Positions 1 through 64,000 of a stretch of 64,000 bases of DNA are shown here, one piece after another. Both the position numbers and the translations under genes were made by a program. Source of the stretch: an uncultured Clostridia bacterium (GTDB lineage: Bacteria > Bacillota > Clostridia > Christensenellales > CAG-917). The notes under the pieces are model-generated. The model saw only the letters and a list, made by a program, of their open reading frames with translations. It was not told the DNA's origin and did no database searches. The stretch spans positions 1 to 64,000 of the forward strand of contig CALVKR010000006.1 of NCBI GenBank assembly GCA_944332995.1. Direction: 5' to 3'. Each line of letters opens with the position of its first letter. Position 1 is the stretch's first letter.

Positions 1-42
1 ATTTTATTTAGCAATAGTGAATTTAAATTTATCCTTATTTTG

Positions 43-77
43 GCGAACGAAGTGAGCACCTCGCAAAAAGCCTGCTT
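43..77. repeat. 35-base dispersed repeat, copy 1
   Basis: A 35-base sequence beginning GCGAACGAAGTGAGCACC is found again, perfectly, at 448-482. It begins GCGA and contains TCGC, so it can fold on itself. The region 1-560 has no convincing gene: the open frames there are built from this repeat material and lack family resemblance. Confidence 0.85.
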
Positions 78-254
78 GGCTCGTGAAGTCGGCTGTTTGC
101 TCAAAACAAACTCCGTTTGTTTTTTCGCCTTTCCACCGCTTCCCTCGCTTTCCGCAAAATCAGGATTTTGCGGATTTTTATGCGGTTGTTATAAAACGAA
201 CAAAGAAAGCACTTATAAGGTTTAACTAATATTTTTAAATTTGCCCTTTTCTTT

Positions 255-283
255 GCGAGCGATAGCGAGCATATCGCAAAAAG
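255..283. repeat. Diverged third copy of the dispersed repeat
   Basis: This 29-base stretch starts GCGAGCGATAGCGAGC and ends TCGCAAAAAG, like the copies at 43-77 and 448-482. Its flanks form a 7-bp inverted repeat, TTTGCGA (252-258) with TCGCAAA (274-280), suggesting a REP-like palindromic element. Confidence 0.5.
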
Positions 284-397
284 TTCAGCTTGCGTGACTT
301 TTTGCGAAAAAGGAAAAACCTGCCGTAAAGTAAGAAAACGCATATTGCGTTTTCGCAAATAATCGGCAGAGTTTTTCCGCCACACGCCATAAATAAA

Positions 398-421
398 AGA
401 AAACGGCTTTAGCCGTTTTCT
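398..421 (-). terminator. Rho-independent terminator, possibly for tRNA-Pro
   Basis: A perfect 10-bp inverted repeat (AGAAAACGGC with GCCGTTTTCT, 4-base loop). Read on the minus strand it is followed by a T-rich tail (TTTTATTTAT). The only plausible upstream gene on that strand is the tRNA-Pro about 145 bases away. Confidence 0.55.
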
Positions 422-447
422 GATAAAAAAGGCGATGTCGTAAAAAT

Positions 448-482
448 GCGAACGAAGTGAGCACCTCGCAAAAAGCCTGCTT
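448..482. repeat. 35-base dispersed repeat, copy 2
   Basis: Perfect second copy of the element at 43-77, 405 bases downstream and in the same orientation. It continues into another GC-bearing stretch with TTTTTGCGAAAAGCG. Confidence 0.85.
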
Positions 483-564
483 TTTGCGAAAAGCGAAGGA
501 GCAAGGCATAAAGCGGAATTTTTTTGCAAAAAAAATGGAGCAAATTTGCCTTTGCTCCTTCGCG

Positions 565-641
565 TGGTCTGGGTGACAAGAATTGAACTTGCGACCTCTA
601 GAACCCCATTCTAGCGCGCTACCAAACTGCGCCACACCCAG
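565..641 (-). tRNA. tRNA-Pro (anticodon GGG)
   Basis: Read on the minus strand, a full cloverleaf is visible. The acceptor stem is CTGGGTG/CACCCAG with C1-G72 and discriminator A73, as usual for bacterial tRNA-Pro. The anticodon stem is CTAGA/TCTAG with loop ATGGGGT, giving anticodon GGG followed by G37. The T-stem is GCAAG/CTTGT. The 3' CCA is encoded (565-567). It reads CCC and CCU codons. Confidence 0.95.
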
Positions 642-910
642 TCGCTTTATTTGACTTACTTCATTATACCCGAAATTTTAAAAATTTCAATCGTTTAACA
701 TATCTTTTTAATTATTTTTATTTTTTATTTTAAAAGCCGTTACTGTTTTTATATTCAGACACTTTTGAAATTTACCTTATTTTAAAAGATTAGCTTTTTC
801 AATTTCCGTTTTGTATTATTTAATTTATCGAAGATTTTCGCATATCCCCCCCCCACATTATAGAATCGACAAGATATATCATTTTTTGTAATTATTTTTT
901 AAATTTACTA
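642..910. other. Intergenic, no gene seen
   Basis: AT-rich spacer between the tRNA-Pro and the TetR promoter region. It contains a run of nine C at 846-854, unusual in this composition, and no supported open frame. Confidence 0.6.
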
Positions 911-957
911 TTGACATTTATTATATAATGTATATTATATAATTATGATTATATAAT
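911..957 (+). promoter_or_regulatory. Probable TetR-operon promoter with three palindromic decamers
   Basis: A consensus -35 TTGACA (911-916) is followed by three identical palindromes ATTATATAAT at 920-929, 934-943 and 948-957, spaced exactly 14 bases apart. Possible -10 hexamers lie within them, for example TTATAT at 935-940 with an 18-base spacer. The repeats could be an operator for the TetR protein encoded downstream, or simply alternative -10 elements. Between here and the gene there is also a CTGACGG direct repeat (near 968-985) and an AAAGCCT/AGGCTTT inverted repeat in the leader. Confidence 0.5.
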
Positions 958-1094
958 TTATATAAAGTCTGACGGTAAACTGACGGCTTATTGTGCAGGC
1001 TTTATTATATAAAAGTCGTTTGGGATATAAAGCCTGAAATTGACAACAATAAATAAAAGGCTTTCGGGCGATGCGTGTATTTAAGAGGTAAAAG

Positions 1095-1643
1095 ATGGGG
1101 CCTAAGGTAAAAATTCAAAAAGAACAGATAACCAATGCGGCATTTGAAATCGTGCGCAAAGGCGGAATGGATTCGCTGACCGCAAAATCGCTTGCGGCAA
1201 AACTGAAGTGTTCGACGCAGCCTATTTTTTGCCACTATAAATCGATGGCGGATTTAAAGAGCGTCGTCGGGCAAAAAGCGGAAGACTATTTCAGAGAGTG
1301 TTTGAGCAAGCCCATCGATGGTATAAGCTCGTTTAAGGCGGTGGGACTAAACTATATCGCTTTTGCCGCCCGTGAAAAGGGGTTGTTTAAAACGCTGTAT
1401 ATGCACAAGCGTTTAGGCGACGTTTTCCGTGACGAAAAGAACGAGGAATACGTTTTAAAAGTTATGGACGATAATCCGCTTTTAACAAAGGAAGAGGCCG
1501 AGAGGGTGTTTAAAGAGCTGTGGATTTTTTCGCACGGGATAGGCACCATGCTTGCGACGGAAACGGCGACGTTTAGCGAAAACGAATTGCAGACTATGTT
1601 GACGGACGTCTATAGGGGCGTAATTAAAATGTTTGAAAAATAA
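1095..1643 (+). CDS. TetR/AcrR-family transcriptional regulator
   Basis: A 182-residue one-component regulator. Residues 5-55 form the TetR-type helix-turn-helix (AFEIVRKGGMDSLTAKSLAA, then a second helix ending FCHYKSMADL). The C-terminal ligand domain has a WIFSHGIGTM segment, as in TetR proteins with the WHG-type C-terminal domain. The start ATG is preceded by AAGAGGT at a suitable distance. It is the first gene of an operon with a flavoprotein (26-base gap) and an Fe-S reductase. Autoregulation and control of the redox pair is the usual arrangement but is inferred here; the ligand is unknown. Confidence 0.9.
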   Translation: MGPKVKIQKEQITNAAFEIVRKGGMDSLTAKSLAAKLKCSTQPIFCHYKSMADLKSVVGQKAEDYFRECLSKPIDGISSFKAVGLNYIAFAAREKGLFKTLYMHKRLGDVFRDEKNEEYVLKVMDDNPLLTKEEAERVFKELWIFSHGIGTMLATETATFSENELQTMLTDVYRGVIKMFEK

Positions 1644-1669
1644 AAATTATAAATTTTAAGGAGGTAAAT

Positions 1670-3196
1670 ATGGACAAATACGATGCAGTGGTTATCGGTG
1701 GCGGAAACGGCGGACTTGTAGCGGCAATACGGTTGCTTCAAGGCGGAGCAAAAGTATTGCTTGTCGAAAAGCACAATCTCCCCGGCGGTTTTGCCACGAG
1801 TTTCAAAAGAGGCAGATTTGAATTTGAAGCCTCTTTGCACGAGCTGAACGACTTTGGCACAAAGGACAATGCCGGAGACGTAAGAGACCTTTTTGACGCA
1901 CTCGGCGTTACCGACAAAATCGATTGGACGGAAATTCCCGAGGCTTACAGAGTCATATCGAGGGAAGAGAAAATCGACGCTACCATGCCGTTTGGCATAA
2001 AAGCGTTTATCGACAAAATGGAGTCATACGTTCCCGGAAGCAGACGCTCGATGGAAAAGTTTTTCGAGCTTGCCAAGACGATACATGCGGCGCAGGCATA
2101 TTCTAACTCGGTAAACGGCGCAACGGATAAAAAGGTCATGCTGTCGAAATACGCCAATTTTGTCAGAGTGGGCTCATACTCCGTAAACGAGGTTTTAGAC
2201 GCATTAAAGATGCCTAAAAAGGCAAAGGACATTTTAAACGCATATTGGTGTTACCTTGGCGCACACTGCGACGACCTCAGCTTTATACACTACGCTTCGA
2301 TGGTTTACAGATATATCACCAAAGGTGCGTCGATGCCCAAAATGCGCTCGCACGAGATATCCCTCGCCCTTGTCGAAAGGATAAGAGAGCTGGGCGGCGA
2401 CGTGTGGTTTAACACGGAAGCGGTTAAAATTCTGACCGGCAACGACGGAATAGAGGGCGTCGTTTTGAACGGCGGCAAGACGATACAGACAAGACACGTC
2501 ATAGCCAACTGCGCTCCGCACCTCGTATACGGCAAAATGATAGACAACGTCCCCGAACGTATCGTAAAGGCGACAAACGCAAGAAAGTTTGCAGGCAGAG
2601 GTCTTACCATGTTCTTGGGGCTCAACAAGAGTGCAGACGAGCTGGGTATCGAGAATCACAACTATTTCTTATACGACACGATGGATTCTAAAAAGCAATA
2701 CGAGCTCATGAAAAAGATTTCCACAAACAAGGTTCAGGCGACGGTATGCCTAAACAGAGCGTATCCCGAATGCTCGCCTAAGGGCACGTGTATGATGTAT
2801 TTTACCACGCTGTTTATGGAAGACGATTGGGGCAACGTTTCGGCAAAAGACTATTTCAAGGTGAAAGACGAATACGTAAAAGTGATGATTGACCGTTTTG
2901 AAAAAGATACGGGCTCGAAGATTTCCGACTCTATCGAGGAAATTTCTCTTGCTACGCCCATGACCTACGCTCACTACTGCGGACACCCCGAAGGCGACAT
3001 ATACGGATACGAGTCGCAATATTGGGACGGACTCACTCCCCGTCTTTTGATGATGAACGAAGATTATCAAAACGGTATACGAGGCTTAAGATTTGCAGGC
3101 GGATATTCGATGAGACTTTCGGGATATTCGAGCGCATATTTCTCGGGCGACATTTCAGGCCGACAGACTGTCGGTGATATAAAGAGGGAGGGTTAA
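1670..3196 (+). CDS. CrtI-like NAD(P)/FAD-dependent oxidoreductase (phytoene desaturase / retinol saturase superfamily)
   Basis: A 508-residue flavoprotein. The N-terminal Rossmann dinucleotide motif is at residues 6-15 (VVIGGGNGG), followed by an acidic residue at the end of beta-2 (LLVEKHNLPGG) and the GGFATSF stretch shared by phytoene desaturases and retinol saturases. A C-terminal FAD-contacting segment (RFAGGYSMRLSGYSSAYFSG) is near residues 473-492. A strong AAGGAGG ribosome site precedes the ATG. It is cotranscribed with a TetR regulator and, 3 bases downstream, an NAD(P)H-2Fe-2S reductase that could supply its electrons. No carotenoid genes lie nearby, so the substrate, perhaps a hydrophobic molecule with conjugated C=C bonds, is unknown. 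Confidence 0.8.
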   Translation: MDKYDAVVIGGGNGGLVAAIRLLQGGAKVLLVEKHNLPGGFATSFKRGRFEFEASLHELNDFGTKDNAGDVRDLFDALGVTDKIDWTEIPEAYRVISREEKIDATMPFGIKAFIDKMESYVPGSRRSMEKFFELAKTIHAAQAYSNSVNGATDKKVMLSKYANFVRVGSYSVNEVLDALKMPKKAKDILNAYWCYLGAHCDDLSFIHYASMVYRYITKGASMPKMRSHEISLALVERIRELGGDVWFNTEAVKILTGNDGIEGVVLNGGKTIQTRHVIANCAPHLVYGKMIDNVPERIVKATNARKFAGRGLTMFLGLNKSADELGIENHNYFLYDTMDSKKQYELMKKISTNKVQATVCLNRAYPECSPKGTCMMYFTTLFMEDDWGNVSAKDYFKVKDEYVKVMIDRFEKDTGSKISDSIEEISLATPMTYAHYCGHPEGDIYGYESQYWDGLTPRLLMMNEDYQNGIRGLRFAGGYSMRLSGYSSAYFSGDISGRQTVGDIKREG

Positions 3197-3199
3197 ACT

Positions 3200-4348
3200 A
3201 TGGCATTCCGTTTTAAAAAACAGATATTCGGTTTTATGGATCTGATAAGGTTTACCAAATTGGTAGACAAAAGACGCGCAAAACTTGAAAATGCGCCTGC
3301 CACTCCTTTGCCTGTCACTTACAGAGTAAACGAAACGGCAAAGATTTTGCACCCTGCTCCCCTTACGGTAAAACTTGTCGGGATAGTCAAAGACTCCCCG
3401 GATACCAAGACGTATACGTTTGAGCTTCCTCAAAAAGCATTCTTCAGAGCGGGACAATACGCAGTGCTCAGAGCAAAAATCGGCGACAGCCTCGTGTCGA
3501 GACCTTACGCCATATCCTCATCGCCGTATACGGCATTGAACGACGGTAAGGTATCGCTTACCATCAAAAAGTCGGGATATTTCAGCTCGTATATGTTCGA
3601 TAAGGCAAAAGAGGGCGACGAGTTTACGCTTAGTCTGCCGTTCGGAAACTTTTTCTATGAATCGGTAAAGGATTGTCCGCATATCGTCGGCATTGCAGGC
3701 GGAAGCGGAATAACTCCCTTCTACTCAATGATAAAGGGTATAGAGGAAGGCAGCGAAGATTTTAAACTTACCCTGTTCTACGGAGCAAAGACGGCAAACG
3801 ACCTCGTCTTCAAAGACGAGCTCGACAAGGTATCGAACGACAAAATCAAAATCGTTTACGTATTGAGCGACGAAAAGAGCGACGGTTACGAAAACGGCTT
3901 TATAAGTGCGGATATAATCAAAAAATACGTTGACGGCGACTTTACCGCCATGCTTTGCGGACCAAACGCCATGTATAACTTTGTCGACGCCGAACTCGCC
4001 AAAATGGGCGTAAGCGGTAAATTTGTCAAACACGAGGCAAACTGCACTGCGTCGAGAGACGTCAAGCCCAAGACGTATAAACTTACCGTCCACATTCAGG
4101 ACGAGGTTTACACCGTCGAAGCGGATGCGGCGGACACCATCCTCACCTCTATGGAAAGGGCGGGACTTTCCGTCCCGGCAAGATGCCGTGCCGGCGGCTG
4201 CGGTTTTTGCCACAGCAAACTCGTCAGCGGAAAGTTTTCGATAGCCGGAGCGGATAAACGCCGTCTTGCCGATTCCAAGTTCGGATATATCCACCCCTGC
4301 TGCTCCTATCCCGATTCGGATATGGAACTTATCGTGCCGAGAGGTTAG
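3200..4348 (+). CDS. Ferredoxin-NAD(P)H reductase-like protein with C-terminal 2Fe-2S domain
   Basis: A 382-residue electron-transfer protein. After a basic N-terminal helix (1-50) comes an FNR-type FAD-binding barrel with RPYAISS at 101-107, then a nucleotide-binding domain with GIAGGSGITPFYSM near 163. The C-terminus is a plant-type ferredoxin domain with cluster cysteines C329-X4-C334-X2-C337 and C367 or C368 (HPCCSYP). The architecture resembles oxygenase or hydroxylase reductases. It follows the CrtI-like flavoprotein by 3 bases, with GGGAGGG just before the start, so the two are probably made together. The physiological acceptor is inferred to be that flavoprotein. Confidence 0.85.
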   Translation: MAFRFKKQIFGFMDLIRFTKLVDKRRAKLENAPATPLPVTYRVNETAKILHPAPLTVKLVGIVKDSPDTKTYTFELPQKAFFRAGQYAVLRAKIGDSLVSRPYAISSSPYTALNDGKVSLTIKKSGYFSSYMFDKAKEGDEFTLSLPFGNFFYESVKDCPHIVGIAGGSGITPFYSMIKGIEEGSEDFKLTLFYGAKTANDLVFKDELDKVSNDKIKIVYVLSDEKSDGYENGFISADIIKKYVDGDFTAMLCGPNAMYNFVDAELAKMGVSGKFVKHEANCTASRDVKPKTYKLTVHIQDEVYTVEADAADTILTSMERAGLSVPARCRAGGCGFCHSKLVSGKFSIAGADKRRLADSKFGYIHPCCSYPDSDMELIVPRG

Positions 4349-4436
4349 ATAGCGTTTCAGCGCAAAAACAGTGACGCATGCGCTATATCCTTTGTAAAAA
4401 AGCCAAGTCTTTAAAATAGACGGCGAAGTCGCAAAA

Positions 4437-4471
4437 CAAAAAGCGGATAAGAAAACTTATCCGCTTTTTTA
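4437..4471. terminator. Bidirectional rho-independent terminator
   Basis: A perfect 10-bp stem AGCGGATAAG/CTTATCCGCT (4442-4451 and 4456-4465) with an AAAA loop, flanked by T5-6 on the plus strand and a T-rich tract on the minus strand. It ends the redox operon and can also stop hppA transcription arriving from the other side. Confidence 0.85.
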
Positions 4472-4503
4472 TGTTTTGTCAATATTGTTAAAACCGTTTT
4501 TTG

Positions 4504-4605
4504 CTTTTTAAACGTTTTTAAGTCGTTTTTACTTTTTAAACGTTTTAAGTCTTTTACTTTTTAAACGTTGTTAAGTCTTTTTTGCTTTTTAAACCTTGTT
4601 AAGTC
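4504..4605. repeat. Four direct repeats CTTTTTAAACGTTxTTAAGTC
   Basis: Copies lie at 4504-4524, 4532-4551, 4557-4577 and 4585-4605 (period 28, 25, 28). Each has TTTAAA and TTAAG cores. They fill the convergent gap between the reductase gene and hppA; nothing else is seen in 4472-4669. Confidence 0.8.
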
Positions 4606-4669
4606 TGTTTAAGCCGTTGTTGTTTTTTACCGCATATCCGATAAAAAGGAAATGCCTTACATCATGAGC

Positions 4670-6868
4670 TTACAGCGGAATTCCTATAATTCCGTTTACG
4701 GCGTTTATGACAACGAACAGAGTAGTGGCGACGGTAGACATCATCTTTATGAAGATATCGAGCGCAACGCCCACGACGTCCTTTCTCGTATCCCCCACCG
4801 TATCGCCGGTAACGGAAGCCTTGTGCGCAGCCGAGCCTTTGCCGTGTCCTTTAAGTCCGCCGCTTTCGATAAACTTTTTGGCGTTGTCGAACGCTCCGCC
4901 CGAGTTGCCCATAAATATGGCTCTGGGGATAGCCACTATCGTGGCGCCGAGCAATATGCCGAGGACAAAGTCGACGCCGAAGAATATTCCGCCGACAAAC
5001 GGCACGGCTAAGGCGATTATCGACGGCAGGAGCATACGCCTTAGCGCCGATTTAGTCGCAAGCGAAACCAGCTCGTTGTAGTCGGGCGTCTTTTTGCCGC
5101 TTAGCACGTCGGGGTCTCTCAGCTGTCTGTCACCGACGTCGGCGAGCTCTTTCGCCGATTTGATGGTGTTGTCGGTAAGCAAAGCGCAGAAAAATTCGAT
5201 GAGCGCACCGCCGATTATGCAACCTGCTATGACTATAAAACTTGAAACGGTCGGAGTTTCGAGATTGAATCCGGAATAATTTCCGACGTATGCCACTATG
5301 AGCGATACCGTGGCAAACGCCGCCGAGCCTATGGCGAATCCTTTGCCTATCGCCGCCGTCGTGTTGCCGACGGAGTCGAGTTTATCCGTTATCACCCTGA
5401 CCTCGGGGTCGAGGTGGCAGGACTCGGCAAGTCCTCCTGCGTTGTCCGCAATCGGTCCGAAAGCGTCAATCGAAACCGTCGTTCCGACAAACGAAAGCAT
5501 ACCGAGCGCCGCTATCGCTATTCCGTACGTTCCGCAGACGTATCCTGAAATCAAAAGAGAAATGCCGATTATCAAAATGGGCAAAAGACAGGATTTAGAG
5601 CCTACGGCGTCGCCTTTGGTTACGACGAACGCCTCGCCCTCGGTAGCGTATTCCGCAATCTGACGGGTGGGCTTGTGGTCGGCGCTCGTGTAGTATTCCG
5701 TAATCATTCCTATCGCAACACCGCTGATAATGCCGAGTATGGCGCATATCCACGGGGACGCCCAGCTTGCCTTAAAGCCTGCCGCCGCAAGCACGTCGGG
5801 AGATATTCCCCTGCCGAACGCAAGATAAGACGCCACGCCGCCAAGGCCTATCGAAAGCGCCGCCGAAACGTAGGTCGCTATATCGAGTTCTTTGGACGGA
5901 TTTTGCGACATCTTTTTGAGTGCGACAAACCCGAGACCTATAATACAGCCGATAAGGCCGCCGCCCGCAATGATAAGCGGATAAATATAACTTGAGGTGA
6001 AGAAAGCCGCCGTAAGAGTCGAGCCGTTTTGAGTGAGAAGCGAAACGGCAACGATAATACTTGCCGTCATCGTTGCAACGAAACTTTCCAAAAGGTCGGA
6101 ACAGTTTCCCGCTATGTCGTTGACGTTGTCGCCGATAAAATCTGCTATGACGTTGGGGACTCTGCTGTCGTCCTCGGGCAGGTCGTTTCTGATTTTGCCG
6201 AGGATATCAGCCGATATATCCGCCGCCTTGGTATAGTTTCCGCCCGCCACTCTGTTGAACATGGCAACGGTGGAACAGCCGAGCGAATAGGTCGTAACTC
6301 TCATGACCGACGTATTAGTCATGAGTGCGGCAAAGTCGATAATGCCGTTTCCGTTGAACGCAGGCAGGTCTTTGAGCCCCACTCCCGTCAACGTGTCGAC
6401 GCTTTGCGGACCGACGCCTGCGGCAAGCACGATAATCAGCAATCCCAAAATGCCGAACGCCTGAACGCTCAGCCCCGATATACTGCCTCCCGTAAGAGCC
6501 GTCTTTACCGTCGCTCCTACGCTTAGCGTTTCCCTTGCCGTGTTTGCCGTCCTCACGTTGGCGATCGTTGCGCTTTTCATACCCAACACGCAGACGGCGC
6601 TTGACATTGCCGCCCCGAGTATGTAAGTGAGACCGCTCCACTTTTCAATGAACAGCGAAAACAGCACGGCGAGCAAAGCCACGACTATGCCTATCGTGGT
6701 AAACTCTTTTCTGATAAATACGTTGGCACCCGAGCGGATTATCTTGCTCATATAGCGCATCTGCGCAGTACCCTCGCTGAGACGGTTGATTTTTATAAAA
6801 CAGCCTACGACGTAAAGTATCGCAAAGGCGCATACTCCAATCAAACCGTATAACCAAACGTTTCCCAT
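4670..6868 (-). CDS. hppA: Membrane-bound cation-translocating pyrophosphatase
   Basis: A 732-residue polytopic protein that hydrolyses cytosolic pyrophosphate to pump H+ and/or Na+ across the membrane. The pyrophosphate-binding acidic motifs are present: DISADILGK and DFIGDNVND, in the family order. The C-terminal TGDTVGDTRKD motif is also present. The alanine in GNTTAAIGKG fits the K+-dependent subfamily, where K+-independent enzymes carry lysine. Around the gating-helix glutamate the sequence is unusual (NCSDLLESFVAT), with E one helical turn from the GSYAE position, so ion specificity is left open. AAAGGTGGG precedes the ATG. Single-gene unit with its own promoter. Confidence 0.95.
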   Translation of the reverse strand: MGNVWLYGLIGVCAFAILYVVGCFIKINRLSEGTAQMRYMSKIIRSGANVFIRKEFTTIGIVVALLAVLFSLFIEKWSGLTYILGAAMSSAVCVLGMKSATIANVRTANTARETLSVGATVKTALTGGSISGLSVQAFGILGLLIIVLAAGVGPQSVDTLTGVGLKDLPAFNGNGIIDFAALMTNTSVMRVTTYSLGCSTVAMFNRVAGGNYTKAADISADILGKIRNDLPEDDSRVPNVIADFIGDNVNDIAGNCSDLLESFVATMTASIIVAVSLLTQNGSTLTAAFFTSSYIYPLIIAGGGLIGCIIGLGFVALKKMSQNPSKELDIATYVSAALSIGLGGVASYLAFGRGISPDVLAAAGFKASWASPWICAILGIISGVAIGMITEYYTSADHKPTRQIAEYATEGEAFVVTKGDAVGSKSCLLPILIIGISLLISGYVCGTYGIAIAALGMLSFVGTTVSIDAFGPIADNAGGLAESCHLDPEVRVITDKLDSVGNTTAAIGKGFAIGSAAFATVSLIVAYVGNYSGFNLETPTVSSFIVIAGCIIGGALIEFFCALLTDNTIKSAKELADVGDRQLRDPDVLSGKKTPDYNELVSLATKSALRRMLLPSIIALAVPFVGGIFFGVDFVLGILLGATIVAIPRAIFMGNSGGAFDNAKKFIESGGLKGHGKGSAAHKASVTGDTVGDTRKDVVGVALDIFIKMMSTVATTLFVVINAVNGIIGIPL

Positions 6869-6898
6869 TTCCCACCTTTAAAAGTTTTGATTGCTTTA

Positions 6899-6926
6899 AT
6901 TATACCACCGTGAAAAAATATTTCAA
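6899..6926 (-). promoter_or_regulatory. hppA promoter
   Basis: On the minus strand, TTGAAA (6921-6926), a 16-base spacer and TATAAT (6899-6904), about 30 bases before the hppA ATG. The rest of 6927-7141 is AT-rich with no gene. Confidence 0.65.
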
Positions 6927-7140
6927 TAGGCATTTTAGTTTTGCGCTTTTTGGGAGTAAATAACGGCGCTTTAGGGTAAATTAAATTTTGTTGCTATAAG
7001 TTGATTTTAAATTGCAATAAATTTATATTGAATTTTTTTGTTAAATTTTAATTTTTATCTGAATTTCAATTGCGCTATGCAATTGCAATAAGCTATAAAT
7101 GCGGCTTTATCGCTATAAGACCATAAGCGCTTTTTAAGCG

Positions 7141-7166
7141 TAAAAAAACCGCTTACAAAGCGGTGC
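7141..7166 (-). terminator. Terminator of the polysaccharide operon
   Basis: On the minus strand a 7-bp hairpin (ACCGCTT with AAGCGGT, 3-base loop) overlaps the stop codon of the DUF4422 gene and is followed by seven T. Confidence 0.75.
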
Positions 7167-8034
7167 GTTTTTTGCGGATATAATAAATCCTTTTGGGAAT
7201 AAAATATAAAATCAAAGGCTTTATGCAGATAAGAAAGCCTCCCTTTTTTTCCTTAAAGTTTTGCCTGACCTCGGCAAGGACCTCTTTAAACTTCTTTTTC
7301 CGTCCCAAAAACAATATCGGCAGATAATTCGCCTTTTTGCCCTGTTCGAGCAAATAGGCAAAATAGATACCCGTAAGCCTTTCGGTGATAAACATTCTTT
7401 CGGTGGGGTGCTTGGTCTGTTTTTCGTATTTTTCAAGCACGGTAAACATAAAATTGCAATAATCGAAAAACTCCTGTTTTTTGAAGATAAAAGCGTTGTA
7501 AAAAAACGTCGTTTTACCCTTTGCGTAGTCGGTGGCTGTCCTCGTCATAAACGGGAAGTCCTCGTTGATTATTTTGAGCACCAAATTGAAGTCGTCGGCG
7601 TGATGGGTAAACTTGTAGTTGTTGTAAACGGACGAACGCACGTTCGGCATCGGTGCGACAAAATCGACGCCTTCTAAAACCTTGTCGACGTTTTCCGGGG
7701 AATAATTGAGTTTTTCAAAAATGCCGTCTGCCGAATCGGTATCGTAAAAGGCGTATTTTCTCTTTTCAAAAATGAAAAAGCGTCTGTAATGGTTTAAACC
7801 GATATAATCGGGATTGCCTATCTTGTCGTAGTTTTTCCACGCCCAATAGACGGCGGTAAACTCGTTGTAGGTGGAATTTTTTTGGGATATATTGTCGCCG
7901 GTATCGTCGCCAATCATCTGCGTGGCGAGATAGTCGTAGTCGTCGCCTTGCCCTAAGTGAATAGGCAAAAACACCTCGTTTTCGACGACGGGTGATTTTT
8001 TATGGTATGCGACTAAAATCTTTAAGTTTGCCAT
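7153..8034 (-). CDS. DUF4422 glycosyltransferase-like protein
   Basis: A 293-residue cytosolic protein with the hallmarks of the DUF4422 family found in capsule and exopolysaccharide loci. These are the N-terminal KILVAYHKK strand, NSTYNEFTAVYWAWKN, and GLNHYRRFF near residue 100. The family is treated as a glycosyltransferase; the sugar it adds cannot be read from sequence. It is the last minus-strand gene of the galactan locus, but 520 bases of repeat-rich DNA separate it from the GlfT2-like gene, so it may be transcribed separately. The C-terminal 40 residues are strongly basic and hydrophobic (YFIPKRIYYIRKK), perhaps a membrane-associating tail. Confidence 0.8.
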   Translation of the reverse strand: MANLKILVAYHKKSPVVENEVFLPIHLGQGDDYDYLATQMIGDDTGDNISQKNSTYNEFTAVYWAWKNYDKIGNPDYIGLNHYRRFFIFEKRKYAFYDTDSADGIFEKLNYSPENVDKVLEGVDFVAPMPNVRSSVYNNYKFTHHADDFNLVLKIINEDFPFMTRTATDYAKGKTTFFYNAFIFKKQEFFDYCNFMFTVLEKYEKQTKHPTERMFITERLTGIYFAYLLEQGKKANYLPILFLGRKKKFKEVLAEVRQNFKEKKGGFLICIKPLILYFIPKRIYYIRKKRTAL

Positions 8035-8315
8035 TTAATATTATCCTTTGTCAGACAGCCCTCATTTAACCTGTGCTTTAACTTGAACTAAACGGGCTTA
8101 TATTATCTTTTGCAAAAGTTTGAACATTATTGCCGACGAGCGATTATTTTAGAAAATCGATTTCTATTTATAAACCGAAAAATATTGCCGAAATCGCTGT
8201 CGTTATCCGTGTCGTTATCTGCATTATCGCCAAGGTATCTTTTATCTTTTAATAATATCGCCGCACTTTGCGCTGTGATTGACGCTTTGTGGCGCTGTGA
8301 TTTCTGATATTTGTC

Positions 8316-8487
8316 GTTGATATATTATTGATATATGTATTGACATACAGGGTTGATATGTTATTTATACACAGTTTTGATAATTTATTGTTATATAGTG
8401 TTTTTTTATTGTTATATAGTGTTTTTCTATCGTTATATAGTGTTGATATTTTATTGTTATTTAGTTGTTGATATATTATTGATATAT
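8316..8487. repeat. Direct repeats between polysaccharide genes
   Basis: The 520-base gap 8035-8554 contains no supported gene. It holds GTTATATAGTGTTTTT-type repeats starting at 8390, 8411 and 8432 (exact 21-base period, with a decayed copy near 8456). These are bracketed by two perfect 21-base copies beginning GTTGATATATTATTG at 8316-8336 and 8467-8487. Confidence 0.8.
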
Positions 8488-8554
8488 AACATATATAATA
8501 TATTTATATTATATATTAAAAATCGACGCTTTTAAAGGCTTTTGCAAAACATTT

Positions 8555-10435
8555 TTATTTTTCGGGCGATAAATCTGCGCTAAGGTCAAATATCTTTTCC
8601 CATGCCTTCGGACTTGTCATATCCGCTTTTAAATATTTTCTCTTTACGCCGTTAAAGCCGAATAGCAAAGCAAGCGACGCTCCCGTCATTTTGAAGAATG
8701 CGGCAATATCGGAAAATATACTCTTTTTGGTGATAAACCCGGATTTGGTATGCCTGTTGTATTGCAACGCTTTTTTGACTTTGTATAAGTGTTTCGGACG
8801 GCACTTTGTCATATCCACACAGACAAAGCGTCTTTTGGCACCGTAAAATACCGAAGGGATAAGATGCCCGTTAAATGTCAATGCGGCAAGTTTTCGGCTG
8901 TATTTTTTCGGCTCGTAAAAGGTTATGTTGTCGACATCGTATCCTAATTGCTTTAACTCGTCGGCGCCAAGCTGTTTTACGCTCTTTTCCCTTAAACTCA
9001 TATGAAGTTTATCGGCGGGCGTTTCAAGCAAAAACTTCGGCCCCTTTAAAAAGTCCTTTACGCCCATAACGGCAAAATCGACGGCAAAGTATCTTAGTTG
9101 CACAACCGACTTGGCTATCATACGGATAAGTTTTTTTATTGCAAAAAACACACTGCCCTTTTTATGACGGCAATATGTTATCAATTCGTTTCGCAGCCAA
9201 TAATAGTCGAGCTCGGGGACGTATTTGTTTTCAAAACGCTCGTGCCACACTCCTATGCCGTTGACGAGCATGATTTCGCTTAGCGTCCTCATTCCGTATT
9301 CGACGTCGTCGCCCTTTATAAAGTATGGCATGGGCAAGCCGTGTTTTTCCGCTTTAGAGAGGGGCGTGCAAAGATACCACCAACCGCAATAGAGCACGTC
9401 GAGTTCCTTTTCGTTAAGAAGCAAATCGAAGGGGGAGCAGAGATTGTAAAATCTGCCGAAGGGCGCCTGCACCACTCCGTCGGCATATGCGCCAGATTCG
9501 TATTGCATCGTTTTATTGTCAAGACAGAGCATCTGTCCGCCCACCGAAAGCTCGGACGGAGAAGCGGCATAACACAATATCTTAAAGGTTTTATAAAATA
9601 CTCGCTCGTCAAACAACAAGTCGTCGTCCATCAACAGAAAGTGAGTAAAGCCGCCTCGTTCCGTAAGGTGTAATATGCCTTTGGCAAATCCGCCCGCTCC
9701 GCCCAAGTTTTTGTTTGTTAAAAGCGTTATGCCCTCGCCCGATATATTCTCTAAAGTACCGGCGTTATCTACGACGACCGCCTCGAACGCCTTTTTCGTT
9801 TCGTCATTCGTCGCAAAAAATTTCTGAAGTTTTTTTACGTTGTTTAAAACGTAGCTCTCTCTTTTATAGGTGCATATGACTATCCCTATTTTCGGATTTG
9901 CCGTCGTGCCGCTCTGAGTAAAGTATCCGCCGCCGAACAGCTTCCCCGACTCGGACAGCGATGTCAGTCTGACGTAAAAAAATCCGTCGCCGGCTAAATC
10001 TCTTATGTCGACTGTCAGTTCGCAGCCGTCCTCGGCAGTCAGCGAACAGAGTGTTTCGTTGCCGATGATAATCTCTTTTGCCGCATCCGCAAGAATCTTT
10101 TGAAGTTCCGCTTCCTGAGCATAGTTTTTTTTCGCCTTGACCTTTTTTTCGGCAAGCTGAGCAAGTTTTTTATCCTCTGTAGGCTCTATGACGGATTTTA
10201 TCAATTCCGCACGAAACTTGCCCTCGAATTCGAGGCGCACCGTAACGTCTTTTATGACGGTATGCTTTTTGATTTTGGAATAGGAAAAACAGTTGAAATA
10301 GGTATCAAACGATACCGTGTCGCCCTTTTTAAAACAAAGACAGCCGTCCGACAGCTTAGCGTCTCCTTTAAAATAAAGCCCAAACGTCGAGCGGTCGCTT
10401 CCGTCGGGAAGGGCGATCGAAAAAAGTTTATCCAT
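8555..10435 (-). CDS. GlfT2-like galactofuranosyltransferase (GT2)
   Basis: A 626-residue glycosyltransferase, close to the length of mycobacterial GlfT2 (637). It has an N-terminal beta-rich domain (1-180), then a GT-A fold starting IGIVICTYKRESY (183-195). The metal-binding motif DDD is at 270-272 (LLMDDDLLFD), and an acceptor-site YCGWWYLCTP follows, then a helical C-terminal region. Family knowledge: GlfT2 polymerises galactofuranose from UDP-Galf. The gene overlaps by 8 bases the 3' end of glf, which makes UDP-Galf, strongly supporting this donor. Acceptor and linkage are unknown. Confidence 0.85.
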   Translation of the reverse strand: MDKLFSIALPDGSDRSTFGLYFKGDAKLSDGCLCFKKGDTVSFDTYFNCFSYSKIKKHTVIKDVTVRLEFEGKFRAELIKSVIEPTEDKKLAQLAEKKVKAKKNYAQEAELQKILADAAKEIIIGNETLCSLTAEDGCELTVDIRDLAGDGFFYVRLTSLSESGKLFGGGYFTQSGTTANPKIGIVICTYKRESYVLNNVKKLQKFFATNDETKKAFEAVVVDNAGTLENISGEGITLLTNKNLGGAGGFAKGILHLTERGGFTHFLLMDDDLLFDERVFYKTFKILCYAASPSELSVGGQMLCLDNKTMQYESGAYADGVVQAPFGRFYNLCSPFDLLLNEKELDVLYCGWWYLCTPLSKAEKHGLPMPYFIKGDDVEYGMRTLSEIMLVNGIGVWHERFENKYVPELDYYWLRNELITYCRHKKGSVFFAIKKLIRMIAKSVVQLRYFAVDFAVMGVKDFLKGPKFLLETPADKLHMSLREKSVKQLGADELKQLGYDVDNITFYEPKKYSRKLAALTFNGHLIPSVFYGAKRRFVCVDMTKCRPKHLYKVKKALQYNRHTKSGFITKKSIFSDIAAFFKMTGASLALLFGFNGVKRKYLKADMTSPKAWEKIFDLSADLSPEK

Positions 10436-11534
10436 TTAACTCCCTGCCCGCAGTGTCGAGCGCAAAGGCAATCACTTTATCCATATCGAAATATTTATAA
10501 GCGCCCAACCTGCCGCCGAATATGACGTCGGGACGGTTTTTGGCAAGCGCCGTATATTTTTCGTATAAGGCGTTGTTCGTGTCGTTGTTGACGGGATAAT
10601 ACGGCTCGTCGCCCTTTTTCCATTCTTTGGAATACTCTTTGGATATGACGGTTTTGGGCTGAGTGCCGAATTCAAAATGCTTGTGTTCTATAATTCTCGT
10701 ATACGGCACCTTTGCGTCCGTATAATTGACGACGGCGTTGCCCTGATAGTTGTCCGTATCTATAACTTCCGTTTCAAACCGAACCGAGCGGTATTCGAGC
10801 GTGCCGAGGCTGTAATCGAAAAAGCGGTCTATCATTCCCGAAAATACAGTCTTTGAAGCTATATCGGGATTATCTTTTATAAAATCGAAATAGTCTGTGT
10901 TTAACAAAACCTTGGTTCCGTCGAGCATCTTTTCCACCATCGAGGTGTATCCGCCCTCTGCAACGCCCTGATAGCGGTCGTTGAAATAGTTGTTGTCATA
11001 TATAAATCTGAGCGGAAGCCTTTTTATGATAAACGCCGGAAGCTCGCTGCACTGTCTGCCCCACTGCTTTTCCGTGTAGCCCTTGATGAGTTTTTCGTAA
11101 ACGTCCCTGCCGACAAGGCTGAGCGCCTGCTCTTCGAGATTTTGAGGATTTGTTATATTTAAATCGGCAATCTGATCCGCTATTTTCTTTTTCGCCTCGG
11201 CGGGAGTTTTTATCCCCCACATTTTCGAGAACGTATTCATATTGAACGGCAGATTGTAAAGCTCGTCGCCGTATATCGCCACGGGGGAATTTATATAGTT
11301 GTTAAACTTGGCGAAACGGTTTACATACTCCCACACCCTCTCGTCGGACGTGTGAAAGATGTGAGCTCCGTAAACGTGCACGTTTACGCCCTCAACGCTT
11401 TTGGTATAAACGTTGCCGGCTATATGGTCTCTCTTTTCGATGACAAGACACTTTTTGCCTTTTTGTTTTGCCTCATGGGCGAACACCGCTCCGAAAAGCC
11501 CCGCCCCTACTATCAGATAATCGTATTTTTCCAT
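10428..11534 (-). CDS. glf: UDP-galactopyranose mutase
   Basis: A 368-residue FAD enzyme that interconverts UDP-galactopyranose and UDP-galactofuranose in the cytosol. The N-terminus carries the dinucleotide-binding motif YLIVGAGLFGAVFAHEA (residues 6-22) and EKRDHIAGNVY. The middle has NLPFNMNTFSKMWG, and the C-terminus GGRLGAYKYFDMDKVI, all typical of bacterial Glf. Length matches the family. It sits between the ABC exporter genes and the GlfT2-like transferase, as in galactan clusters. Confidence 0.95.
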   Translation of the reverse strand: MEKYDYLIVGAGLFGAVFAHEAKQKGKKCLVIEKRDHIAGNVYTKSVEGVNVHVYGAHIFHTSDERVWEYVNRFAKFNNYINSPVAIYGDELYNLPFNMNTFSKMWGIKTPAEAKKKIADQIADLNITNPQNLEEQALSLVGRDVYEKLIKGYTEKQWGRQCSELPAFIIKRLPLRFIYDNNYFNDRYQGVAEGGYTSMVEKMLDGTKVLLNTDYFDFIKDNPDIASKTVFSGMIDRFFDYSLGTLEYRSVRFETEVIDTDNYQGNAVVNYTDAKVPYTRIIEHKHFEFGTQPKTVISKEYSKEWKKGDEPYYPVNNDTNNALYEKYTALAKNRPDVIFGGRLGAYKYFDMDKVIAFALDTAGRELNG

Positions 11535-11550
11535 TTGTTTTCCGTTTTCT

Positions 11551-11601
11551 CTTTAATTGTTTTACTTCTTTAATTGTATTACTTTTTTAATTGTATTACT
11601 T
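11551..11601. repeat. Three tandem 17-base repeats
   Basis: Tandem units CTTTAATTGTWTTACTT at 11551-11567, 11568-11584 and 11585-11601. They lie in the 280-base gap between wzt-like and glf; the rest of the gap (11602-11814) is T-rich with no gene. The 17-base period matches the array at 16540-16658. Confidence 0.85.
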
Positions 11602-11814
11602 CTTTATATAATCGGTTTATCCGAAACTTTGTTCTTTTTCTTTTATAGCTTTTTTGCCTTACTTCGTATTAAATTGTATTTTTGCTTTACTTTACGCTTC
11701 ACTTTGCTTTAGCGTTTTTTCGTTAGAAGTTTAATTATTATGTTTTATTTTTCGGTACCGCTTGCTTGAGCTTACCTAATATAGGCGTATGACTTTCATT
11801 TGCTCAACAAAAAC

Positions 11815-12720
11815 TTAAGTGCGCTGCGGATTTTGCTGACAGTCTAAGGTGTAGGCGTCTGCGACTTCCTTTACCTCGCCCTCCATAAATATGCGTCCGT
11901 CTTTTAGCCATATCGCCTTTTCGCAGAGTTCCTTTACCGATTGCATCGAGTGCGAAACAACGATAAACGTAACGCCGGAGGCTTTAAGCTCCGATATCTT
12001 TTTGGCGCACTTCTGTCTGAACGGTGCGTCGCCCACGCTGAGTATCTCGTCTACCAAAAGAATATCCGGGTTGACGTCCACGGCAATGGAAAAGCCCAGA
12101 CGTGCCAGCATACCTGCCGAATAGTTTTTGAGCGGAACGCTCATAAACTTTTCAAGCTCGGAAAAGGCGACTATGCTGTCGTATTTTTTGTCCATTTCCT
12201 TTTTGGTGAATCCGAGCATCGCTCCGTTGAGGTATACGTTTTCTTTGCCCGTTGCGTCCATATCGAAGCCTGCGCCGAGTTTTAACAGCGGCACCATATT
12301 GCCCTGAGTCAAAATCTTGCCCTCGGTAGGCTCGAATATGCCTGAAATCATTTTAAGCAAAGTGCTCTTGCCCGCTCCGTTTCTGCCTATAAGCGCAACG
12401 CTTTCGCCTTTGTAGACTTTGAGCGAAACTTCCTTTACCGCCCAGAAATCCTCGTGCCTTATCTTGCCCTTTAACAGCTTAATGAAATACTCTTTCATAT
12501 TGTCTATCTTTTCCGTCAAAATGCGGAATTTCATAGACACGTTTCTCGCATCGACGAGAACGTTTTCTTCGAGGACATTTCCCGTTCCTTCCGCCCTATT
12601 GCGGCATAAGTCGCAAATTCTCCGACGTTTGGAAACAGATTCCGTTTTATCGCCGTTGCCCGTATCGGATGGCGATTTTTCATTTTCGACCAAAATTTCC
12701 TTTTCTTCCGACATAAGCAC
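11815..12720 (-). CDS. Polysaccharide ABC transporter, ATP-binding protein (Wzt/TagH-like)
   Basis: A 301-residue ATPase. The NBD has Walker A GRNGAGKST (near 113-121), signature YSAGMLARL and Walker B DILLVDEIL. GFDMDATGKENVYLNG is typical of Wzt, TagH and KpsT. There is no C-terminal carbohydrate-binding extension, as in simple galactan or teichoic-acid exporters. The first ~55 residues are an unusual hydrophilic extension containing CDLC. It is adjacent (0-base gap) to the permease gene. It probably energises export of the undecaprenyl-linked glycan. Confidence 0.9.
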   Translation of the reverse strand: MLMSEEKEILVENEKSPSDTGNGDKTESVSKRRRICDLCRNRAEGTGNVLEENVLVDARNVSMKFRILTEKIDNMKEYFIKLLKGKIRHEDFWAVKEVSLKVYKGESVALIGRNGAGKSTLLKMISGIFEPTEGKILTQGNMVPLLKLGAGFDMDATGKENVYLNGAMLGFTKKEMDKKYDSIVAFSELEKFMSVPLKNYSAGMLARLGFSIAVDVNPDILLVDEILSVGDAPFRQKCAKKISELKASGVTFIVVSHSMQSVKELCEKAIWLKDGRIFMEGEVKEVADAYTLDCQQNPQRT

Positions 12721-13530
12721 CTAAATGTAAAGTATGAATTTTTTGCGCTGCCATCTGAATATAAGATAACCTATTAAAAACGCAGCTATTCCCACGCCGT
12801 AACATATTAAATGTTCCTGCCACGAGGGAACTATACCCAAAAGCAAATCTCTGAAATAGTCGAGATAATGCATCATAGGGTTGAATTTGAGCACACTCTG
12901 AACATAATCGGGCAAAATCACGGTGGAATAGAATATCGGCGTCAGATACATCCATAAAGTCAGAAACACGTTGTAAAGATGCGCTACGTCTCGAAATCTG
13001 ACGTATAGCGTGCAAAGCAAAAACGACAGCCCGAGGCTGAACAAAAATATCGACGGAAGCCACGGAATAAAAATCATAAGCATTGTAGGATGAAAAGTTA
13101 CTCCGTTGGGTATTCTTATTAGCATAACGATAATCAGAGCGATTAAAGAAAATCCGAAATTGACGACGGATGACAGCACGCTTGACGTCGGAAAAACGTA
13201 ATAAGGCACTCTCGTTTTGGTGAGCAGGTCATAGTTGTTTACCATGCACGGAAGCGCCTGCGCCGTTCCCATACGCATAAGAGAAAAGACGATAGTTCCC
13301 GACAAAACGTAGACGGGATAATCCATATCTATTCCATGTCTGCCGAAAATCTGAGAAAAAACGAACGCCATGACGAGCATGGTAAGAAGCGGATTTAAAA
13401 CCGTCCACAAGACTCCCAAAAAAGAGCGGCGATATTGTCGTTTTATATTTTTTTTGACCATCGTCCACATTATGACGACGGATTTTTTAAATACCAATGC
13501 GTTGGCTTTTGACTTTTCGTGATTTATCAT
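12721..13530 (-). CDS. Polysaccharide ABC transporter, permease (Wzm/TagG-like)
   Basis: A 269-residue ABC-2 type membrane protein with about six hydrophobic segments after a cytosolic N-terminus. It carries RQYRRSFLGVLWTVLNPLL and a C-terminal MMHYLDYFRDLLLG segment, both diagnostic of polysaccharide and teichoic acid exporters. It is directly followed by its ATPase and is the first gene of the minus-strand polysaccharide operon. Confidence 0.9.
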   Translation of the reverse strand: MINHEKSKANALVFKKSVVIMWTMVKKNIKRQYRRSFLGVLWTVLNPLLTMLVMAFVFSQIFGRHGIDMDYPVYVLSGTIVFSLMRMGTAQALPCMVNNYDLLTKTRVPYYVFPTSSVLSSVVNFGFSLIALIIVMLIRIPNGVTFHPTMLMIFIPWLPSIFLFSLGLSFLLCTLYVRFRDVAHLYNVFLTLWMYLTPIFYSTVILPDYVQSVLKFNPMMHYLDYFRDLLLGIVPSWQEHLICYGVGIAAFLIGYLIFRWQRKKFILYI

Positions 13531-13544
13531 TTTATCCTACCGAA

Positions 13545-13567
13545 CAAGACGCCGTTGCATCGTCTTG
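13545..13567 (-). other. Leader hairpin of the exporter operon
   Basis: CAAGACG and CGTCTTG form a 7-bp stem with a 9-base loop, just upstream of the weak ribosome site (GGTAGGA) of the permease gene. It is not followed by a T-run, so translational rather than transcriptional control would be the guess. Confidence 0.4.
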
Positions 13568-13591
13568 CCTGACGCTTAATAAAGCCTGTTT

Positions 13592-13620
13592 ATTTTATCA
13601 TAGTGCGGCTTTAATGTCAA
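13592..13620 (-). promoter_or_regulatory. Promoter of the exporter-galactan operon
   Basis: Minus strand TTGACA (13615-13620), a 17-base spacer and TAAAAT (13592-13597), about 60 bases before the permease start. Confidence 0.8.
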
Positions 13621-13719
13621 ACGTATGCAATCTTAAAAACCCCTCTTTAATATTGTTGACAAAAGGGCGGACAAATTTTGCGATAATTTATAAATTTATT
13701 TATACGGCGCTAAATTTTT

Positions 13720-13767
13720 GCATTCTTTTTATATTCTTTTTTTTACATTCTTTTTTTACATTCTTTT
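13720..13767. repeat. Degenerate CATTCTTTTT repeats
   Basis: Four copies of an ATTC-plus-T-run unit with periods of 11, 14 and 13 bases, between the two divergent polysaccharide transcription units. Confidence 0.55.
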
Positions 13768-13847
13768 TTAATTTCATTTTCGTTTAATGCTAAGTTGATA
13801 TATTCGGGGTGCGATAAAGTTAGCACAAATTTTCCTTCCCCCCTTTT

Positions 13848-13882
13848 GCGGCAAAAGATAAACGTTGTTTGTCTTTTGCCGC
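13848..13882. other. Long intergenic hairpin (16 bp)
   Basis: GCGGCAAAAGA (13848-13858) pairs with TCTTTTGCCGC (13872-13882). The helix continues through a T-G wobble and AAAC/GTTT to a 3-base GTT loop. Neither side has a T-run, so it is not a classical terminator. It sits in the 590-base divergent gap 13531-14120, which otherwise shows no gene. Confidence 0.7.
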
Positions 13883-14120
13883 GACTTTTATAAGGAAATA
13901 CAGACTCTTAAAAACATACCGTTTATCGCTCGCCTTATCCGAAAAGCGATACATACGGGTTTTACGCAAGCGATAAAACGCTAACGGGAAAATTTAAAAT
14001 AAGGCTTTACGGCTCCGTGGCGTATTTATTTTGCACATTGGATAAAGCTAAAGTCAATATCCTTGCCTTTTTTCCGCTTTTTTGTTAAAATTCGGCTATA
14101 ATAGTTATGAGGAAACAAAA

Positions 14121-15590
14121 TTGAACACTTCCGCTACAAGAGAAAAAATTCAAAACGGACTCAATAAAATTCCGAACAAAATAAAAGACTTCTTTTATTC
14201 CGACGTTTATATTTTAGCGGTGGCTTTGATATCCTATATCGCATGGGTAAGCGGCGTCATGGCTTTGGGATTTATCCTCATAGTTTTGATTGCGTCCTTT
14301 GCTTTGGTGGTCGTCGACGACGCACAACCTATGTTTCCGCTTTTGTTTTTCGTTCCTTTTTGCATTTCCGACACAAAGAATATAGCGCAGTATTATCCCC
14401 TGCTTCCGTTTTTGGCGATACTTATTGCGGCGCTCATTTTCCACTTTATCTTTTATCGCCCCAAAAAGTTCACAGCGGGAGAGGGCTTCTATTCGCAAAT
14501 TGCCGTTTCCGTCGCCCTTATCTTGGGTGGCTGCACTTCCGTTTTGGCAAACAGATATCTCGGCGCGCTGTCTTACACCCTGTTGCTCGGAGTGGGAGTG
14601 CTTTTTGTGTATACCGTTTTCAGAAACTACATTAAAAACTCAAAGATAGATTCATACGACTATATGGCGAAAACCTTAATGTATATGGGGCTCGTCATGG
14701 TGCTTCAGATTTTCACCTACTACGCCCGCTACCGTTTCGGCACGGATATCTCGACGTGGAACGCCTACGAGTGGATAAACCTCGGCTGGGGTATAGATAA
14801 CAATGCGGCTACTTTGCTTTTAATCGCCGCCCCTGCAACCTTTTATCTTTCGACAAAATCTCACCGCCCCTTCCCGTTTTTGCTTTTGGGCTTCGTGCAA
14901 TACGCCGCCATAATACTCTCGTTTTCGAGGGGCTCAATTTTGGTGGCGCTCGTCACTGCGCCTTTTGTCGTGCTTTTGACATTGTGGAAAGCGGAAAACA
15001 AGTGGGAAACGTTTGCCGTTTGTGCGGCTGCGGTCATGTTCGTTTTCGTTGCAATATTGGCGCTGTATAAACAGATAAACGCCATGACGGCGCAGATTTT
15101 TGTCGACGGAATATCTTCTAACAGCCGAGTGGCGCTGTATCTCGAGGCGCTCGAGTGCTTTAAAAATCATCCGCTTTTCGGAGTGGGCGGAGGATACAGC
15201 GGAACAAACTACGAAAATCACGTTGCCGAGGTCGTGTTCTATTGGTTCCATTCCACCCCATTTGAAATTATAGGCGGCTACGGACTTTTGGGCATAGCGG
15301 CATACGGATACAATTATTATAAAAGGATAAAAGTTACCACAAAGGATATGTTTAAAGATTCCTTCACGCAGTTTATTATCCTTTCCGTCATCGGCTTCGA
15401 GCTGTATTCGCTTGTCGATACCGGCACGTTTGTCCCGATACCCAACATGTTTATAATATTCGCCCTTATGGCTCTTATGGAATTCGTTCAGCAAAACGAC
15501 AAATCGCTAAACAGATTTTTAAGCCTTAGCGTCCATGACTCGCTTGGCCGTATGGCACGAATAAGGGCAGATTTTCGCAAAGCCGTATAG
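14121..15590 (+). CDS. O-antigen ligase / polymerase-like membrane protein (WaaL/Wzy_C family)
   Basis: About 489 residues with roughly ten to twelve membrane segments. The large periplasmic-type loop contains ISSNSRVALYLEALECFKNH, LFGVGGGYSG and then HSTPFEIIGGYGLLG, whose histidine and trailing glycines are the family signature. It likely transfers or polymerises lipid-linked glycan on the outer face of the membrane. Start choice: an upstream TTG at 14082 opens the frame, but a TATAAT (14097-14102) lies after it. The TTG at 14121 has GAGGA 7 bases upstream, so 14121 is preferred. It is divergent from the exporter operon and probably belongs to the same pathway as the sugar transferase that follows. 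Confidence 0.85.
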   Translation: MNTSATREKIQNGLNKIPNKIKDFFYSDVYILAVALISYIAWVSGVMALGFILIVLIASFALVVVDDAQPMFPLLFFVPFCISDTKNIAQYYPLLPFLAILIAALIFHFIFYRPKKFTAGEGFYSQIAVSVALILGGCTSVLANRYLGALSYTLLLGVGVLFVYTVFRNYIKNSKIDSYDYMAKTLMYMGLVMVLQIFTYYARYRFGTDISTWNAYEWINLGWGIDNNAATLLLIAAPATFYLSTKSHRPFPFLLLGFVQYAAIILSFSRGSILVALVTAPFVVLLTLWKAENKWETFAVCAAAVMFVFVAILALYKQINAMTAQIFVDGISSNSRVALYLEALECFKNHPLFGVGGGYSGTNYENHVAEVVFYWFHSTPFEIIGGYGLLGIAAYGYNYYKRIKVTTKDMFKDSFTQFIILSVIGFELYSLVDTGTFVPIPNMFIIFALMALMEFVQQNDKSLNRFLSLSVHDSLGRMARIRADFRKAV

Positions 15591-15736
15591 TGCTTAAAAC
15601 CGCCAAACTATATCGGCAAAAAAACCGCCATTTTCCTTTCTCCGGGAGGCAAAAACTTAGGGCGTCAAAACAAAAAACACAAGATACCACCGTCAAATTC
15701 GTTGTTTTCGTCTTCGTTTTGCGGTAAAATGAACTT

Positions 15737-16534
15737 ATGATAATAATATACAGATTTTTAAAATCTTTACTCGACAAAATTTTTGCGCTTATCGGCATAA
15801 TTATTTTTATGCCGCTTATTATCATACTTTCAATCGCAGTAGCCATAGACAGCAAGGGCCCCGCCATTTTCCTGCAAGAGAGAGTGGGCAAAGGCGGTAA
15901 ACTTTTTAAAATGGTCAAATTCCGCACCATGCGCACAACGGGTATTCCGTTTGACATAAACAATCCCGTTATCGAAGACGACAATCAAAACCTCACCAAA
16001 GTGGGCAGATTTATAAGACGCTTTAAGCTCGACGAGTTTTTGCAACTGTTTAACGTGCTCAAAGGGGATATGAACTTTATCGGACCTCGCCCTCTGCTTC
16101 CGGTATATATGGAACAGTATCAGCCTTGGGAAAAGGAAAAGTTTAAACTTAAGCCCGGCATGAGCGGCCTTGCGCAGGTCAACGGCAACGGACACCTTTT
16201 AGGCGTGGAAAGAAGCTATTATGACGTCTTATATATCAAAAAGGAAAATCCTTTTACCGATTTGGGTATTGTTTTAAAAACGGTCGCCGTCGTTTTCGGC
16301 GGAGAGGAAAAATATATCAAAAGAGTAGACGACGCTCAGCTTGACGAAGTGCGGACGGAATTTGAATTGACGGGCAAGATTTCAAGGAAAAAATTTAAAA
16401 TGCCGAGCAATGCCGGCGTCAATACCGAAAACGTCGATAAAGGCGCAAACGGCTTACAAAAAACCGACGGCAATGTCGTCGGGCAAAACGCCGAAAATAA
16501 TGCGGACGGCTCAAAGAGTGCGGAAGGCGAATGA
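15737..16534 (+). CDS. Initiating sugar-phosphate transferase (bacterial sugar transferase, WbaP/WcaJ-like)
   Basis: A 265-residue membrane enzyme of the small phosphoglycosyltransferase type. An N-terminal hydrophobic hairpin (residues 13-35) is followed by GPAIFLQERVGKGGKLFKM, KFRTM, DEFLQLFNVLKGDMNFIGPR and KPGMSGLAQVNG, the complete family signature. It transfers a sugar-1-phosphate to undecaprenyl phosphate to start a glycan. The last ~50 residues are a hydrophilic, Asn-rich tail not found in the core family. No clear ribosome site precedes the ATG. It lies 146 bases after the ligase-like gene. Confidence 0.93.
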   Translation: MIIIYRFLKSLLDKIFALIGIIIFMPLIIILSIAVAIDSKGPAIFLQERVGKGGKLFKMVKFRTMRTTGIPFDINNPVIEDDNQNLTKVGRFIRRFKLDEFLQLFNVLKGDMNFIGPRPLLPVYMEQYQPWEKEKFKLKPGMSGLAQVNGNGHLLGVERSYYDVLYIKKENPFTDLGIVLKTVAVVFGGEEKYIKRVDDAQLDEVRTEFELTGKISRKKFKMPSNAGVNTENVDKGANGLQKTDGNVVGQNAENNADGSKSAEGE

Positions 16535-16539
16535 TTTTT

Positions 16540-16675
16540 GCTTTTAAATTAAATTTGCTTTTAAATTATATGTGCTTCTGAATTATATGTGCTTCTGAAT
16601 TATTTTCCATTCTGAATTATTTTTGCTTTTAAATTATATTTCCTTTTAAATTGTATTTGTTTTTGATTCTGTTTC
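16540..16675. repeat. Seven to eight tandem 17-base repeats (T-rich minisatellite)
   Basis: Units of exactly 17 bases, consensus GCTTTTAAATTATATTT, begin at 16540, 16557, 16574, 16591, 16608, 16625 and 16642, with a decayed copy at 16659. Neighbouring copies share variants such as GCTTCTGAATTATATGT, which indicates duplication in place. The remaining spacer to 16860 is T-rich with no other feature. Confidence 0.9.
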
Positions 16676-16870
16676 CTTTTGAAATATATCTATTTTTATG
16701 ATGGAACTTATCTTTATTCCTATCTTTTAATATCCTACCCTTTGATGTCCTGCCCTTTTCCCTTGGTTTTTTTGCCAAAAACAGGAAAAAATTTTTTTAA
16801 ATTATTTTTGTTTTTTGCTTTTAATTATGGCGAAAGTGATATACAATAGTAGTAACATACGGAGGGGTAT

Positions 16871-17050
16871 ATGATAGCGACGACTGATATTCAAACAATG
16901 CGCAACGAATTGAAGCAAAAAAGCGAAAATCTTTTTAACGCACTTATCGATTCCACCTCGCAAGAAGAATTTGAAGATTTGCGCTCCGCATATATCGAAA
17001 CGGTAAAGCAGCTCGAGGCGCTTGACGACACTATCCCGAAGCGTAACTGA
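16871..17050 (+). CDS. Small acidic helical protein, 59 residues, unknown
   Basis: An ATG with a strong GGAGGGG 3 bases upstream opens a 59-codon frame, and a strong terminator follows. The product begins MIATTDIQTM and is mostly charged and probably helical (KQLEALDD near the C-terminus). It has no membrane segment and no recognised domain. Both a good ribosome site and its own terminator support a real gene. Function is unknown. Confidence 0.7.
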   Translation: MIATTDIQTMRNELKQKSENLFNALIDSTSQEEFEDLRSAYIETVKQLEALDDTIPKRN

Positions 17051-17060
17051 CAAAAAAACA

Positions 17061-17086
17061 AAACAACGCAATGCGTTGTTTTTTTA
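17061..17086 (+). terminator. Terminator of the 59-residue gene
   Basis: Stem AACAACGC/GCGTTGTT with a 3-base loop, then a T-run (17079-17085), 11 bases after the stop codon. Confidence 0.85.
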
Positions 17087-17240
17087 TTGCCTTTTAAACT
17101 TTGCCGTCTGTCTTTATACCTGCATTGGCTTCCGTTTTGGCTTTTTTCTGTTCTGCCGACTTTCCGGTTGAGCTAAGGCTTTTGCCTATTGTGTTTTAAG
17201 TTATATTCTATCCTTTGGCTGTCCGTCCGATTGCGGCACT

Positions 17241-18212
17241 TTAATACTGTTTTAAAATTTCCGACAGCATATCCTTAAATTGGTCTGCCACGCTCTGCGG
17301 CGAAACAATTTTAAGCCTGGTTTTAAAAGTGGCGCACCATGCAAAAAAGGTGGGGCTTATCTGCACGTTTACCGTTACGTCAAACTTTTTATCGTCAAAC
17401 GCCGTCATCTTTACCTTTTCGCCGAAGCGGTCGACGATAATGGTTGCCATGGAGTTGTCGCACCTTAGCGTCACCTTTTCGCTCTCGCCGAAAAACATTG
17501 AAAAACTCTGCTTGGGGTGCTTGGAATAATTGAAGCCCTTTACGCATTCCGACGGTTTGATATCCTCGTCGGTGACGGTAACGTCGTCCGTTTTGTCTAT
17601 GCGGTAGCTTGCAAGCTCGTCGTGATTGTCGCTGTATGCCACAAGGTAATAGTTGTCCTCGCTTATCACCAAAGCGACGGGATTAAGTATATATTTTGCG
17701 CCGCCCTTGCGGTATACCTTTTCGCCGTCTACGTTGAAGTCAAAATATTTAAACGAAACCTTTTTCTTTAAACTTATGCCGTCCAAAAGCGTGTCGACGC
17801 TGTAAAACACTTTGTCGTTGGAATGCTTTACCGCATCGAAACAAACGACTCCTCTTTTTAACAGCTCGCCCTTATAAGGTCCTGCCTTTTGCGCTATCTT
17901 TTCGGCAAGGCTGTCCGTCTTTTTAGCCGAAATAAACCTCGCCGCTTCCACGGCGTCAAGCAAAATTTTAAGCTCGGCTACGTCAAAGTCGGAATTGACG
18001 AGATAATATCCGCTGCTGTATCCCATTCTGACCTTGACCAGGTCGTATCCGTTTTCCGCCAAAACTTTAAAATCGTCATAGAGAGCCTTTCGCTCCGCCT
18101 CTATCCCCTCGGCATAGAGAGCCTCGGATATATCGGACAGCGTGAGCGGATGTGACTCGTCGCTTTTTGTTTTGAGTATTTCTATAAGTTTTAAAATTCG
18201 CTCTTTTGCCAT
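17241..18212 (-). CDS. WYL-domain transcriptional regulator
   Basis: A 323-residue protein. Residues 1-70 form an N-terminal helix-turn-helix of the DeoR-like type (ILKLIEILKTKSDESHPLTL, ISEALYAEGIEAERKALYDD). The WYL domain lies around 165-235 (LNPVALVISEDNYYLVAY, then SYRIDK). A C-terminal WCX-like region follows. WYL proteins sense nucleic-acid or nucleotide ligands and regulate diverse genes. Here the gene stands alone, so its target cannot be inferred. Confidence 0.9.
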   Translation of the reverse strand: MAKERILKLIEILKTKSDESHPLTLSDISEALYAEGIEAERKALYDDFKVLAENGYDLVKVRMGYSSGYYLVNSDFDVAELKILLDAVEAARFISAKKTDSLAEKIAQKAGPYKGELLKRGVVCFDAVKHSNDKVFYSVDTLLDGISLKKKVSFKYFDFNVDGEKVYRKGGAKYILNPVALVISEDNYYLVAYSDNHDELASYRIDKTDDVTVTDEDIKPSECVKGFNYSKHPKQSFSMFFGESEKVTLRCDNSMATIIVDRFGEKVKMTAFDDKKFDVTVNVQISPTFFAWCATFKTRLKIVSPQSVADQFKDMLSEILKQY

Positions 18213-18442
18213 ACCTTTTTTAATATAGCATAAAATCGGTAAAATAAAAAGGCAAACAAGTCATTTTGTCCGCCTTTTTACGCTCTGCGCCCGATAAGGA
18301 GAATACTGTCATAGACGCAAAAGCCTTTTGTTTGTATGACAAATTTTAAACTCATCTCACTGCTTGCAAAAATTTCCCTTTTACCTTAAATTGGGCTGGA
18401 TATCCTTTTGCCTTTATCAGGCACGCCTACCCGCATCTTTAC

Positions 18443-18751
18443 TCAAATGAACTCGGCATAAGGCGAAACTCTTTCAATCTCCATTCGGCTCATTATGCTT
18501 TTTAGTTTCCCGGGCATATAGCCCTTCTTGAAAAAAGGGTCGTTTGCGTTTACCGCCACGAGATAATCGTAGCTGTCACGGTCTATTTCCGTAACGGATA
18601 TAATGGGATTTTTAAGCTCTTTATTGACGTGCGCTTCCTGTTTCGCTATTTCAACCGCCTCTTTCATGTTGGGCGCTTTAACGGCAAAACTTATGGGGAC
18701 GTAAGCGTTCTTTTTAAAATTTCCGCATTTAGCAATAACTCTGAAAAACAT
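18443..18751 (-). CDS. Conserved-looking hypothetical protein, 102 residues
   Basis: Start ATG preceded by GAGGAGGAATGAAAT. The soluble product has alternating strands and helices (FFRVIAKCGNFKKNAYVPIS, then PNMKEAVEIAKQEAHVNKEL). No family is recognised. It is a single-gene unit with a palindrome at its promoter (18813-18830). Confidence 0.65.
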   Translation of the reverse strand: MFFRVIAKCGNFKKNAYVPISFAVKAPNMKEAVEIAKQEAHVNKELKNPIISVTEIDRDSYDYLVAVNANDPFFKKGYMPGKLKSIMSRMEIERVSPYAEFI

Positions 18752-18812
18752 ATTTCATTCCTCCTCGTCTTTCAAATTACGGCTTAATTTTATAGCGGAT
18801 ATTCAAAAAGTC

Positions 18813-18830
18813 TGTCCGAATTTTCGGACA
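18813..18830 (-). promoter_or_regulatory. Palindrome TGTCCGAA-TT-TTCGGACA, possible operator
   Basis: A perfect 8-bp inverted repeat centred about 70 bases upstream of the 102-residue gene. It lies near the expected -35 of a candidate TATAAA -10 element. The spacing suggests an operator rather than a terminator, since no T-run follows directly. The rest of the gap 18752-19103 has a 9-bp inverted repeat TTGTCCTCT/AGAGGACAA (18852-18860 and 18925-18933) that could close a structured RNA. Confidence 0.4.
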
Positions 18831-19103
18831 CCAAATTTTTTGTTATTCTTGTTGTCCTCTCTCTTTTGCGCCGTATGCCTAAGTTTGGGAGGCTATGCGT
18901 ATGCAATAAAAACGGGATTATATAAGAGGACAAAACACGGCATAAAGTAGGCAGTAAAATGCGCCGAGCATATATTTAAAATAAATTTTAAGGCTAACAT
19001 TTTTTGGGCTGTTTTAAACTATCGTTTTAGAATATTATTTATAAGCGGTGGCAAAATAAAATAGTCGAAAGACAAATCAACACAATTTAAAACGGAGGAA
19101 AAA

Positions 19104-19250
19104 ATGAAAAAGATTTTCAAGACGGGTCAAAAACCCGGCAAGGGCGTTTACGATTGCACCAACTGCCACACAAAAGTCGAGCTTGAAGAATCGTCCAAAA
19201 TGCCGCCTTGCCCTAAGTGCACCAACAACGAATTTACCAAGCAACGCTAA
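19104..19250 (+). CDS. 48-residue zinc-ribbon protein
   Basis: An ATG preceded by CGGAGGAA opens a 48-residue frame containing two Cys pairs, C-TN-C and C-PK-C, about 20 residues apart: a compact zinc ribbon. The N-terminus is basic (MKKIFKTGQKPGKG). Similar tiny zinc-ribbon proteins occur in Clostridia without known function. It is a monocistronic unit ended by the hairpin at 19381. Confidence 0.75.
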   Translation: MKKIFKTGQKPGKGVYDCTNCHTKVELEESSKMPPCPKCTNNEFTKQR

Positions 19251-19380
19251 ACTTTACTTTTTATCGGCTATCCGCCGTATATCGCAAGATTTTTGCGATA
19301 AACTTATTTGCGGCATATAGCGTAAAGGTAAACTGCGACGGATAAGCAACGATGCTTTCATCTTTTTGCTTTTCCGTCTA

Positions 19381-19412
19381 AAATAAAGAAGGGGGTGTCC
19401 CCTTCTTTATTT
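19381..19412. terminator. 14-bp perfect hairpin, bidirectional terminator
   Basis: AAATAAAGAAGGGG pairs perfectly with CCCCTTCTTTATTT around a GTGT loop. It lies between the convergent zinc-ribbon gene and the GDPD gene; T-rich ends are part of the stem. Confidence 0.75.
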
Positions 19413-19469
19413 ATCTTTTAAATTGACGTCGGACACGGCGTGAAATTTTGTCTTTCCGCCCTCTGCCTT

Positions 19470-20522
19470 TCAATCGGCTTTTTGGCGCTCCAATACTTTT
19501 GAAGCCATAGACGGGTTATCCGTTATTATGCCGTCCGCTCTTGCGTTTATTAGCGAGCGCATCTCCTCAGCGTCGTTTATCGTCCAATATTGCACGGCAA
19601 GATTGTAGTAGTGGCAATAATCCACAAACGCCGCACCGCCCGTCTTAAAAAATTCCACGTTGGGAATTTGCAACACTTTAAACTTTAAATCGTAGTTTTT
19701 TAAATTGACGTTAAACAAAAAGCGATAATAGGTCAATAGCGCCTCGGCAGGCGAAGCCGAGCGGATGACCGTTGGATATTTTTCGTCGATATATTGCAAG
19801 ATATCCGATTTAAACGAACCTACAATCACCCTGTCTGTCAATCCCCTTTGCGACAGTATCTCATATAGCCTGTCCGTTGCCCTTTTCCCGAGGCTCGAGC
19901 CGTCTTTGATTTCTATAATGTATCTCAGGTCGCTTCTTTGCGATTCGCAATAGTCGAGTATCTCGTTTAAATTGGGTATCTTCACTTCGTTCGGAATACC
20001 GTCCCCCCTTAAACCTCTATACGGCATAGACCCGTCCTCGGCTGTAAAGTTTTCGCCCATGTTGAGTTGTTTTAATTCCGCTAAGGTTTTCTCGCTTGGC
20101 TTGACCTTTTCCTGTCCGAAAAATTCGACTGCGTTGCTCGTCCTGTCAAGCGTTTCGTCGTGAAGCAAAACGAGCTCGCCGTCCTTTGTCAGCCTTAAAT
20201 CGAATTCTAAAATATCCACCTTATAATCGCCGTTTTCAAGACAGTTTTTAAATGCGCTAAGCGTATTTTCGGGAGCGAGCGCTCCGCCTGCCCTGTGCGC
20301 CGATATCAGCGCACGCTCGTCGAACACTATAAACGGATTGTCCCCGTCATAATTGAGCACGGGGCCTACCCTCGGCAAAGACGCCGTGGCAATAGGGATA
20401 TAAAGCAATAGAAATATGGCAAGATACACGCAAAATATGACGCCTAAAATTTTAAACGCCTTTTTTGTCCTGTATATATGTCCGAAATTTTTTCGGATTT
20501 TGCTCTCCTGCAAAAATTCCAT
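19470..20522 (-). CDS. Membrane-anchored glycerophosphodiester phosphodiesterase
   Basis: A 350-residue protein with one N-terminal membrane helix (about 24-44) and an outward-facing GDPD domain. The catalytic His-Arg is at 76-77 (SAHRAGG), followed by APENTLSAF, EFDLRLTKDGELVLLHD with the metal-binding acid residues, and YIIEIK. It hydrolyses glycerophosphodiesters to glycerol-3-phosphate and an alcohol, and could act on lipid or teichoic-acid breakdown products. The ATG lies only 6 bases from a good -10 element, so the mRNA may be leaderless. Confidence 0.9.
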   Translation of the reverse strand: MEFLQESKIRKNFGHIYRTKKAFKILGVIFCVYLAIFLLLYIPIATASLPRVGPVLNYDGDNPFIVFDERALISAHRAGGALAPENTLSAFKNCLENGDYKVDILEFDLRLTKDGELVLLHDETLDRTSNAVEFFGQEKVKPSEKTLAELKQLNMGENFTAEDGSMPYRGLRGDGIPNEVKIPNLNEILDYCESQRSDLRYIIEIKDGSSLGKRATDRLYEILSQRGLTDRVIVGSFKSDILQYIDEKYPTVIRSASPAEALLTYYRFLFNVNLKNYDLKFKVLQIPNVEFFKTGGAAFVDYCHYYNLAVQYWTINDAEEMRSLINARADGIITDNPSMASKVLERQKAD

Positions 20523-20528
20523 ATTTAC

Positions 20529-20557
20529 ATTTTACCACCATATGCCGCCCCTTTCAA
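20529..20557 (-). promoter_or_regulatory. GDPD promoter (leaderless arrangement)
   Basis: Minus strand TTGAAA (20552-20557), a 17-base spacer and TAAAAT (20529-20534). The ATG starts at 20522, where transcription itself would begin, and no ribosome-binding sequence fits between. Confidence 0.7.
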
Positions 20558-20771
20558 CTTCTGTTTTTTACGGCGCCATAAGGCGGTTTGTGAACGAGCT
20601 GTATAAAATATAACCCTCTGCCGGATATATACCTCTGCCTCTCGGTCAAATGCGGTTTAACCTGTTTTGCCGTTAAATCGGCAAGCGCATTAAAAGCCGC
20701 CTTAAAAAGCGGTCATAGCGAAAGAGAGTTGCGCTCTGCATTGCCTTAGCAAAGTGAAAAGTTTAAACTCT

Positions 20772-20821
20772 GCCCTTTATTGAGCGAAAAAGGCGTAAAC
20801 TTCGCCGCCCTTTATTGAGCG
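20772..20821. repeat. Two copies of GCCCTTTATTGAGCG
   Basis: Perfect 15-base copies at 20772-20786 and 20807-20821. They lie in the 400-base gap between the GDPD gene and spo0A, which otherwise shows no gene. Confidence 0.7.
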
Positions 20822-20930
20822 TAATGGCGTGCGGCCGCCTTGCCTTGGCGCAGACAAATTTCTGTTTAAGCCGATTATAAAATTAAACTGTAATAAAAAA
20901 TTAAAAATCGGAAAAACGGGCAAAAATAGC

Positions 20931-20958
20931 AAAAAAAAAGAAAGGCAAAAGCCTTTCT
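20931..20958 (-). terminator. spo0A terminator
   Basis: Minus strand stem AGAAAGGC/GCCTTTCT with a TTTT loop, followed by nine T, immediately after the spo0A stop codon. Confidence 0.9.
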
Positions 20959-21713
20959 CAGCAGACGCCCTCCAAGAGCATTTTGTCGGCAACGAGAGCG
21001 ATAAACTCGCCGTTTGTCGGTTTTTCGTTTGCCGAATAAACCTTAATGCCGAATATGTTGTTGATGTTTTCGATTTTACCTCTGTTCCAGCTCACCTCGA
21101 TAGCGTGTCTTATTGCCCTTTCCACCTTAGACGGAGTGGTTTGAAATCTTTCCGCAATCGTGGGATAAAGCCTTTTGGTGATAGAGTTTATAATATCGGG
21201 CTCGAATATCGCCATCTTTATCGCCTCTCTCAAAAACTGATAGCCTTTGATGTGAGCAGGTATTCCCACCGAAATAAAAATATAGGCAATCCTCTCGTCA
21301 AGCGCCTTGGAATAGGGCTTTTCGGGACGCACCGTCTTTTCACCTCTTGACGACTCGTTCATAAATCTGAGCAGAGTGTCAAACGAAAAAGGCTTGGCAA
21401 GATAATAGTGCGCACCGTATCTTATAGATTTTGATACGAATCCGTCGGCGGAAAGCTGCGACATCATAATGATTGTCGGCTCCGTCTCCAGCGCCGCCAT
21501 GTTTATGCTTTGCAATACGCCGAAGCCGTCAAGCTCGGGCATGACGATATCTATCAAAGCAAAATTGGGGCTGAGTTTTTCGATAGCCGTTACGGCTTCT
21601 CGACCGTCTGAAGCAATCCCTACTATTTCATAGTCATTCGTCTTGTCGAAGTAGTCTTTCAGCTGTTCAACGAAAGCTGTATTGTCATCTGCAATAACTA
21701 TTGTTTTTTTCAT
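20958..21713 (-). CDS. spo0A: Sporulation master regulator Spo0A
   Basis: A 251-residue response regulator. The receiver domain has acidic D9-D10, phospho-acceptor D55 (FALIDIVMPELDG) and the conserved lysine of YYLAKPF. The C-terminal Spo0A DNA-binding domain includes GIPAHIKGYQFLREAI, LYPTIAERFQTTPSKVERAI RHAIEVSWNRG and an NGEFIA segment near the end. Phosphorylated Spo0A starts sporulation. Here it is monocistronic, without spoIVB upstream. GGAGGAG precedes the ATG. Confidence 0.97.
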   Translation of the reverse strand: MKKTIVIADDNTAFVEQLKDYFDKTNDYEIVGIASDGREAVTAIEKLSPNFALIDIVMPELDGFGVLQSINMAALETEPTIIMMSQLSADGFVSKSIRYGAHYYLAKPFSFDTLLRFMNESSRGEKTVRPEKPYSKALDERIAYIFISVGIPAHIKGYQFLREAIKMAIFEPDIINSITKRLYPTIAERFQTTPSKVERAIRHAIEVSWNRGKIENINNIFGIKVYSANEKPTNGEFIALVADKMLLEGVC

Positions 21714-21742
21714 GCTTCTCCTCCTAAAATTTAAAAAACAGC

Positions 21743-21798
21743 ATTTTAATCAAATATTTTTAGCGTCGTAAGGAGTATTTTAATTAAGTTTGTCGAAG
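21743..21798 (-). promoter_or_regulatory. spo0A proximal promoter with upstream 0A box
   Basis: Minus strand TTACGA (21766-21771), a 17-base spacer and TAAAAT (21743-21748), 30 bases before the ATG. About 20 bases upstream of its -35, the opposite strand carries TTTGTCGAAG (21789-21798), matching the Spo0A recognition core TGTCGAA. This suggests autoregulation. Confidence 0.6.
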
Positions 21799-21846
21799 GG
21801 TAACGGTAATTTCATAAAAAAATAAAAATTTGCCTTTCTGCGTATT

Positions 21847-21875
21847 ATTATATCACCATTTTTTCGCTATGGCAA
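21847..21875 (-). promoter_or_regulatory. spo0A distal promoter
   Basis: Minus strand TTGCCA (21870-21875), an exact 17-base spacer and TATAAT (21847-21852), giving a leader of about 125 bases that includes the 0A box. Confidence 0.75.
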
Positions 21876-21890
21876 TTTTTTGAAGAATAT

Positions 21891-21940
21891 TTTCACCCTT
21901 TTTTCACTTTTTTTTCACCTATTTTTCACCATTTTTCGTC
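21891..21940. repeat. Helically phased TTTTTCAC tracts upstream of spo0A
   Basis: Five T-tracts each end in CAC or CGT, with CAC at 21894, 21905, 21916 and 21927 and CGT at 21937, so the period is 11, 11, 11 and 10 bases. Phased A/T-tracts of this spacing bend DNA. Confidence 0.75.
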
Positions 21941-22016
21941 AAAATTTTCCTTATTTCGTCAATTTTTTTATTTTCTCGGTTTAGGTATATTTTCCGCCGA
22001 TTGAGCCACCATAATA

Positions 22017-22032
22017 TTGAACGAAAGTTCAA
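22017..22032 (+). other. GAAA-tetraloop hairpin at a ribosome site
   Basis: TTGAAC-GAAA-GTTCAA forms a perfect 6-bp stem with a GNRA loop, directly upstream of and touching the AAAGGAG ribosome site of the 36-residue gene. It could affect mRNA stability or translation. Confidence 0.5.
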
Positions 22033-22043
22033 AGGAGAAAAAT

Positions 22044-22154
22044 ATGGCAAACACGAGTAAATCTGTTAAGTCACAAAGAAGCCCCAAAAACTGCGGCAGC
22101 AAGTCTGTGAAAAACTGCAAAAGCGGTTGCGGCTGCGACAAGGCTTCAAAATAA
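22044..22154 (+). CDS. 36-residue Lys/Ser/Cys-rich protein
   Basis: An ATG with AAAGGAG upstream opens a 36-residue frame, followed by a strong terminator. The product is basic and holds four cysteines, including C-G-C (KSGCGCDKASK). It is divergent from spo0A. A CATAATAT upstream of the leader hairpin resembles -10 sequences of mother-cell sporulation sigma factors, but no matching -35 at the right spacing was found. A spore-associated role is only a guess. Confidence 0.65.
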   Translation: MANTSKSVKSQRSPKNCGSKSVKNCKSGCGCDKASK

Positions 22155-22180
22155 TTAAGGCATAGGCTTTAATTGGATAA

Positions 22181-22218
22181 ATATCCGTCGGATAAAACTT
22201 ATCCGTCGGATATTTTTT
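22181..22218 (+). terminator. Terminator of the 36-residue gene
   Basis: Two 7-bp stems separated by one T-T mismatch (ATATCCG-T-CGGATAA with TTATCCG-T-CGGATAT, loop AAC), then six T. Confidence 0.9.
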
Positions 22219-22364
22219 ATAGTCTTGCTTTTAAAATTTTTACGGCGCTTGCCTTAGCCGCTTTCGGCATAGTCGCAGGAAGCCATATCGGCTCTTTCGC
22301 CGTTTTGTTTTAATTTAATATCTGGCACGTATATCCGCTATCTTTTGCAATGGCAATCTCTTCG

Positions 22365-22393
22365 TTGACTATTTTTTTTAGCGGAATTATAAT
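22365..22393 (+). promoter_or_regulatory. Promoter of the acetyltransferase gene
   Basis: TTGACT (22365-22370), a 17-base spacer and TATAAT (22388-22393). Confidence 0.8.
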
Positions 22394-22424
22394 AATTTAT
22401 ATAGAAAATTTGTTGAGAGGCGTT

Positions 22425-23057
22425 ATGGAAGAATTTGAAAAAATGAAATCGGGATTATTGTATAATCCGGCAGAAAGCGGTATAGCCGCAAAACACAACA
22501 ATATAATGGCGCTGTGCGAAAAATTGAACCGAGTTACGATAAAAAATCAACCTCGCCGAAAAAAAATTTTGAAAAAGATTATCCCGTCTATGGGCGACGG
22601 AGCTTTTATCGTTTCACCGTTCAACTGTGAATACGGCTCTAACATTAAAATAGGCAAAAACTTCTTTTCAAATTTTAACTGCATAATTTTGGACGTCGCA
22701 CCCGTTACGATAGGCGACAACGCCATGTTCGGCCCGCACGTCACGCTTGCCACGCCCATGCATCCGCTTGTCGCTTCCGAGCGTGCGGTGCAAGACTACG
22801 GCGACGGAATATACGACCTCGAATACGCACGCCCCATAACAATCGGCAACGGCGTATGGCTTGCCTCTAACGTTACCATCGTGGGCGGCGTTACGATTGG
22901 CGACGAATGCGTCGTCGGCGCAGGCTCCGTTGTCACGAGAGATTTGCCGAGCGGCTATCTTTGTATGGGAACGCCTTGCAAGCCGATAAGAAAAATTACC
23001 GACGCCGACAGACTGTTTGTCAAAGAAACTTACGACGCTTGCCGTCCGCTAAAATAA
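22425..23057 (+). CDS. Maltose/galactoside O-acetyltransferase-like protein
   Basis: A 210-residue left-handed beta-helix acyltransferase. The N-terminal helical part (MEEFEKMKSGLLYNPA) matches the maltose O-acetyltransferase N-domain. The hexapeptide repeats contain GDNAMFGPHVTLATPMHPL with the catalytic histidine, and GAGSVVTRDLP follows. It transfers acetyl from acetyl-CoA to a sugar hydroxyl. A longer frame starts at 22350, but a good promoter lies inside it and GAGAGG precedes the ATG at 22425, so that start is used. Confidence 0.9.
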   Translation: MEEFEKMKSGLLYNPAESGIAAKHNNIMALCEKLNRVTIKNQPRRKKILKKIIPSMGDGAFIVSPFNCEYGSNIKIGKNFFSNFNCIILDVAPVTIGDNAMFGPHVTLATPMHPLVASERAVQDYGDGIYDLEYARPITIGNGVWLASNVTIVGGVTIGDECVVGAGSVVTRDLPSGYLCMGTPCKPIRKITDADRLFVKETYDACRPLK

Positions 23058-23084
23058 CGCACGTTTGCCATTTTAGACAATTTA

Positions 23085-23125
23085 AAAAGGAACTTTACTG
23101 CAAAGTAGAGTTCCTTTTCGGTTTA
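23085..23125 (+). terminator. Terminator of the acetyltransferase gene
   Basis: AAAAGGAACT pairs with AGTTCCTTTT (10 bp) plus an inner imperfect extension around GCAA; T-rich sequence follows. Confidence 0.8.
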
Positions 23126-23325
23126 TTTAATAACGGTTGAGCTTAGTGCTCTTTGGGCGCTTCCGATTGCCTGTATGCGCATTTTGCTTTTAATTGTTTT
23201 CTTCGCTCGTTTGCGTCCGTTTTATTCGCTTGTTTTATTAAATTTTCAATCGGCTTTTTTGCCGTGTATTTAAGTTTTAGTCCGTTATTGCTCTATTTTT
23301 ATGCCCTTTATGAGCTTATAATTTG

Positions 23326-24276
23326 TCAGCCGACGTGGCTGATAAGTCCTATACTTCCCGGAAGAACGCCGGATATGCCGATAGTCGCTCCGCCCGTTAT
23401 GATGCAGTTTTCGTCGGCAGTTGCCGTTCCTACCTTGCCGAGGTTATATATCATATCGGATACAGCTCCGGATATTCTTTGGTTTATCACAGCCGTGGAT
23501 TCGCCGCCGCTGCCTATCTCGGCGGAAAGCATCTTGAGAATGGCTTCGGACGCCGTCGTATCGGTATCGTTTATCTTGAGCGAGGCGGGAGATAGCGCAA
23601 GTCTGCCGTCCGCTTCGACGCCGGTTATCTTGAGATACGACACGATATATACCTTTGACGGAATTTTGACAAAACTCTTTACCACGGATATGGCGTCCTC
23701 GATTGCCGTTTTAAATGACGAGATATCCGCTTCGAGCACCACCCTTATCGACTTGCCGCTCGAATTTGAGTTGACGGTAAACTCTTTGACTGTGGCGTTC
23801 ATATCCTTAATCGCTTTGAGGTCGGGATAAGATTCGGTGGCCGTCGAAACCGCTTTTGCAAACAAAAACGCCAGCGTCTTGTCATCGTAAACGTGATAAT
23901 ATTCCTTGCCGTAAATAATTTTGCCCGTGTATAGAGAGGAATAATCTATAACTCCGCCTCCCGATATCGCATCGGAATTGGCAAGCTGTGTTTTGGCGTT
24001 ATCCGCTTCCGTCGAGCTGTCGTATCTGTTTTTGACAATCTTTTGTTCGTCGGGCGAGTAAATCACCTTAAACGCCTTTGCTATGTCGATAAGTTTCGTA
24101 TCGCCAAGTCCTAAACTCTGCATACTCTCGCCCTCTAAAATCGCCTTGTCGCCAAAGCCCAGCTGATTGGGCGTAAGATTGATGACAATCAATATCGCAA
24201 GTCCGATAAGAAGGATAATTGCCAAAATAACGCAGAGTGCGATAACAAGTTTTTTTAATCCGTGTGCCGCAGCCAT
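23326..24276 (-). CDS. Membrane-anchored extracytoplasmic protein, unknown
   Basis: 316 residues. One N-terminal membrane helix (about 9-34, very hydrophobic, LVIALCVILAIILLIGLAIL) is followed by an outward, Ser/Thr/Asp-rich region with beta-rich segments (SIRVVLEADISSFKTAIEDA, VYIVSYLKITGVEADGRLAL). No family is recognised. AAGGAG precedes the ATG. Its own promoter lies about 100 bases upstream. The pattern of alternating strands resembles scaffold or lipid-binding-like exported proteins, but this is a weak impression. Confidence 0.7.
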   Translation of the reverse strand: MAAAHGLKKLVIALCVILAIILLIGLAILIVINLTPNQLGFGDKAILEGESMQSLGLGDTKLIDIAKAFKVIYSPDEQKIVKNRYDSSTEADNAKTQLANSDAISGGGVIDYSSLYTGKIIYGKEYYHVYDDKTLAFLFAKAVSTATESYPDLKAIKDMNATVKEFTVNSNSSGKSIRVVLEADISSFKTAIEDAISVVKSFVKIPSKVYIVSYLKITGVEADGRLALSPASLKINDTDTTASEAILKMLSAEIGSGGESTAVINQRISGAVSDMIYNLGKVGTATADENCIITGGATIGISGVLPGSIGLISHVG

Positions 24277-24372
24277 TTGTTTCTCCTTTTCTTCCTTTTC
24301 GTTATCATTTTTTACAGCTGATATTTTACAGCATAAAACGGTTTTTTCAAAATCTTTTGTTCCGTTTTTTTT

Positions 24373-24401
24373 ATTTTATCTCATATTTTTCGCTATGTCA
24401 A
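24373..24401 (-). promoter_or_regulatory. Promoter of the unknown membrane protein gene
   Basis: Minus strand TTGACA (24396-24401), a 17-base spacer and TAAAAT (24373-24378). The rest of 24402-24623 shows no gene. Confidence 0.8.
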
Positions 24402-24623
24402 CAACGTAGTGAAAAATATTCGCATTTTTGTAAATTTTAACTCTTACCCTGCCGGCTCTTTTTCCCTGCTCCTCAGCAATTATGTGCGCCTGTCGCAACC
24501 GAGCGGTAAAATTTATCCTTTCGGTTACGTTGAAATTTTCTATACGTTGCTTCGGCAAAGCTATCGTAACAGCTTTTGCCTTTTATTTTTATCCGTTCAA
24601 GTCTTTATTTTGTTTCGGCAAAT

Positions 24624-24650
24624 AAAAAAGCCCTATACGGGCTTTTTTTG
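24624..24650 (-). terminator. Terminator of the ruvB-like gene
   Basis: AAAGCCC/GGGCTTT stem with a 5-base loop, followed on the minus strand by T-rich sequence; it ends 2 bases from the ruvB stop. Confidence 0.85.
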
Positions 24651-24651
24651 T

Positions 24652-26331
24652 TTATTCGTTATCCGAGCCGTCTGCTAAATCGCCGTTTAAACCGTCCCCT
24701 CTTTGAAGATCTTCGTCATCTTCGTCGTTTTGCGGAATATCTTTACCGTCGCATTGAGTGCCGTTGTTTTGCGGATTGTCTTTACCGTCACTCTCCGCTC
24801 CGTTTGATGAATCCTTGTCGGATATATTCTCGTTCACGTCTTTTTCCGCAGAAGAATTCATTCCGTCCACGTCTTTTTGCGCCGTCGGTTTTTTATCACT
24901 TCCGGGTTTTTTATCTTCAAGGTATTTCTTGCCGCCTTCGGTTATTTCCCTGCCTGCGCTCGTCACGTTGATATATCCGAGGTATATGAGATAAGGCTCA
25001 ATCTGTTGCTCGACGATATTTCTTCCCTCGCCTATCGCACTGCATAGGGTGTCTATACCGACAGGGCCACCGTCGAATTTATAGAGTATCGTGCCAAGAT
25101 AGTTTTTGTCCGTTTCGTCAAGTCCCGACTCGTCCACCCCAAGCTGCTTGAAGCACGAGGCGGTAACTTCCTTGCCTATCATTGAAATGCCTATAAGCTG
25201 GGCTTTATCCCTTATTCTCTTGACAAATCTGTTGCATATTCTCGGAACGCCTCTCGAGCGCCTCGCTATATCGAGCGCCCCCTCGTCGTCGAGAATGTAA
25301 CCGAGTTTGCTCATAGAGGCCTTTGCAAGAGCCGCGAGTTCCGACTCGGTATACGGTTCGAGCTTAAACTGCAACGGGAAACGATCCCTCATAGGCTTAG
25401 ATAAAAGTCCGCTGTGCGTCGTCGCTCCTATAAGCGTAAACGGAGGCAGGCTGAGCGTCACGTTTTTGGCGTCCCTTCCTCTCTGTTTGTCGAGATAGCT
25501 GAGCTCGAAATCTTCCATTGCCGTATATATCGCCTCTGCCGCCGACGGACTTATACGGTGTATCTCGTCGATAAACACCACGTCGCCCTTTTTGACGTTT
25601 TTTATTACGTCGACAAAGTCTTCGGCGTCTTTTATCGTCGGACCGCTCATAACGATACAGTTTCCGCCCATCTCGTTGGCTATTATTTTGGCAAGCGTCG
25701 TTTTGCCGAGACCCGCCGAGCCGAACATCAAAATATGCTCTAAAGCCTCGCCCCTCTTTTTGGCTGCGAGTATAGCCTCTTTAAGACGGGGTTTTAACTG
25801 CTCCTGTCCCACGTAGTCCGCCAAAGTCATAACTCTTAGCGGATTGTTAGTGTTTGCAAAACTGCCCCGTCCTCTCTCGGCAACGTCGTCGTCGAATAGT
25901 TCTTCGCCGTCAACTGCCGAGGCGTCTAATGCGCTTTCCGACTGCTCTGACGCACCGCTTAAAGATTTATCCGCCCCTTCCGACGGTTGCTCTTTCTTTT
26001 CTTCCACTTCGCTTACCCACTGCTCGAAATCGTCAAGCGCTTTCGGAGCACCGGCTCCCTTTGGCGTTACGACGAGCTTGCGCCCCGTAAGCTCGAAATA
26101 GACGTCCGCCACCGCTTCCTGCGACGTAAGTTTTCGCACCATTTCCACCAAACGGAAACCTCGGGCGTTGCACTTGGTGCGCTCGTTAAAATCCATTTTG
26201 GCATATTCGTCAAGTTTTGCGGCACACTCTAAAAGCGCAAGTTTTATATACTTTACGCTTTTACCTCTCTCCATAGCCTCAATGGCTTCGTTATATATCT
26301 TATTGATTTCATTATGATATCTTGCGTTCAT
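24652..26331 (-). CDS. ruvB: Extended Holliday-junction helicase RuvB
   Basis: 559 residues against about 335-350 in the family. The RuvB core spans about 160-470: GQEQ, Walker A GSAGLGKTT (204-212), Walker B VFIDEIHR, sensor-1 GATTHSGLL with arginine finger RDRF, sensor-2 RSRGVPRICNRFVKR, and the winged-helix GGPVGIDTLCSAIGEGRNIV. The first ~150 residues are new: a helical, charged domain (1-90) followed by an acidic linker. The last 88 residues are a disordered acidic tail with a repeated DGKD-x-PQN unit. RuvB drives branch migration with RuvA; no ruvA or ruvC is adjacent. The start ATG has a weak ribosome site (AAGGAG). Confidence 0.92.
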   Translation of the reverse strand: MNARYHNEINKIYNEAIEAMERGKSVKYIKLALLECAAKLDEYAKMDFNERTKCNARGFRLVEMVRKLTSQEAVADVYFELTGRKLVVTPKGAGAPKALDDFEQWVSEVEEKKEQPSEGADKSLSGASEQSESALDASAVDGEELFDDDVAERGRGSFANTNNPLRVMTLADYVGQEQLKPRLKEAILAAKKRGEALEHILMFGSAGLGKTTLAKIIANEMGGNCIVMSGPTIKDAEDFVDVIKNVKKGDVVFIDEIHRISPSAAEAIYTAMEDFELSYLDKQRGRDAKNVTLSLPPFTLIGATTHSGLLSKPMRDRFPLQFKLEPYTESELAALAKASMSKLGYILDDEGALDIARRSRGVPRICNRFVKRIRDKAQLIGISMIGKEVTASCFKQLGVDESGLDETDKNYLGTILYKFDGGPVGIDTLCSAIGEGRNIVEQQIEPYLIYLGYINVTSAGREITEGGKKYLEDKKPGSDKKPTAQKDVDGMNSSAEKDVNENISDKDSSNGAESDGKDNPQNNGTQCDGKDIPQNDEDDEDLQRGDGLNGDLADGSDNE

Positions 26332-26404
26332 AATTCACTCCTTTTGTTGATTATAACACACAATATTTGTAAATTCAATACCCTGACGAAAAAAAAATTA
26401 AATT

Positions 26405-26438
26405 TTTTAAAAAACAGCCCGCTTCCGTGCGGCGGGCT
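26405..26438 (-). terminator. Terminator of the serine dehydratase gene
   Basis: Stem AGCCCGC/GCGGGCT with a 9-base loop, followed on the minus strand by G and a T6 run. Confidence 0.85.
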
Positions 26439-26442
26439 TAAA

Positions 26443-27642
26443 TTATTTTCTTTGTTTATAATAAGTCGCAAGTCCGCCCTCGCTCGTTTCTCTGTAACGG
26501 CTGGATAAATCCTTGCCCGTCTGATACATCGTGTTGACGACGGTATCAAAAGAAACCTTCCTGGTTACCGTAAGGAAATTGGCAAAATTGAAGGCGGTAA
26601 GCGCCATCATTGCCGCAACGGCGTTTCGCTCTATGCAAGGTATCTGCACAAGTCCTGCCACGGGGTCGCAGGTAAGACCGAGGTGGTGCTCCATACCCAC
26701 TTCTGCGGCATATTCGATTTGCTCTATGTCCATGCCGAAAAGCTGGCATAGCCCTGCCGCCGCCATCGAACACGCACTGCCTATCTCCGCCTGACAGCCG
26801 CATTCCGCTCCGCTTATCGAAGCGTTTTGTTTGATAAGGTTTCCTATAAGCCCTGCAACCGCCAAGGCGTCGACTATCTGCTCGTTTGAAAATCCCTGTT
26901 TGTCCTGCATATACTTGAGCACGCTCGGCACTACTCCGCAGCTTCCGCAAGTGGGAGCGGTAACTATCATACCGCCTGCCGCATTTTCTTCCGCCGCGGC
27001 AAAAGCGTAGGAGCACACTATCCTGCTCTGCCTCGTTTCGGGGGATTCGTCGATATGCTTTTGTCTGAAAAAGTTTCTCGCCTTTCTCTGTACGTCGAGA
27101 CCGCCCTCCAAAACGCCGCTTGCCTTGAGCCCGTTTTTGATTTCCGTTTTCATCGCTTCCCACATTTCCTCTAAATAAGGTTTAATGTCTGGTTCGCATT
27201 TGTAAATATAGTCGAGCAAGGTAATATCGTTTTCCTCGCAGTATGCCTTTATGTCGTCAAATTTGTTGAGGTCGTATACGTCAACGGCGAGCTCTTCTGC
27301 CTTGCCGTTTATCATAATGGCTCCGCCCCCTATGCTGAGCACTTCCCAAAAACCTATTTCCTCGCTTTGCTTATACGCCCAAAAGCGCATAGTATTGGGG
27401 TGAGACAGATTCATATCGTTAAGGTCAAATTCCACCTTGGCTCTTTCGCCCAAAACTTCCAAAATAGCTTTATCCGTTTGGTGTCCCTTCCCCGTAAGGG
27501 CAAGTGAGCCGTAAAGTTTTACGAGATAGCTGTCCGCATCGGGAAACTCTTTCAAAAATAGAGTTGCCGCTTTGTTGGGGCCTATCGTGTGCGATGAGGA
27601 CGGACCTCTGCCTAATTTATACAGTTCTTTAAGAGATTTCAT
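26443..27642 (-). CDS. sdaA: L-serine ammonia-lyase, iron-sulfur dependent, single chain
   Basis: 399 residues, converting L-serine to pyruvate and ammonia in the cytosol. The N-terminal beta domain begins with GRGPSSSHTIGPNKAA. The alpha domain starts near 190 with MIVTAPTCGSCGVVPSVLKY and NASISGAECGCQAEIGSACS. It then has HHLGLTCDPVAGLVQIPC, which supplies cysteines for the 4Fe-4S cluster, followed by ERN. Beta and alpha domains are fused in one polypeptide, unlike the split SdaAA/SdaAB of Bacillus. It is a single gene and releases ammonia. Confidence 0.93.
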   Translation of the reverse strand: MKSLKELYKLGRGPSSSHTIGPNKAATLFLKEFPDADSYLVKLYGSLALTGKGHQTDKAILEVLGERAKVEFDLNDMNLSHPNTMRFWAYKQSEEIGFWEVLSIGGGAIMINGKAEELAVDVYDLNKFDDIKAYCEENDITLLDYIYKCEPDIKPYLEEMWEAMKTEIKNGLKASGVLEGGLDVQRKARNFFRQKHIDESPETRQSRIVCSYAFAAAEENAAGGMIVTAPTCGSCGVVPSVLKYMQDKQGFSNEQIVDALAVAGLIGNLIKQNASISGAECGCQAEIGSACSMAAAGLCQLFGMDIEQIEYAAEVGMEHHLGLTCDPVAGLVQIPCIERNAVAAMMALTAFNFANFLTVTRKVSFDTVVNTMYQTGKDLSSRYRETSEGGLATYYKQRK

Positions 27643-27860
27643 AACAACCTACCGAAAATCTTTTCCGAAATTGATTTTAGCATATATTGCAAAAAGTAGC
27701 AATATCAAAAATTTTATTTTTCGCTTCAGGCACGATTATCTTTTAATAAACGCCGGGCATAAGATTAAAGACAAAAATTCCGCTCTGGCAAAATTGCTTT
27801 ATTTCCTCTTTGTTGCATCTTAAGATACCATAGCCGTTTTAAAGCAATGTTTTTTCCTTT

Positions 27861-27896
27861 TGCGTAAAAAGAAATGCGGAGCCTAAGCCCCGCATT
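27861..27896 (-). terminator. Terminator of the GtrA-like gene
   Basis: AATGCGG pairs with CCGCATT around a 10-base loop; TTTCTTTTT follows on the minus strand. The gap 27643-27860 shows no gene. Confidence 0.7.
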
Positions 27897-27921
27897 AAAT
27901 TGCGTCATATCGTTATTTCGT

Positions 27922-28881
27922 TTATTCCGCTTTTTTGGCAGATTTTCTGCCGCCCTTTTTGGGAGCTTGCGCTTCCGCTTCTTCAGCTTCCGCCTTTTGC
28001 TCTTCGGGTTGCGCTTGCGCCACGTCATCCGTTTTGACTTCGGTGTTTTCCTCTTCGGATTTTACTTCTGCCTCATCGGTTTTGACTTCGACAGCTTCGC
28101 CCTCGACGGTTTCTCCTTCAACGGTTTCGCCCTCAACAGCTTCACCCTCTTTAGCTTTCTTAGACTTTTTGGTGTTCCAATTTCTCATAATGAAGAATTT
28201 GTTTGCAAGGAAGCAAAGAACGAGAGCCGTAATACCGCCTACAAGCATACCGGTTATCGTGATGAGGAAGCTGATAAAGCCTGTCGGGTCTGCGCCTGCG
28301 TTTGCCGCTTTGTAAGCGTCGGTGCAAGCCGTGGAAACGACGCCTCCGAGATACGTTTGCAAAATGATTATGAGTATCGCCGTTATTGCGTAAGCTATTG
28401 CGGCTATAACTACGTTGTTGGTCGCCTTAAACGTCTTTTTGCGGTTTAGGACAAAGGTCATCACCTGTCCTATGATAGCTCCGAGCAAGAATCCGATAAA
28501 GTCGCCCGTTGACGGGTGGTTAAAAACAAACCAATGGAAGGGATAATCCGTGCCAAGTTCGGGAACGGCTTCGAGCGCATATTTGAACACCATATTGGTG
28601 ACAAACTGCGACGCTCCGCAAATGAGACTGAACAGGAAAAAGAGCACCATTTGGCGCAAATCCTCGTGCGCCTGTATGTAGGCAATCATTGCCTTGATAC
28701 CTTTTTTCTTGGGTTTGTCGGTTGCTTCTTCGCCAGCCTCATCCGTTTTGGCTTCGGCTTCGACTACTGCCGTGTCGCCTTCTGCCGCTACGCTCTGTTC
28801 GTCTGCGGTTTCGGATTTAACGGCATCTTCGACGTCGGTTTTGACTTCGGCGTCTTGCTCTTTGGCGTTTAATTCGTCCAT
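27922..28881 (-). CDS. GtrA-like membrane protein with long charged tails
   Basis: 319 residues. The central part (about 85-245) has four hydrophobic segments. FVLNRKKTF and ANKFFIMRNW match the GtrA family, whose members are thought to flip or handle lipid-linked sugars. The N-terminal 75 residues are acidic. The C-terminal 75 residues are low-complexity, with repeated VEGET/VEGEA units and an Ala-Glu-Lys end. The tails are unusual for GtrA. A GGAG ribosome site precedes the ATG. Extra residues between helices 2 and 4 make the assignment moderate. Confidence 0.6.
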   Translation of the reverse strand: MDELNAKEQDAEVKTDVEDAVKSETADEQSVAAEGDTAVVEAEAKTDEAGEEATDKPKKKGIKAMIAYIQAHEDLRQMVLFFLFSLICGASQFVTNMVFKYALEAVPELGTDYPFHWFVFNHPSTGDFIGFLLGAIIGQVMTFVLNRKKTFKATNNVVIAAIAYAITAILIIILQTYLGGVVSTACTDAYKAANAGADPTGFISFLITITGMLVGGITALVLCFLANKFFIMRNWNTKKSKKAKEGEAVEGETVEGETVEGEAVEVKTDEAEVKSEEENTEVKTDDVAQAQPEEQKAEAEEAEAQAPKKGGRKSAKKAE

Positions 28882-28991
28882 AATTTTCTCCTTTTCGTTT
28901 ATGACCTTAATATTATAACCTTTGTAAACCGTTTAGTCAATAACCAATTTCTGCCGAGCATAAACTTGTTCGCAAAGTAGCGCACCAAGGT

Positions 28992-30809
28992 TTATTTTTT
29001 CTTGCCCTTGCCTTTTGTCTTGCCCTTTGACGGAGCTTTTTTCACAGCCGAGCTCTTTGTCTTTTTGCCGCTCTTTGGCGTTTCGCTTCTTACGCTTTTC
29101 GAATATCCCGAGCTCTTTGACGTAAAATGCGCCGCATCGCTTTTTTCAAAATATATTTTGCGGCCTCTCGTTTCGTAGTTGTCGCTCACGGTCGCAGGCG
29201 TATCGCTATGCCTTGCGCCGCCGCCTTTGACGTCTGCCGAGCGTAAATTTTTCGCCTTGTCCGGCACTTTGGGCATTGCTCCCTTTTTGGCGTCTCCCCT
29301 TGACGAGCGTCCTTTGCCGTCAAAGAGAGGCTTTAAACTGTCCTGTCTGCCCTTGACCTGCTTTTTTGAGTTACCCGTAGCGCTTTGCCTCTTGTGCGAT
29401 GTCGCATTTTTTGCTTTCTTTACCGAAGGCTTTGAGTTTTTGTTCTTTGCCGAGAGCTCGGCGCCCTCCGACGCCCTATCCTTGGCTTGTTCAAAATGCA
29501 CGAATCTGCCGTTCAGTTTGATACCGCCTACGGCTTGCACTTTGCTTGCGTTTTCCTCGCTAACCTCGAAAAAGGAATAGACCTCAGCCATTTTGACGTT
29601 GTATATTTCAAAGACGGGGATAGAAAACTTTTGAGACAGCAGTTTTTTAAAATCGCCTTCGGAAAACCCGTCCATACTGCCTATGCCGCAGAATATCTTC
29701 TTTTTTTGAGGGGTATCGGAATTTTTTTTCTCTTTTACGGCAAAGTTTTCGCTGAGAGAATCTATGCTCATTTCCTCTATGGGTGTGTTGGTAAGTTTTT
29801 CATAGAGATTGAGGCGGTATATATCCCTTTTGGTGGCAAAGGAAAAAGCCTCGCCCGTGCGGTTTGCCCTTGCCGTCCTGCCTATGCGGTGAACGTAAAA
29901 CTCCTCGTCGAGAGGCAGGTCGTAGTTGAACACCGCTTCCACACAGTCGACGTCAATGCCTCTGGCGGCAACGTCGGTTGCGACGAGCACGTTGAGTTTT
30001 TTATCTCTATACGCTCTCATCGTTTTATCTCTTAGCCTTTGTTTTAAATCGCCGTGGATTTTGTCGCACAGATACCCGTCTTTGTCGAGTCTTTCGTAGA
30101 GGGCGTCCACCCTTGACTTGGTATTGCAAAACACGAGCGACAGTTTGAAATCTTTATCCTTTAAAATGCGCTTTAGCGCCTCGTATTTGTTTTCCTCTTT
30201 GAGCTTTATATAATACTGTTTAATGTCGGGCACGTCGAGGTCGCCCACCGTAGTTTTGACAAACACGGGGTCGTTTTGAAATTCGGCGGATATCTTTTTT
30301 ATCTCGTCGGACAAAGTTGCGCTGAACAGCGCCGTCTGTCTTATCTTGGGCATAGCCTTGACAATCAGTTTGATATCCGGCAAAAAGCCCATGTCGAGCA
30401 TTTCGTCCGCTTCGTCGAGCACCAAAGTTTTTATGCCGTGAAGTTTTAGCGTTTTTCTTCGTATATGGTCGATAACTCTGCCGGGAGTACCGACGACAAT
30501 CTGCGGTTTTTTCCTTAAATCCGCCATTTGTTTTTCCACGCTCTGACCGCCAAAAAGCGCCGTTATCTTTATTGCCGTAACAGCCGCTATCCGCTTTAGC
30601 TCTCGTTCTATCTGCATGGCAAGCTCTCTTGTCGGGCATAGCACAAGCGTCTGAACAAGCGGATTCGATTCGTCTGCGCCGTCTATTGTCGGAACGCCGA
30701 AAGCACAGGTCTTGCCTGTGCCCGTGGGAGCCTGAACGAGGCAGTCGAACCCGTCAAGCATCAAGGGGATAACTTTTTCCTGCACGGGCGTGGGCGAGGT
30801 AAAGCCCAT
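28992..30809 (-). CDS. DEAD-box ATP-dependent RNA helicase (DeaD/DbpA-like)
   Basis: 605 residues from the first ATG. Motifs: PTPVQ (Q motif), APTGTGKT, PTRELA, VLDEADEMLDMGF, SATLS and HRIGRTAR. From about residue 383 a DbpA-type RNA-binding domain follows (KKIFCGIGSMDGFSEGDFKK), then a Lys/Ser/Gly-rich basic tail of about 150 residues. It remodels structured RNA or ribosome assembly intermediates. The conserved sequence continues upstream of the ATG: 22 open codons, including ESFDLLNIKGEIKSAL with the Q-motif phenylalanine, reach the pyrE stop codon with no ATG, GTG or TTG. The true start is therefore uncertain and may be non-canonical. Confidence 0.92.
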   Translation of the reverse strand: MGFTSPTPVQEKVIPLMLDGFDCLVQAPTGTGKTCAFGVPTIDGADESNPLVQTLVLCPTRELAMQIERELKRIAAVTAIKITALFGGQSVEKQMADLRKKPQIVVGTPGRVIDHIRRKTLKLHGIKTLVLDEADEMLDMGFLPDIKLIVKAMPKIRQTALFSATLSDEIKKISAEFQNDPVFVKTTVGDLDVPDIKQYYIKLKEENKYEALKRILKDKDFKLSLVFCNTKSRVDALYERLDKDGYLCDKIHGDLKQRLRDKTMRAYRDKKLNVLVATDVAARGIDVDCVEAVFNYDLPLDEEFYVHRIGRTARANRTGEAFSFATKRDIYRLNLYEKLTNTPIEEMSIDSLSENFAVKEKKNSDTPQKKKIFCGIGSMDGFSEGDFKKLLSQKFSIPVFEIYNVKMAEVYSFFEVSEENASKVQAVGGIKLNGRFVHFEQAKDRASEGAELSAKNKNSKPSVKKAKNATSHKRQSATGNSKKQVKGRQDSLKPLFDGKGRSSRGDAKKGAMPKVPDKAKNLRSADVKGGGARHSDTPATVSDNYETRGRKIYFEKSDAAHFTSKSSGYSKSVRSETPKSGKKTKSSAVKKAPSKGKTKGKGKKK

Positions 30810-30875
30810 TATCGACAGTGCGGATTTGATTTCCCCTTTTATATTAAGTAAATCGAACGATTCTATTTTTAATAC

Positions 30876-31514
30876 CTAAATGCTCATCCAGCTGCCGTCG
30901 GAAGGATCGGAACGGAATTTAACAAGCATTTCTTTTTCCTTTTCATTGATATAGCCCGTCTCTAGTGCAACTTCGACGACTGCGTCGAAATTTGAAACGG
31001 AATGGTTTACGACGGAAGCTGCCTTTAATTTTTCGATACCCTTTTTGAGCCCGTACGTAAACACGGAAACTATTCCCAAAACGGTGGCGCCGGCTTCCCT
31101 GAGTGCGTTTACAACGTCGATGGACGAACCGCCCGTCGAGATGAGGTCCTCGACGACGACTACTTTTTTTCCGCTCGGATTGGCTCCCTCGATTTTGTTT
31201 TCTCTGCCGTGCGTCTTTTCGCTCGAACGGACGTAGCCCATGGGCAGAGAGAGTATTTCGCTCATTATGGCGGCGTGAGGAATACCTGCCGTAGACGTGC
31301 CGAAAAGAGCTTCGCATTCGGGATATTCTTTTTTGACTATATCCGCAAGAGCGTTTTCGATAAATCTTCTTTCTTCGGGGTATGCAAGGGTAAGACGGTT
31401 GTCGCAGTATATGGGCGATTTAATTCCGCTTGCCCAAGTAAACGGCTGAGTAGGTCTTAAAAACACTGCCTTGACTTTGAGTAATATTTTTGCAACTTCT
31501 TTTTGTGTATCCAT
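30876..31514 (-). CDS. pyrE: Orotate phosphoribosyltransferase
   Basis: 212 residues. It joins orotate and PRPP to form OMP, the fifth step of UMP synthesis. The PRPP-binding motif VVVVEDLISTGGSSIDVV is near residues 115-132, and SGIKSPIYCDNR is near the N-terminus. AAGGTGA precedes the ATG. It is separated from pyrF by 212 bases, so it may have its own promoter (a weak TATACG element is visible). Its TAG stop is in frame with the helicase coding sequence downstream. Confidence 0.95.
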   Translation of the reverse strand: MDTQKEVAKILLKVKAVFLRPTQPFTWASGIKSPIYCDNRLTLAYPEERRFIENALADIVKKEYPECEALFGTSTAGIPHAAIMSEILSLPMGYVRSSEKTHGRENKIEGANPSGKKVVVVEDLISTGGSSIDVVNALREAGATVLGIVSVFTYGLKKGIEKLKAASVVNHSVSNFDAVVEVALETGYINEKEKEMLVKFRSDPSDGSWMSI

Positions 31515-31726
31515 AATTTCACCTTGTATTCGATTTTGTTTTTAGCGTATAGTGTAGCGTGCCCTTTTGTCTTGCTCGCCTTATCCGCCTTTCCTTCCTG
31601 TTTGCCTTGGACGAGGGCGTTAAAACTATTTTGTTTTAAATTGTTACGAGTTAAACTATTATGCTTTTTAGCCAAAACGGCGTTTAAACGGCAATATTTC
31701 AACGTTTAAACAATCATTTCCGAAAT
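31515..31726. other. Spacer between pyrF and pyrE
   Basis: No gene seen. It contains two GTTTAAAC palindromes (near 31682 and 31703) and a candidate weak promoter for pyrE. Confidence 0.5.
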
Positions 31727-32410
31727 TTAACCTATAAACTGTTTTAAACACTCGTTATATGCCTTGAGCGGATCTTGCGCTCCGGTTATCGAACGGCCTA
31801 CGACGATATAGTCGCTGCCCTGCTCCTTTGCAAACGCAGGCGTCGCCACTCTCTTTTGGTCGCCCTTGCCGTCGCCCTCGAGCCTTATTCCCGGGGTGAC
31901 GGATATAAGCCCTATGCTTTTTGCCAAAGGCGCTTCGTAGGGAGAACAGACTATTCCGTCAAGCCCTGCCGCCTTTGCGTTTTCGGCATACTTTTTGACC
32001 GCCTCGGAAGCGGTGAGATTTATCTTCAATTCGTCGCTAAGAGTTTTGTCGTCAAGCGACGTCAAAATGGTGACGGCAATAAGTTTGGTTTTGCCGCCCG
32101 CCTCGTCGAGAGCTCTTTTTGCCCACTTCATCATCTCGATACCTCCGCCTGCGTGCACGTTGGTGATATCCACGCCGAGCAAGGCAAGATTTTTCATTGC
32201 CTTGTAGACGGTATTGGGTATATCGTGAAGTTTGAGGTCAAGAAAGATTTTATATCCTCTCTCTTTAAGCTCCTTTACCATGGGGGCTCCCTCTTTGTAG
32301 AACAGTTCCATACCTATTTTCAGAAAAGGCTTAGCGTCGCCCATCTTGGTCAAAAAATTTTCAAGTGCGTCTTTGTCGGCAAAGTCGCACGCTATCATAA
32401 CGTCTTTCAT
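31727..32410 (-). CDS. pyrF: Orotidine 5'-phosphate decarboxylase
   Basis: 227 residues, a TIM-barrel enzyme making UMP from OMP. The catalytic charge network is in FLDLKLHDIPNTV (near 57-69), with VHAGGG and PGIRLEG later. It overlaps pyrD by 4 bases (ATGA type), which implies translational coupling. Confidence 0.96.
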   Translation of the reverse strand: MKDVMIACDFADKDALENFLTKMGDAKPFLKIGMELFYKEGAPMVKELKERGYKIFLDLKLHDIPNTVYKAMKNLALLGVDITNVHAGGGIEMMKWAKRALDEAGGKTKLIAVTILTSLDDKTLSDELKINLTASEAVKKYAENAKAAGLDGIVCSPYEAPLAKSIGLISVTPGIRLEGDGKGDQKRVATPAFAKEQGSDYIVVGRSITGAQDPLKAYNECLKQFIG

Positions 32411-33318
32411 TGTGCCCTCCCGATTATATCGGATATTTTTTCCGTTTTAATTTTATTCAATACGGCAGGAAGCGTTTCTATTATTTCTTTGCAGGCATAG
32501 GGGTTAATAAGATTTTGCGTGCCCACCATTACGGCGGTGGCGCCTGCCATCATCATCTCCACTGCGTCCTTTGCAGAGGAGACGCCGCCCATTCCCACCA
32601 CGGGGATAGATACCGCCTTTTTGACGTCGTATATCATTTTGAGCGCCACGGGAAAAACGCCTTTGCCGCTGTAACCGCCGCTGCCTGTGGCAAGAATCGG
32701 CTTTGCCGTAGCTATATCTATCCTCATTCCCACAAGCGTATTTATAAGGCTGATTGCGTCCGCCCCCGCTCCTTCTACGGCTTTCGCCATTTCGGATATG
32801 CTTGTGACGTTGGGGCTCAGCTTTACCATGATAGGCTTTTTCACCCTCTTTTTGATTTTCGCCACAAGATTCGAAGCGACGGTCGGGTCAACTCCGAACG
32901 CCATTCCTCCACCCTTGACGTTGGGGCAGGAAATGTTCAGTTCTATGGCGAACACCTTGTCGCAGCCGTCGAATTTTTCGCAGACGGAGATATATTCTTC
33001 CTCGCTGTGTCCGCCGACGTTGGCGATGACCTTATCGGAATATACCGCCTTTAATTTTTCTATCTCCTCGGATATTACCTTGTCGACGCCCTTGTTCTGA
33101 AGCCCTATGGCGTTGAGCATACCCGAGGAACATTCCGCCACTCTCGGCAGAGGATTTCCGTAACGCTCGGACAGAGTCGTGCCTTTGAGCGAGATGGACC
33201 CGAGACAGTTTATATCGTACCACTCGGCGAATTCGTATCCGAATCCGAACGTCCCGCTTGCAGGGATTATCGGATTTTTTAAGGTGTGCCCTAAAAGGGA
33301 AACTTTTAAATCAGTCAA
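32407..33318 (-). CDS. pyrD: Dihydroorotate dehydrogenase B (NAD+), catalytic subunit
   Basis: 303 residues, an FMN TIM-barrel. It has PASGTFGFGYEFAEW, the ELNISCPNVKGGGMAFG active-site loop with the catalytic cysteine of class 1B enzymes, and GMGGVSS and MMAGATAVMVGT for phosphate binding. It is paired with PyrK, whose 3' end it overlaps by 8 bases. Confidence 0.96.
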   Translation of the reverse strand: MTDLKVSLLGHTLKNPIIPASGTFGFGYEFAEWYDINCLGSISLKGTTLSERYGNPLPRVAECSSGMLNAIGLQNKGVDKVISEEIEKLKAVYSDKVIANVGGHSEEEYISVCEKFDGCDKVFAIELNISCPNVKGGGMAFGVDPTVASNLVAKIKKRVKKPIMVKLSPNVTSISEMAKAVEGAGADAISLINTLVGMRIDIATAKPILATGSGGYSGKGVFPVALKMIYDVKKAVSIPVVGMGGVSSAKDAVEMMMAGATAVMVGTQNLINPYACKEIIETLPAVLNKIKTEKISDIIGRAQ

Positions 33319-34033
33319 AGATAACCTCCTTTACGTCGAATATGGGTCCGTCTTTGCAAACTCTCTTGGTGCCCGACGCCGTGTGAATGGAACAGCCCAT
33401 ACAAGCGCCGAAACCGCAAGCCATTCTCGCTTCCATGGATATATATCCCCTGTCGGAAAAAGACGGCAGACTCTTTAACATATTTACCGAGCCGCAGGCA
33501 TAAAAGCGGTCGAAATCTAAAGACAGATTTTTTAATCCGTCCACGATAGTTCCTTTAAATCCTTCGCTTCCGTCATCGGTGGAAGTATAGACTTTGAAAT
33601 CTTTAAAGTCGCTCAAAAAGCAAAGCTCCGACGCCGTTTTGGCTCCGAGGAACAATACAGGCTCTATGCCCTTCTCTCTAAAGCACTTGGCAAGATAGAG
33701 CAAGGGAGCGGCTCCCAAACCGCCGCCGATAAGCAAAGGCTTGGAGGATTTTTCAATATCGAAACCGTTGCCGAGTCCCGTGAGGACGTCCGCCTTTTGT
33801 CCGCTTTGCATTTTGGACATTGCCTTCGTGCCCTCGCCCAGCACTTTATACAGCACCGTCATGTTTTTGCCGTCGTAGTCGTATACACAAAACGGTCGGC
33901 GCAGAGTGAAGCCGTCCACGGCAATTTCCACAAACTGTCCCGGGATAGGTTTTTCGCACTCGCCCAGCGTCATTTTATACACGTCCGAGGCGAGCGCAAT
34001 ATTTGATTTTACCGTTAAAATTTCCTGTTTCAT
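33311..34033 (-). CDS. pyrK: Dihydroorotate dehydrogenase B, electron-transfer subunit
   Basis: 240 residues. It has an FAD-binding barrel (LRRPFCVYD) and a nucleotide-binding GGGLGAAPLLYLA. The C-terminal 2Fe-2S site is MACGFGACMGCSIHT with a further cysteine in RVCKDGP. It passes electrons from PyrD to NAD+. The start codon overlaps the carB stop as TAATG. Confidence 0.96.
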   Translation of the reverse strand: MKQEILTVKSNIALASDVYKMTLGECEKPIPGQFVEIAVDGFTLRRPFCVYDYDGKNMTVLYKVLGEGTKAMSKMQSGQKADVLTGLGNGFDIEKSSKPLLIGGGLGAAPLLYLAKCFREKGIEPVLFLGAKTASELCFLSDFKDFKVYTSTDDGSEGFKGTIVDGLKNLSLDFDRFYACGSVNMLKSLPSFSDRGYISMEARMACGFGACMGCSIHTASGTKRVCKDGPIFDVKEVIFD

Positions 34034-37000
34034 TAAATGCAGCTTATTCCCATTGTAGTTTCTTCGAGCACGTCGAGCAATACGCTGACCGTATCCAAAG
34101 AAGTGAAGACGGGCACGTTGTTTTCGACAGCCGTTCTTCTGATTTTGAGTCCGTCCTTTCTTTGAGTCATCTCGCTTTCGCTTATCGTGTTGACGACGTA
34201 GGTGACGTAGCCTTTTCTGAGTGAGTCGAGAATTTCCTCACTGCCCTGCGACAGCTTCTTTTTAACTCTCGTCCTTATGCCGTGCTTTTTGAGGAAGTCC
34301 GCCGTTCCCGACGTGGCTTCGATATTAAAACCAAGGTCGTAAAAACGCTTTAAGAGCGGAAGTGCCGCTTCCTTATCTTTATCCGCAATAGTGGCGAGCA
34401 CCGTGCCGTAGTTGGAAACTTTAAGTCCCGACGCCTTGATTGATTTATAAACCGCGCGGTTTAAAGATTTATCATATCCGATTGCTTCGCCCGTCGATTT
34501 CATCTCGGGTGAGAGCACCGTGTCAAGTCCCGTGAGTTTGGAGAAGCTGAACACGGGCGACTTGACGTACCATCTGTCCTTTTTGGGAAGCACGCCCGTA
34601 TATCCTTGCTCTTTAAGACTCTTGCCCAGCATAACCTTTGTGGCTATCTTTGCAACGGGAACGCCCGTCGACTTTGCCATAAACGGAACCGTCCTCGACG
34701 AACGGGGGTTGACTTCTATGATATACACCTTGCCCGTCGTCTTTTCGACGATAAACTGAATGTTGAAAGGCCCTAAAATGTGAAGTGCAATTCCCACTCT
34801 GTTAGCGTAATCTATGATTGTTTCTTCAACTTCTTTGGAAAGGGTGCGAGTGGGATATACGCTCATCGAGTCGCCGGAGTGGACGCCCGCCTTTTCGATG
34901 TGTTCCATAATGCCGGGGATAAACACCTCTTTGCCGTCGCATACTGCGTCGACTTCGCATTCCGTTCCCACAATATATTTATCGATGAGCACGGGGTGCT
35001 TTTTGTTGAGTTTGACCGCTTCCGACAAAAATCCGCTGAGCGCTTTTTCGTCGTAGACTATATGCATCATTCTGCCGCCAAGAACGTAGCTGGGACGGAC
35101 GAGCACGGGATAGCCTATCTCCTTTGCAGCCTTCAAGCCGTCTTCGATGTTGAACACCGCTTTGCCCTGAGGCATGGGGATATTTAAGCTGTTTAAAACT
35201 TCGATAAACTTATCTCTGTCCTCGGCGAGCGCTATTGCCTCGCTGTCGCTTCCGATAAGTTTTACTCCTGCTTCGGTGAGGTCGTCGGCAAGGTTGATTG
35301 CCGTCTGACCGCCGAGCGCCACGATGACGCCTTCCGGTTTTTCGAGGTCGATTATGTTCATGACGTCCTCGAACGTGAGCGGCTCGAAATAGAGTTTGTC
35401 TGACAGCGTGTAATCCGTCGAAACGGTTTCGGGGTTGTTGTTTATTATGATAGCCTCGTAGCCCTCTTCCTTTATCGCCCATACTGCGTGCACGGTAGAA
35501 TAGTCGAATTCGACGCCCTGACCGATACGGATAGGTCCGCTTCCCAAAACGATTATCTTTTTATCCTTTGTGACCACCGATTCGTTCTCGTCGCCGTAGG
35601 TTGAATAAAGATAGGGTATATAAGATTTAAACTCACCCGCACAAGTGTCTATTGACTTATATACCGGCATTATTCCCTCTTGCTTTCTCATCTTGAAAAC
35701 TTCGAGCGGAGTCATCGCCCACACCGAGCCGATATATTCGTCCGAGAAGCCGTATTTTTTGGCTTTTGCCAAAACCTGAACGTCTTTTCCCTTTTTGATT
35801 TCCTTTTCAAGCTCGACGATATTGAGTATCTTGTCGAGGAAGAAACGGTCTATCTTGGTTATCGAATAGATATACGAAACGGGCACTCCCTTTCTGAACG
35901 CCTCGGCAATGGCGAATATGCGGTCGTCTTTGTTGGCGATTATCTCGTCGACAAGGTCGTGTGCGGACATATCCTTAAACTTTTGCATTTCGAGGTGGCA
36001 TACGCCTATCTCCAAAGAGCGGACGCTCTTTAACAGACATTCCTCAATGTTTCTGCCTATCGCCATAACCTCGCCCGTCGCTTTCATCTGCGTGGTGAGC
36101 GTGCGGTCGGCTTCGGTGAATTTGTCGAACGGGAAACGGGGCACCTTGCACACGACGTAGTCGAGCGACGGCTCGAAACACGCCTTGGTGTTGGCTATAT
36201 CTATCTCGTCCAAAGTGAGTCCGCAGGCTATCTTTGCCGAAACTCTCGCTATGGGGTATCCGCTTGCCTTACTTGCGAGCGCCGACGAACGGCTGACTCT
36301 CGGGTTGACCTCTATGACGTAGTATTGGAAAGAGAAGGGGTCGAGCGAAAACTGTATGTTGCAACCGCCCTCTATCTTTAATGCCCTTATTATCTTCAGA
36401 GCGGCGTTGCGGAGCATCTGATGCTCTTTGAGCGTGAGCGTCTGCGACGGCGCCACGACTATGCTGTCGCCTGTGTGGATACCGACGGGGTCGACGTTCT
36501 CCATGGTACATACGGCGATAGCGGTATCGTTTTTATCCCTTAAAACCTCGAATTCTATCTCTTTAAAGCCCTTTATCGATTTTTCGACGAGCACCTGAGA
36601 TACGGGCGATATCTTGAGTGCGTTTTTGACTATGAGCGTCAGCTCCTCGTCGTTTTCGGCAAAGCCGCCGCCCGTTCCGCCCAAGGTGAACGCAGGACGG
36701 ATTATGACAGGGTAGCCTATGGTGTGAGCGCTCTCGAGCGCCTCGTCGAGAGTGGTTGCCGTGTGCGACTCTATGCTCGGCTCGCCTATCTCTTCGCAGA
36801 CGTCTTTAAAAAGCTGTCTGTCCTCCGCTTTTGCTATTGCCTCGTAGCTCGTTCCCAAAAGCTCTACCTGACACTCGTCCAAAATTCCTTTGGTGTAAAG
36901 CTGCATACCGAGGTTAAGACCGGTTTGACCGCCTATCGAGCATAAAAGTCCGTCCGGTCTCTCGTATCTGATTATTTTGGCGACGTGCTCGAGGTCGAGG

Positions 37001-37203
37001 GGCTCCATATAGACTTTGTCGGCGATGAGTGTATCCGTCATTATCGTCGCAGGGTTGGAGTTCACCAAGACAACTTCATATCCTTCCTCTTTGAGCGCAA
37101 GACAAGCCTGAGTGCCGCCGTAGTCAAATTCGGCAGCCTGTCCTATGACGATAGGACCGCTTCCTATAACCATAATTTTTTTAATATCTGTTCTTCTCGG
37201 CAT
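34033..37203 (-). CDS. carB: Carbamoyl-phosphate synthase large subunit
   Basis: 1056 residues with the usual duplicated ATP-grasp halves ([20 protein letters not shown] and [16 protein letters not shown]) and a C-terminal MGS-like allosteric domain. It makes carbamoyl phosphate from bicarbonate, ATP and ammonia. The start at 37203 (MPRRTDIKK) is chosen because GGGAGGT lies 7 bases upstream and the family begins this way; an in-frame ATG at 37221 adds 6 residues. It overlaps carA by 23 bases. Because the partner CarA looks glutaminase-dead, this subunit may use free ammonia. Confidence 0.96.
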
Positions 37204-38293
37204 TAGACTTACCTCCCGCAAACTTTTTAATGTTTTCTAAAAACTTTTGATATACCGCATGATTATATCCCGGCTCGGCGCAGTTTTCAGGCTGATAGGC
37301 AACGGCAAAAATTCCGTTTTTTAAATCTTCCACGCCCTCGACGTCGCCGTCTATCACGTTTATCTTGGTGACTTCGAGCCCGGAATTTTTTAGCGACGAT
37401 GCGTCTACCGTATAGAGGTGATGCTGCGACGTGATTTCTATCTCTTTTGTCTTAACGTCTTTGACGGGCAGATTTGAGCCGCTGTGTCCCTTTTTCATTT
37501 TAAACGTCTTTGCGCCGTAAGCTCTCGCCACTATCTGAAGCCCGAGCCCTATTGCGAAAACGGGAAGTTTTCCCTTGAGCTTTTTGACAAGCTCTACCGT
37601 TTCGGGAACGTCTGACGGGTCACCCGGTCCGTTGGGTATGAACACGCCGTCCGGCTTTTGATTCATGACTTCTTCAAACGTAGAGTTGTACGGCAAAATC
37701 GCAAGGTTTATGCCACAGTCGTTCATCTTCCTGAGGCTCACGTTTCTTATTCCGCAATCTATGACCACGACGGAATATTTGGGATTTCTCGTCGGGCAAT
37801 GTCTGACGTTATTTCTTGAAACTCTCTTTACCTCGTTGCCCTCTTTTTTATAGGCTTTTATTTCCTTGACGCACTCGGCTATATCCGCACCCTCGTCGCA
37901 TATCATAGCCTTCATAGTGCCTTCGTCTCTTATAATGCGGGTGAGCTTTCTCGTATCTACTCCGCTTATGCCGACGACGTTGTTTTCGCACATAGACTCG
38001 TTTAAAGTCATCGTCGTCCTGAAGTTGGACGGCAAGTCGTTGTATTCGCTGACAATAAAGCCCGCCAAAAAAACGCCCTTTGAATCGAAGTCCTCGTCCG
38101 TGAGCCCGTAGTTGCCTATCAACGGATAGGTCATAACGACAAATTGGTCGAGATAGGCAGGGTCGGAAAATATTTCCTGATATCCCACCATAGACGTGTT
38201 GAACACCACTTCTGCGATTTTGCTTTCACCGCTTCCGAAACCTTCGCCTTTAAAGACTGTTCCGTTTTCTAAAATCAAAATTTTGTTTGGCAT
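37181..38293 (-). CDS. carA: Carbamoyl-phosphate synthase small subunit, glutaminase site degenerate
   Basis: 370 residues with the normal CarA N-terminal domain ([19 protein letters not shown]) and a class-I amidotransferase domain ([10 protein letters not shown]). The nucleophile elbow reads [10 protein letters not shown] instead of the usual GICLGHQ, so the catalytic cysteine is Gly249. The catalytic histidine of QYHPE or QGHPE is Gln334 (AYQPEN); only Glu336 remains. SQNH is changed to SQHH. Glutamine hydrolysis should be impossible. The frame is intact and under coding constraint, so a structural role supporting CarB with ammonia is likely. It overlaps pyrC by 19 bases. Confidence 0.95.
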
Positions 38294-39492
38294 AGTGCCT
38301 CCGTATCTATATATTTTATTTTTCCGTTTATAACGCTAAGTAAATTGAAGCCGTAAAGGTCCATACCTATATACGGGCTGTTTTTGCCCATCGATAAAAT
38401 TTCCGATTTTTTGTAAGGGCGTTTGTTTTGGATATCCAAAGCGCAGAACGTTGCCGCCTCGCCCTCTTTTATCTCTCCCGTCTGTATTCCGAAACGGTTT
38501 TTTGCGCCTATCCTCGTAAACCTCACCAAAGACTCGAGCGAGATATAACCCGTCTTGTAAAGAGAGGTTATCACGACGGGATACAGCGTTTCAAAACCGA
38601 TTATTCCGTAGGGCGCCTTATCCCACGGCAGGGATTTTTCGTATTCCGTATGCGGCGCATGGTCGGTGGCTATCATATCCGCCGTGCCGTCCAAAAGCGC
38701 CACTCTTGCCGCCTCGACGTCCTTTTTCTGCCTTAGCGGAGGATTCATTTTAAAGTTGGCATCCGTCTTGTCCGACGCCGAAAGTGATATATGATGAGGG
38801 GTAACCTCGCACGTTACGTCCAAGCCGTCCGCTTTGGCTCCCCTTACAAGGTCGAAACTCTCGGCGGTCGACAAGTGGCAAAAGTGATATTTTACCTTGC
38901 TCTTTTTGACGAGGTTCAATTCCCTTTCCACGGCTAAATATTCCGCCTGCTCACTGTCGCCGTATCCTGCCGCCTCGGCGTGGGAACATATTATCTTTCC
39001 CGTCTTTTTGACTTCCTGCATCGCCTCGAGCAAAAGCCCCGTGTCGTTGACGCACCTGCCGTCGTCGGAAAAAGCCACCACCTTGTCCGCTATCGACGCA
39101 ATATCCGCAAGCTGCCTGCCCTGCTGACCTTTCGTCACCGCTCCGAACGGCAAGACGGTTATCTCGGCGTCTTTTTTTATAAGCTCGATTTCCTTTTGAA
39201 GATTTTCCTCACTGTCGGGAACGGGATTTAAATTGGGCATCGCAAACGCCGTGAAAACTCCGCCCTTTGCCGCACTGAGGCTGCCCGTCTTTATCGTTTC
39301 CTTTGCCTCGTATCCCGGCTGGCGGAAATGCGCATGCGGGTCAACCGCTCCGCCCGTGACGAATGCTCCCTTCAAGTCGTATCCCTCGCCCGAGAGATTT
39401 TCGCCTATTTTTACTATTTTTTGTCCGTCCGTTTGAATATCCGCTATTTTGGTTTTGCCGTCGGACAGTATCATAGCGTTTTTAAAAATCAC
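38275..39492 (-). CDS. pyrC: Dihydroorotase
   Basis: 405 residues, class I dihydroorotase closing carbamoyl-aspartate to dihydroorotate. Metal ligands are in DPHAHFRQPG (near 51-60) and ICSHAEA, with HFCHLSTAES and the ATDHAPHTEYEK catalytic aspartate. It overlaps pyrB by 4 bases. Confidence 0.95.
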   Translation of the reverse strand: MIFKNAMILSDGKTKIADIQTDGQKIVKIGENLSGEGYDLKGAFVTGGAVDPHAHFRQPGYEAKETIKTGSLSAAKGGVFTAFAMPNLNPVPDSEENLQKEIELIKKDAEITVLPFGAVTKGQQGRQLADIASIADKVVAFSDDGRCVNDTGLLLEAMQEVKKTGKIICSHAEAAGYGDSEQAEYLAVERELNLVKKSKVKYHFCHLSTAESFDLVRGAKADGLDVTCEVTPHHISLSASDKTDANFKMNPPLRQKKDVEAARVALLDGTADMIATDHAPHTEYEKSLPWDKAPYGIIGFETLYPVVITSLYKTGYISLESLVRFTRIGAKNRFGIQTGEIKEGEAATFCALDIQNKRPYKKSEILSMGKNSPYIGMDLYGFNLLSVINGKIKYIDTEALCQTKF

Positions 39493-40361
39493 AGCTGACC
39501 CTCCAATACCATAGATAAAACCGCCATACGGACAAAAACGCCGTTTTGCATCTGTTTTAAAATTCTGCTTTTAGGGCACTCAGCCACTTCGTCGGCTATC
39601 TCTATACCCCTGTTTATAGGAGCGGGGTGAATTATTATCGCACCCTCTTTCATTCTCTCGGCCCTATCACTCGTCATTCCGTAAAGGGCGTGATATTTTG
39701 CCTCGTCAAACGCAAGCGAGTCTTTATGCCTTTCAAACTGCACTCTCAAAAGATTTATCACGTCACATTCCGCAATAGCTTTGTCTACCGTCGTTTGGGG
39801 AGCGGTGTCGTCAAGCCAGATATCGGGACCCGCAACGGATACGCTCATGCCCAGCCGCTTCATTATCTCCGCATTGCCGTGCGCCACTCTGCTGTGCTTT
39901 ATGTCGCCGACTATGCACACTTTAAGTCCGTCGAACCTGCCGAACTCCTCGTATATCGTCATAAGGTCGAGAAGCGTTTGCGTCGGGTGATCGCTCGCCC
40001 CGTCGCCCGCATTAAAAACAGGGATTTGGACAGATTCCAAATCCCTATAATAGCCGTCTTTGCTGTGGCGAATAATAACTCCGTCGACGCCGAGCGCCTC
40101 GAACGTTTTGACCGTATCGTAAAGGCTTTCCCCTTTAGCGAGCGAGGAAGCGTTCGCATTAAATGAAACGGGAGTGATGCCGAGTTTTATCATCGCCATC
40201 TGAAAGCTGTATTGCGTCCTGGTGGAATTTTCAAAGAACAACGTAGCCATCGTTTTTCCCGAATAGCTGACCGTCTTGCCGTTTTTAAAGCGAACGGCCT
40301 CATCGATGATATCTTGAATTTTGTCCGTTGATAACCTGTTTAAAGTGAGTAACCCTTTCAT
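39489..40361 (-). CDS. pyrB: Aspartate carbamoyltransferase catalytic subunit
   Basis: 290 residues, condensing carbamoyl phosphate with aspartate. The carbamoyl-phosphate loop reads FFENSTRTQYSF, where the common second arginine (STRTR) is glutamine. KGES, IIRHSK and GDGASDHPTQTLLDL follow. No pyrI regulatory gene is present. It is the first gene of the pyr operon, with AAAGGAAG before the ATG. Confidence 0.95.
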   Translation of the reverse strand: MKGLLTLNRLSTDKIQDIIDEAVRFKNGKTVSYSGKTMATLFFENSTRTQYSFQMAMIKLGITPVSFNANASSLAKGESLYDTVKTFEALGVDGVIIRHSKDGYYRDLESVQIPVFNAGDGASDHPTQTLLDLMTIYEEFGRFDGLKVCIVGDIKHSRVAHGNAEIMKRLGMSVSVAGPDIWLDDTAPQTTVDKAIAECDVINLLRVQFERHKDSLAFDEAKYHALYGMTSDRAERMKEGAIIIHPAPINRGIEIADEVAECPKSRILKQMQNGVFVRMAVLSMVLEGQL

Positions 40362-40384
40362 TTAAACTTCCTTTTATTTTTTTT

Positions 40385-40413
40385 ATTTTATCATAAATCC
40401 CCTTTTTTAGCAA
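40385..40413 (-). promoter_or_regulatory. pyr operon promoter
   Basis: Minus strand TTGCTA (40408-40413), a 17-base spacer and TAAAAT (40385-40390). Transcription would begin about 15 bases before pyrB, leaving no room for a PyrR-type attenuator. The gap 40414-40630 is pyrimidine-rich on the plus strand with degenerate TTTTGCGCTTT units and no gene. Confidence 0.65.
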
Positions 40414-40629
40414 TTAAAAAGAGGTCGGTTGAGCATAATGCCTTTTTTATTTTGCCCTTAGATTTTTGCGTTACGCTTTCTGCCTTTGGTATTTTCGGGC
40501 GATACGGCAATATATTTTATTATTGCTTTGGCTTTGCCTTTTGTATTTTGCGTTTTGTCCTTCGGTTTTGCGCTTTAGCTTTTTGCGCTTTGACTTTGCT
40601 TTTCGCCCTTTTCGTCCGCAGAGCCGTTA

Positions 40630-40660
40630 CAAAAAAAATAAAAGCCCGAAGGCTTTTATT
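40630..40660 (-). terminator. purA terminator
   Basis: Minus strand stem AATAAAAGCC/GGCTTTTATT closed by a TTCG tetraloop, followed by T-run; it overlaps the purA stop codon. Confidence 0.9.
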
Positions 40661-41939
40661 TTAATTCGTTATCTTTAATATAGAAATATTGCTCACGGTC
40701 GGGACCGACGGAAACAACGGAGATGGGAGCGTTTAATCCCTTTTGCAAAAATCTGAGATAATCCTTCGCCTTTTCGGGAAGAGCTTCAAACGACTTGCAA
40801 GAGGATATATCGCACTTCCAGCCGTCGAGATATTCGACGATAGGTTTGCAATCGTCGAGAATGTCGGGATAAGGAAATTCGTCCAAACGTTTACCCTCGA
40901 ATTCGTAAGCGACGCAAACGGGGATTTTGTCGAGTGCGGAAAGCACGTCGATTTTGGTGATTGCAATCTTAGTGGCGTTTTGCATTTCGATGCCGTATCT
41001 CGTAGCGGGAAAGTCGAAACCGCCCACACGTCTCGGCCTGCCCGTAGCTGCGCCGTATTCGCCGCCCGCTTCTCTCAAAAAGTCGCCCTCTGCGCCGAAA
41101 AGCTCGGAAACGAAAGGTCCCTCGCCGACGGCACTCGAATAGGCTTTAACTATTCCCAAAACCTCGTCAATCTTTATCGACGGACAGCCGCAGCCGATGG
41201 GAGCGTATGCCGCTATGACGTTTGACGACGAGGTATAGGGATTGATGCCGAAATCGATGTCTTTGAGCGCACCGAGCTGAGCTTCAAACATTATGTTTTT
41301 CTTTTGCTTTTGCGCCTCAATCAAAAACTTGTTGGTATCGCGTATATACGGAACAAATTCCTTGCCGTAAACCTTTAAATAGTCTATCATCTCGTCGGCG
41401 TTGATTTCCTCGCCGTAACCTTTAAAGAGAAGATTTTTCCACTCCACCAAATCTCTGACTTTTTCCTCGAGCTTGGTCGAATATATAAGGTCGCCGGTGT
41501 GAACGACTTTTTTCATATATTTATCCGAATAGATAGGTCCTATGCCCCTTCTCGTCGAGCCGAATTTTTTGCCCTGCAATCTGTCTTCTTCGAGGCAGTC
41601 CTGCCTGACGTTATACGGCATGCACACGACAGCCCTGTCGGAAATGACGAGGTTTCTCGGCGAGATGTTTATGCCGCCCTCTCTGAGTCTTTTGACTTCC
41701 TCGGAAAGGTGCTTTAAATCGATGACCATACCTGCGCCCATGACGCAGACGACGTTTTCCCTTAAAATTCCCGACGGCAAAAGGTTGAGTATAAACTTGC
41801 CCTTGTCGTTGATGACGGTGTGTCCGGCGTTGTTTCCGCCCTGATAACGCACTACTATATCGAAGTTGTCGGAAAGAAGGTCAACCATTCTTCCCTTGCC
41901 TTCGTCGCCCCAATTTATACCTACTATCGCAGTGTTCAT
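40656..41939 (-). CDS. purA: Adenylosuccinate synthetase
   Basis: 427 residues. GTP-dependent synthesis of adenylosuccinate from IMP and aspartate. The N-terminal P-loop is GINWGDEGKGRMVDLLS, followed by GGNNAGHT, GTRRGIGP and TGRPRRVGGFD. It overlaps purB by 4 bases; together they perform both steps from IMP to AMP. Confidence 0.97.
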   Translation of the reverse strand: MNTAIVGINWGDEGKGRMVDLLSDNFDIVVRYQGGNNAGHTVINDKGKFILNLLPSGILRENVVCVMGAGMVIDLKHLSEEVKRLREGGINISPRNLVISDRAVVCMPYNVRQDCLEEDRLQGKKFGSTRRGIGPIYSDKYMKKVVHTGDLIYSTKLEEKVRDLVEWKNLLFKGYGEEINADEMIDYLKVYGKEFVPYIRDTNKFLIEAQKQKKNIMFEAQLGALKDIDFGINPYTSSSNVIAAYAPIGCGCPSIKIDEVLGIVKAYSSAVGEGPFVSELFGAEGDFLREAGGEYGAATGRPRRVGGFDFPATRYGIEMQNATKIAITKIDVLSALDKIPVCVAYEFEGKRLDEFPYPDILDDCKPIVEYLDGWKCDISSCKSFEALPEKAKDYLRFLQKGLNAPISVVSVGPDREQYFYIKDNELK

Positions 41940-43336
41940 TTTTCCTCCTTTTCAAGCGAGGGCAAAACCTCGTCCAAAACGTATTCCGACGTCTGAACGC
42001 TCGCCCTGCCTATATAAAGACTTGCGTCCGTCGATTTGTCTATAATAGAGCCGAACTTTTTGAAAGCCTCGCTTTTTTTGAGCCTTTCGAGAAGGTCGTT
42101 GTCACCGCCGTTGACTTTGACGTTTTGAGCGGCTTCCATGCTGCATTCCCTTATTGCCTCGTGAAGCGCCTGTCTGTCGCCGCCCGCCTTTACGCAGTCC
42201 ATGAGTATGTTTTCCGTTGCCATAAAGGGGAGCTCCTCGTTTACGTGACGGGCTATCATCTTGTCGTAGACTACCATGTTTTTTGTCACCTTATCCATCA
42301 AAAGCAGAATGGAATCGGCGGTCAGGAACGCTTCGCTGTTTGCAAGACGTCTGTTGGCGCTATCGTCGAGCGTCCTTTCAAACCACTGAGTGGAAGCGGT
42401 CATCGCAGGATTTTGCGGCAAAGATATCAAAAATCTCGACAGAGCGCAAATTCTTTCGCTGAGCATCGGATTGCGCTTATATGCCATTGCCGAGCTGCCC
42501 ACCTGTTTTTTGCCGAAAGGCTCCTCCACCTCTTTTTTGCTCTGCAAAATTCTGAGGTCGCCTGCAAACTTTGACGCACTCTGGGCAATGCCCGAAAGAG
42601 CGGATAAAATTTCAAAATCGTATTTACGGGTATAGGTCTGTCCGGATACGGAAAACCATTTGTTAAAGCCCATTTCGCTTACAACGAGCTCGTTGAGTTT
42701 TTTGACCTTTTCGTGGTCGCCCTCGAACAGCTCCAAAAAGCTCGCTTGCGTTCCCGTCGTACCCTTAATGCCTCTCAGTTTGAACGTGTCGATAATCCTC
42801 GATACGTTTTCGAGATCCATCATAAAGTCCTGAACGTAAAGAGTCGCCCTCTTTCCCACGGTAGTGAGCTGAGCGGGCTGAAGATGAGTAAACCCGAGCG
42901 TGGGCAAATCCTTATATTTGAGCGCAAAATCGCAAAGATTTTTTATGACGACAACAAGCCTCTGCTTTAAAACTTTAAGCGCCCTGAACATCTGAATGAG
43001 CTCGCTGTTGTCGGTAACAAAGCAGCTGGTGGCGCCGAGGTGGATTATCGGCTTTGCCTTGGGGCATTGAAGTCCCAAAGCGTAGATATGGCTCATGACG
43101 TCGTGGTGAACTTCCTTTTCACGGGCGAGCGCCTCGTCGTAGTTGATATCGTCGAGGTGTTTTTCAAGTTCGGATATCTGCTCGTCGGTTATGTCGAGCC
43201 CCAACGCCTTTTCCGATTTTGCGAGCGCGAGCCAAAGTCTTCTCCAAAGTCCGAAACGGGTGTCGTCGCTGAAAATCTGTTGCATTTCGACCGAAGAATA
43301 GCGTGTCGCGAGCGGATTTTCGTAAAACGGTTTCAT
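41936..43336 (-). CDS. purB: Adenylosuccinate lyase
   Basis: 466 residues of the fumarase/aspartase superfamily. The signature loop is GSSAMAYKRNPM, with HLGATSCFVTDNS and TLGFTHLQPAQLT upstream. It acts in both AMP and IMP synthesis. A TAAGGAGATAAT ribosome site precedes the ATG. It is the first gene of purB-purA, driven by the promoter at 43423. Confidence 0.97.
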   Translation of the reverse strand: MKPFYENPLATRYSSVEMQQIFSDDTRFGLWRRLWLALAKSEKALGLDITDEQISELEKHLDDINYDEALAREKEVHHDVMSHIYALGLQCPKAKPIIHLGATSCFVTDNSELIQMFRALKVLKQRLVVVIKNLCDFALKYKDLPTLGFTHLQPAQLTTVGKRATLYVQDFMMDLENVSRIIDTFKLRGIKGTTGTQASFLELFEGDHEKVKKLNELVVSEMGFNKWFSVSGQTYTRKYDFEILSALSGIAQSASKFAGDLRILQSKKEVEEPFGKKQVGSSAMAYKRNPMLSERICALSRFLISLPQNPAMTASTQWFERTLDDSANRRLANSEAFLTADSILLLMDKVTKNMVVYDKMIARHVNEELPFMATENILMDCVKAGGDRQALHEAIRECSMEAAQNVKVNGGDNDLLERLKKSEAFKKFGSIIDKSTDASLYIGRASVQTSEYVLDEVLPSLEKEEK

Positions 43337-43345
43337 ATTATCTCC

Positions 43346-43420
43346 TTACAAAATAAAATACGCCACAAGGTGTCCTCGATTGGCGTATTGCTGATTGTCT
43401 TTGTAACGTTTTTCACTCAC
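43346..43420 (-). CDS. Possible 24-residue leader peptide of purBA
   Basis: A GTG positioned where transcription should start opens 24 codons ending in TAA, in frame with purB, 9 bases before the purB ATG; the stop overlaps the TAAGGAG ribosome site. The peptide would start VSEKRYKDNQ. There is no room for a ribosome site, so it would need leaderless initiation. Confidence 0.3.
   Translation of the reverse strand: MSEKRYKDNQQYANRGHLVAYFIL
43354..43389 (-). terminator. Attenuator-like hairpin in the purBA leader
   Basis: AATACGCCA (43357-43365) pairs perfectly with TGGCGTATT (43381-43389) over a 15-base loop. On the minus strand TTATTTTG follows, then the purB ribosome site. It may attenuate purBA or terminate readthrough from the amidohydrolase gene. 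Confidence 0.6.
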
Positions 43421-43422
43421 TG

Positions 43423-43451
43423 ATTATACCTTTTATCCCGTATAATGTCAA
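43423..43451 (-). promoter_or_regulatory. purBA promoter (perfect consensus)
   Basis: Minus strand TTGACA (43446-43451), a 17-base spacer and TATAAT (43423-43428), starting just after the amidohydrolase stop codon. Confidence 0.9.
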
Positions 43452-43456
43452 ACGAT

Positions 43457-44251
43457 TTACAATCCTAAAAAAGCCTTGGCGTTTAAATAGAGAATTTTTT
43501 CGTTGTCGCCGTCGGAGAGTTTTAAGTTGTAAAAGGATTGCAATTCGGAATCGTGTTCCCACATGGGGTAGTCGCTGCCGAACATAAATTTTTCGACGCC
43601 CATGGTATTGATTATGTTTTTCGCCTTTTCCGGAGCGAGTTTGAAAAGCGTGCTCGAGGTGTCGAAAAACATATTTTCAAGACCTTTATATACGCCCACC
43701 TCGTCCCATCTGCTGTATCCGCCGAAGTGTGCGCCGATAGATATCAGTTTGGGGTGGCGCCTTGCCACTCTCGCCATTCTGAGCGGTGTGGAATAGTCAT
43801 ACCTTGCGTCGCCCGTGTGAAAGAGAATGGGCATTTTGCCCTCGACCGCTCTGTAAATTTTTTCTGCCCTATCCTCGTCAATGAAAAACTTTTGGAAATC
43901 GGGGTGAAGTTTGATACCGTGCAAGCCTAAAGACAGCACTCTTTCCACCTCTTTTTCTATTTCCTCTTCTTCCATATCCGGATGCAGAGTGGCGAAACCT
44001 ATAAACTCGGGGTGCTTTTCGCACTCGCCGTGGATAAAGTCGTTTATCGACTCCACCTGAGACGGCTTGGTTGCCGTCGAGTGCACGACGTATCTTTCAA
44101 CACCTATTTTACCGCCGCTCGCCAAAAGTCCTTCGCTTGTTCCGTTGCCTCCCGACATATGAATATCGTAAAAAGAGCCTATCGAATCGACTGCCTTTTG
44201 CGCTATTTTCTGCGGATATATATGTGCGTGCGTGTCAATAATTTTATCCAT
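43457..44251 (-). CDS. Amidohydrolase-family metal-dependent hydrolase
   Basis: 264 residues, a TIM-barrel of the amidohydrolase-2 (ACMSD-like) type. Metal ligands appear in DTHAHIYP (6-13), GIKLHPDFQKF, LFHTGDARYD and GAHFGGYSRWDE, with the catalytic aspartate in FGSDYPMWEHD. The substrate is unknown. AAAGGA precedes the ATG. It has its own promoter and is followed by the purBA promoter. Confidence 0.85.
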   Translation of the reverse strand: MDKIIDTHAHIYPQKIAQKAVDSIGSFYDIHMSGGNGTSEGLLASGGKIGVERYVVHSTATKPSQVESINDFIHGECEKHPEFIGFATLHPDMEEEEIEKEVERVLSLGLHGIKLHPDFQKFFIDEDRAEKIYRAVEGKMPILFHTGDARYDYSTPLRMARVARRHPKLISIGAHFGGYSRWDEVGVYKGLENMFFDTSSTLFKLAPEKAKNIINTMGVEKFMFGSDYPMWEHDSELQSFYNLKLSDGDNEKILYLNAKAFLGL

Positions 44252-44278
44252 GATCCGTCCTTTAACTATCCTTTAGGC

Positions 44279-44307
44279 ATTTTATTCCTTTCGACAAAAT
44301 TAGTCAA
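44279..44307 (-). promoter_or_regulatory. Amidohydrolase promoter
   Basis: Minus strand TTGACT (44302-44307), a 17-base spacer and TAAAAT (44279-44284). Confidence 0.75.
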
Positions 44308-44413
44308 TCGTTTAAAAATATTTTTTTTGGCTTTTTAAAACCTGTCTGAGGCGCCGTAAAACCGAAACGGCAAAACAAATTTTTGCGTTTGCTCGCCGTA
44401 TATTTTCCGCCGT

Positions 44414-45865
44414 ATGACAAAAGATAAAGTTAAGGACAATATGAAAGTAGAAATCGAAAAGGACCTGAACACTTTAAAACGGCTTTTGTGCGACAGCGAC
44501 GACGTTACCTTTAAGACGTTTGAAACCTCTATGGGTAAATCGGCGGTAGCTTATATCGACGGTTTCGTCGATAAGCAGTCGCTGTATTTCGCCGTATTAA
44601 AGTGCCTTTACGACGCCCCTCTTTCCGTTCCCGTATATGAAAAACTTTGTCGGCTTCCGATACCCGAAAGCGTGGATATGTTTGAGGATTTAAACGAGGT
44701 GCTGTCTAAAGTTTTGAGCGGTAACATTGTCCTTTTGATAGACGGAGCAGAGGGTTATTTTTGTATGTCTTTGAAAAAGACTTCCATGCGAGCCATTTCC
44801 GAGCCTCCTACGGAGAGCGTCATAAGAGGGCCGAGAGAAGGGTTTATCGAAGACTATAAAACAAATATAACCCTTCTTCGTCGCAGAATTAAAAACGGCA
44901 ATCTCATAGTAAGCGAAACGACGGTCGGCAAGCAGACGAATACTTCCGTTGCCGTTTGCTATATAAAAGGAATAGCGGACGAAAAGGTCGTCGAGGAAGT
45001 GAAAATGAGAATTTCAAAAATAAAAATCGACGGCGTTCCCGACAGCTATTATATCGAGCAATACCTTTCCGAGTCAAAGTATTCGCTTTTCAACCAGGTG
45101 GGAATATCGGAAAAACCGGACGTTATTTCCGCAAAACTTTTAGAAGGCAGAGTGGCAGTCATCGTGGACGGCTCGCCGTCCGTGCTCACCGTGCCGTTTT
45201 TGTTGTTTGAATCGGTGCAGGATTCATACGACTATTACAGCAACGATTGGCGTGCGTCGCTTATAAGAATATTCAGGATAATAGGAATGGTGCTCACCAT
45301 TTTCCTGCCTGCCGTATACGTTGCCATGGAAACCTATCACTCTCATTTGCTGCCGTTGAAATTTTTGATATCCCTTCTCGGCGCAACGAGCGGAATACCC
45401 TTTCCGCCGCAGATTGAAATGCTTTTGGTGCTTTTGCTTTTCGAGATACTCAATCAGGCGTCTATACGTATGCCGAGGTTTTTGGGCATATCCCTTTCTA
45501 TCGTGGGAGCGATAGTCCTCGGCGAGACTGCGGTAAAGGCAGGGCTTATCTCCTCGCCTGCCGTTTTGATAATCGCTCTGTCGAGCATAGGAATATTCTG
45601 CGTGCCTTTGCAGCTCAATTCTGTTTCCACCTTGAGAGTGCTTTTCGTGTGCGTCGCGTCGGTAACGGGATTATACGGCGTTATAATCGGTGCGATAATA
45701 ACGGTGGGATATCTCGTTTCGATAAACTGTTACGGCTCGCCGTTTACTGCGCCGTTTGCGCCCGTCGTAACGCCTGACCTTGGCGACGGATTTTTGAAAG
45801 CGGAAAACTTCAATCAGACGACACGCCCGTTTTCCATACCGAATACGAACAGGAGAAGAAAATGA
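44414..45865 (+). CDS. Spore germination protein, GerA (A-subunit) family
   Basis: 483 residues. The N-terminal soluble half (1-280) contains PPTESVIRGPREGFIEDYKTN, diagnostic of GerAA/SpoVAF. Then come five membrane segments with TSGIPFPPQIEMLLVLLLFE and GRPFT-like terminal turns. It is part of an inner-spore-membrane germinant receptor. The ATG at 44414 has no clear ribosome site; the in-frame ATG at 44441 has AAGGA 4 bases upstream and may be the real start. It overlaps gerB by 4 bases. Confidence 0.93.
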   Translation: MTKDKVKDNMKVEIEKDLNTLKRLLCDSDDVTFKTFETSMGKSAVAYIDGFVDKQSLYFAVLKCLYDAPLSVPVYEKLCRLPIPESVDMFEDLNEVLSKVLSGNIVLLIDGAEGYFCMSLKKTSMRAISEPPTESVIRGPREGFIEDYKTNITLLRRRIKNGNLIVSETTVGKQTNTSVAVCYIKGIADEKVVEEVKMRISKIKIDGVPDSYYIEQYLSESKYSLFNQVGISEKPDVISAKLLEGRVAVIVDGSPSVLTVPFLLFESVQDSYDYYSNDWRASLIRIFRIIGMVLTIFLPAVYVAMETYHSHLLPLKFLISLLGATSGIPFPPQIEMLLVLLLFEILNQASIRMPRFLGISLSIVGAIVLGETAVKAGLISSPAVLIIALSSIGIFCVPLQLNSVSTLRVLFVCVASVTGLYGVIIGAIITVGYLVSINCYGSPFTAPFAPVVTPDLGDGFLKAENFNQTTRPFSIPNTNRRRK

Positions 45866-46935
45866 CTTCATACGGAATACCTCATACGCAAAACGAAATA
45901 TTGCCCTCGCAGAACGCCGTGATGATTTTTTTGACGTCCTTTTTTTTGAAGCTGTCGTCGTTGCCCGCCCTCATTGCAAAAGAGCTTGACACTTCGGCAT
46001 TCATAGTCATTGTTTTCTTTTGTCTTTTTGAGCTTATCCTCTGCGCCGTCGTCTATTTTTTACAGCTTGACGGCGCAAAAGACGCCATAGACAAATCAAG
46101 GCTCAAATATCCGCTTTACGCACTGATGTGCCTTTATTTTTGCGCCAAACTTTTTTTCGCTCTCGGGTTTATAGTAAACTTTGTGACAAACTTTTTGTTT
46201 GAATCGATACCTCTTTACGTTGTAATTTTAACGTTTATGCTTCCCGTGGTATATCTCGGATATAAGGGAATAAAGACGATAGGAAGAACGGCTCAGTTTT
46301 TCTTTGCCGTAACGGTTATCTGCCTGTTTTTACTTTTGGCGTTTTTAAAGATAAACCTTGACATGGGCAGACTTTTGCCGATATTTTCCAAACCGCCGCA
46401 AACGGTGTTTGAATCGATGTTCGGCTACGGGCTGTGGTTAGGCGACTCTCTGCCGCTCGTGTTGTGCAAAATAAAACGTCCCAAAAAGTTTTTGATGCCC
46501 CTCTCCTGCGCCGCCTCTTATGGACTCATTGTCGTAGTGTCGATGATTTCGGTGGCCGCATTCGGCTCGGCGCTGTATATAAATCATAATCTGTTTGTAA
46601 ACCTCTCTGTTTTCAATCAACTCTCAAGCGTGCTGGGCAGACTTCAATATCTCAGCATTATACCTTGGATGGTCGCCTCAATCATCTCAAGCAGTATTCT
46701 GTTTTGGTCGGCTTCGACGTGTGCGCAAGCCTTTATCAAAAATGATATTGCATCAAAAGCGGCAGTTGCGCTCATTATCGTTGTCGCTTTTTTAGCCATA
46801 GGTCACAGCGACGTGCTTATAGACCATTCCGTGGGATATTTAGGATACGTTATGACGGGCGCCATTGTTGTGATTGCGCTCAGCGTGCTTATAATAAACG
46901 CCGTAAGGAGGAAGAAAGATGCGAAAACTGTATAA
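45862..46935 (+). CDS. Spore germination protein, GerB (B-subunit) family
   Basis: 357 residues with about ten membrane helices, an amino-acid-permease-like fold (Spore_permease). The N-terminus reads MTSYGIPHTQNEILPSQNAV, then MIFLTSFFLKLSSLPALIA. The FGYGLWLGDSLPLVLCKI segment matches helix 6 of the family. It is the likely germinant-binding subunit. It overlaps gerA by 4 and gerC by 17 bases. Confidence 0.9.
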   Translation: MTSYGIPHTQNEILPSQNAVMIFLTSFFLKLSSLPALIAKELDTSAFIVIVFFCLFELILCAVVYFLQLDGAKDAIDKSRLKYPLYALMCLYFCAKLFFALGFIVNFVTNFLFESIPLYVVILTFMLPVVYLGYKGIKTIGRTAQFFFAVTVICLFLLLAFLKINLDMGRLLPIFSKPPQTVFESMFGYGLWLGDSLPLVLCKIKRPKKFLMPLSCAASYGLIVVVSMISVAAFGSALYINHNLFVNLSVFNQLSSVLGRLQYLSIIPWMVASIISSSILFWSASTCAQAFIKNDIASKAAVALIIVVAFLAIGHSDVLIDHSVGYLGYVMTGAIVVIALSVLIINAVRRKKDAKTV

Positions 46936-48043
46936 GGCAAAATGGCTTATCCTTTTGATATTCATCTGCCTTTTCACCTTTTTGGGCAGAGTGATAGACA
47001 GCTTTTCCGTATCTCAGCTTACGGTTGCGGTGATAATAGGAATAGACCGTAACGAAAGCGGATATTCCGTCACGGCGCAGACGGTTTCGGCAAGTTCGCA
47101 AAGCTCGGGACAAAGCAACGTAACCTACGTCACCGTGACGTCGGAGGGCAAGACGGTATCCGACGCAATATCTAAGCTAAGCAAGAAAGCCGGCGGCTTT
47201 TTGTCGCTCGCCCATTGCAACGTCGTCGTGATGAGCGAAAACGCCCTGCTTAAAAATCCCGACGCCGTGCTTTTAAGCCTTGTCAATTCGCATATGCTTC
47301 CGCTTAACGCCGTGATAATTTCAACCTTGGACTCGCCTGCCGAAACAATCAAGGCAAAAATCCCTACGGGAAGCTCCGCCTCGCTTTATCTTCAGGGACT
47401 TACGCTGACAGAGGAAAAAAATTCGATAACCAAAAACAAGATAAACGAATTTCTGACCGACTATACTTCAAAATCCGCATCGTCGCTTTTTGCGCTCTCA
47501 ACAACGGAAGAAGTTTCAGACGAGGATATTATATCGCAGTCGCCTGCCGAGGGCACGTCCACTTTGAATCTCGACTCAAACCTCGCCGTAACGGCGGACG
47601 GTAAATCCCTCGTTTTGGACGGCGAAGCGTCGAAAGGCGCTATCCTCATCAGGTCTAAACTTAAATACGTGCCCTTCACCCTCGAGTTTAAAGGGTTGCC
47701 GCTCACCTATGAAATTTTAAAATCGGAATGCGATTTAAAATGCGAAAACAAAAAGGCCTCTGCTAAACTTAAGGTGTCGGCGGCGATAACGGAAGTTCAT
47801 TCGGAAAAATTCAGCGAGTATCTGCTCGACTCCGATTTTAAAATCGCTCTGAAGGCAGAAATAGAAAAGCAACTCAAAGAATATATGCAAAACGCTTTTG
47901 AAATTTCAAAGGAAAACGACGTCGACTTTTTAATGATAAAAAACAAAGCGTATCAAAAAGAGGGTTTAAACTTTGTCGATAAAAACTTTTTGAGCTCTAT
48001 AAGTTTTTCGCCGTCGGTGGAATTAAAACTCGAAATGAGCTAA
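46919..48043 (+). CDS. Spore germination protein, GerC (C-subunit) family, no lipobox
   Basis: 374 residues with the GerAC outline: an N-terminal hydrophobic segment (8-23), VAVIIGIDRNESGYSVTAQT, GFLSLAHCNVVVMSE and a C-terminal domain starting EFKGLPLTYE with KISKEND-like helices. Family members are lipoproteins with LxGCWD at the signal end. Here that site reads FTFLGRVIDSF, with no cysteine; the only nearby cysteine (residue 17) lies inside the hydrophobic core and does not fit a lipobox. The protein is probably held by an uncleaved helix. Assignment is strengthened by operon position. Confidence 0.85.
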   Translation: MRKLYKAKWLILLIFICLFTFLGRVIDSFSVSQLTVAVIIGIDRNESGYSVTAQTVSASSQSSGQSNVTYVTVTSEGKTVSDAISKLSKKAGGFLSLAHCNVVVMSENALLKNPDAVLLSLVNSHMLPLNAVIISTLDSPAETIKAKIPTGSSASLYLQGLTLTEEKNSITKNKINEFLTDYTSKSASSLFALSTTEEVSDEDIISQSPAEGTSTLNLDSNLAVTADGKSLVLDGEASKGAILIRSKLKYVPFTLEFKGLPLTYEILKSECDLKCENKKASAKLKVSAAITEVHSEKFSEYLLDSDFKIALKAEIEKQLKEYMQNAFEISKENDVDFLMIKNKAYQKEGLNFVDKNFLSSISFSPSVELKLEMS

Positions 48044-48160
48044 AGCGGTCAAACGCTGTCTTTAACCGCTTTTAGCTTGCCGTCTCACTTTTGCCCGGTT
48101 TTCTTTTTATCATGCCGGGAGCTGTACCCTTGCTCTTTTTTGTCTTTAATCACGCAGTCA

Positions 48161-48180
48161 AGGGCGAAGCCTTTCGCCCT
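48161..48180. other. 8-bp hairpin between gerC and the convergent hypothetical gene
   Basis: AGGGCGAA pairs with TTCGCCCT around GCCT; no T-run follows. A weaker stem (GAGCTAAAGCGG with CCGCTTTTAGCT) follows the gerC stop at 48042-48075. Confidence 0.5.
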
Positions 48181-48232
48181 TTCGACAATAGCTTTATCCT
48201 TTTGCCTGCCTCACCGAGCCGCTCAAAGCGTT

Positions 48233-48568
48233 TTACCGCCTGCGGTTTGACAAAAACATTATGTATAAAAGCATGGACGGCAAGGCAAGCGACTTTCTCT
48301 CGAGCGTTGGCACGCTCTTAGTTTCGAGATTATCCCCTGCGCCGTTTTCGGGGGCTTGGCTGTCTGCGCTTTTTGGTACTTGGCTATTGCCTTCCGCTGA
48401 AACGTCGGCTGTTTGTTCCGCCTCGTCCCTTTGAGCGTAATCCGACCTGAAACCGCCGAGATTTGCCTTTTCTATTTCCGAATTTAACGCCTTGACCTTT
48501 TGCTTGATTTTTTCATACTCTAACGCCATTTTTTCCATAGTAGCTTCATCGGGTAATAAAAAATCCAT
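48233..48568 (-). CDS. Hypothetical coiled-coil protein, 111 residues
   Basis: Start ATG preceded by GGAGG. Residues 8-37 are a predicted coiled coil (MEKMALEYEKIKQKVKALNS). A polar, Ala/Glu/Ser-rich linker follows, then a short hydrophobic end (LPSMLLYIMFLSNRRR). No family is recognised. It is convergent with gerC. Confidence 0.55.
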   Translation of the reverse strand: MDFLLPDEATMEKMALEYEKIKQKVKALNSEIEKANLGGFRSDYAQRDEAEQTADVSAEGNSQVPKSADSQAPENGAGDNLETKSVPTLERKSLALPSMLLYIMFLSNRRR

Positions 48569-48644
48569 ATTTAGCCTCCGTTTATAATATTCGCATAAGG
48601 CTTTTTTCGTGAAAAAAATAAAAAATAGTTAAATGCGGTATAAA

Positions 48645-48673
48645 TTGACTATATCGAACCGTTGTTGTATAAT
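48645..48673 (+). promoter_or_regulatory. Promoter of the hydrolase-like gene (leaderless arrangement)
   Basis: TTGACT (48645-48650), a 17-base spacer and TATAAT (48668-48673). The ATG at 48681 lies 8 bases after the -10, at the expected transcription start. Confidence 0.8.
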
Positions 48674-48680
48674 TTTTGAT

Positions 48681-50336
48681 ATGGAACACAAATTTATGAC
48701 TCCCATTCAAATGTGGGAGGGATACAATCCCGTCAAAGATCCGCTTGAAACCTACATTCAGAAGTGTAACGTTTTAAACGATATTGCCGAAACGGAAATG
48801 TATTTTACCGCAGAATCGTTAAAGGACGGTAAGATAAGAGTTTACTCTAAAATGTATGCCCATAAAGATTGGGACACGTCGCACCCTGCCGTTCTGTTTT
48901 TGAGCGACCTGAGCACGAGCTCGAACTACGTTGAAATTTCCGAGATGCTCGTCGAACAGGGATACGTGGTTTTTGTCGTCGATTATGCAGGCTTTATGCC
49001 CGACGTGGAAAATCCCACGTCCTTTCCCGACTCGCTCAAATACGCCTCTTTCGAGGAGGCGAAACACAACCTCAAATATATGGGAGAGAGCGCAAGGCAA
49101 ACGCCCTGGTTTGTTTGGGCAAAAATTGCAAGGCGTGCCATAACTTTAATGGAAGAGCAAAAGATAATCGACAACGAAAAAATAAACGTCGTCGGTTTTA
49201 TCCACGGAGCGCAGCTTGCCTGGATAGTCGCCGCTATGGACGGTCGGGTTAATGCCACCGTCCCCGTCATGGGTTGCGGACACAACAGCTACGGAGCAAA
49301 AGAGGTTTCGGTGCTCGAATCGGAAGAGGAATGTTGCTGGGTATCCGGTATTTGTCCGGAAACATACGCAAGATTTGTGGGTTGCCCCATTTTATACGCC
49401 ACGAGCACGAACAGTCTGTTTGCGAACCTCGACAAGGCAGGCGAGATTATGGCGAGCGTTCCGTCTAAAAACAAATGTCTTGTCGTTGCCCCGAGGACGA
49501 ATTATCAGCTTACCAAAGAATCTCTCGACAGCATATTGCTGTGGGCTCAAAGCGCCTTTAAAGCCGAATGTCTATCCGTCCCCTCGCCTAAGGCTTCCTT
49601 TAAAATGTCCGACGGCAGGCTTTTGTATTCTCTCGACACCGAGCTCGAGCCTATGGAAATCGAAACGTTTATTTCCTTCGACAACGTGCTCCCGCCTATC
49701 CGAGATTGGTTTACTCTGCCCAATCCTTACGTGGGACAAAAGGTAAACTATATCGTCACCCCCTACGACAACACGGAAAAGATTTTCGCCTTTTCAAACG
49801 TGAAATATAAAAACGGTCTTATCGTTTCCACCTCGCCCGTATCCATATCCAAAGACGGCTTCGAGGGCGTCGAAAAAGCGCCTGCCGTAGTGGAAAACAA
49901 CCGCATAGTTTATACCAATAAGTCGGGGCTGGGAAGTTTTTCGATTGAATCCTATTCCCTGATTGTAGACGACGCACAGTTAAAACTCAAAACGGGACCG
50001 TTTGGTATAAAGGGAGTTTCGGCGGAAAGCGGATACCTCAGGACGAACAAACTGACAAAGTCAAGTTATGCCGCCGAAAAAACGAGCATACTAAAGATAG
50101 ATTTTTATTCCAAAGAGCCCAGAGATATAAGGATTCAGCTTTTCTCGTTCAACACAAACAAAGCCTATGTCGCCAAGTGCTTTTTAAAGGGCGGAGAGAG
50201 ATGGCAAAAAGTTTTGCTCACTCCGCAGGACTTTAAATCGGACGACGGCAAGCCTTTGACTCTGTTTTCCGATACGCAGATAACTCTGTTTAAAAACGTA
50301 GCTTCGGTTATAATTAACAATATCATTTGGATATAA
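48681..50336 (+). CDS. Alpha/beta-hydrolase fold protein with lost nucleophile, C-terminal beta domain
   Basis: About 551 residues. The N-terminal half has alpha/beta-hydrolase features: PAVLFLSDLS, GYVVFVVDYAGF, then an elbow region NVVGFIHGAQLAW where the GxSxG serine is Ile174, with no serine in register. The C-terminal ~200 residues form a beta-rich domain ending DTQITLFKNVASVIINNIIW, resembling carbohydrate-binding sandwiches. No signal peptide is seen. An earlier start at 48633 is rejected because the promoter lies inside it; 48696 is an alternative. It may be a binding or scaffold protein rather than an esterase. Confidence 0.7.
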   Translation: MEHKFMTPIQMWEGYNPVKDPLETYIQKCNVLNDIAETEMYFTAESLKDGKIRVYSKMYAHKDWDTSHPAVLFLSDLSTSSNYVEISEMLVEQGYVVFVVDYAGFMPDVENPTSFPDSLKYASFEEAKHNLKYMGESARQTPWFVWAKIARRAITLMEEQKIIDNEKINVVGFIHGAQLAWIVAAMDGRVNATVPVMGCGHNSYGAKEVSVLESEEECCWVSGICPETYARFVGCPILYATSTNSLFANLDKAGEIMASVPSKNKCLVVAPRTNYQLTKESLDSILLWAQSAFKAECLSVPSPKASFKMSDGRLLYSLDTELEPMEIETFISFDNVLPPIRDWFTLPNPYVGQKVNYIVTPYDNTEKIFAFSNVKYKNGLIVSTSPVSISKDGFEGVEKAPAVVENNRIVYTNKSGLGSFSIESYSLIVDDAQLKLKTGPFGIKGVSAESGYLRTNKLTKSSYAAEKTSILKIDFYSKEPRDIRIQLFSFNTNKAYVAKCFLKGGERWQKVLLTPQDFKSDDGKPLTLFSDTQITLFKNVASVIINNIIWI

Positions 50337-50343
50337 TTATCTT

Positions 50344-50979
50344 ATGGACGAATTTAAGCACGACAACCTGCCGCAAAATCTCGATTTAGACGATTTTTCG
50401 CAAAACGGTCCTAAGTCGGATAAAAAGAAAAAAACGGTCACCGTTCTAACAGCGGTGGGACTATCCCTTCTCGTTGCCGTCATAATTGCGATAATCGTTA
50501 TTGCGGTCGTTTGCGACACCTTTGTGGTGGACGGGTCAAGCATGTACCCCACGCTACAAGGCGGTAAAGACAACGTGTATACCGACGGCGACAAGGTAGT
50601 CGTAAATAAATATAAAACTCCCGACGTCGGAGATATCGTCGTAGTCCACCCCGAGGGGCAATCTACGATGATAAAAAGGGTTGTCGCCACAGCCGGCGAC
50701 AGAGTTAAAGTCGTGGGCGGCGTGCTTTACGTCAACGGGGTAAAGAGCGACACGTCATATCTTAGCGAGCAAAACAAACTGATGTATGCTTCCTATCCCG
50801 ACACGCTTCTGGATATGGCGGAGTTTACGGTAAAGGAAGGACACGTTTGGGTGCTGGGCGACAACCGCCTTGTTTCGCACGACAGCCGAGACCCGGAAAT
50901 CGGTCAGATATCGCCAGACGACGTTTTGGGCACGGTGTTTTTGATAATAACAGAAGATAATAAATTAAAGTGGATTTAA
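50344..50979 (+). CDS. lepB: Signal peptidase I
   Basis: 211 residues. A cytosolic N-terminus (1-30) is followed by one membrane helix (32-57) and the catalytic domain: Ser66 in DGSSMYPT, Lys111 in MIKRVVATAGD, and GDNRLVSHDSRD. It cleaves signal peptides of exported proteins. It lies 7 bases after the hydrolase-like gene and lacks a visible ribosome site; a TATAAT (50332-50337) ends 6 bases before its ATG. Confidence 0.95.
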   Translation: MDEFKHDNLPQNLDLDDFSQNGPKSDKKKKTVTVLTAVGLSLLVAVIIAIIVIAVVCDTFVVDGSSMYPTLQGGKDNVYTDGDKVVVNKYKTPDVGDIVVVHPEGQSTMIKRVVATAGDRVKVVGGVLYVNGVKSDTSYLSEQNKLMYASYPDTLLDMAEFTVKEGHVWVLGDNRLVSHDSRDPEIGQISPDDVLGTVFLIITEDNKLKWI

Positions 50980-51002
50980 CTTGCGTTAAATCCTTTTTTT
51001 TT
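50972..51002 (+). terminator. lepB terminator
   Basis: GGATTTAAC-TTGC-GTTAAATCC, 9-bp perfect stem overlapping the stop codon, followed by nine T. Confidence 0.95.
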
Positions 51003-51379
51003 CCGTTCTTTTTATTCGGTTTTATAGCTGTTAGCGTATTTTCGGAAATAAGTGTTTTTATATTTACATTTACTTATTATTTTGGCTTTACTTTTGTTAA
51101 ACAAAGCTTTCCTTATTTTCTGACTGTATATTCTTGCGTTAGCTTTCTATTCTGTTTTATTATTAAACTTCTTACCCGCTGTCTTTATTTTTTTACCCTC
51201 CCTTTCCTTCGCTTTTATTCTATTGCCCTTCCCTTACGCTTTCTTATTTGCCATTTTTTCTTTTAATGCTGCGATGCTCACCTTTTTCTTTTTTTTCAGT
51301 TTCCTTTTTCATTTTCGTCAACAAGCAAGACAATGTCGGAGTGTCCTTAAAAAATATTTTTATTTTTTTAAAAAAAGGC
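51003..51379. other. T-rich intergenic stretch, no gene seen
   Basis: Nearly 380 bases with very strong T bias on the plus strand. An open frame of 98 codons here is Phe/Leu-rich because of that bias and has no ribosome site, so it is not called. Confidence 0.6.
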
Positions 51380-51433
51380 TTGACATTCATTTGACTAAGT
51401 TGTATATTGCTAATAGGAATTATTATCAATAAT
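51380..51433 (+). promoter_or_regulatory. perR promoter and candidate operator
   Basis: TTGACA (51380-51385), a 17-base spacer and TATATT (51403-51408). Downstream, ATTATT-ATC-AATAAT (51419-51433) is a palindrome overlapping the ATG. Its AT-rich inverted-repeat form resembles Fur/PerR boxes, suggesting autorepression. Confidence 0.65.
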
Positions 51434-51815
51434 GAGAAATACGAAACAAAAGGAAATCATTTATAAATCGGTCACCACAAGGTGCGACCACCCGACGGCG
51501 GAAATGGTATACTCCGAGGTCAAAGGCGTTTTACCTCAGATAAGCCTTGCCACCGTCTACCGCAATCTTTCGCAGCTTGCCGAGCAAGGCAAGATAAAGA
51601 GGATTGCAGTGCCGTCCGCCCCCGACCGTTTCGATAAAACTATAAGCGAACATTCGCACTTTTTCTGCTCTGAGTGCAACTCCGTTTTTGACCTCGATTT
51701 TGAGGAAGTGGATTCCTTCGTCAAATCGACGGCAAAAAATCACGATTGCAGAATAGACAAAATTGACATATTGTTTGCAGGTAAATGCAAAGAATGTATA
51801 AACAAAAACAATTAA
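51432..51815 (+). CDS. perR: Fur-family regulator, PerR-like
   Basis: 127 residues. The winged helix includes PQISLATVYRNLSQLAEQGK. The regulatory metal site is in DRFDKTISEHSHFFC, and CSEC and CKEC form the structural zinc site. The HPTAEMVY histidine, the aspartates and the adjacency to rubrerythrin favour peroxide sensing (PerR) over iron sensing, though the subfamily is inferred. It is 21 bases upstream of the rubrerythrin gene. Confidence 0.88.
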   Translation: MRNTKQKEIIYKSVTTRCDHPTAEMVYSEVKGVLPQISLATVYRNLSQLAEQGKIKRIAVPSAPDRFDKTISEHSHFFCSECNSVFDLDFEEVDSFVKSTAKNHDCRIDKIDILFAGKCKECINKNN

Positions 51816-51836
51816 ATTTAAAAGGAGAAAACTAAA

Positions 51837-52379
51837 ATGGCAAAATTCGTATGTTCGGTATGTGGTTACGTTTATGAAGGAGACGAGGCTCCGGCAAGCT
51901 GCCCTCAGTGCAAAGCCCCCAAAGAAAAATTCGTAAAACAATCGGGTGAAATGTCCTGGGCGGCAGAGCACGTCGTAGGCGTTGCAAAAGGCGCAAGAGA
52001 AGATATAATCAAAGACCTCAAAGCAAACTTTGACGGCGAATGCTGCGAAGTGGGTATGTATCTCGCCATGGCAAGAGTAGCTCACCGTGAGGGATATCCC
52101 GAGATAGGTCTTTATTGGGAAAAGGCGGCTTATGAAGAAGCCGAGCACGCCGCTAAATTCGCCGAGCTTTTGGGCGAAGTCATCACCGACTCTACAAAGA
52201 AGAATCTTGAGATGAGAATCGAAGCGGAAAACGGCGCAACGATGGGTAAAACCGATCTCGCCAAGAGAGCAAAAGAGCTCGGACTTGACGCTATCCACGA
52301 CACCGTCCACGAGATGGCTCGTGACGAGGCTCGTCACGGAAAGGCTTTCCAAGGCTTATACAACAGATATTTCAAATAA
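51837..52379 (+). CDS. Reverse rubrerythrin (N-terminal rubredoxin domain)
   Basis: 180 residues. The rubredoxin domain comes first, with cysteines C6, C9, C22 and C25 (CSVCG and CPQCK). A ferritin-like di-iron domain with [17 protein letters not shown] and DEARHGKAF follows. This order is the opposite of classical rubrerythrin and matches clostridial reverse rubrerythrins, which are NADH-linked peroxidases induced by oxygen. AAGGAG precedes the ATG. It is cotranscribed with perR. Confidence 0.95.
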
Positions 52380-52402
52380 CCAATACAAATTTTCCTTCTA
52401 TG

Positions 52403-52438
52403 AAAAAAAGAGGAGCCGCATGGTTCCTCTTTTTTTTG
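52403..52438 (+). terminator. perR-rubrerythrin terminator
   Basis: AAAGAGGAGCC pairs with GGTTCCTCTTT (one wobble, GCAT loop), then a T8 run. Confidence 0.9.
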
Positions 52439-52586
52439 TTCGTTTTTATCCGACGCTTTTCGGCAACGCTGTAAGCCAAAGCGTTGCATTTCCCCGTAAG
52501 CCGTGCAAAGCGGCAGGAATAAATTTTGCGAGCCTTGCACTTTGCGTATGGCGTCAATTTATGTTGCAGATGCTTTGACACAAAAT

Positions 52587-54020
52587 CTATTCGCCCTTGT
52601 TTTCGCCGGATGAGCTTTCGTCTTTTGTTTCGCCTGAATTATCAGATGCGGAAACGTTGTCGAAATTCCTTTCAAAAACGGTGGTATGCTCGCCCGTTTT
52701 GTTGATTATCATTTCGTTTTCAAATTTGCCAGGCGACAGGATATCCTCGCTGTGATCCTCTACGCTGTCCTGTCCCGACGAAAGGACTATCTCGCCGGAG
52801 CCGTCAAGGAACTGCGCCTCACTCTTTCTCGTCTTGCCGTAAAGCAGTTTTAAAAAGAGCGGTGTAAGTAGCGAGGTTGCGATAATGAGTATCAAGACAA
52901 ACGGCATAATGGCAGGATCTATCATATTGTAGTCTATACCCTTTTGGGCGCATACCAAAACGACTTCCGCCCTGCCCATCATTGCCACTCCGACGACAAG
53001 AGAATCTTTTGCTTTATACTTACAAATAAGCGCGCCTGTTCCGCAGCCTATGACTTTGCCCAACATACCCGCAATCACATAGCATACGCCGAACAGCGCA
53101 ATCGTCGCCGTTATTCCGCTAAAGTCTGTGTTTATTCCTATATTCGCAAAAAATACGGGGGCAAATATAAGGTAAGAGCTTATATCCGTTTTTCGGTCGA
53201 CGTATGGAGACTCGCTCAAGCCGGAGAGCATAAGCCCTGCCATAAACGCACCGGTTATATCGGCTACACCAAACCACTTTTCTGCGGCGTAGGCGTAGAA
53301 AAAGCAAACGGCAAAGGACCAGATAGCCACTCTGCGGTTGTGCGGATAGCGGCGTTCGAGCTTTTTGAAAAGCCATCTGAGCAGAAGTCCGATACCTATC
53401 GCCGCCACAAAGAACAGCACCGTATAAAGGATAACCATACCCGTTGACGAACCACCGTCACCCTGCGACAATCCTATAATGAGCGACAAAAGTATAACGC
53501 CTATTATGTCGTCCAAAATAGCCGCCGAAACGATTGCCGTTCCCACTTTCGTCTGAAGCTTGCCCAACTCTTTGAGCGTTGCCACCGTTACCGAAACCGA
53601 CGTTGCGGTGAGAATAACTCCGTAAAACAAATTTGTATAGATTGTCTCTTCCGACCAATCTGCAAATCCGCCGTTGAAACCGCAGGCGACGACAAAGCCC
53701 AAGCCCATAGGAACGATAACTCCGAGCATCGTTATTACGGTAGCCGAAAATCCGGTGGCTTTAACTTGTTTAATGTCCGTGCCAAGCCCTGCGCTGAACA
53801 TAATGAGCACTACGCCGATTTTGGCAAGGAAAGAAAGTCCCTCGAGCGTAAAAGAAGTAAAAATCTGTTGTCCGGGAATAAGCTTTATAAGTCCGAGCAA
53901 TATGCCCACGATAAGCATACCGACAACCTGCGGCAACCCTATCTTTTTGCTTCCTATGCTCAGTAGTTTGGAAAAAAACAATATCATTGCAAGAGGCAAT
54001 AAAATCGAAAAGTATTCCAT
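52587..54020 (-). CDS. Cation:proton antiporter (CPA2 family)
   Basis: 477 residues with 12-13 membrane helices. The N-terminus has KKIGLPQVVGMLIVGILLG, and FSAGLGTD follows. The ion-site helix reads ILDDIIGVILLSL, with the Asp-Asp pair of electrogenic exchangers. GVADITGAFMAGLMLSG and GMIGRAEV-like MMGRAEVVLVCAQKG also match. A hydrophilic acidic tail of about 80 residues follows helix 12. It exchanges Na+ or K+ for H+. Confidence 0.9.
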   Translation of the reverse strand: MEYFSILLPLAMILFFSKLLSIGSKKIGLPQVVGMLIVGILLGLIKLIPGQQIFTSFTLEGLSFLAKIGVVLIMFSAGLGTDIKQVKATGFSATVITMLGVIVPMGLGFVVACGFNGGFADWSEETIYTNLFYGVILTATSVSVTVATLKELGKLQTKVGTAIVSAAILDDIIGVILLSLIIGLSQGDGGSSTGMVILYTVLFFVAAIGIGLLLRWLFKKLERRYPHNRRVAIWSFAVCFFYAYAAEKWFGVADITGAFMAGLMLSGLSESPYVDRKTDISSYLIFAPVFFANIGINTDFSGITATIALFGVCYVIAGMLGKVIGCGTGALICKYKAKDSLVVGVAMMGRAEVVLVCAQKGIDYNMIDPAIMPFVLILIIATSLLTPLFLKLLYGKTRKSEAQFLDGSGEIVLSSGQDSVEDHSEDILSPGKFENEMIINKTGEHTTVFERNFDNVSASDNSGETKDESSSGENKGE

Positions 54021-54060
54021 AAACAGTTCGTCCTCCTAAATTTTCTCGCAATTTGCAATA

Positions 54061-54089
54061 GTTATAGCACACTATTAAATGCCTGTCAA
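54061..54089 (-). promoter_or_regulatory. Antiporter promoter
   Basis: Minus strand TTGACA (54084-54089), a 17-base spacer and TATAAC (54061-54066); AGGAGG precedes the gene. Bases 54090-54286 are AT-rich with no gene. Confidence 0.75.
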
Positions 54090-54286
54090 ATTAATATTTA
54101 AACAAAAATTTATTTTTTTCGTGTAAAATTTTACCTAAATTTACAATAATAACACGCTTTCAGATTTGATTTTGACAGTTTTACCGTCTTTTTTTCTTTA
54201 ATATATTTACGCTAAGTGTATAAATTTTGCGATAAACAGCCACAAATATTAGGAAAATAAAAAAAGACAATAAATATATAAAACGG

Positions 54287-54315
54287 TTGCAAAAAAAACG
54301 GTTATGCTATATAAT
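54287..54315 (+). promoter_or_regulatory. tRNA-Gln promoter
   Basis: TTGCAA (54287-54292), a 17-base spacer and TATAAT (54310-54315), 11 bases before the tRNA. Confidence 0.8.
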
Positions 54316-54326
54316 GCTTCTTGCGG

Positions 54327-54400
54327 TGGAGTATGGTGTAGTGGTAGCACGAAGGCCTCTGACTCCTTCGGTGTAGGTTCGATTCCTACTACTCCTGCCA
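54327..54400 (+). tRNA. tRNA-Gln (anticodon CTG)
   Basis: Acceptor TGGAGTA pairs with TACTCC, with a weak U1-U72 end as expected for the weak first pair of tRNA-Gln. Discriminator G73 and encoded CCA follow. Anticodon stem AAGGC/TCCTT has the usual 31-39 mismatch, and the loop CTCTGAC gives anticodon CTG. T-loop is GTTCGATTC. Confidence 0.93.
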
Positions 54401-54410
54401 GATAAAAATT

Positions 54411-54436
54411 AAAGCCTTGCGTCGCAAGGCTTTTTA
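54411..54436 (+). terminator. tRNA-Gln terminator
   Basis: AAAGCCTTGC/GCAAGGCTTT with a 3-base loop, then TTTTATTTTG. Confidence 0.9.
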
Positions 54437-54606
54437 TTTTGTTTATATTTTTTAAATTTTTTTCGATTTTAAACGCACACAGTTACAATAATTTAGCTTT
54501 TTTAATTCTGCCGATTTATATCACTACGGTTTGCCGCTGTTTGGGATATTTGACGTTTTCAGTCTATCTTTTACGGTATTGCTTTTACCTTCTTCGAAAT
54601 ATTGTC

Positions 54607-56382
54607 TTAAACTTTTGCAAACTGACTGTTGTACAGTGCGGCATAAAAACCGCCCTCGGCAATGAGGGAATCGTGAGTGCCTTGCTCGACAATCGTTCCG
54701 TTTTTCATAACGAGTATTTTATCCGCAGATTTTATCGTCGAAAGACGGTGCGCCACTATAAAGCTCGTTTTGTTTTGCGTGAGCTTTTGAAAAGCGCTTT
54801 GTATCAGCATTTCCGTCCTCGTATCGATAGAGGAAGTCGCTTCGTCCAGAATGAGCATTGGGGGAAGTGCGAGCATAACTCTCGTTATACAGAGAAGCTG
54901 TTTTTGTCCCTGCGAGAGCGTGAGCCCGTCCTCGCCTATCACGGTATCGTAGCCGTCGGGCATCTGCATTATAAAGCCGTGCGAGTGCGCCGCCTTTGCC
55001 GCTTCGATTATCTCCTCGTCCGTTGCGCCCGGCTTGCCCATAGAGATGTTTTCCTTTACCGTGCCGTGCTTTAGCCAGGTTTCTTGCAATACCATTCCGT
55101 TTTTTTTTCTGAGGCTGTGGCGTTTTAAATCTTTGACGTTGTTTCCGTCCACCTCGACCGAACCGCCGTTGACGTCGTAAAACCGCATGAGCAGGTTTAT
55201 CAGCGTCGTCTTGCCGCAGCCTGTCGGTCCCACGATTGCCACCCTCTGTCCCGCCTTTACCGATACGTTGAGATTTTCAATCAGCGGCTTTGACTTTACG
55301 TAGGAAAAATCTATGTCTTTCAATTCGACGTTGCCTTCCACCGCTTCTATTTCTTTTGTTCCGTCGTCCTCGGATTCTTCTTCGATGAGCTCAAACACTC
55401 TCGAGGCGCAGGCAAGCGCATTTTGAAATTCCGTCACTACCTCGGATATTTCGTTAAACGGCTTGGTATATTGATTGGTATACGCCAAAAGCGTGACAAG
55501 CTGTCCGACCGTCAGCGCGACTATCGCACCGTCCGCCGATATACAGGCAAACGCTCCGACAAGTGCGACTATGGCGTAAATGACCGAGTTGACAAAGCGT
55601 GTAGTCGGATTTGTCAGCGACGAGAAAAACACAGCTTTTAAAGAATGTTTGTAGAGTATATCGTTTGTCCTTTTGAAATCGTCGAGCGCCTCGTCCTCAT
55701 GCGAAAACGCCTTGACCACCTTTTCGTTGGAAATCATTTCCTCGACGAAAGCGGTTTGATTTGCCCTCGACTCCGACTGAAGGTGAAACATTTTATATGA
55801 GTTTTTGGCTATAAACTTGGCTATGAAAAGCGACAGCGGAGTAAGCAGTGCCACCGCAAGTCCGATTATCCAATTTATGGAAATCATAAAAGCGAAGGTT
55901 GCGACAATGGTAACCACTCCCGTGAACAGCTGAGTGAAGCCTAAAAGCAATCCGTCGGCGAATTGCTCGACGTCGGATATGACTTTGTTTACCGTTTCGC
56001 CGTGGGCGTGCGAGTCGATATAGGATAACGGAAGTTTTGTTATCTTTCTTATCGCCCTCGCCCTGATATCTTTCGTGACGCTGTATGTGACTTTGTTGTT
56101 GATGACGTTCATGCACCACTGCAATATGCTGACGCCTGCCACCGCCGTCGCCACGATGATGATTATCTTTTTTATCAACGCAAAATTGACGTCGCCTTTT
56201 CCCACAATCCCGTCAATGGCGTCGCCCACCAATACGGGAATTAAAAGCGTGAGTCCGACCACTCCGAGCGCCAAAAGCGTGGAGAGTGCGACAAGCCATT
56301 TATATCTGCCGACATAGCGCAAAACTTTTTTTATGGTAGAGGCTTTGGCTCCTTTAGTTTTTATCTTTTTTTCCTTTCCCAT
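54607..56382 (-). CDS. ABC exporter subunit with consensus Walker B
   Basis: 591 residues: six membrane helices (1-330) fused to an ATPase domain. Walker A GPTGCGKTT, signature LSQGQKQLL (degenerate LSGGQ), Walker B MLILDEATSSID with catalytic Glu, and H-loop IVAHRLSTI. It directly follows the partner gene (0-base gap); the two should form a heterodimeric exporter of the multidrug or peptide type (BmrCD-like). Its weakened signature faces the partner's degenerate catalytic site. Confidence 0.92.
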   Translation of the reverse strand: MGKEKKIKTKGAKASTIKKVLRYVGRYKWLVALSTLLALGVVGLTLLIPVLVGDAIDGIVGKGDVNFALIKKIIIIVATAVAGVSILQWCMNVINNKVTYSVTKDIRARAIRKITKLPLSYIDSHAHGETVNKVISDVEQFADGLLLGFTQLFTGVVTIVATFAFMISINWIIGLAVALLTPLSLFIAKFIAKNSYKMFHLQSESRANQTAFVEEMISNEKVVKAFSHEDEALDDFKRTNDILYKHSLKAVFFSSLTNPTTRFVNSVIYAIVALVGAFACISADGAIVALTVGQLVTLLAYTNQYTKPFNEISEVVTEFQNALACASRVFELIEEESEDDGTKEIEAVEGNVELKDIDFSYVKSKPLIENLNVSVKAGQRVAIVGPTGCGKTTLINLLMRFYDVNGGSVEVDGNNVKDLKRHSLRKKNGMVLQETWLKHGTVKENISMGKPGATDEEIIEAAKAAHSHGFIMQMPDGYDTVIGEDGLTLSQGQKQLLCITRVMLALPPMLILDEATSSIDTRTEMLIQSAFQKLTQNKTSFIVAHRLSTIKSADKILVMKNGTIVEQGTHDSLIAEGGFYAALYNSQFAKV

Positions 56383-58077
56383 TTAAGCCCCCGTTTGCGA
56401 ATTGTAAATCTGCCTGTAAACCTCGCAGGTTTCCAAAAGTTTTTCGTGTTTACCCATGCCCACGACTTTTCCGCCGTCGAGCACTATGATTTTGTCGGCA
56501 TACATTATAGACGACGTCCTCTGCGATACTATAAAGGTAGTGAGCCCCTTTAACTCTTTTAGTGCGCTCCTGAGTTTAAAATCCGTTCTGTAATCGAGAG
56601 CGGAAGCGGAATCGTCGAGTATTAAAATTTTGGGGTTTAAAACGAGTGCTCTTGCTATGGTAAGGCGCTGTTTTTGTCCGCCCGACAGATTTTGTCCGTT
56701 TTGCTCCACCATAAAGTCAAGGCCGCCCTTTAGCCTTACTACCTCGTCCGCCTGCGCTACCTTGAGTGCTTTTTCTATTTCCTCGTCGCTCGCCTTTTTG
56801 CCGAAACACATATTGTCCCTTATAGTGCCCTTAAACAGAACCGCCTTCTGAGGCACGACGCCTATGCTTTGACGGAGTTGTTCAAAATTTATATCGTTTA
56901 CGTTTTCGCCGCCAATTAACACCTCGCCTTTTGTAGCCTCGTAAAATCTCGGCAACAAATTGACAAGGCTCGTTTTGCCGGAGCCTGTTCCGCCTATAAC
57001 GCCTATTGTTTCGCCGCCCTTTGCTTTGAAGTTTACGTCCGCTACGGCATATCCGCCGCCGTTTTCGTAACGAAGGGATACGTTTTTAAACTCTATATCG
57101 AAGTTTTCGGGGAAGTCCCTTTCCCCCTTTTGTTCGTCGGGAACGATATCTAACACCGCCTGTATTCTGTGAGCGGAAGCGACCGCCTTGTTTAAACTGA
57201 CTATAAGATTGGCGCATTTGATGAGCTCAATCAAAATCTGCGACATATAGTTGTATAGCGCAACGACCTCGCCCTGCGAAAGTGCGCCGTCGTATACCTT
57301 TATACCGCCCACGTATATAATGCAAATTATCGCCACGTTTATGACGGCAAACGTGAGCGGATTTAAAAGAGCGGATATCCTGCCCACCCTCTTTTGCATA
57401 TTCGTCAGTTTTTCGTTTTTGGCGTCAAAGGTTTCTATCTCTTTATCCTCAAGACAAAACGCCCTGAGAACCCTTGCGCCCGTCAGGTTTTCCCTTGTGG
57501 ATAATAGGACGTCGTCGACGTTTTTTTGCACCTTTTTATACATGGGAACGGAAAAGAACATTATCAAAAATATGACAAGCGACAGCACGGGAACGGCGGC
57601 AAGGAAAATATATCCCGATTGCACGTCTATCAAAAACGCCGCTATCATTGCGCCGAACACAACAAACGGCGAACGGAGCAAAAGCCTTAGCGTCAGGTTG
57701 ATACCCGTCTGCACCTGGTTGGAATCGCTCGTCATTCTCGTTATCAGCGTTGCCGTGCCTATCGTGTCAAGCTGCGAATAGGAAAGTCTGCCTATGTGCC
57801 TGAACATCTCATAGCGCATACCCTTTGAAAATCCGACGGCGGCTTTTGCCGCAAAGTATTGCCCGAGCAGAGAAAACACAAGCCCCAAAACTCCGAAAGC
57901 GACAATGATGAGGCAGGCGTAAACGACGTAGGTTCTGTCGCCCGAGGGGATACCGACGTCGATAATTCTTGCAACGACCAACGGAACGATAAGCTCCATT
58001 ATCGCCTCAAGCATTTTAAGTATCGGGCTTGCCGCCGCCTGCGCTCTATAACCTTTAATAAATGAAGAAAGTTTCAC
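56383..58077 (-). CDS. ABC exporter subunit with degenerate catalytic site
   Basis: 564 residues from a GTG start with GGTG upstream. Six membrane helices, then an ATPase with Walker A GGTGSGKTS, normal signature LSGGQKQR, Walker B ILILDDSASALD where Asp replaces the catalytic Glu, and FIVSQRTSS where Gln replaces the H-loop histidine. This pattern is typical of the non-hydrolytic half of heterodimeric exporters. It is the first gene of the pair; the substrate is unknown. Confidence 0.92.
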   Translation of the reverse strand: MKLSSFIKGYRAQAAASPILKMLEAIMELIVPLVVARIIDVGIPSGDRTYVVYACLIIVAFGVLGLVFSLLGQYFAAKAAVGFSKGMRYEMFRHIGRLSYSQLDTIGTATLITRMTSDSNQVQTGINLTLRLLLRSPFVVFGAMIAAFLIDVQSGYIFLAAVPVLSLVIFLIMFFSVPMYKKVQKNVDDVLLSTRENLTGARVLRAFCLEDKEIETFDAKNEKLTNMQKRVGRISALLNPLTFAVINVAIICIIYVGGIKVYDGALSQGEVVALYNYMSQILIELIKCANLIVSLNKAVASAHRIQAVLDIVPDEQKGERDFPENFDIEFKNVSLRYENGGGYAVADVNFKAKGGETIGVIGGTGSGKTSLVNLLPRFYEATKGEVLIGGENVNDINFEQLRQSIGVVPQKAVLFKGTIRDNMCFGKKASDEEIEKALKVAQADEVVRLKGGLDFMVEQNGQNLSGGQKQRLTIARALVLNPKILILDDSASALDYRTDFKLRSALKELKGLTTFIVSQRTSSIMYADKIIVLDGGKVVGMGKHEKLLETCEVYRQIYNSQTGA

Positions 58078-58590
58078 GTTTCACCGCTTCGTTTGATTTT
58101 TTATATCATAACCTTAAATTGAAAAAAAGTAAAATCAAAACGGTCACTTTTAAAAAGCATATGTTTCATTTTTACCGTGTTTTTATCCGTCATTTTATCC
58201 TTCATAAAAATTATTTCCTTTTAAATGAAATTTAGAGTGTTGTTATGCCGATTTTATCCGTTATTTTATTAAAATGCGTTGATAAAACTGTTTTATAACA
58301 AATAAAATTTATCTTGCGCTTTTCCTTTGTCTTGTATTCCGATTGCGTTGTAATTGCGATTGCTTTGCTTTTGACAGCCTTGCGCCTTTGTAAGGCGTTT
58401 GCACACGATTGCTTTAATCCGCTTTGCCATAAAAAAGCATATAAAGGAAATTTTTTCTCTTTAAAGGTTTCTAATTCAAAATTTTTACGACTATAGCCTG
58501 TTTTATTTTATTTTCCCTTTAATTTATAAAACTTTTTTGAAATTTTATGATATAATCTTTTGCGAAATAAAATCATTTTTGGAGATACGT
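58078..58590. other. T-rich divergent spacer, no gene seen
   Basis: Contains two near-identical TTTTATCCGTYATTTTAT copies (58181-58198 and 58252-58269) and, near 58551, a TATAAT likely to be the -10 of the downstream acetyltransferase gene. Confidence 0.55.
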
Positions 58591-59319
58591 ATGAATATAA
58601 CCGATATGCTCGAAACCTTCGCCCGCCTCGCAGACGAGGGAATGAACGCAAAAAACACAGTTAAAGTTTTTAAAATGATAGGCATTGACGGCTATGACGA
58701 AAAGGCGATTGACTCTTTCGTTTTGTGGTCGGACTGCCTGCCCGTCTCGGACGATATGCCCTATACCCCCGAGCAGAGGAATTTGCATATCCTTTGGGAA
58801 AGCATCGACAGAGTGCCGCTCGGTATCAACGTGGCGTTTGCCATACCTTTCAGACAGATAATAGCAAAACACCTGTTCAAAAAATGCGGCGACGGATTTA
58901 TAGCAAACGAGGGTTGCCGTTTTAACTACGGACACAATATCGAGGTGGGCAAGAACGTGGCGTGGAATCACTGTTGCTACTTTGACGCCAAATGCTCAAT
59001 CAAATTCGAGGACTATTCCATGATAACGGAATACACCAAAATATTTACCCATTCGCACTCGGAATCCGATCACACCGTCCGCTCGTATGCGCCCGTCGTT
59101 ATCGGCGAGCACGCCAAGGTATATACCAACTGCACCGTCCTGCCGGGCGTAACGATAGGCAAAGGCGCCATAGTCGCCACGGGCAGCGTCGTATCAAAGA
59201 GCGTGGACGATTTCGCGCTCGTTGCCGGTATCCCTGCCAAACCGATAAGAGAGAGAAAAACGGAAGGCAAAGAGTTTTTTAACCACTACATGCTCAAAAA
59301 CAATATGTTTCAAGTTTAA
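58591..59319 (+). CDS. Left-handed beta-helix acyltransferase
   Basis: 242 residues. An N-terminal helical region (1-85) is followed by hexapeptide repeats: GHNIEVGKNVAWNHCCYFDA, then THSHSESDHTV with a likely catalytic histidine, GVTIGKGAIVATGSVVSKSV and AGIPAKPI. It probably O-acetylates a sugar or other surface molecule. The start at 58591 has GGAG at a good distance; an upstream in-frame ATG at 58537 precedes the likely promoter and is rejected. It is 2 bases upstream of a GNAT gene. Confidence 0.85.
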   Translation: MNITDMLETFARLADEGMNAKNTVKVFKMIGIDGYDEKAIDSFVLWSDCLPVSDDMPYTPEQRNLHILWESIDRVPLGINVAFAIPFRQIIAKHLFKKCGDGFIANEGCRFNYGHNIEVGKNVAWNHCCYFDAKCSIKFEDYSMITEYTKIFTHSHSESDHTVRSYAPVVIGEHAKVYTNCTVLPGVTIGKGAIVATGSVVSKSVDDFALVAGIPAKPIRERKTEGKEFFNHYMLKNNMFQV

Positions 59320-59321
59320 AT

Positions 59322-59813
59322 ATGCTGCTATCCTCGCTCAGATTTGAAAAACTCTCGCCTCGCCACCGTTCCGAGGTCATAGACATATACAATTACTACG
59401 TTTTGAACGACACGTCGGCGTTTAACGCCTCGGTGCTGTCGGACGGCGATTACGACTTGTTTATGCAAAGAAGCAAGACGGCGTATGCCATACTCTTAAA
59501 CGACAAGACGATAGGTTTTTGCACTCTCGGCAATTTCCTCGGATTTTCCGCATTCGATAAAACGGCTACACTGTCGCTGTATATCGATCCCGTTTACACG
59601 GCAAAGGGTTACGGTTCGATAGCACTTGACAAGCTCGAGTGCGACGCAAGACGGCTTGGGATAAACTCGCTCGTTTCAATCGTGTCCTCGGACAACGAGG
59701 CGAGCTTAAACTTTCACCTCAAAAACGGATTTGCCGAAAGCGGCTATCTTGACGGCGTGGGCGAAAAATTCGGAAAAAGTTTCGGGCTTGTATATATGCA
59801 AAAAGTGCTTTAA
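59322..59813 (+). CDS. GNAT-family N-acetyltransferase
   Basis: 163 residues. The order is RHRSEVIDIYNYYVLNDTSA, LSLYIDPVYTAKGYGSIALD (acetyl-CoA loop of R/Q-x-x-G-x-G/A type, here AKGYGS) and NEASLNFHLKNGFAESGYL. It resembles phosphinothricin-type acetyltransferases. The substrate is unknown; it is coupled to the preceding acyltransferase. Confidence 0.85.
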   Translation: MLLSSLRFEKLSPRHRSEVIDIYNYYVLNDTSAFNASVLSDGDYDLFMQRSKTAYAILLNDKTIGFCTLGNFLGFSAFDKTATLSLYIDPVYTAKGYGSIALDKLECDARRLGINSLVSIVSSDNEASLNFHLKNGFAESGYLDGVGEKFGKSFGLVYMQKVL

Positions 59814-59932
59814 ATCAAAATCAAATTCCGCTAAAAATATTTAAATTCTTAAAAGAGCAAAAATTTTTCTCAATTATCCTTTTGTATATCTATAAACCTC
59901 ATATTCAAAACGGAAAAGACAATTTAACCGCA

Positions 59933-59965
59933 TAAAAAAAATGAAGCGACAGCTTCATTTTTTTT
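59933..59965. terminator. Bidirectional terminator
   Basis: ATGAAGC/GCTTCAT with a GACA loop, flanked by A7-8 and T8. It serves the GNAT gene and the convergent cysS. Confidence 0.9.
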
Positions 59966-60080
59966 CTATGATTTTATTGTTGCCCAAAACTTATCTCTGA
60001 TATGTCATCGATACTGTTTCAAATCAAAGCTTAATTATGACGTCAATATCGCTTGGCAGATTAAGTTTATAAACCCGACT

Positions 60081-61466
60081 TTATGCCTTTTCCACTACGG
60101 CGCCGTCTTTGGTGTCCTTGACGGTATAGCCGAGCTTTAAAATTTCATCTCTTATCCTGTCCGCTTCCGCCCAATTCTTTTCCGCTTTGGCTTGCTTTCT
60201 TTTTTCGACAAGCTCGAATACTTCGGCAGGAATTTCCTCTTTTGACTCGTCTTTCAAGACCGCCGACGGCTCGTCTTTAAAGAGTCCCAAAAGCGAATAG
60301 GTATTTTTTATCTGATTTAAAATCGCCGCCGCTTCGTCGATATTTCCGTTTAATGCCGCTTTGGCACTCTTGAAATATTTAAACAGATTTGAAAGCGCCT
60401 TTGCCGTGTTGAAGTCGTCGTCCATCGCCTCGTTGAATTCGTCGTCGATAGATTTATATTCGCCCCTTAAAGCCGCGCCCTTGTCGGCAAGCGATTTATA
60501 CACGCCGTAAAAATCCGAAACGTGCTTTTGCGCTTCGGAAAACAGCTCGTCGGTAAGATTTATATCATTGCGGTAGTTGGTTTCCAAAAGGGCGAATTTT
60601 ATGACCTCACGGTGATATTTGGCGATTAAGTCCGCACCCAACAGCGAATTGCCGAGCGACTTTGACATCTTCTGCCCGTTGACTTTTATGAGCCCGTTGT
60701 GTATCCAATATTTGGCGAACTGCTTGCCCGTCAACGCTTCCGTCTGAGCAATCTCGTTTTCGTGGTGCGGAAAGATAAGATCTCTGCCGCCGCCGTGAAT
60801 ATCTATCTGCTCGCCGAAAGCCTCCATGTTCATAGCGGAGCACTCGATATGCCAACCCGGTCTGCCGTCGCCCCACGGGCTTTTCCAGAATATCTCGCCC
60901 TCTTTTGCGCTTTTCCACAGGGCGAAGTCGAGAGCGTTTTTCTTTTGCTCGTCGTTTTCCACTCTGACGCCGTTTAAAGCGTCCTCGAGATTGCGGTGCG
61001 ACAGTTTGCCGTAACCGCCGAAGGAATCGACGGCAAAATACACGTCGCCTTTCGGCGTGACGTAAGCGTGATTTTTTTCTATGAGTTTTTTGATAAACTC
61101 GATAATGTTTCCTATATTGCAGGTAGCTTTAAGCCAGACGTTTGGCTCGTCTATCTGATATTCCTTCATTAAGGCGTCGATTTTTTCTATCATTTCGGCG
61201 GCGTATGCGTCCGCTTTGACGTGAAGCTCGTTTGCCTTGTTGATTATCTTATCGTCGACGTCGGTATAGTTTCTGGCGTATGTAACGTCGTAGCCGCTCT
61301 TTACGAGATATTTTCTTATAATATCGTAGATGAGCGCCTGATAGATATGTCCGACGTGAGCGTCACCCGAAACGGTGATACCGCAGGCGTACATTTTGAC
61401 TTTGTTGCCGTCCATCGGCTTGAATTCTTCTTTTCTTCCCGAAAGCGTGTTGTAGATTTTAAGCAT
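60081..61466 (-). CDS. cysS: Cysteinyl-tRNA synthetase
   Basis: 461 residues, class I synthetase. YACGITVSGDAHVGH supplies a zinc cysteine and the HIGH-type motif; GWHIECSAMNME and FPHHENEIAQ supply the remaining zinc ligands; KMSKSLGNS is present. The anticodon domain ends WAEADRIRDEILKLGYTVKD. It is adjacent to cysE (0-base gap). Confidence 0.97.
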   Translation of the reverse strand: MLKIYNTLSGRKEEFKPMDGNKVKMYACGITVSGDAHVGHIYQALIYDIIRKYLVKSGYDVTYARNYTDVDDKIINKANELHVKADAYAAEMIEKIDALMKEYQIDEPNVWLKATCNIGNIIEFIKKLIEKNHAYVTPKGDVYFAVDSFGGYGKLSHRNLEDALNGVRVENDEQKKNALDFALWKSAKEGEIFWKSPWGDGRPGWHIECSAMNMEAFGEQIDIHGGGRDLIFPHHENEIAQTEALTGKQFAKYWIHNGLIKVNGQKMSKSLGNSLLGADLIAKYHREVIKFALLETNYRNDINLTDELFSEAQKHVSDFYGVYKSLADKGAALRGEYKSIDDEFNEAMDDDFNTAKALSNLFKYFKSAKAALNGNIDEAAAILNQIKNTYSLLGLFKDEPSAVLKDESKEEIPAEVFELVEKRKQAKAEKNWAEADRIRDEILKLGYTVKDTKDGAVVEKA

Positions 61467-62171
61467 TTATTTTTCCTCTTTGCCGATAGGCTTTTCCGCT
61501 TCGGCGAAAAATTCCTTTGAGTCGGATTGCACGGACACGGTTTTTATGCCGCACTTTTTCTCGAGTTCGACAATCCTGGAGTTTAAACGTCTGAATTCTT
61601 CCAAAATGGGGTCGGGAAGCAAAATCTGATTCATATCCGAAACCCTCTCGCCGTCCTGTTTGACTATCCTGCCCGGGACTCCTACGACGGTGCAATAAGG
61701 CGGAACGGATTTGAGCACAACGCTGCCCGAACCTATCTTGCTGCCCTTGCCTATCGTGAGCGGACCCAAAACCTTTGCGCCGCAAGAAATCATGACGTCG
61801 TCCTCGATGGTGGGGTGACGCTTTCCGACGTCCTTTCCCGTACCGCCCAAGGTAACGCCCTGATAAATGACTACGTTGTTGCCTATCTCGCAGGTTTCGC
61901 CTATTACCACTCCGCTGCCGTGGTCGATAAACACGCCGTATCCTATTTTGGCGGCAGGGTGAATTTCGATACCCGTTTTGCGTCTTGCCTTAGCCGATAT
62001 GTAACGAGCCATGCATTTCATGCCCCTTTCGTAATACCAATGGGCATAGCGGTAAGCCTTTATCGCCTTATATCCGCTGTAATAACGTTTGACGCAATAA
62101 ATGCTCGTAGCGGCAGGGTCTTTCTCCATTGCCGCTTTGAGGTCGAGCTTTAACATCTCTTTTATTGACAT
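61467..62171 (-). CDS. cysE: Serine O-acetyltransferase
   Basis: 234 residues. An N-terminal helical domain (LKLDLKAAMEKDPAATS) is followed by the hexapeptide helix with GYGVFIDHGSGVVIGETCEI, which has the catalytic Asp-His, then QGVTLGGTGK and KIGSGSVV. It makes O-acetylserine for cysteine synthesis. The open frame extends to 62381, but that part only overlaps ftsH out of frame. ATG at 62171 lies 1 base after the ftsH stop; ATG at 62189 is an alternative adding 6 residues. Confidence 0.93.
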   Translation of the reverse strand: MSIKEMLKLDLKAAMEKDPAATSIYCVKRYYSGYKAIKAYRYAHWYYERGMKCMARYISAKARRKTGIEIHPAAKIGYGVFIDHGSGVVIGETCEIGNNVVIYQGVTLGGTGKDVGKRHPTIEDDVMISCGAKVLGPLTIGKGSKIGSGSVVLKSVPPYCTVVGVPGRIVKQDGERVSDMNQILLPDPILEEFRRLNSRIVELEKKCGIKTVSVQSDSKEFFAEAEKPIGKEEK

Positions 62172-62172
62172 T

Positions 62173-64000
62173 TTATTCTTTTGGCTCATTATCCTTATCT
62201 GCCTTCTTTTCCGCCTTTTTTTGCTTGGGCTTTTCCTCTTTGCTTTCGCCCTCGGCGATATCCGACGCACTCTCTGCCGAACTGTCGATGTCCGTCTTGA
62301 CGATATCCGCCTTATCTTCCTGTGCCTTGCCCTCGCCGAAAAGCTCGTCCACTTCGTTTGCGAAAATGGTTTCCTTTTCAAAGAGAATCTTTACCATTTT
62401 GTCGAGAATATCTCTGTTTTCTTTCAAAATGGTTATCGCCCTTTCGTGTGCCTCGTCAAGTATGGCCTTGATTTCCGCATCGATTTTTGCGGCAACGGCG
62501 TCGGAATAGTTTACCTGAGTCTGAAAGTCTCTGCCGATAAACACTTCCTGCGACGAGCCGAGATGCATGGTTCCGATATTTTTGGACATACCCCATTCCG
62601 TCACCATTTTACGGGCGATAGAGGTTGCCCTTTGAATATCGTTTGATGCGCCCGTAGTAACGTCTTTTATGACGAGCTCTTCTGCGGCTCGTCCGCCGAG
62701 CATCATGGCGATTGTGTCGCACAGTTTATTATACGTCATATGCATATCGTCTGTTTCCGGCAATGTGATGGTATAACCTGCCGCCATACCTCTCGGTATG
62801 ATTGAGACTTCGTGCACGTCGTCGCAATATTTAAGTCTTTTGGCGCAGATAGCGTGTCCCGACTCGTGATAGGCGGTGATACGCTTGTCAAACTGAGTGA
62901 CGACTCTGCTCTTTTTGGCAGGACCTGCTATGACCTTGTTTATCGCCTCGTTGATATCTGCCATTTCAATGACTTTTCTGTCTGCGCGGGCAGCAAGGAT
63001 TGCAGCCTCGTTCAATAGGTTTTCGATATCGGCACCCGTAAAGCCTACGGTAAGGCGGGCGATAGCTTTGAAGTCGATTTCGGGAGAGAGAGGCTTGTTG
63101 CGTGAGTGGACTTTAAAGATTTCCTCTCTGCCCTTGACGTCGGGAGTGTTGACGAAAATCTGTCTGTCAAATCTGCCCGGCCTCATGAGAGCGGGGTCGA
63201 GTATATCGGCACGGTTGGTTGCCGCCATAACAATTATCGAATCGTTCGACTCGAAGCCGTCCATCTGAACGAGAAGCTGGTTGAGCGTTTGCTCCCTTTC
63301 GTCGTTTCCGCCGCCGAGACCTGCGCCTCTCTGACGTCCGACTGCGTCGATTTCGTCAATGAATATGATACACGGCATATTCTTTTTGGCTTGGTCGAAA
63401 AGGTCTCTTACTCTCGAAGCACCGACGCCTACGAACATTTCGACAAAATCGGAACCGCTGAGCGAGAAGAACGGCACGTTGGCTTCGCCTGCTACCGCCT
63501 TGGCAAACAGAGTTTTACCCGTTCCCGGAGGTCCTACGAGCAATACGCCCTTGGGCACTCTTGCGCCTATTTCTCTGAACTTTTTGCTGTCTCTTAAAAA
63601 GTCGACAATTTCTTTTAATTCCTCTTTTTCTTCCTCGGCTCCGGCTACGTCGGTAAAGCGAACTTTGACGTTTTGCGCCATGTTGGCTTTAGTCTTTCCG
63701 AAGCTGAACGCCTTATTGCCCGCTCCGCCCGATTGCTTAAACAGCATGATGAAAAACACGATAAGCAGCACAAGTGCTATCGCAGGAACGATAAGCGAAA
63801 AAATCGTGCTCGAGGTGGACGGATTGTCGTAGACAATGACCGCTTTTACGGCAGGCGGCGTGTCCGATTCGTATACGGATTTATACACCTCGTAAAACTG
63901 ACTTCTTGAATCTATATAGCAATACGCATTCTTTTTGTTGGAATCAACGTATTCGATATCGACTCTGTAATTTCCCGAGAGCGTCAACGTCTTTACCTCG
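62173..64000 (-). CDS. ftsH: ATP-dependent zinc metalloprotease FtsH (5' end outside window)
   Basis: About 608 residues are visible and the frame stays open to the window edge, so the first membrane helix and start are missing. A membrane helix lies just before LFKQSGG. The AAA domain has [20 protein letters not shown] and the RPGRFDRQI second region of homology. The protease zinc motif is AYHESGHAI. The C-terminus is a long acidic, lysine-rich tail. It degrades membrane and regulatory proteins. It is upstream of and coupled to cysE. Confidence 0.97.

Follow-up and report, generated by a model that had tools for sequence, protein, structure and literature searches.

The spo0A locus and its promoters

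The window, i.e., the whole 64 kb stretch of DNA analyzed here, belongs to a genome of 1.54 Mb assembled in 12 contigs (G000). Its features are collected in Table 1, together with two loci found on other contigs of the same genome. The central gene encodes Spo0A: it scores 265 bits against the TIGR02875 equivalog model (cut-off 200), and the recognition helix, SKVERAIRHAIEV(S/A)W, is the same as in its relatives. For comparison, 110 spo0A upstream loci were fetched, nine of them duplicates, leaving 101 distinct regions, 26 from the same family and 75 from outside it. The named relatives are mostly Clostridia metagenome assemblies, including Candidatus Limadaptatus and Christensenella sp., and eight loci (L154, L155, L157, L161, L165, L167, L168, and L169) were assigned to the family by Spo0A identity of at least 62% and not by a tree. 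Divergently from spo0A, on the plus strand, there is a small ORF (22044–22154) with its own ribosome-binding site that codes for a cysteine/lysine-rich product of 36 aa; searches of Pfam and NCBIfam gave no match for it.

Table 1. Features of the spo0A region and associated loci (window positions unless a locus is given).
Feature	Position	Strand	Remarks
spo0A, receiver and Spo0A_C domains, 251 aa	20958–21713	-	TIGR02875 265 bits; PF08769 138 bits; PF00072 73 bits
Proximal promoter TTACGA-N17-TAAAAT	21743–21771	-	8/12 matches; weak -35
0A box TTTGTCGAAG, core TGTCGAA 21791–21797, orientation opposite to spo0A	21789–21798	+	core position conserved
Distal promoter TTGCCA-N17-TATAAT, extended TG	21847–21875	-	11/12 matches
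Four GTGAAAA units, exact 11-bp direct repeats (proposed operator array)	21890–21929	-	plus strand TTTTCAC at 21890, 21901, 21912, 21923
Canonical TGACGAA core in the orientation of the array, 10 bp away from its first unit	21935–21941	-	
Second canonical TGACGAA core, upstream of the array	21955–21961	-	
Receiver-less Spo0A_C protein, downstream of spoIVB	L304:551–877 (G000:C2, about 140547–140876)	minus	PF08769 E about 1e-20
Phage-like operon: terminase, P22-like portal, head protein, internal virion protein, DUF7934, two holin-like genes	L289:4385–14075 (G000:C1, about 275384–285074)		

A previous reading of this DNA, made from the sequence alone, had proposed two promoters on either side of a 0A box, and this arrangement is backed by conservation. 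The distal promoter is present and strong, sharing the best score among the nine matches of a 2.5 kb scan in which shuffled sequences gave 4.6 on average. The proximal one is there as a sequence, although it is weak and falls under the threshold of the promoter scan, so that the dual promoter holds by sequence with a proximal member that is poor by score. Across the family a -10 with TG, which looks of the sigma-A type, is found 30–34 nt before the ATG in 16 of the 26 upstream regions. The 0A box was found as described, its core lying about 78–84 nt upstream of the spo0A ATG, and the position is kept in 17 of the 26 family members, where a GACAAA core (TTTGTC on the other strand) is located at -81 to -91. 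The longer TTTGTCG is present in 14 of the 26 (2.2 in shuffles), and the full 0A core in 10, which is not clearly above chance (5.7 in shuffles). Outside the family, canonical TGNCGAA was detected in 62 of the 75 promoters vs. 12.3 in shuffles. The two perfect TGACGAA cores just upstream of the array had gone unmentioned in the sequence-only reading.

Autoregulation by Spo0A is plausible here, in part by inference, and the downstream 0A box would provide the usual feedback by Spo0A~P close to the proximal promoter. In Clostridioides difficile, Spo0A binds in vitro to the region upstream of spo0A, whose 0A box, at -75, is about as far from the ATG as here (PMC3485338). However, the box of the window is inverted relative to the gene, and the available part of that report mentions no GTGAAAA array. 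The spo0A gene of Bacillus subtilis (Pv, Ps, and boxes 0A1–0A4) likewise has two promoters with Spo0A boxes between and around them; those are 0A boxes, and the downstream promoter depends on sigma-H (PMC12090719). Unlike B. subtilis, the window has a separate 11-bp GTGAAAA array abutting the upstream promoter, and a proximal promoter that looks of the sigma-A type.

The absence of spoIVB beside spo0A, which had been mentioned along with a suggested switch-like control, was confirmed: spoIVB is located at G000:C2:141706–142605 and spo0A on C6. This is the rule in the family, the two genes being on different contigs in all 17 genomes in which both could be placed. Being a family-wide rearrangement, it provides no evidence for switch-like control. 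In representatives of four other families (G028, G039, G024, and G037) a second Spo0A-like gene is found directly beside and after spoIVB (L296–L299), with TIGR02875 scores of 232, 253, 350, and 150 bits, respectively, which suggests paralogy and relocation rather than a special mode of control.

The GTGAAAA array and its distribution

Directly upstream of the distal -35 is the stretch that had been described as five T-tracts repeated every 10–11 bases. The T-runs exist, but their spacing is uneven: the centers of runs of at least four T, between 21876 and 21948, are separated by 13, 10, 10, 12.5, 10, and 12.5 bp. The strict 11-bp period belongs to TTTTCAC, and the tracts are better read as GTGAAAA repeats 11 bp apart, with TTTTCGTCA next at 21933 and an extended box consensus of AAATTGKTGAAAA. 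Dinucleotide shuffling of the 350-nt region, repeated 5000 times, never produced three 11-bp pairs. Taken as a whole, what had been observed at this promoter was partly confirmed, and the interpretation given to it is partly supported.

The array is a conserved feature of the family and is found at two genes. Tandem KTGAAA units 11–13 bp apart are present in 20 of the 26 family spo0A promoters (shuffle mean 0.18, maximum 2), six being without them, and in none of the 350-nt regions of the 75 promoters from outside (shuffle mean 0.40); one outside locus, L185, has a single 13-bp pair at -356, beyond the limit of the counted regions. The spacing is mostly 11 bp (9 pairs) or 13 bp (20 pairs), the latter prevailing in genera g4, g7, and g8. 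As the units were collected by searching for KTGAAA, part of the invariance of this core comes from the search itself. In 14 of the 26 family members the best distal -35 reads TTGAAA, which is either the repeat unit or a copy of that unit. A search of 43 family genomes with the 18-mer TGAAAAWWATTDKTGAAA gave 26 matches, against none with the reversed control; by coordinates and tblastn these matches were distributed as 18 at spo0A, 5 at a gene that we call reg, and 3 elsewhere (2 of them within coding sequence). In G000, the 11-bp array with up to three mismatches was found only at spo0A and at C1:66604–66655, which is the reg promoter. The spacing at the two genes is the same within a genome: 11 bp in G000 and 13 bp in G008, G014, G018, G056, and G017.

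Other sites and roles were considered and rejected. The promoters of spoIIA and spoIIE had the tandem array in 0 of 30 and 1 of 30 cases, the region being less reliable for spoIIE since the automatic choice of its start was often doubtful. Control of the divergent gene was discarded because that neighbor varies among genera and the spo0A side is constant, and a structured RNA leader because there was a single chance-level Rfam match, far under the gathering score. In the open-licence literature searched we recognized no description of a GTGAAAA array, of curved DNA at spo0A, or of a sporulation-linked capsid operon.

The reg gene and a phage-like operon

In G000, reg codes for a protein of 163 aa beside a ylbJ homologue, with a weak match to sigma-70 region 4 that is under the Pfam cut-off in this genome and above it in G001. 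We found reg in 34 of the 43 family genomes; three g3 genomes have no full Spo0A and are also devoid of reg and SpoIVB. Tandem KTGAAA at 11–13 bp is present in 8 of 30 reg promoters (shuffle mean 0.12) and missing from the other 22. In 14 of the 30 loci (L054–L083) there is, besides any upstream array, an inverted unit (TTTCAM on the coding strand) that immediately precedes the ribosome-binding site, 22–24 nt upstream of the reg start codon. A different element, CATA...TTGAC, mostly in the form of TGACATAA followed by TTGAC, is shared by 29 of the 30.

In 9 of 12 family genomes a TGACATAA-like element is found again in front of the terminase gene of the phage-like operon; G009 is without it, and in G000 and G007 the chosen terminase start is too far upstream for the element to be judged. 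In the three operon stretches that were scanned, the DNA upstream of the terminase gene had no KTGAAA array. Of the 43 family genomes, 35 have a single copy of the terminase, and the three g3 genomes without Spo0A have none. The operon is compact and may be a domesticated capsid or a gene transfer agent. In families f5, f28, and f9 (L272–L280), reg homologues lie about 1 kb from a terminase-like gene in most loci, and several of these loci have AACAAATGTTC or GAACATATGTTC boxes that we take to be LexA-like.

Nature of the array

We give somewhat better than even credence to the reading of the phased T-tracts as an operator, i.e., tandem (G/T)TGAAAA boxes that a protein would bind cooperatively, setting the distal promoter, and that would be common to spo0A and reg. 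At spo0A the array would reach to, or almost to, the -35 of the distal sigma-A promoter, occupation of the tandem boxes by the DNA-binding protein would set the rate of that promoter, and the same array would control one other gene, reg, beside ylbJ. Candidates for the binder would be Spo0A~P, a receiver-less Spo0A paralog encoded beside spoIVB, and a regulator of the OmpR type.

Operators of the OmpR/PhoB type are made of 6-bp direct repeats with a period of 11 bp, e.g., TTNACA-N5 repeats for PhoP, or the consensus TGTWAH-N5. The direct repeats of the window have this same 11-bp period, its TTCACC-N5-TTCACC resembles the first consensus, and a variant array in G005, GTGTAAAAATGGTGTATTT, resembles the second. 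A PhoP- or WalR-like response regulator as the reader is nevertheless unlikely, given that the 10–11 bp direct repeats do not extend across the orthologues: in g4, g7, and g8 the spacing is mostly 13 bp, which is unusual for this family of regulators, and two genes, spo0A and reg, would make a small regulon for PhoP or WalR.

Intrinsic curvature, or an UP element aiding RNA polymerase at the distal promoter, seems to us quite improbable as the role of the tracts. They do lie directly upstream of the -35, and in the window helical phasing goes together with strong predicted curvature: a wedge model gives about 103 degrees across 75 bp, the 99.9th percentile of the 64 kb. The bent DNA that had been proposed upstream of the distal promoter is therefore predicted locally; however, it is not kept in seven of the eight relatives tested, most of them with 13-bp spacing, where the curvature percentiles were 38, 15, 95, 69, 69, 56, 23, and 42, i.e., an ordinary 15th–69th in all but one. 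What the relatives keep is the GTGAAAA box, and we prefer an operator array over a bend because the box is conserved and the predicted bend is not. In addition, the box recurs at reg in inverted orientation, and structural DNA alone does not explain a conserved G and T at fixed positions.

That reg itself, as a sigma-region-4-like autoregulator also controlling spo0A, binds the array is very improbable: the array does occur in its own promoter, the box looks like a -35 hexamer (TTGAAA), and reg is missing from the g3 genomes that lack full Spo0A, but nearly all reg promoters share the different element described above, which recurs before the terminase gene where the stretches scanned hold no array, and genomes outside the family have reg homologues but no array at spo0A. 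The TGACATAA-type element is the likelier candidate for a reg site.

Candidate readers of the array

We infer that a protein binds the array and that its most likely reader has a Spo0A-type domain, belonging either to Spo0A~P or to the receiver-less paralog. This follows from the box differing from a 0A box mainly by the change of C4 to T, from the canonical TGACGAA cores that flank the window array, and from the reg promoters in which a canonical 0A box replaces the TGGTGAAA of sister species. The last case was found within one genus, where G046, G050, and G053 have TGTCGAA and G012 and G040 have TGGTGAA, at an equal distance from the reg -35 within 1 nt.

The array units are not 0A boxes in the strict sense (core TGTCGAA), as their position 4 is T and only 37 of 56 carry G at position 2. 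In C. difficile, G2, C4, and G5 are the contacted positions of the 0A box, and the change C4A weakens Spo0A binding about tenfold (PMC3485338). Since C4 is contacted and the Spo0A recognition helix is unchanged inside vs. outside the family, boxes with T in place of C4 should be poor Spo0A sites. For this reason variant 0A boxes read by Spo0A alone were not accepted, and are kept as a sub-hypothesis.

The receiver-less paralog has about 110–125 aa and a diverged helix, VEKDIQNAIS vs. VERAIRHAIE in Spo0A. Of the 14 family spoIVB loci read, 13 have it as the neighbor of spoIVB, the copy of G006 being on another contig. Strong matches were obtained in most family genomes, including every array-bearing one that is at least 72% complete, and also in families f13 and f5; two array-bearing genomes of 64% completeness gave no strong match. 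Genera g9 and g6 and families f13, f5, and f7 have the paralog as well, although their spo0A promoters are without the array, and therefore its presence alone does not predict the array. Gut phages have truncated Spo0A homologues that, like the paralog, consist of Spo0A_C without a receiver (PMC10294663). In contrast to them, the paralog is chromosomal, with its place at spoIVB and its own helix.

In the most extended form of the argument, the paralog, kept at the ancestral spoIVB site with the full spo0A located elsewhere, would read the variant 0A array and control spo0A and reg, and reg would be a phage-type activator with its element before the conserved, chromosomal phage-like operon. We regard this complete chain as decidedly unlikely; if it held, entry into sporulation would be wired to a domesticated capsid operon.

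The proposed operator array common to spo0A and reg is the most interesting part of the finding. The spo0A gene is the gate through which cells enter sporulation, and most of what is known about its control comes from Bacillus and Clostridium. Reg, the receiver-less paralog, and a single DNA box are directly testable in vitro, even though the organism is probably uncultured. A conserved second operator restricted to one family of gut Clostridia, and common to a phage-type regulator, would mean that this gate receives input beyond the classical 0A boxes.
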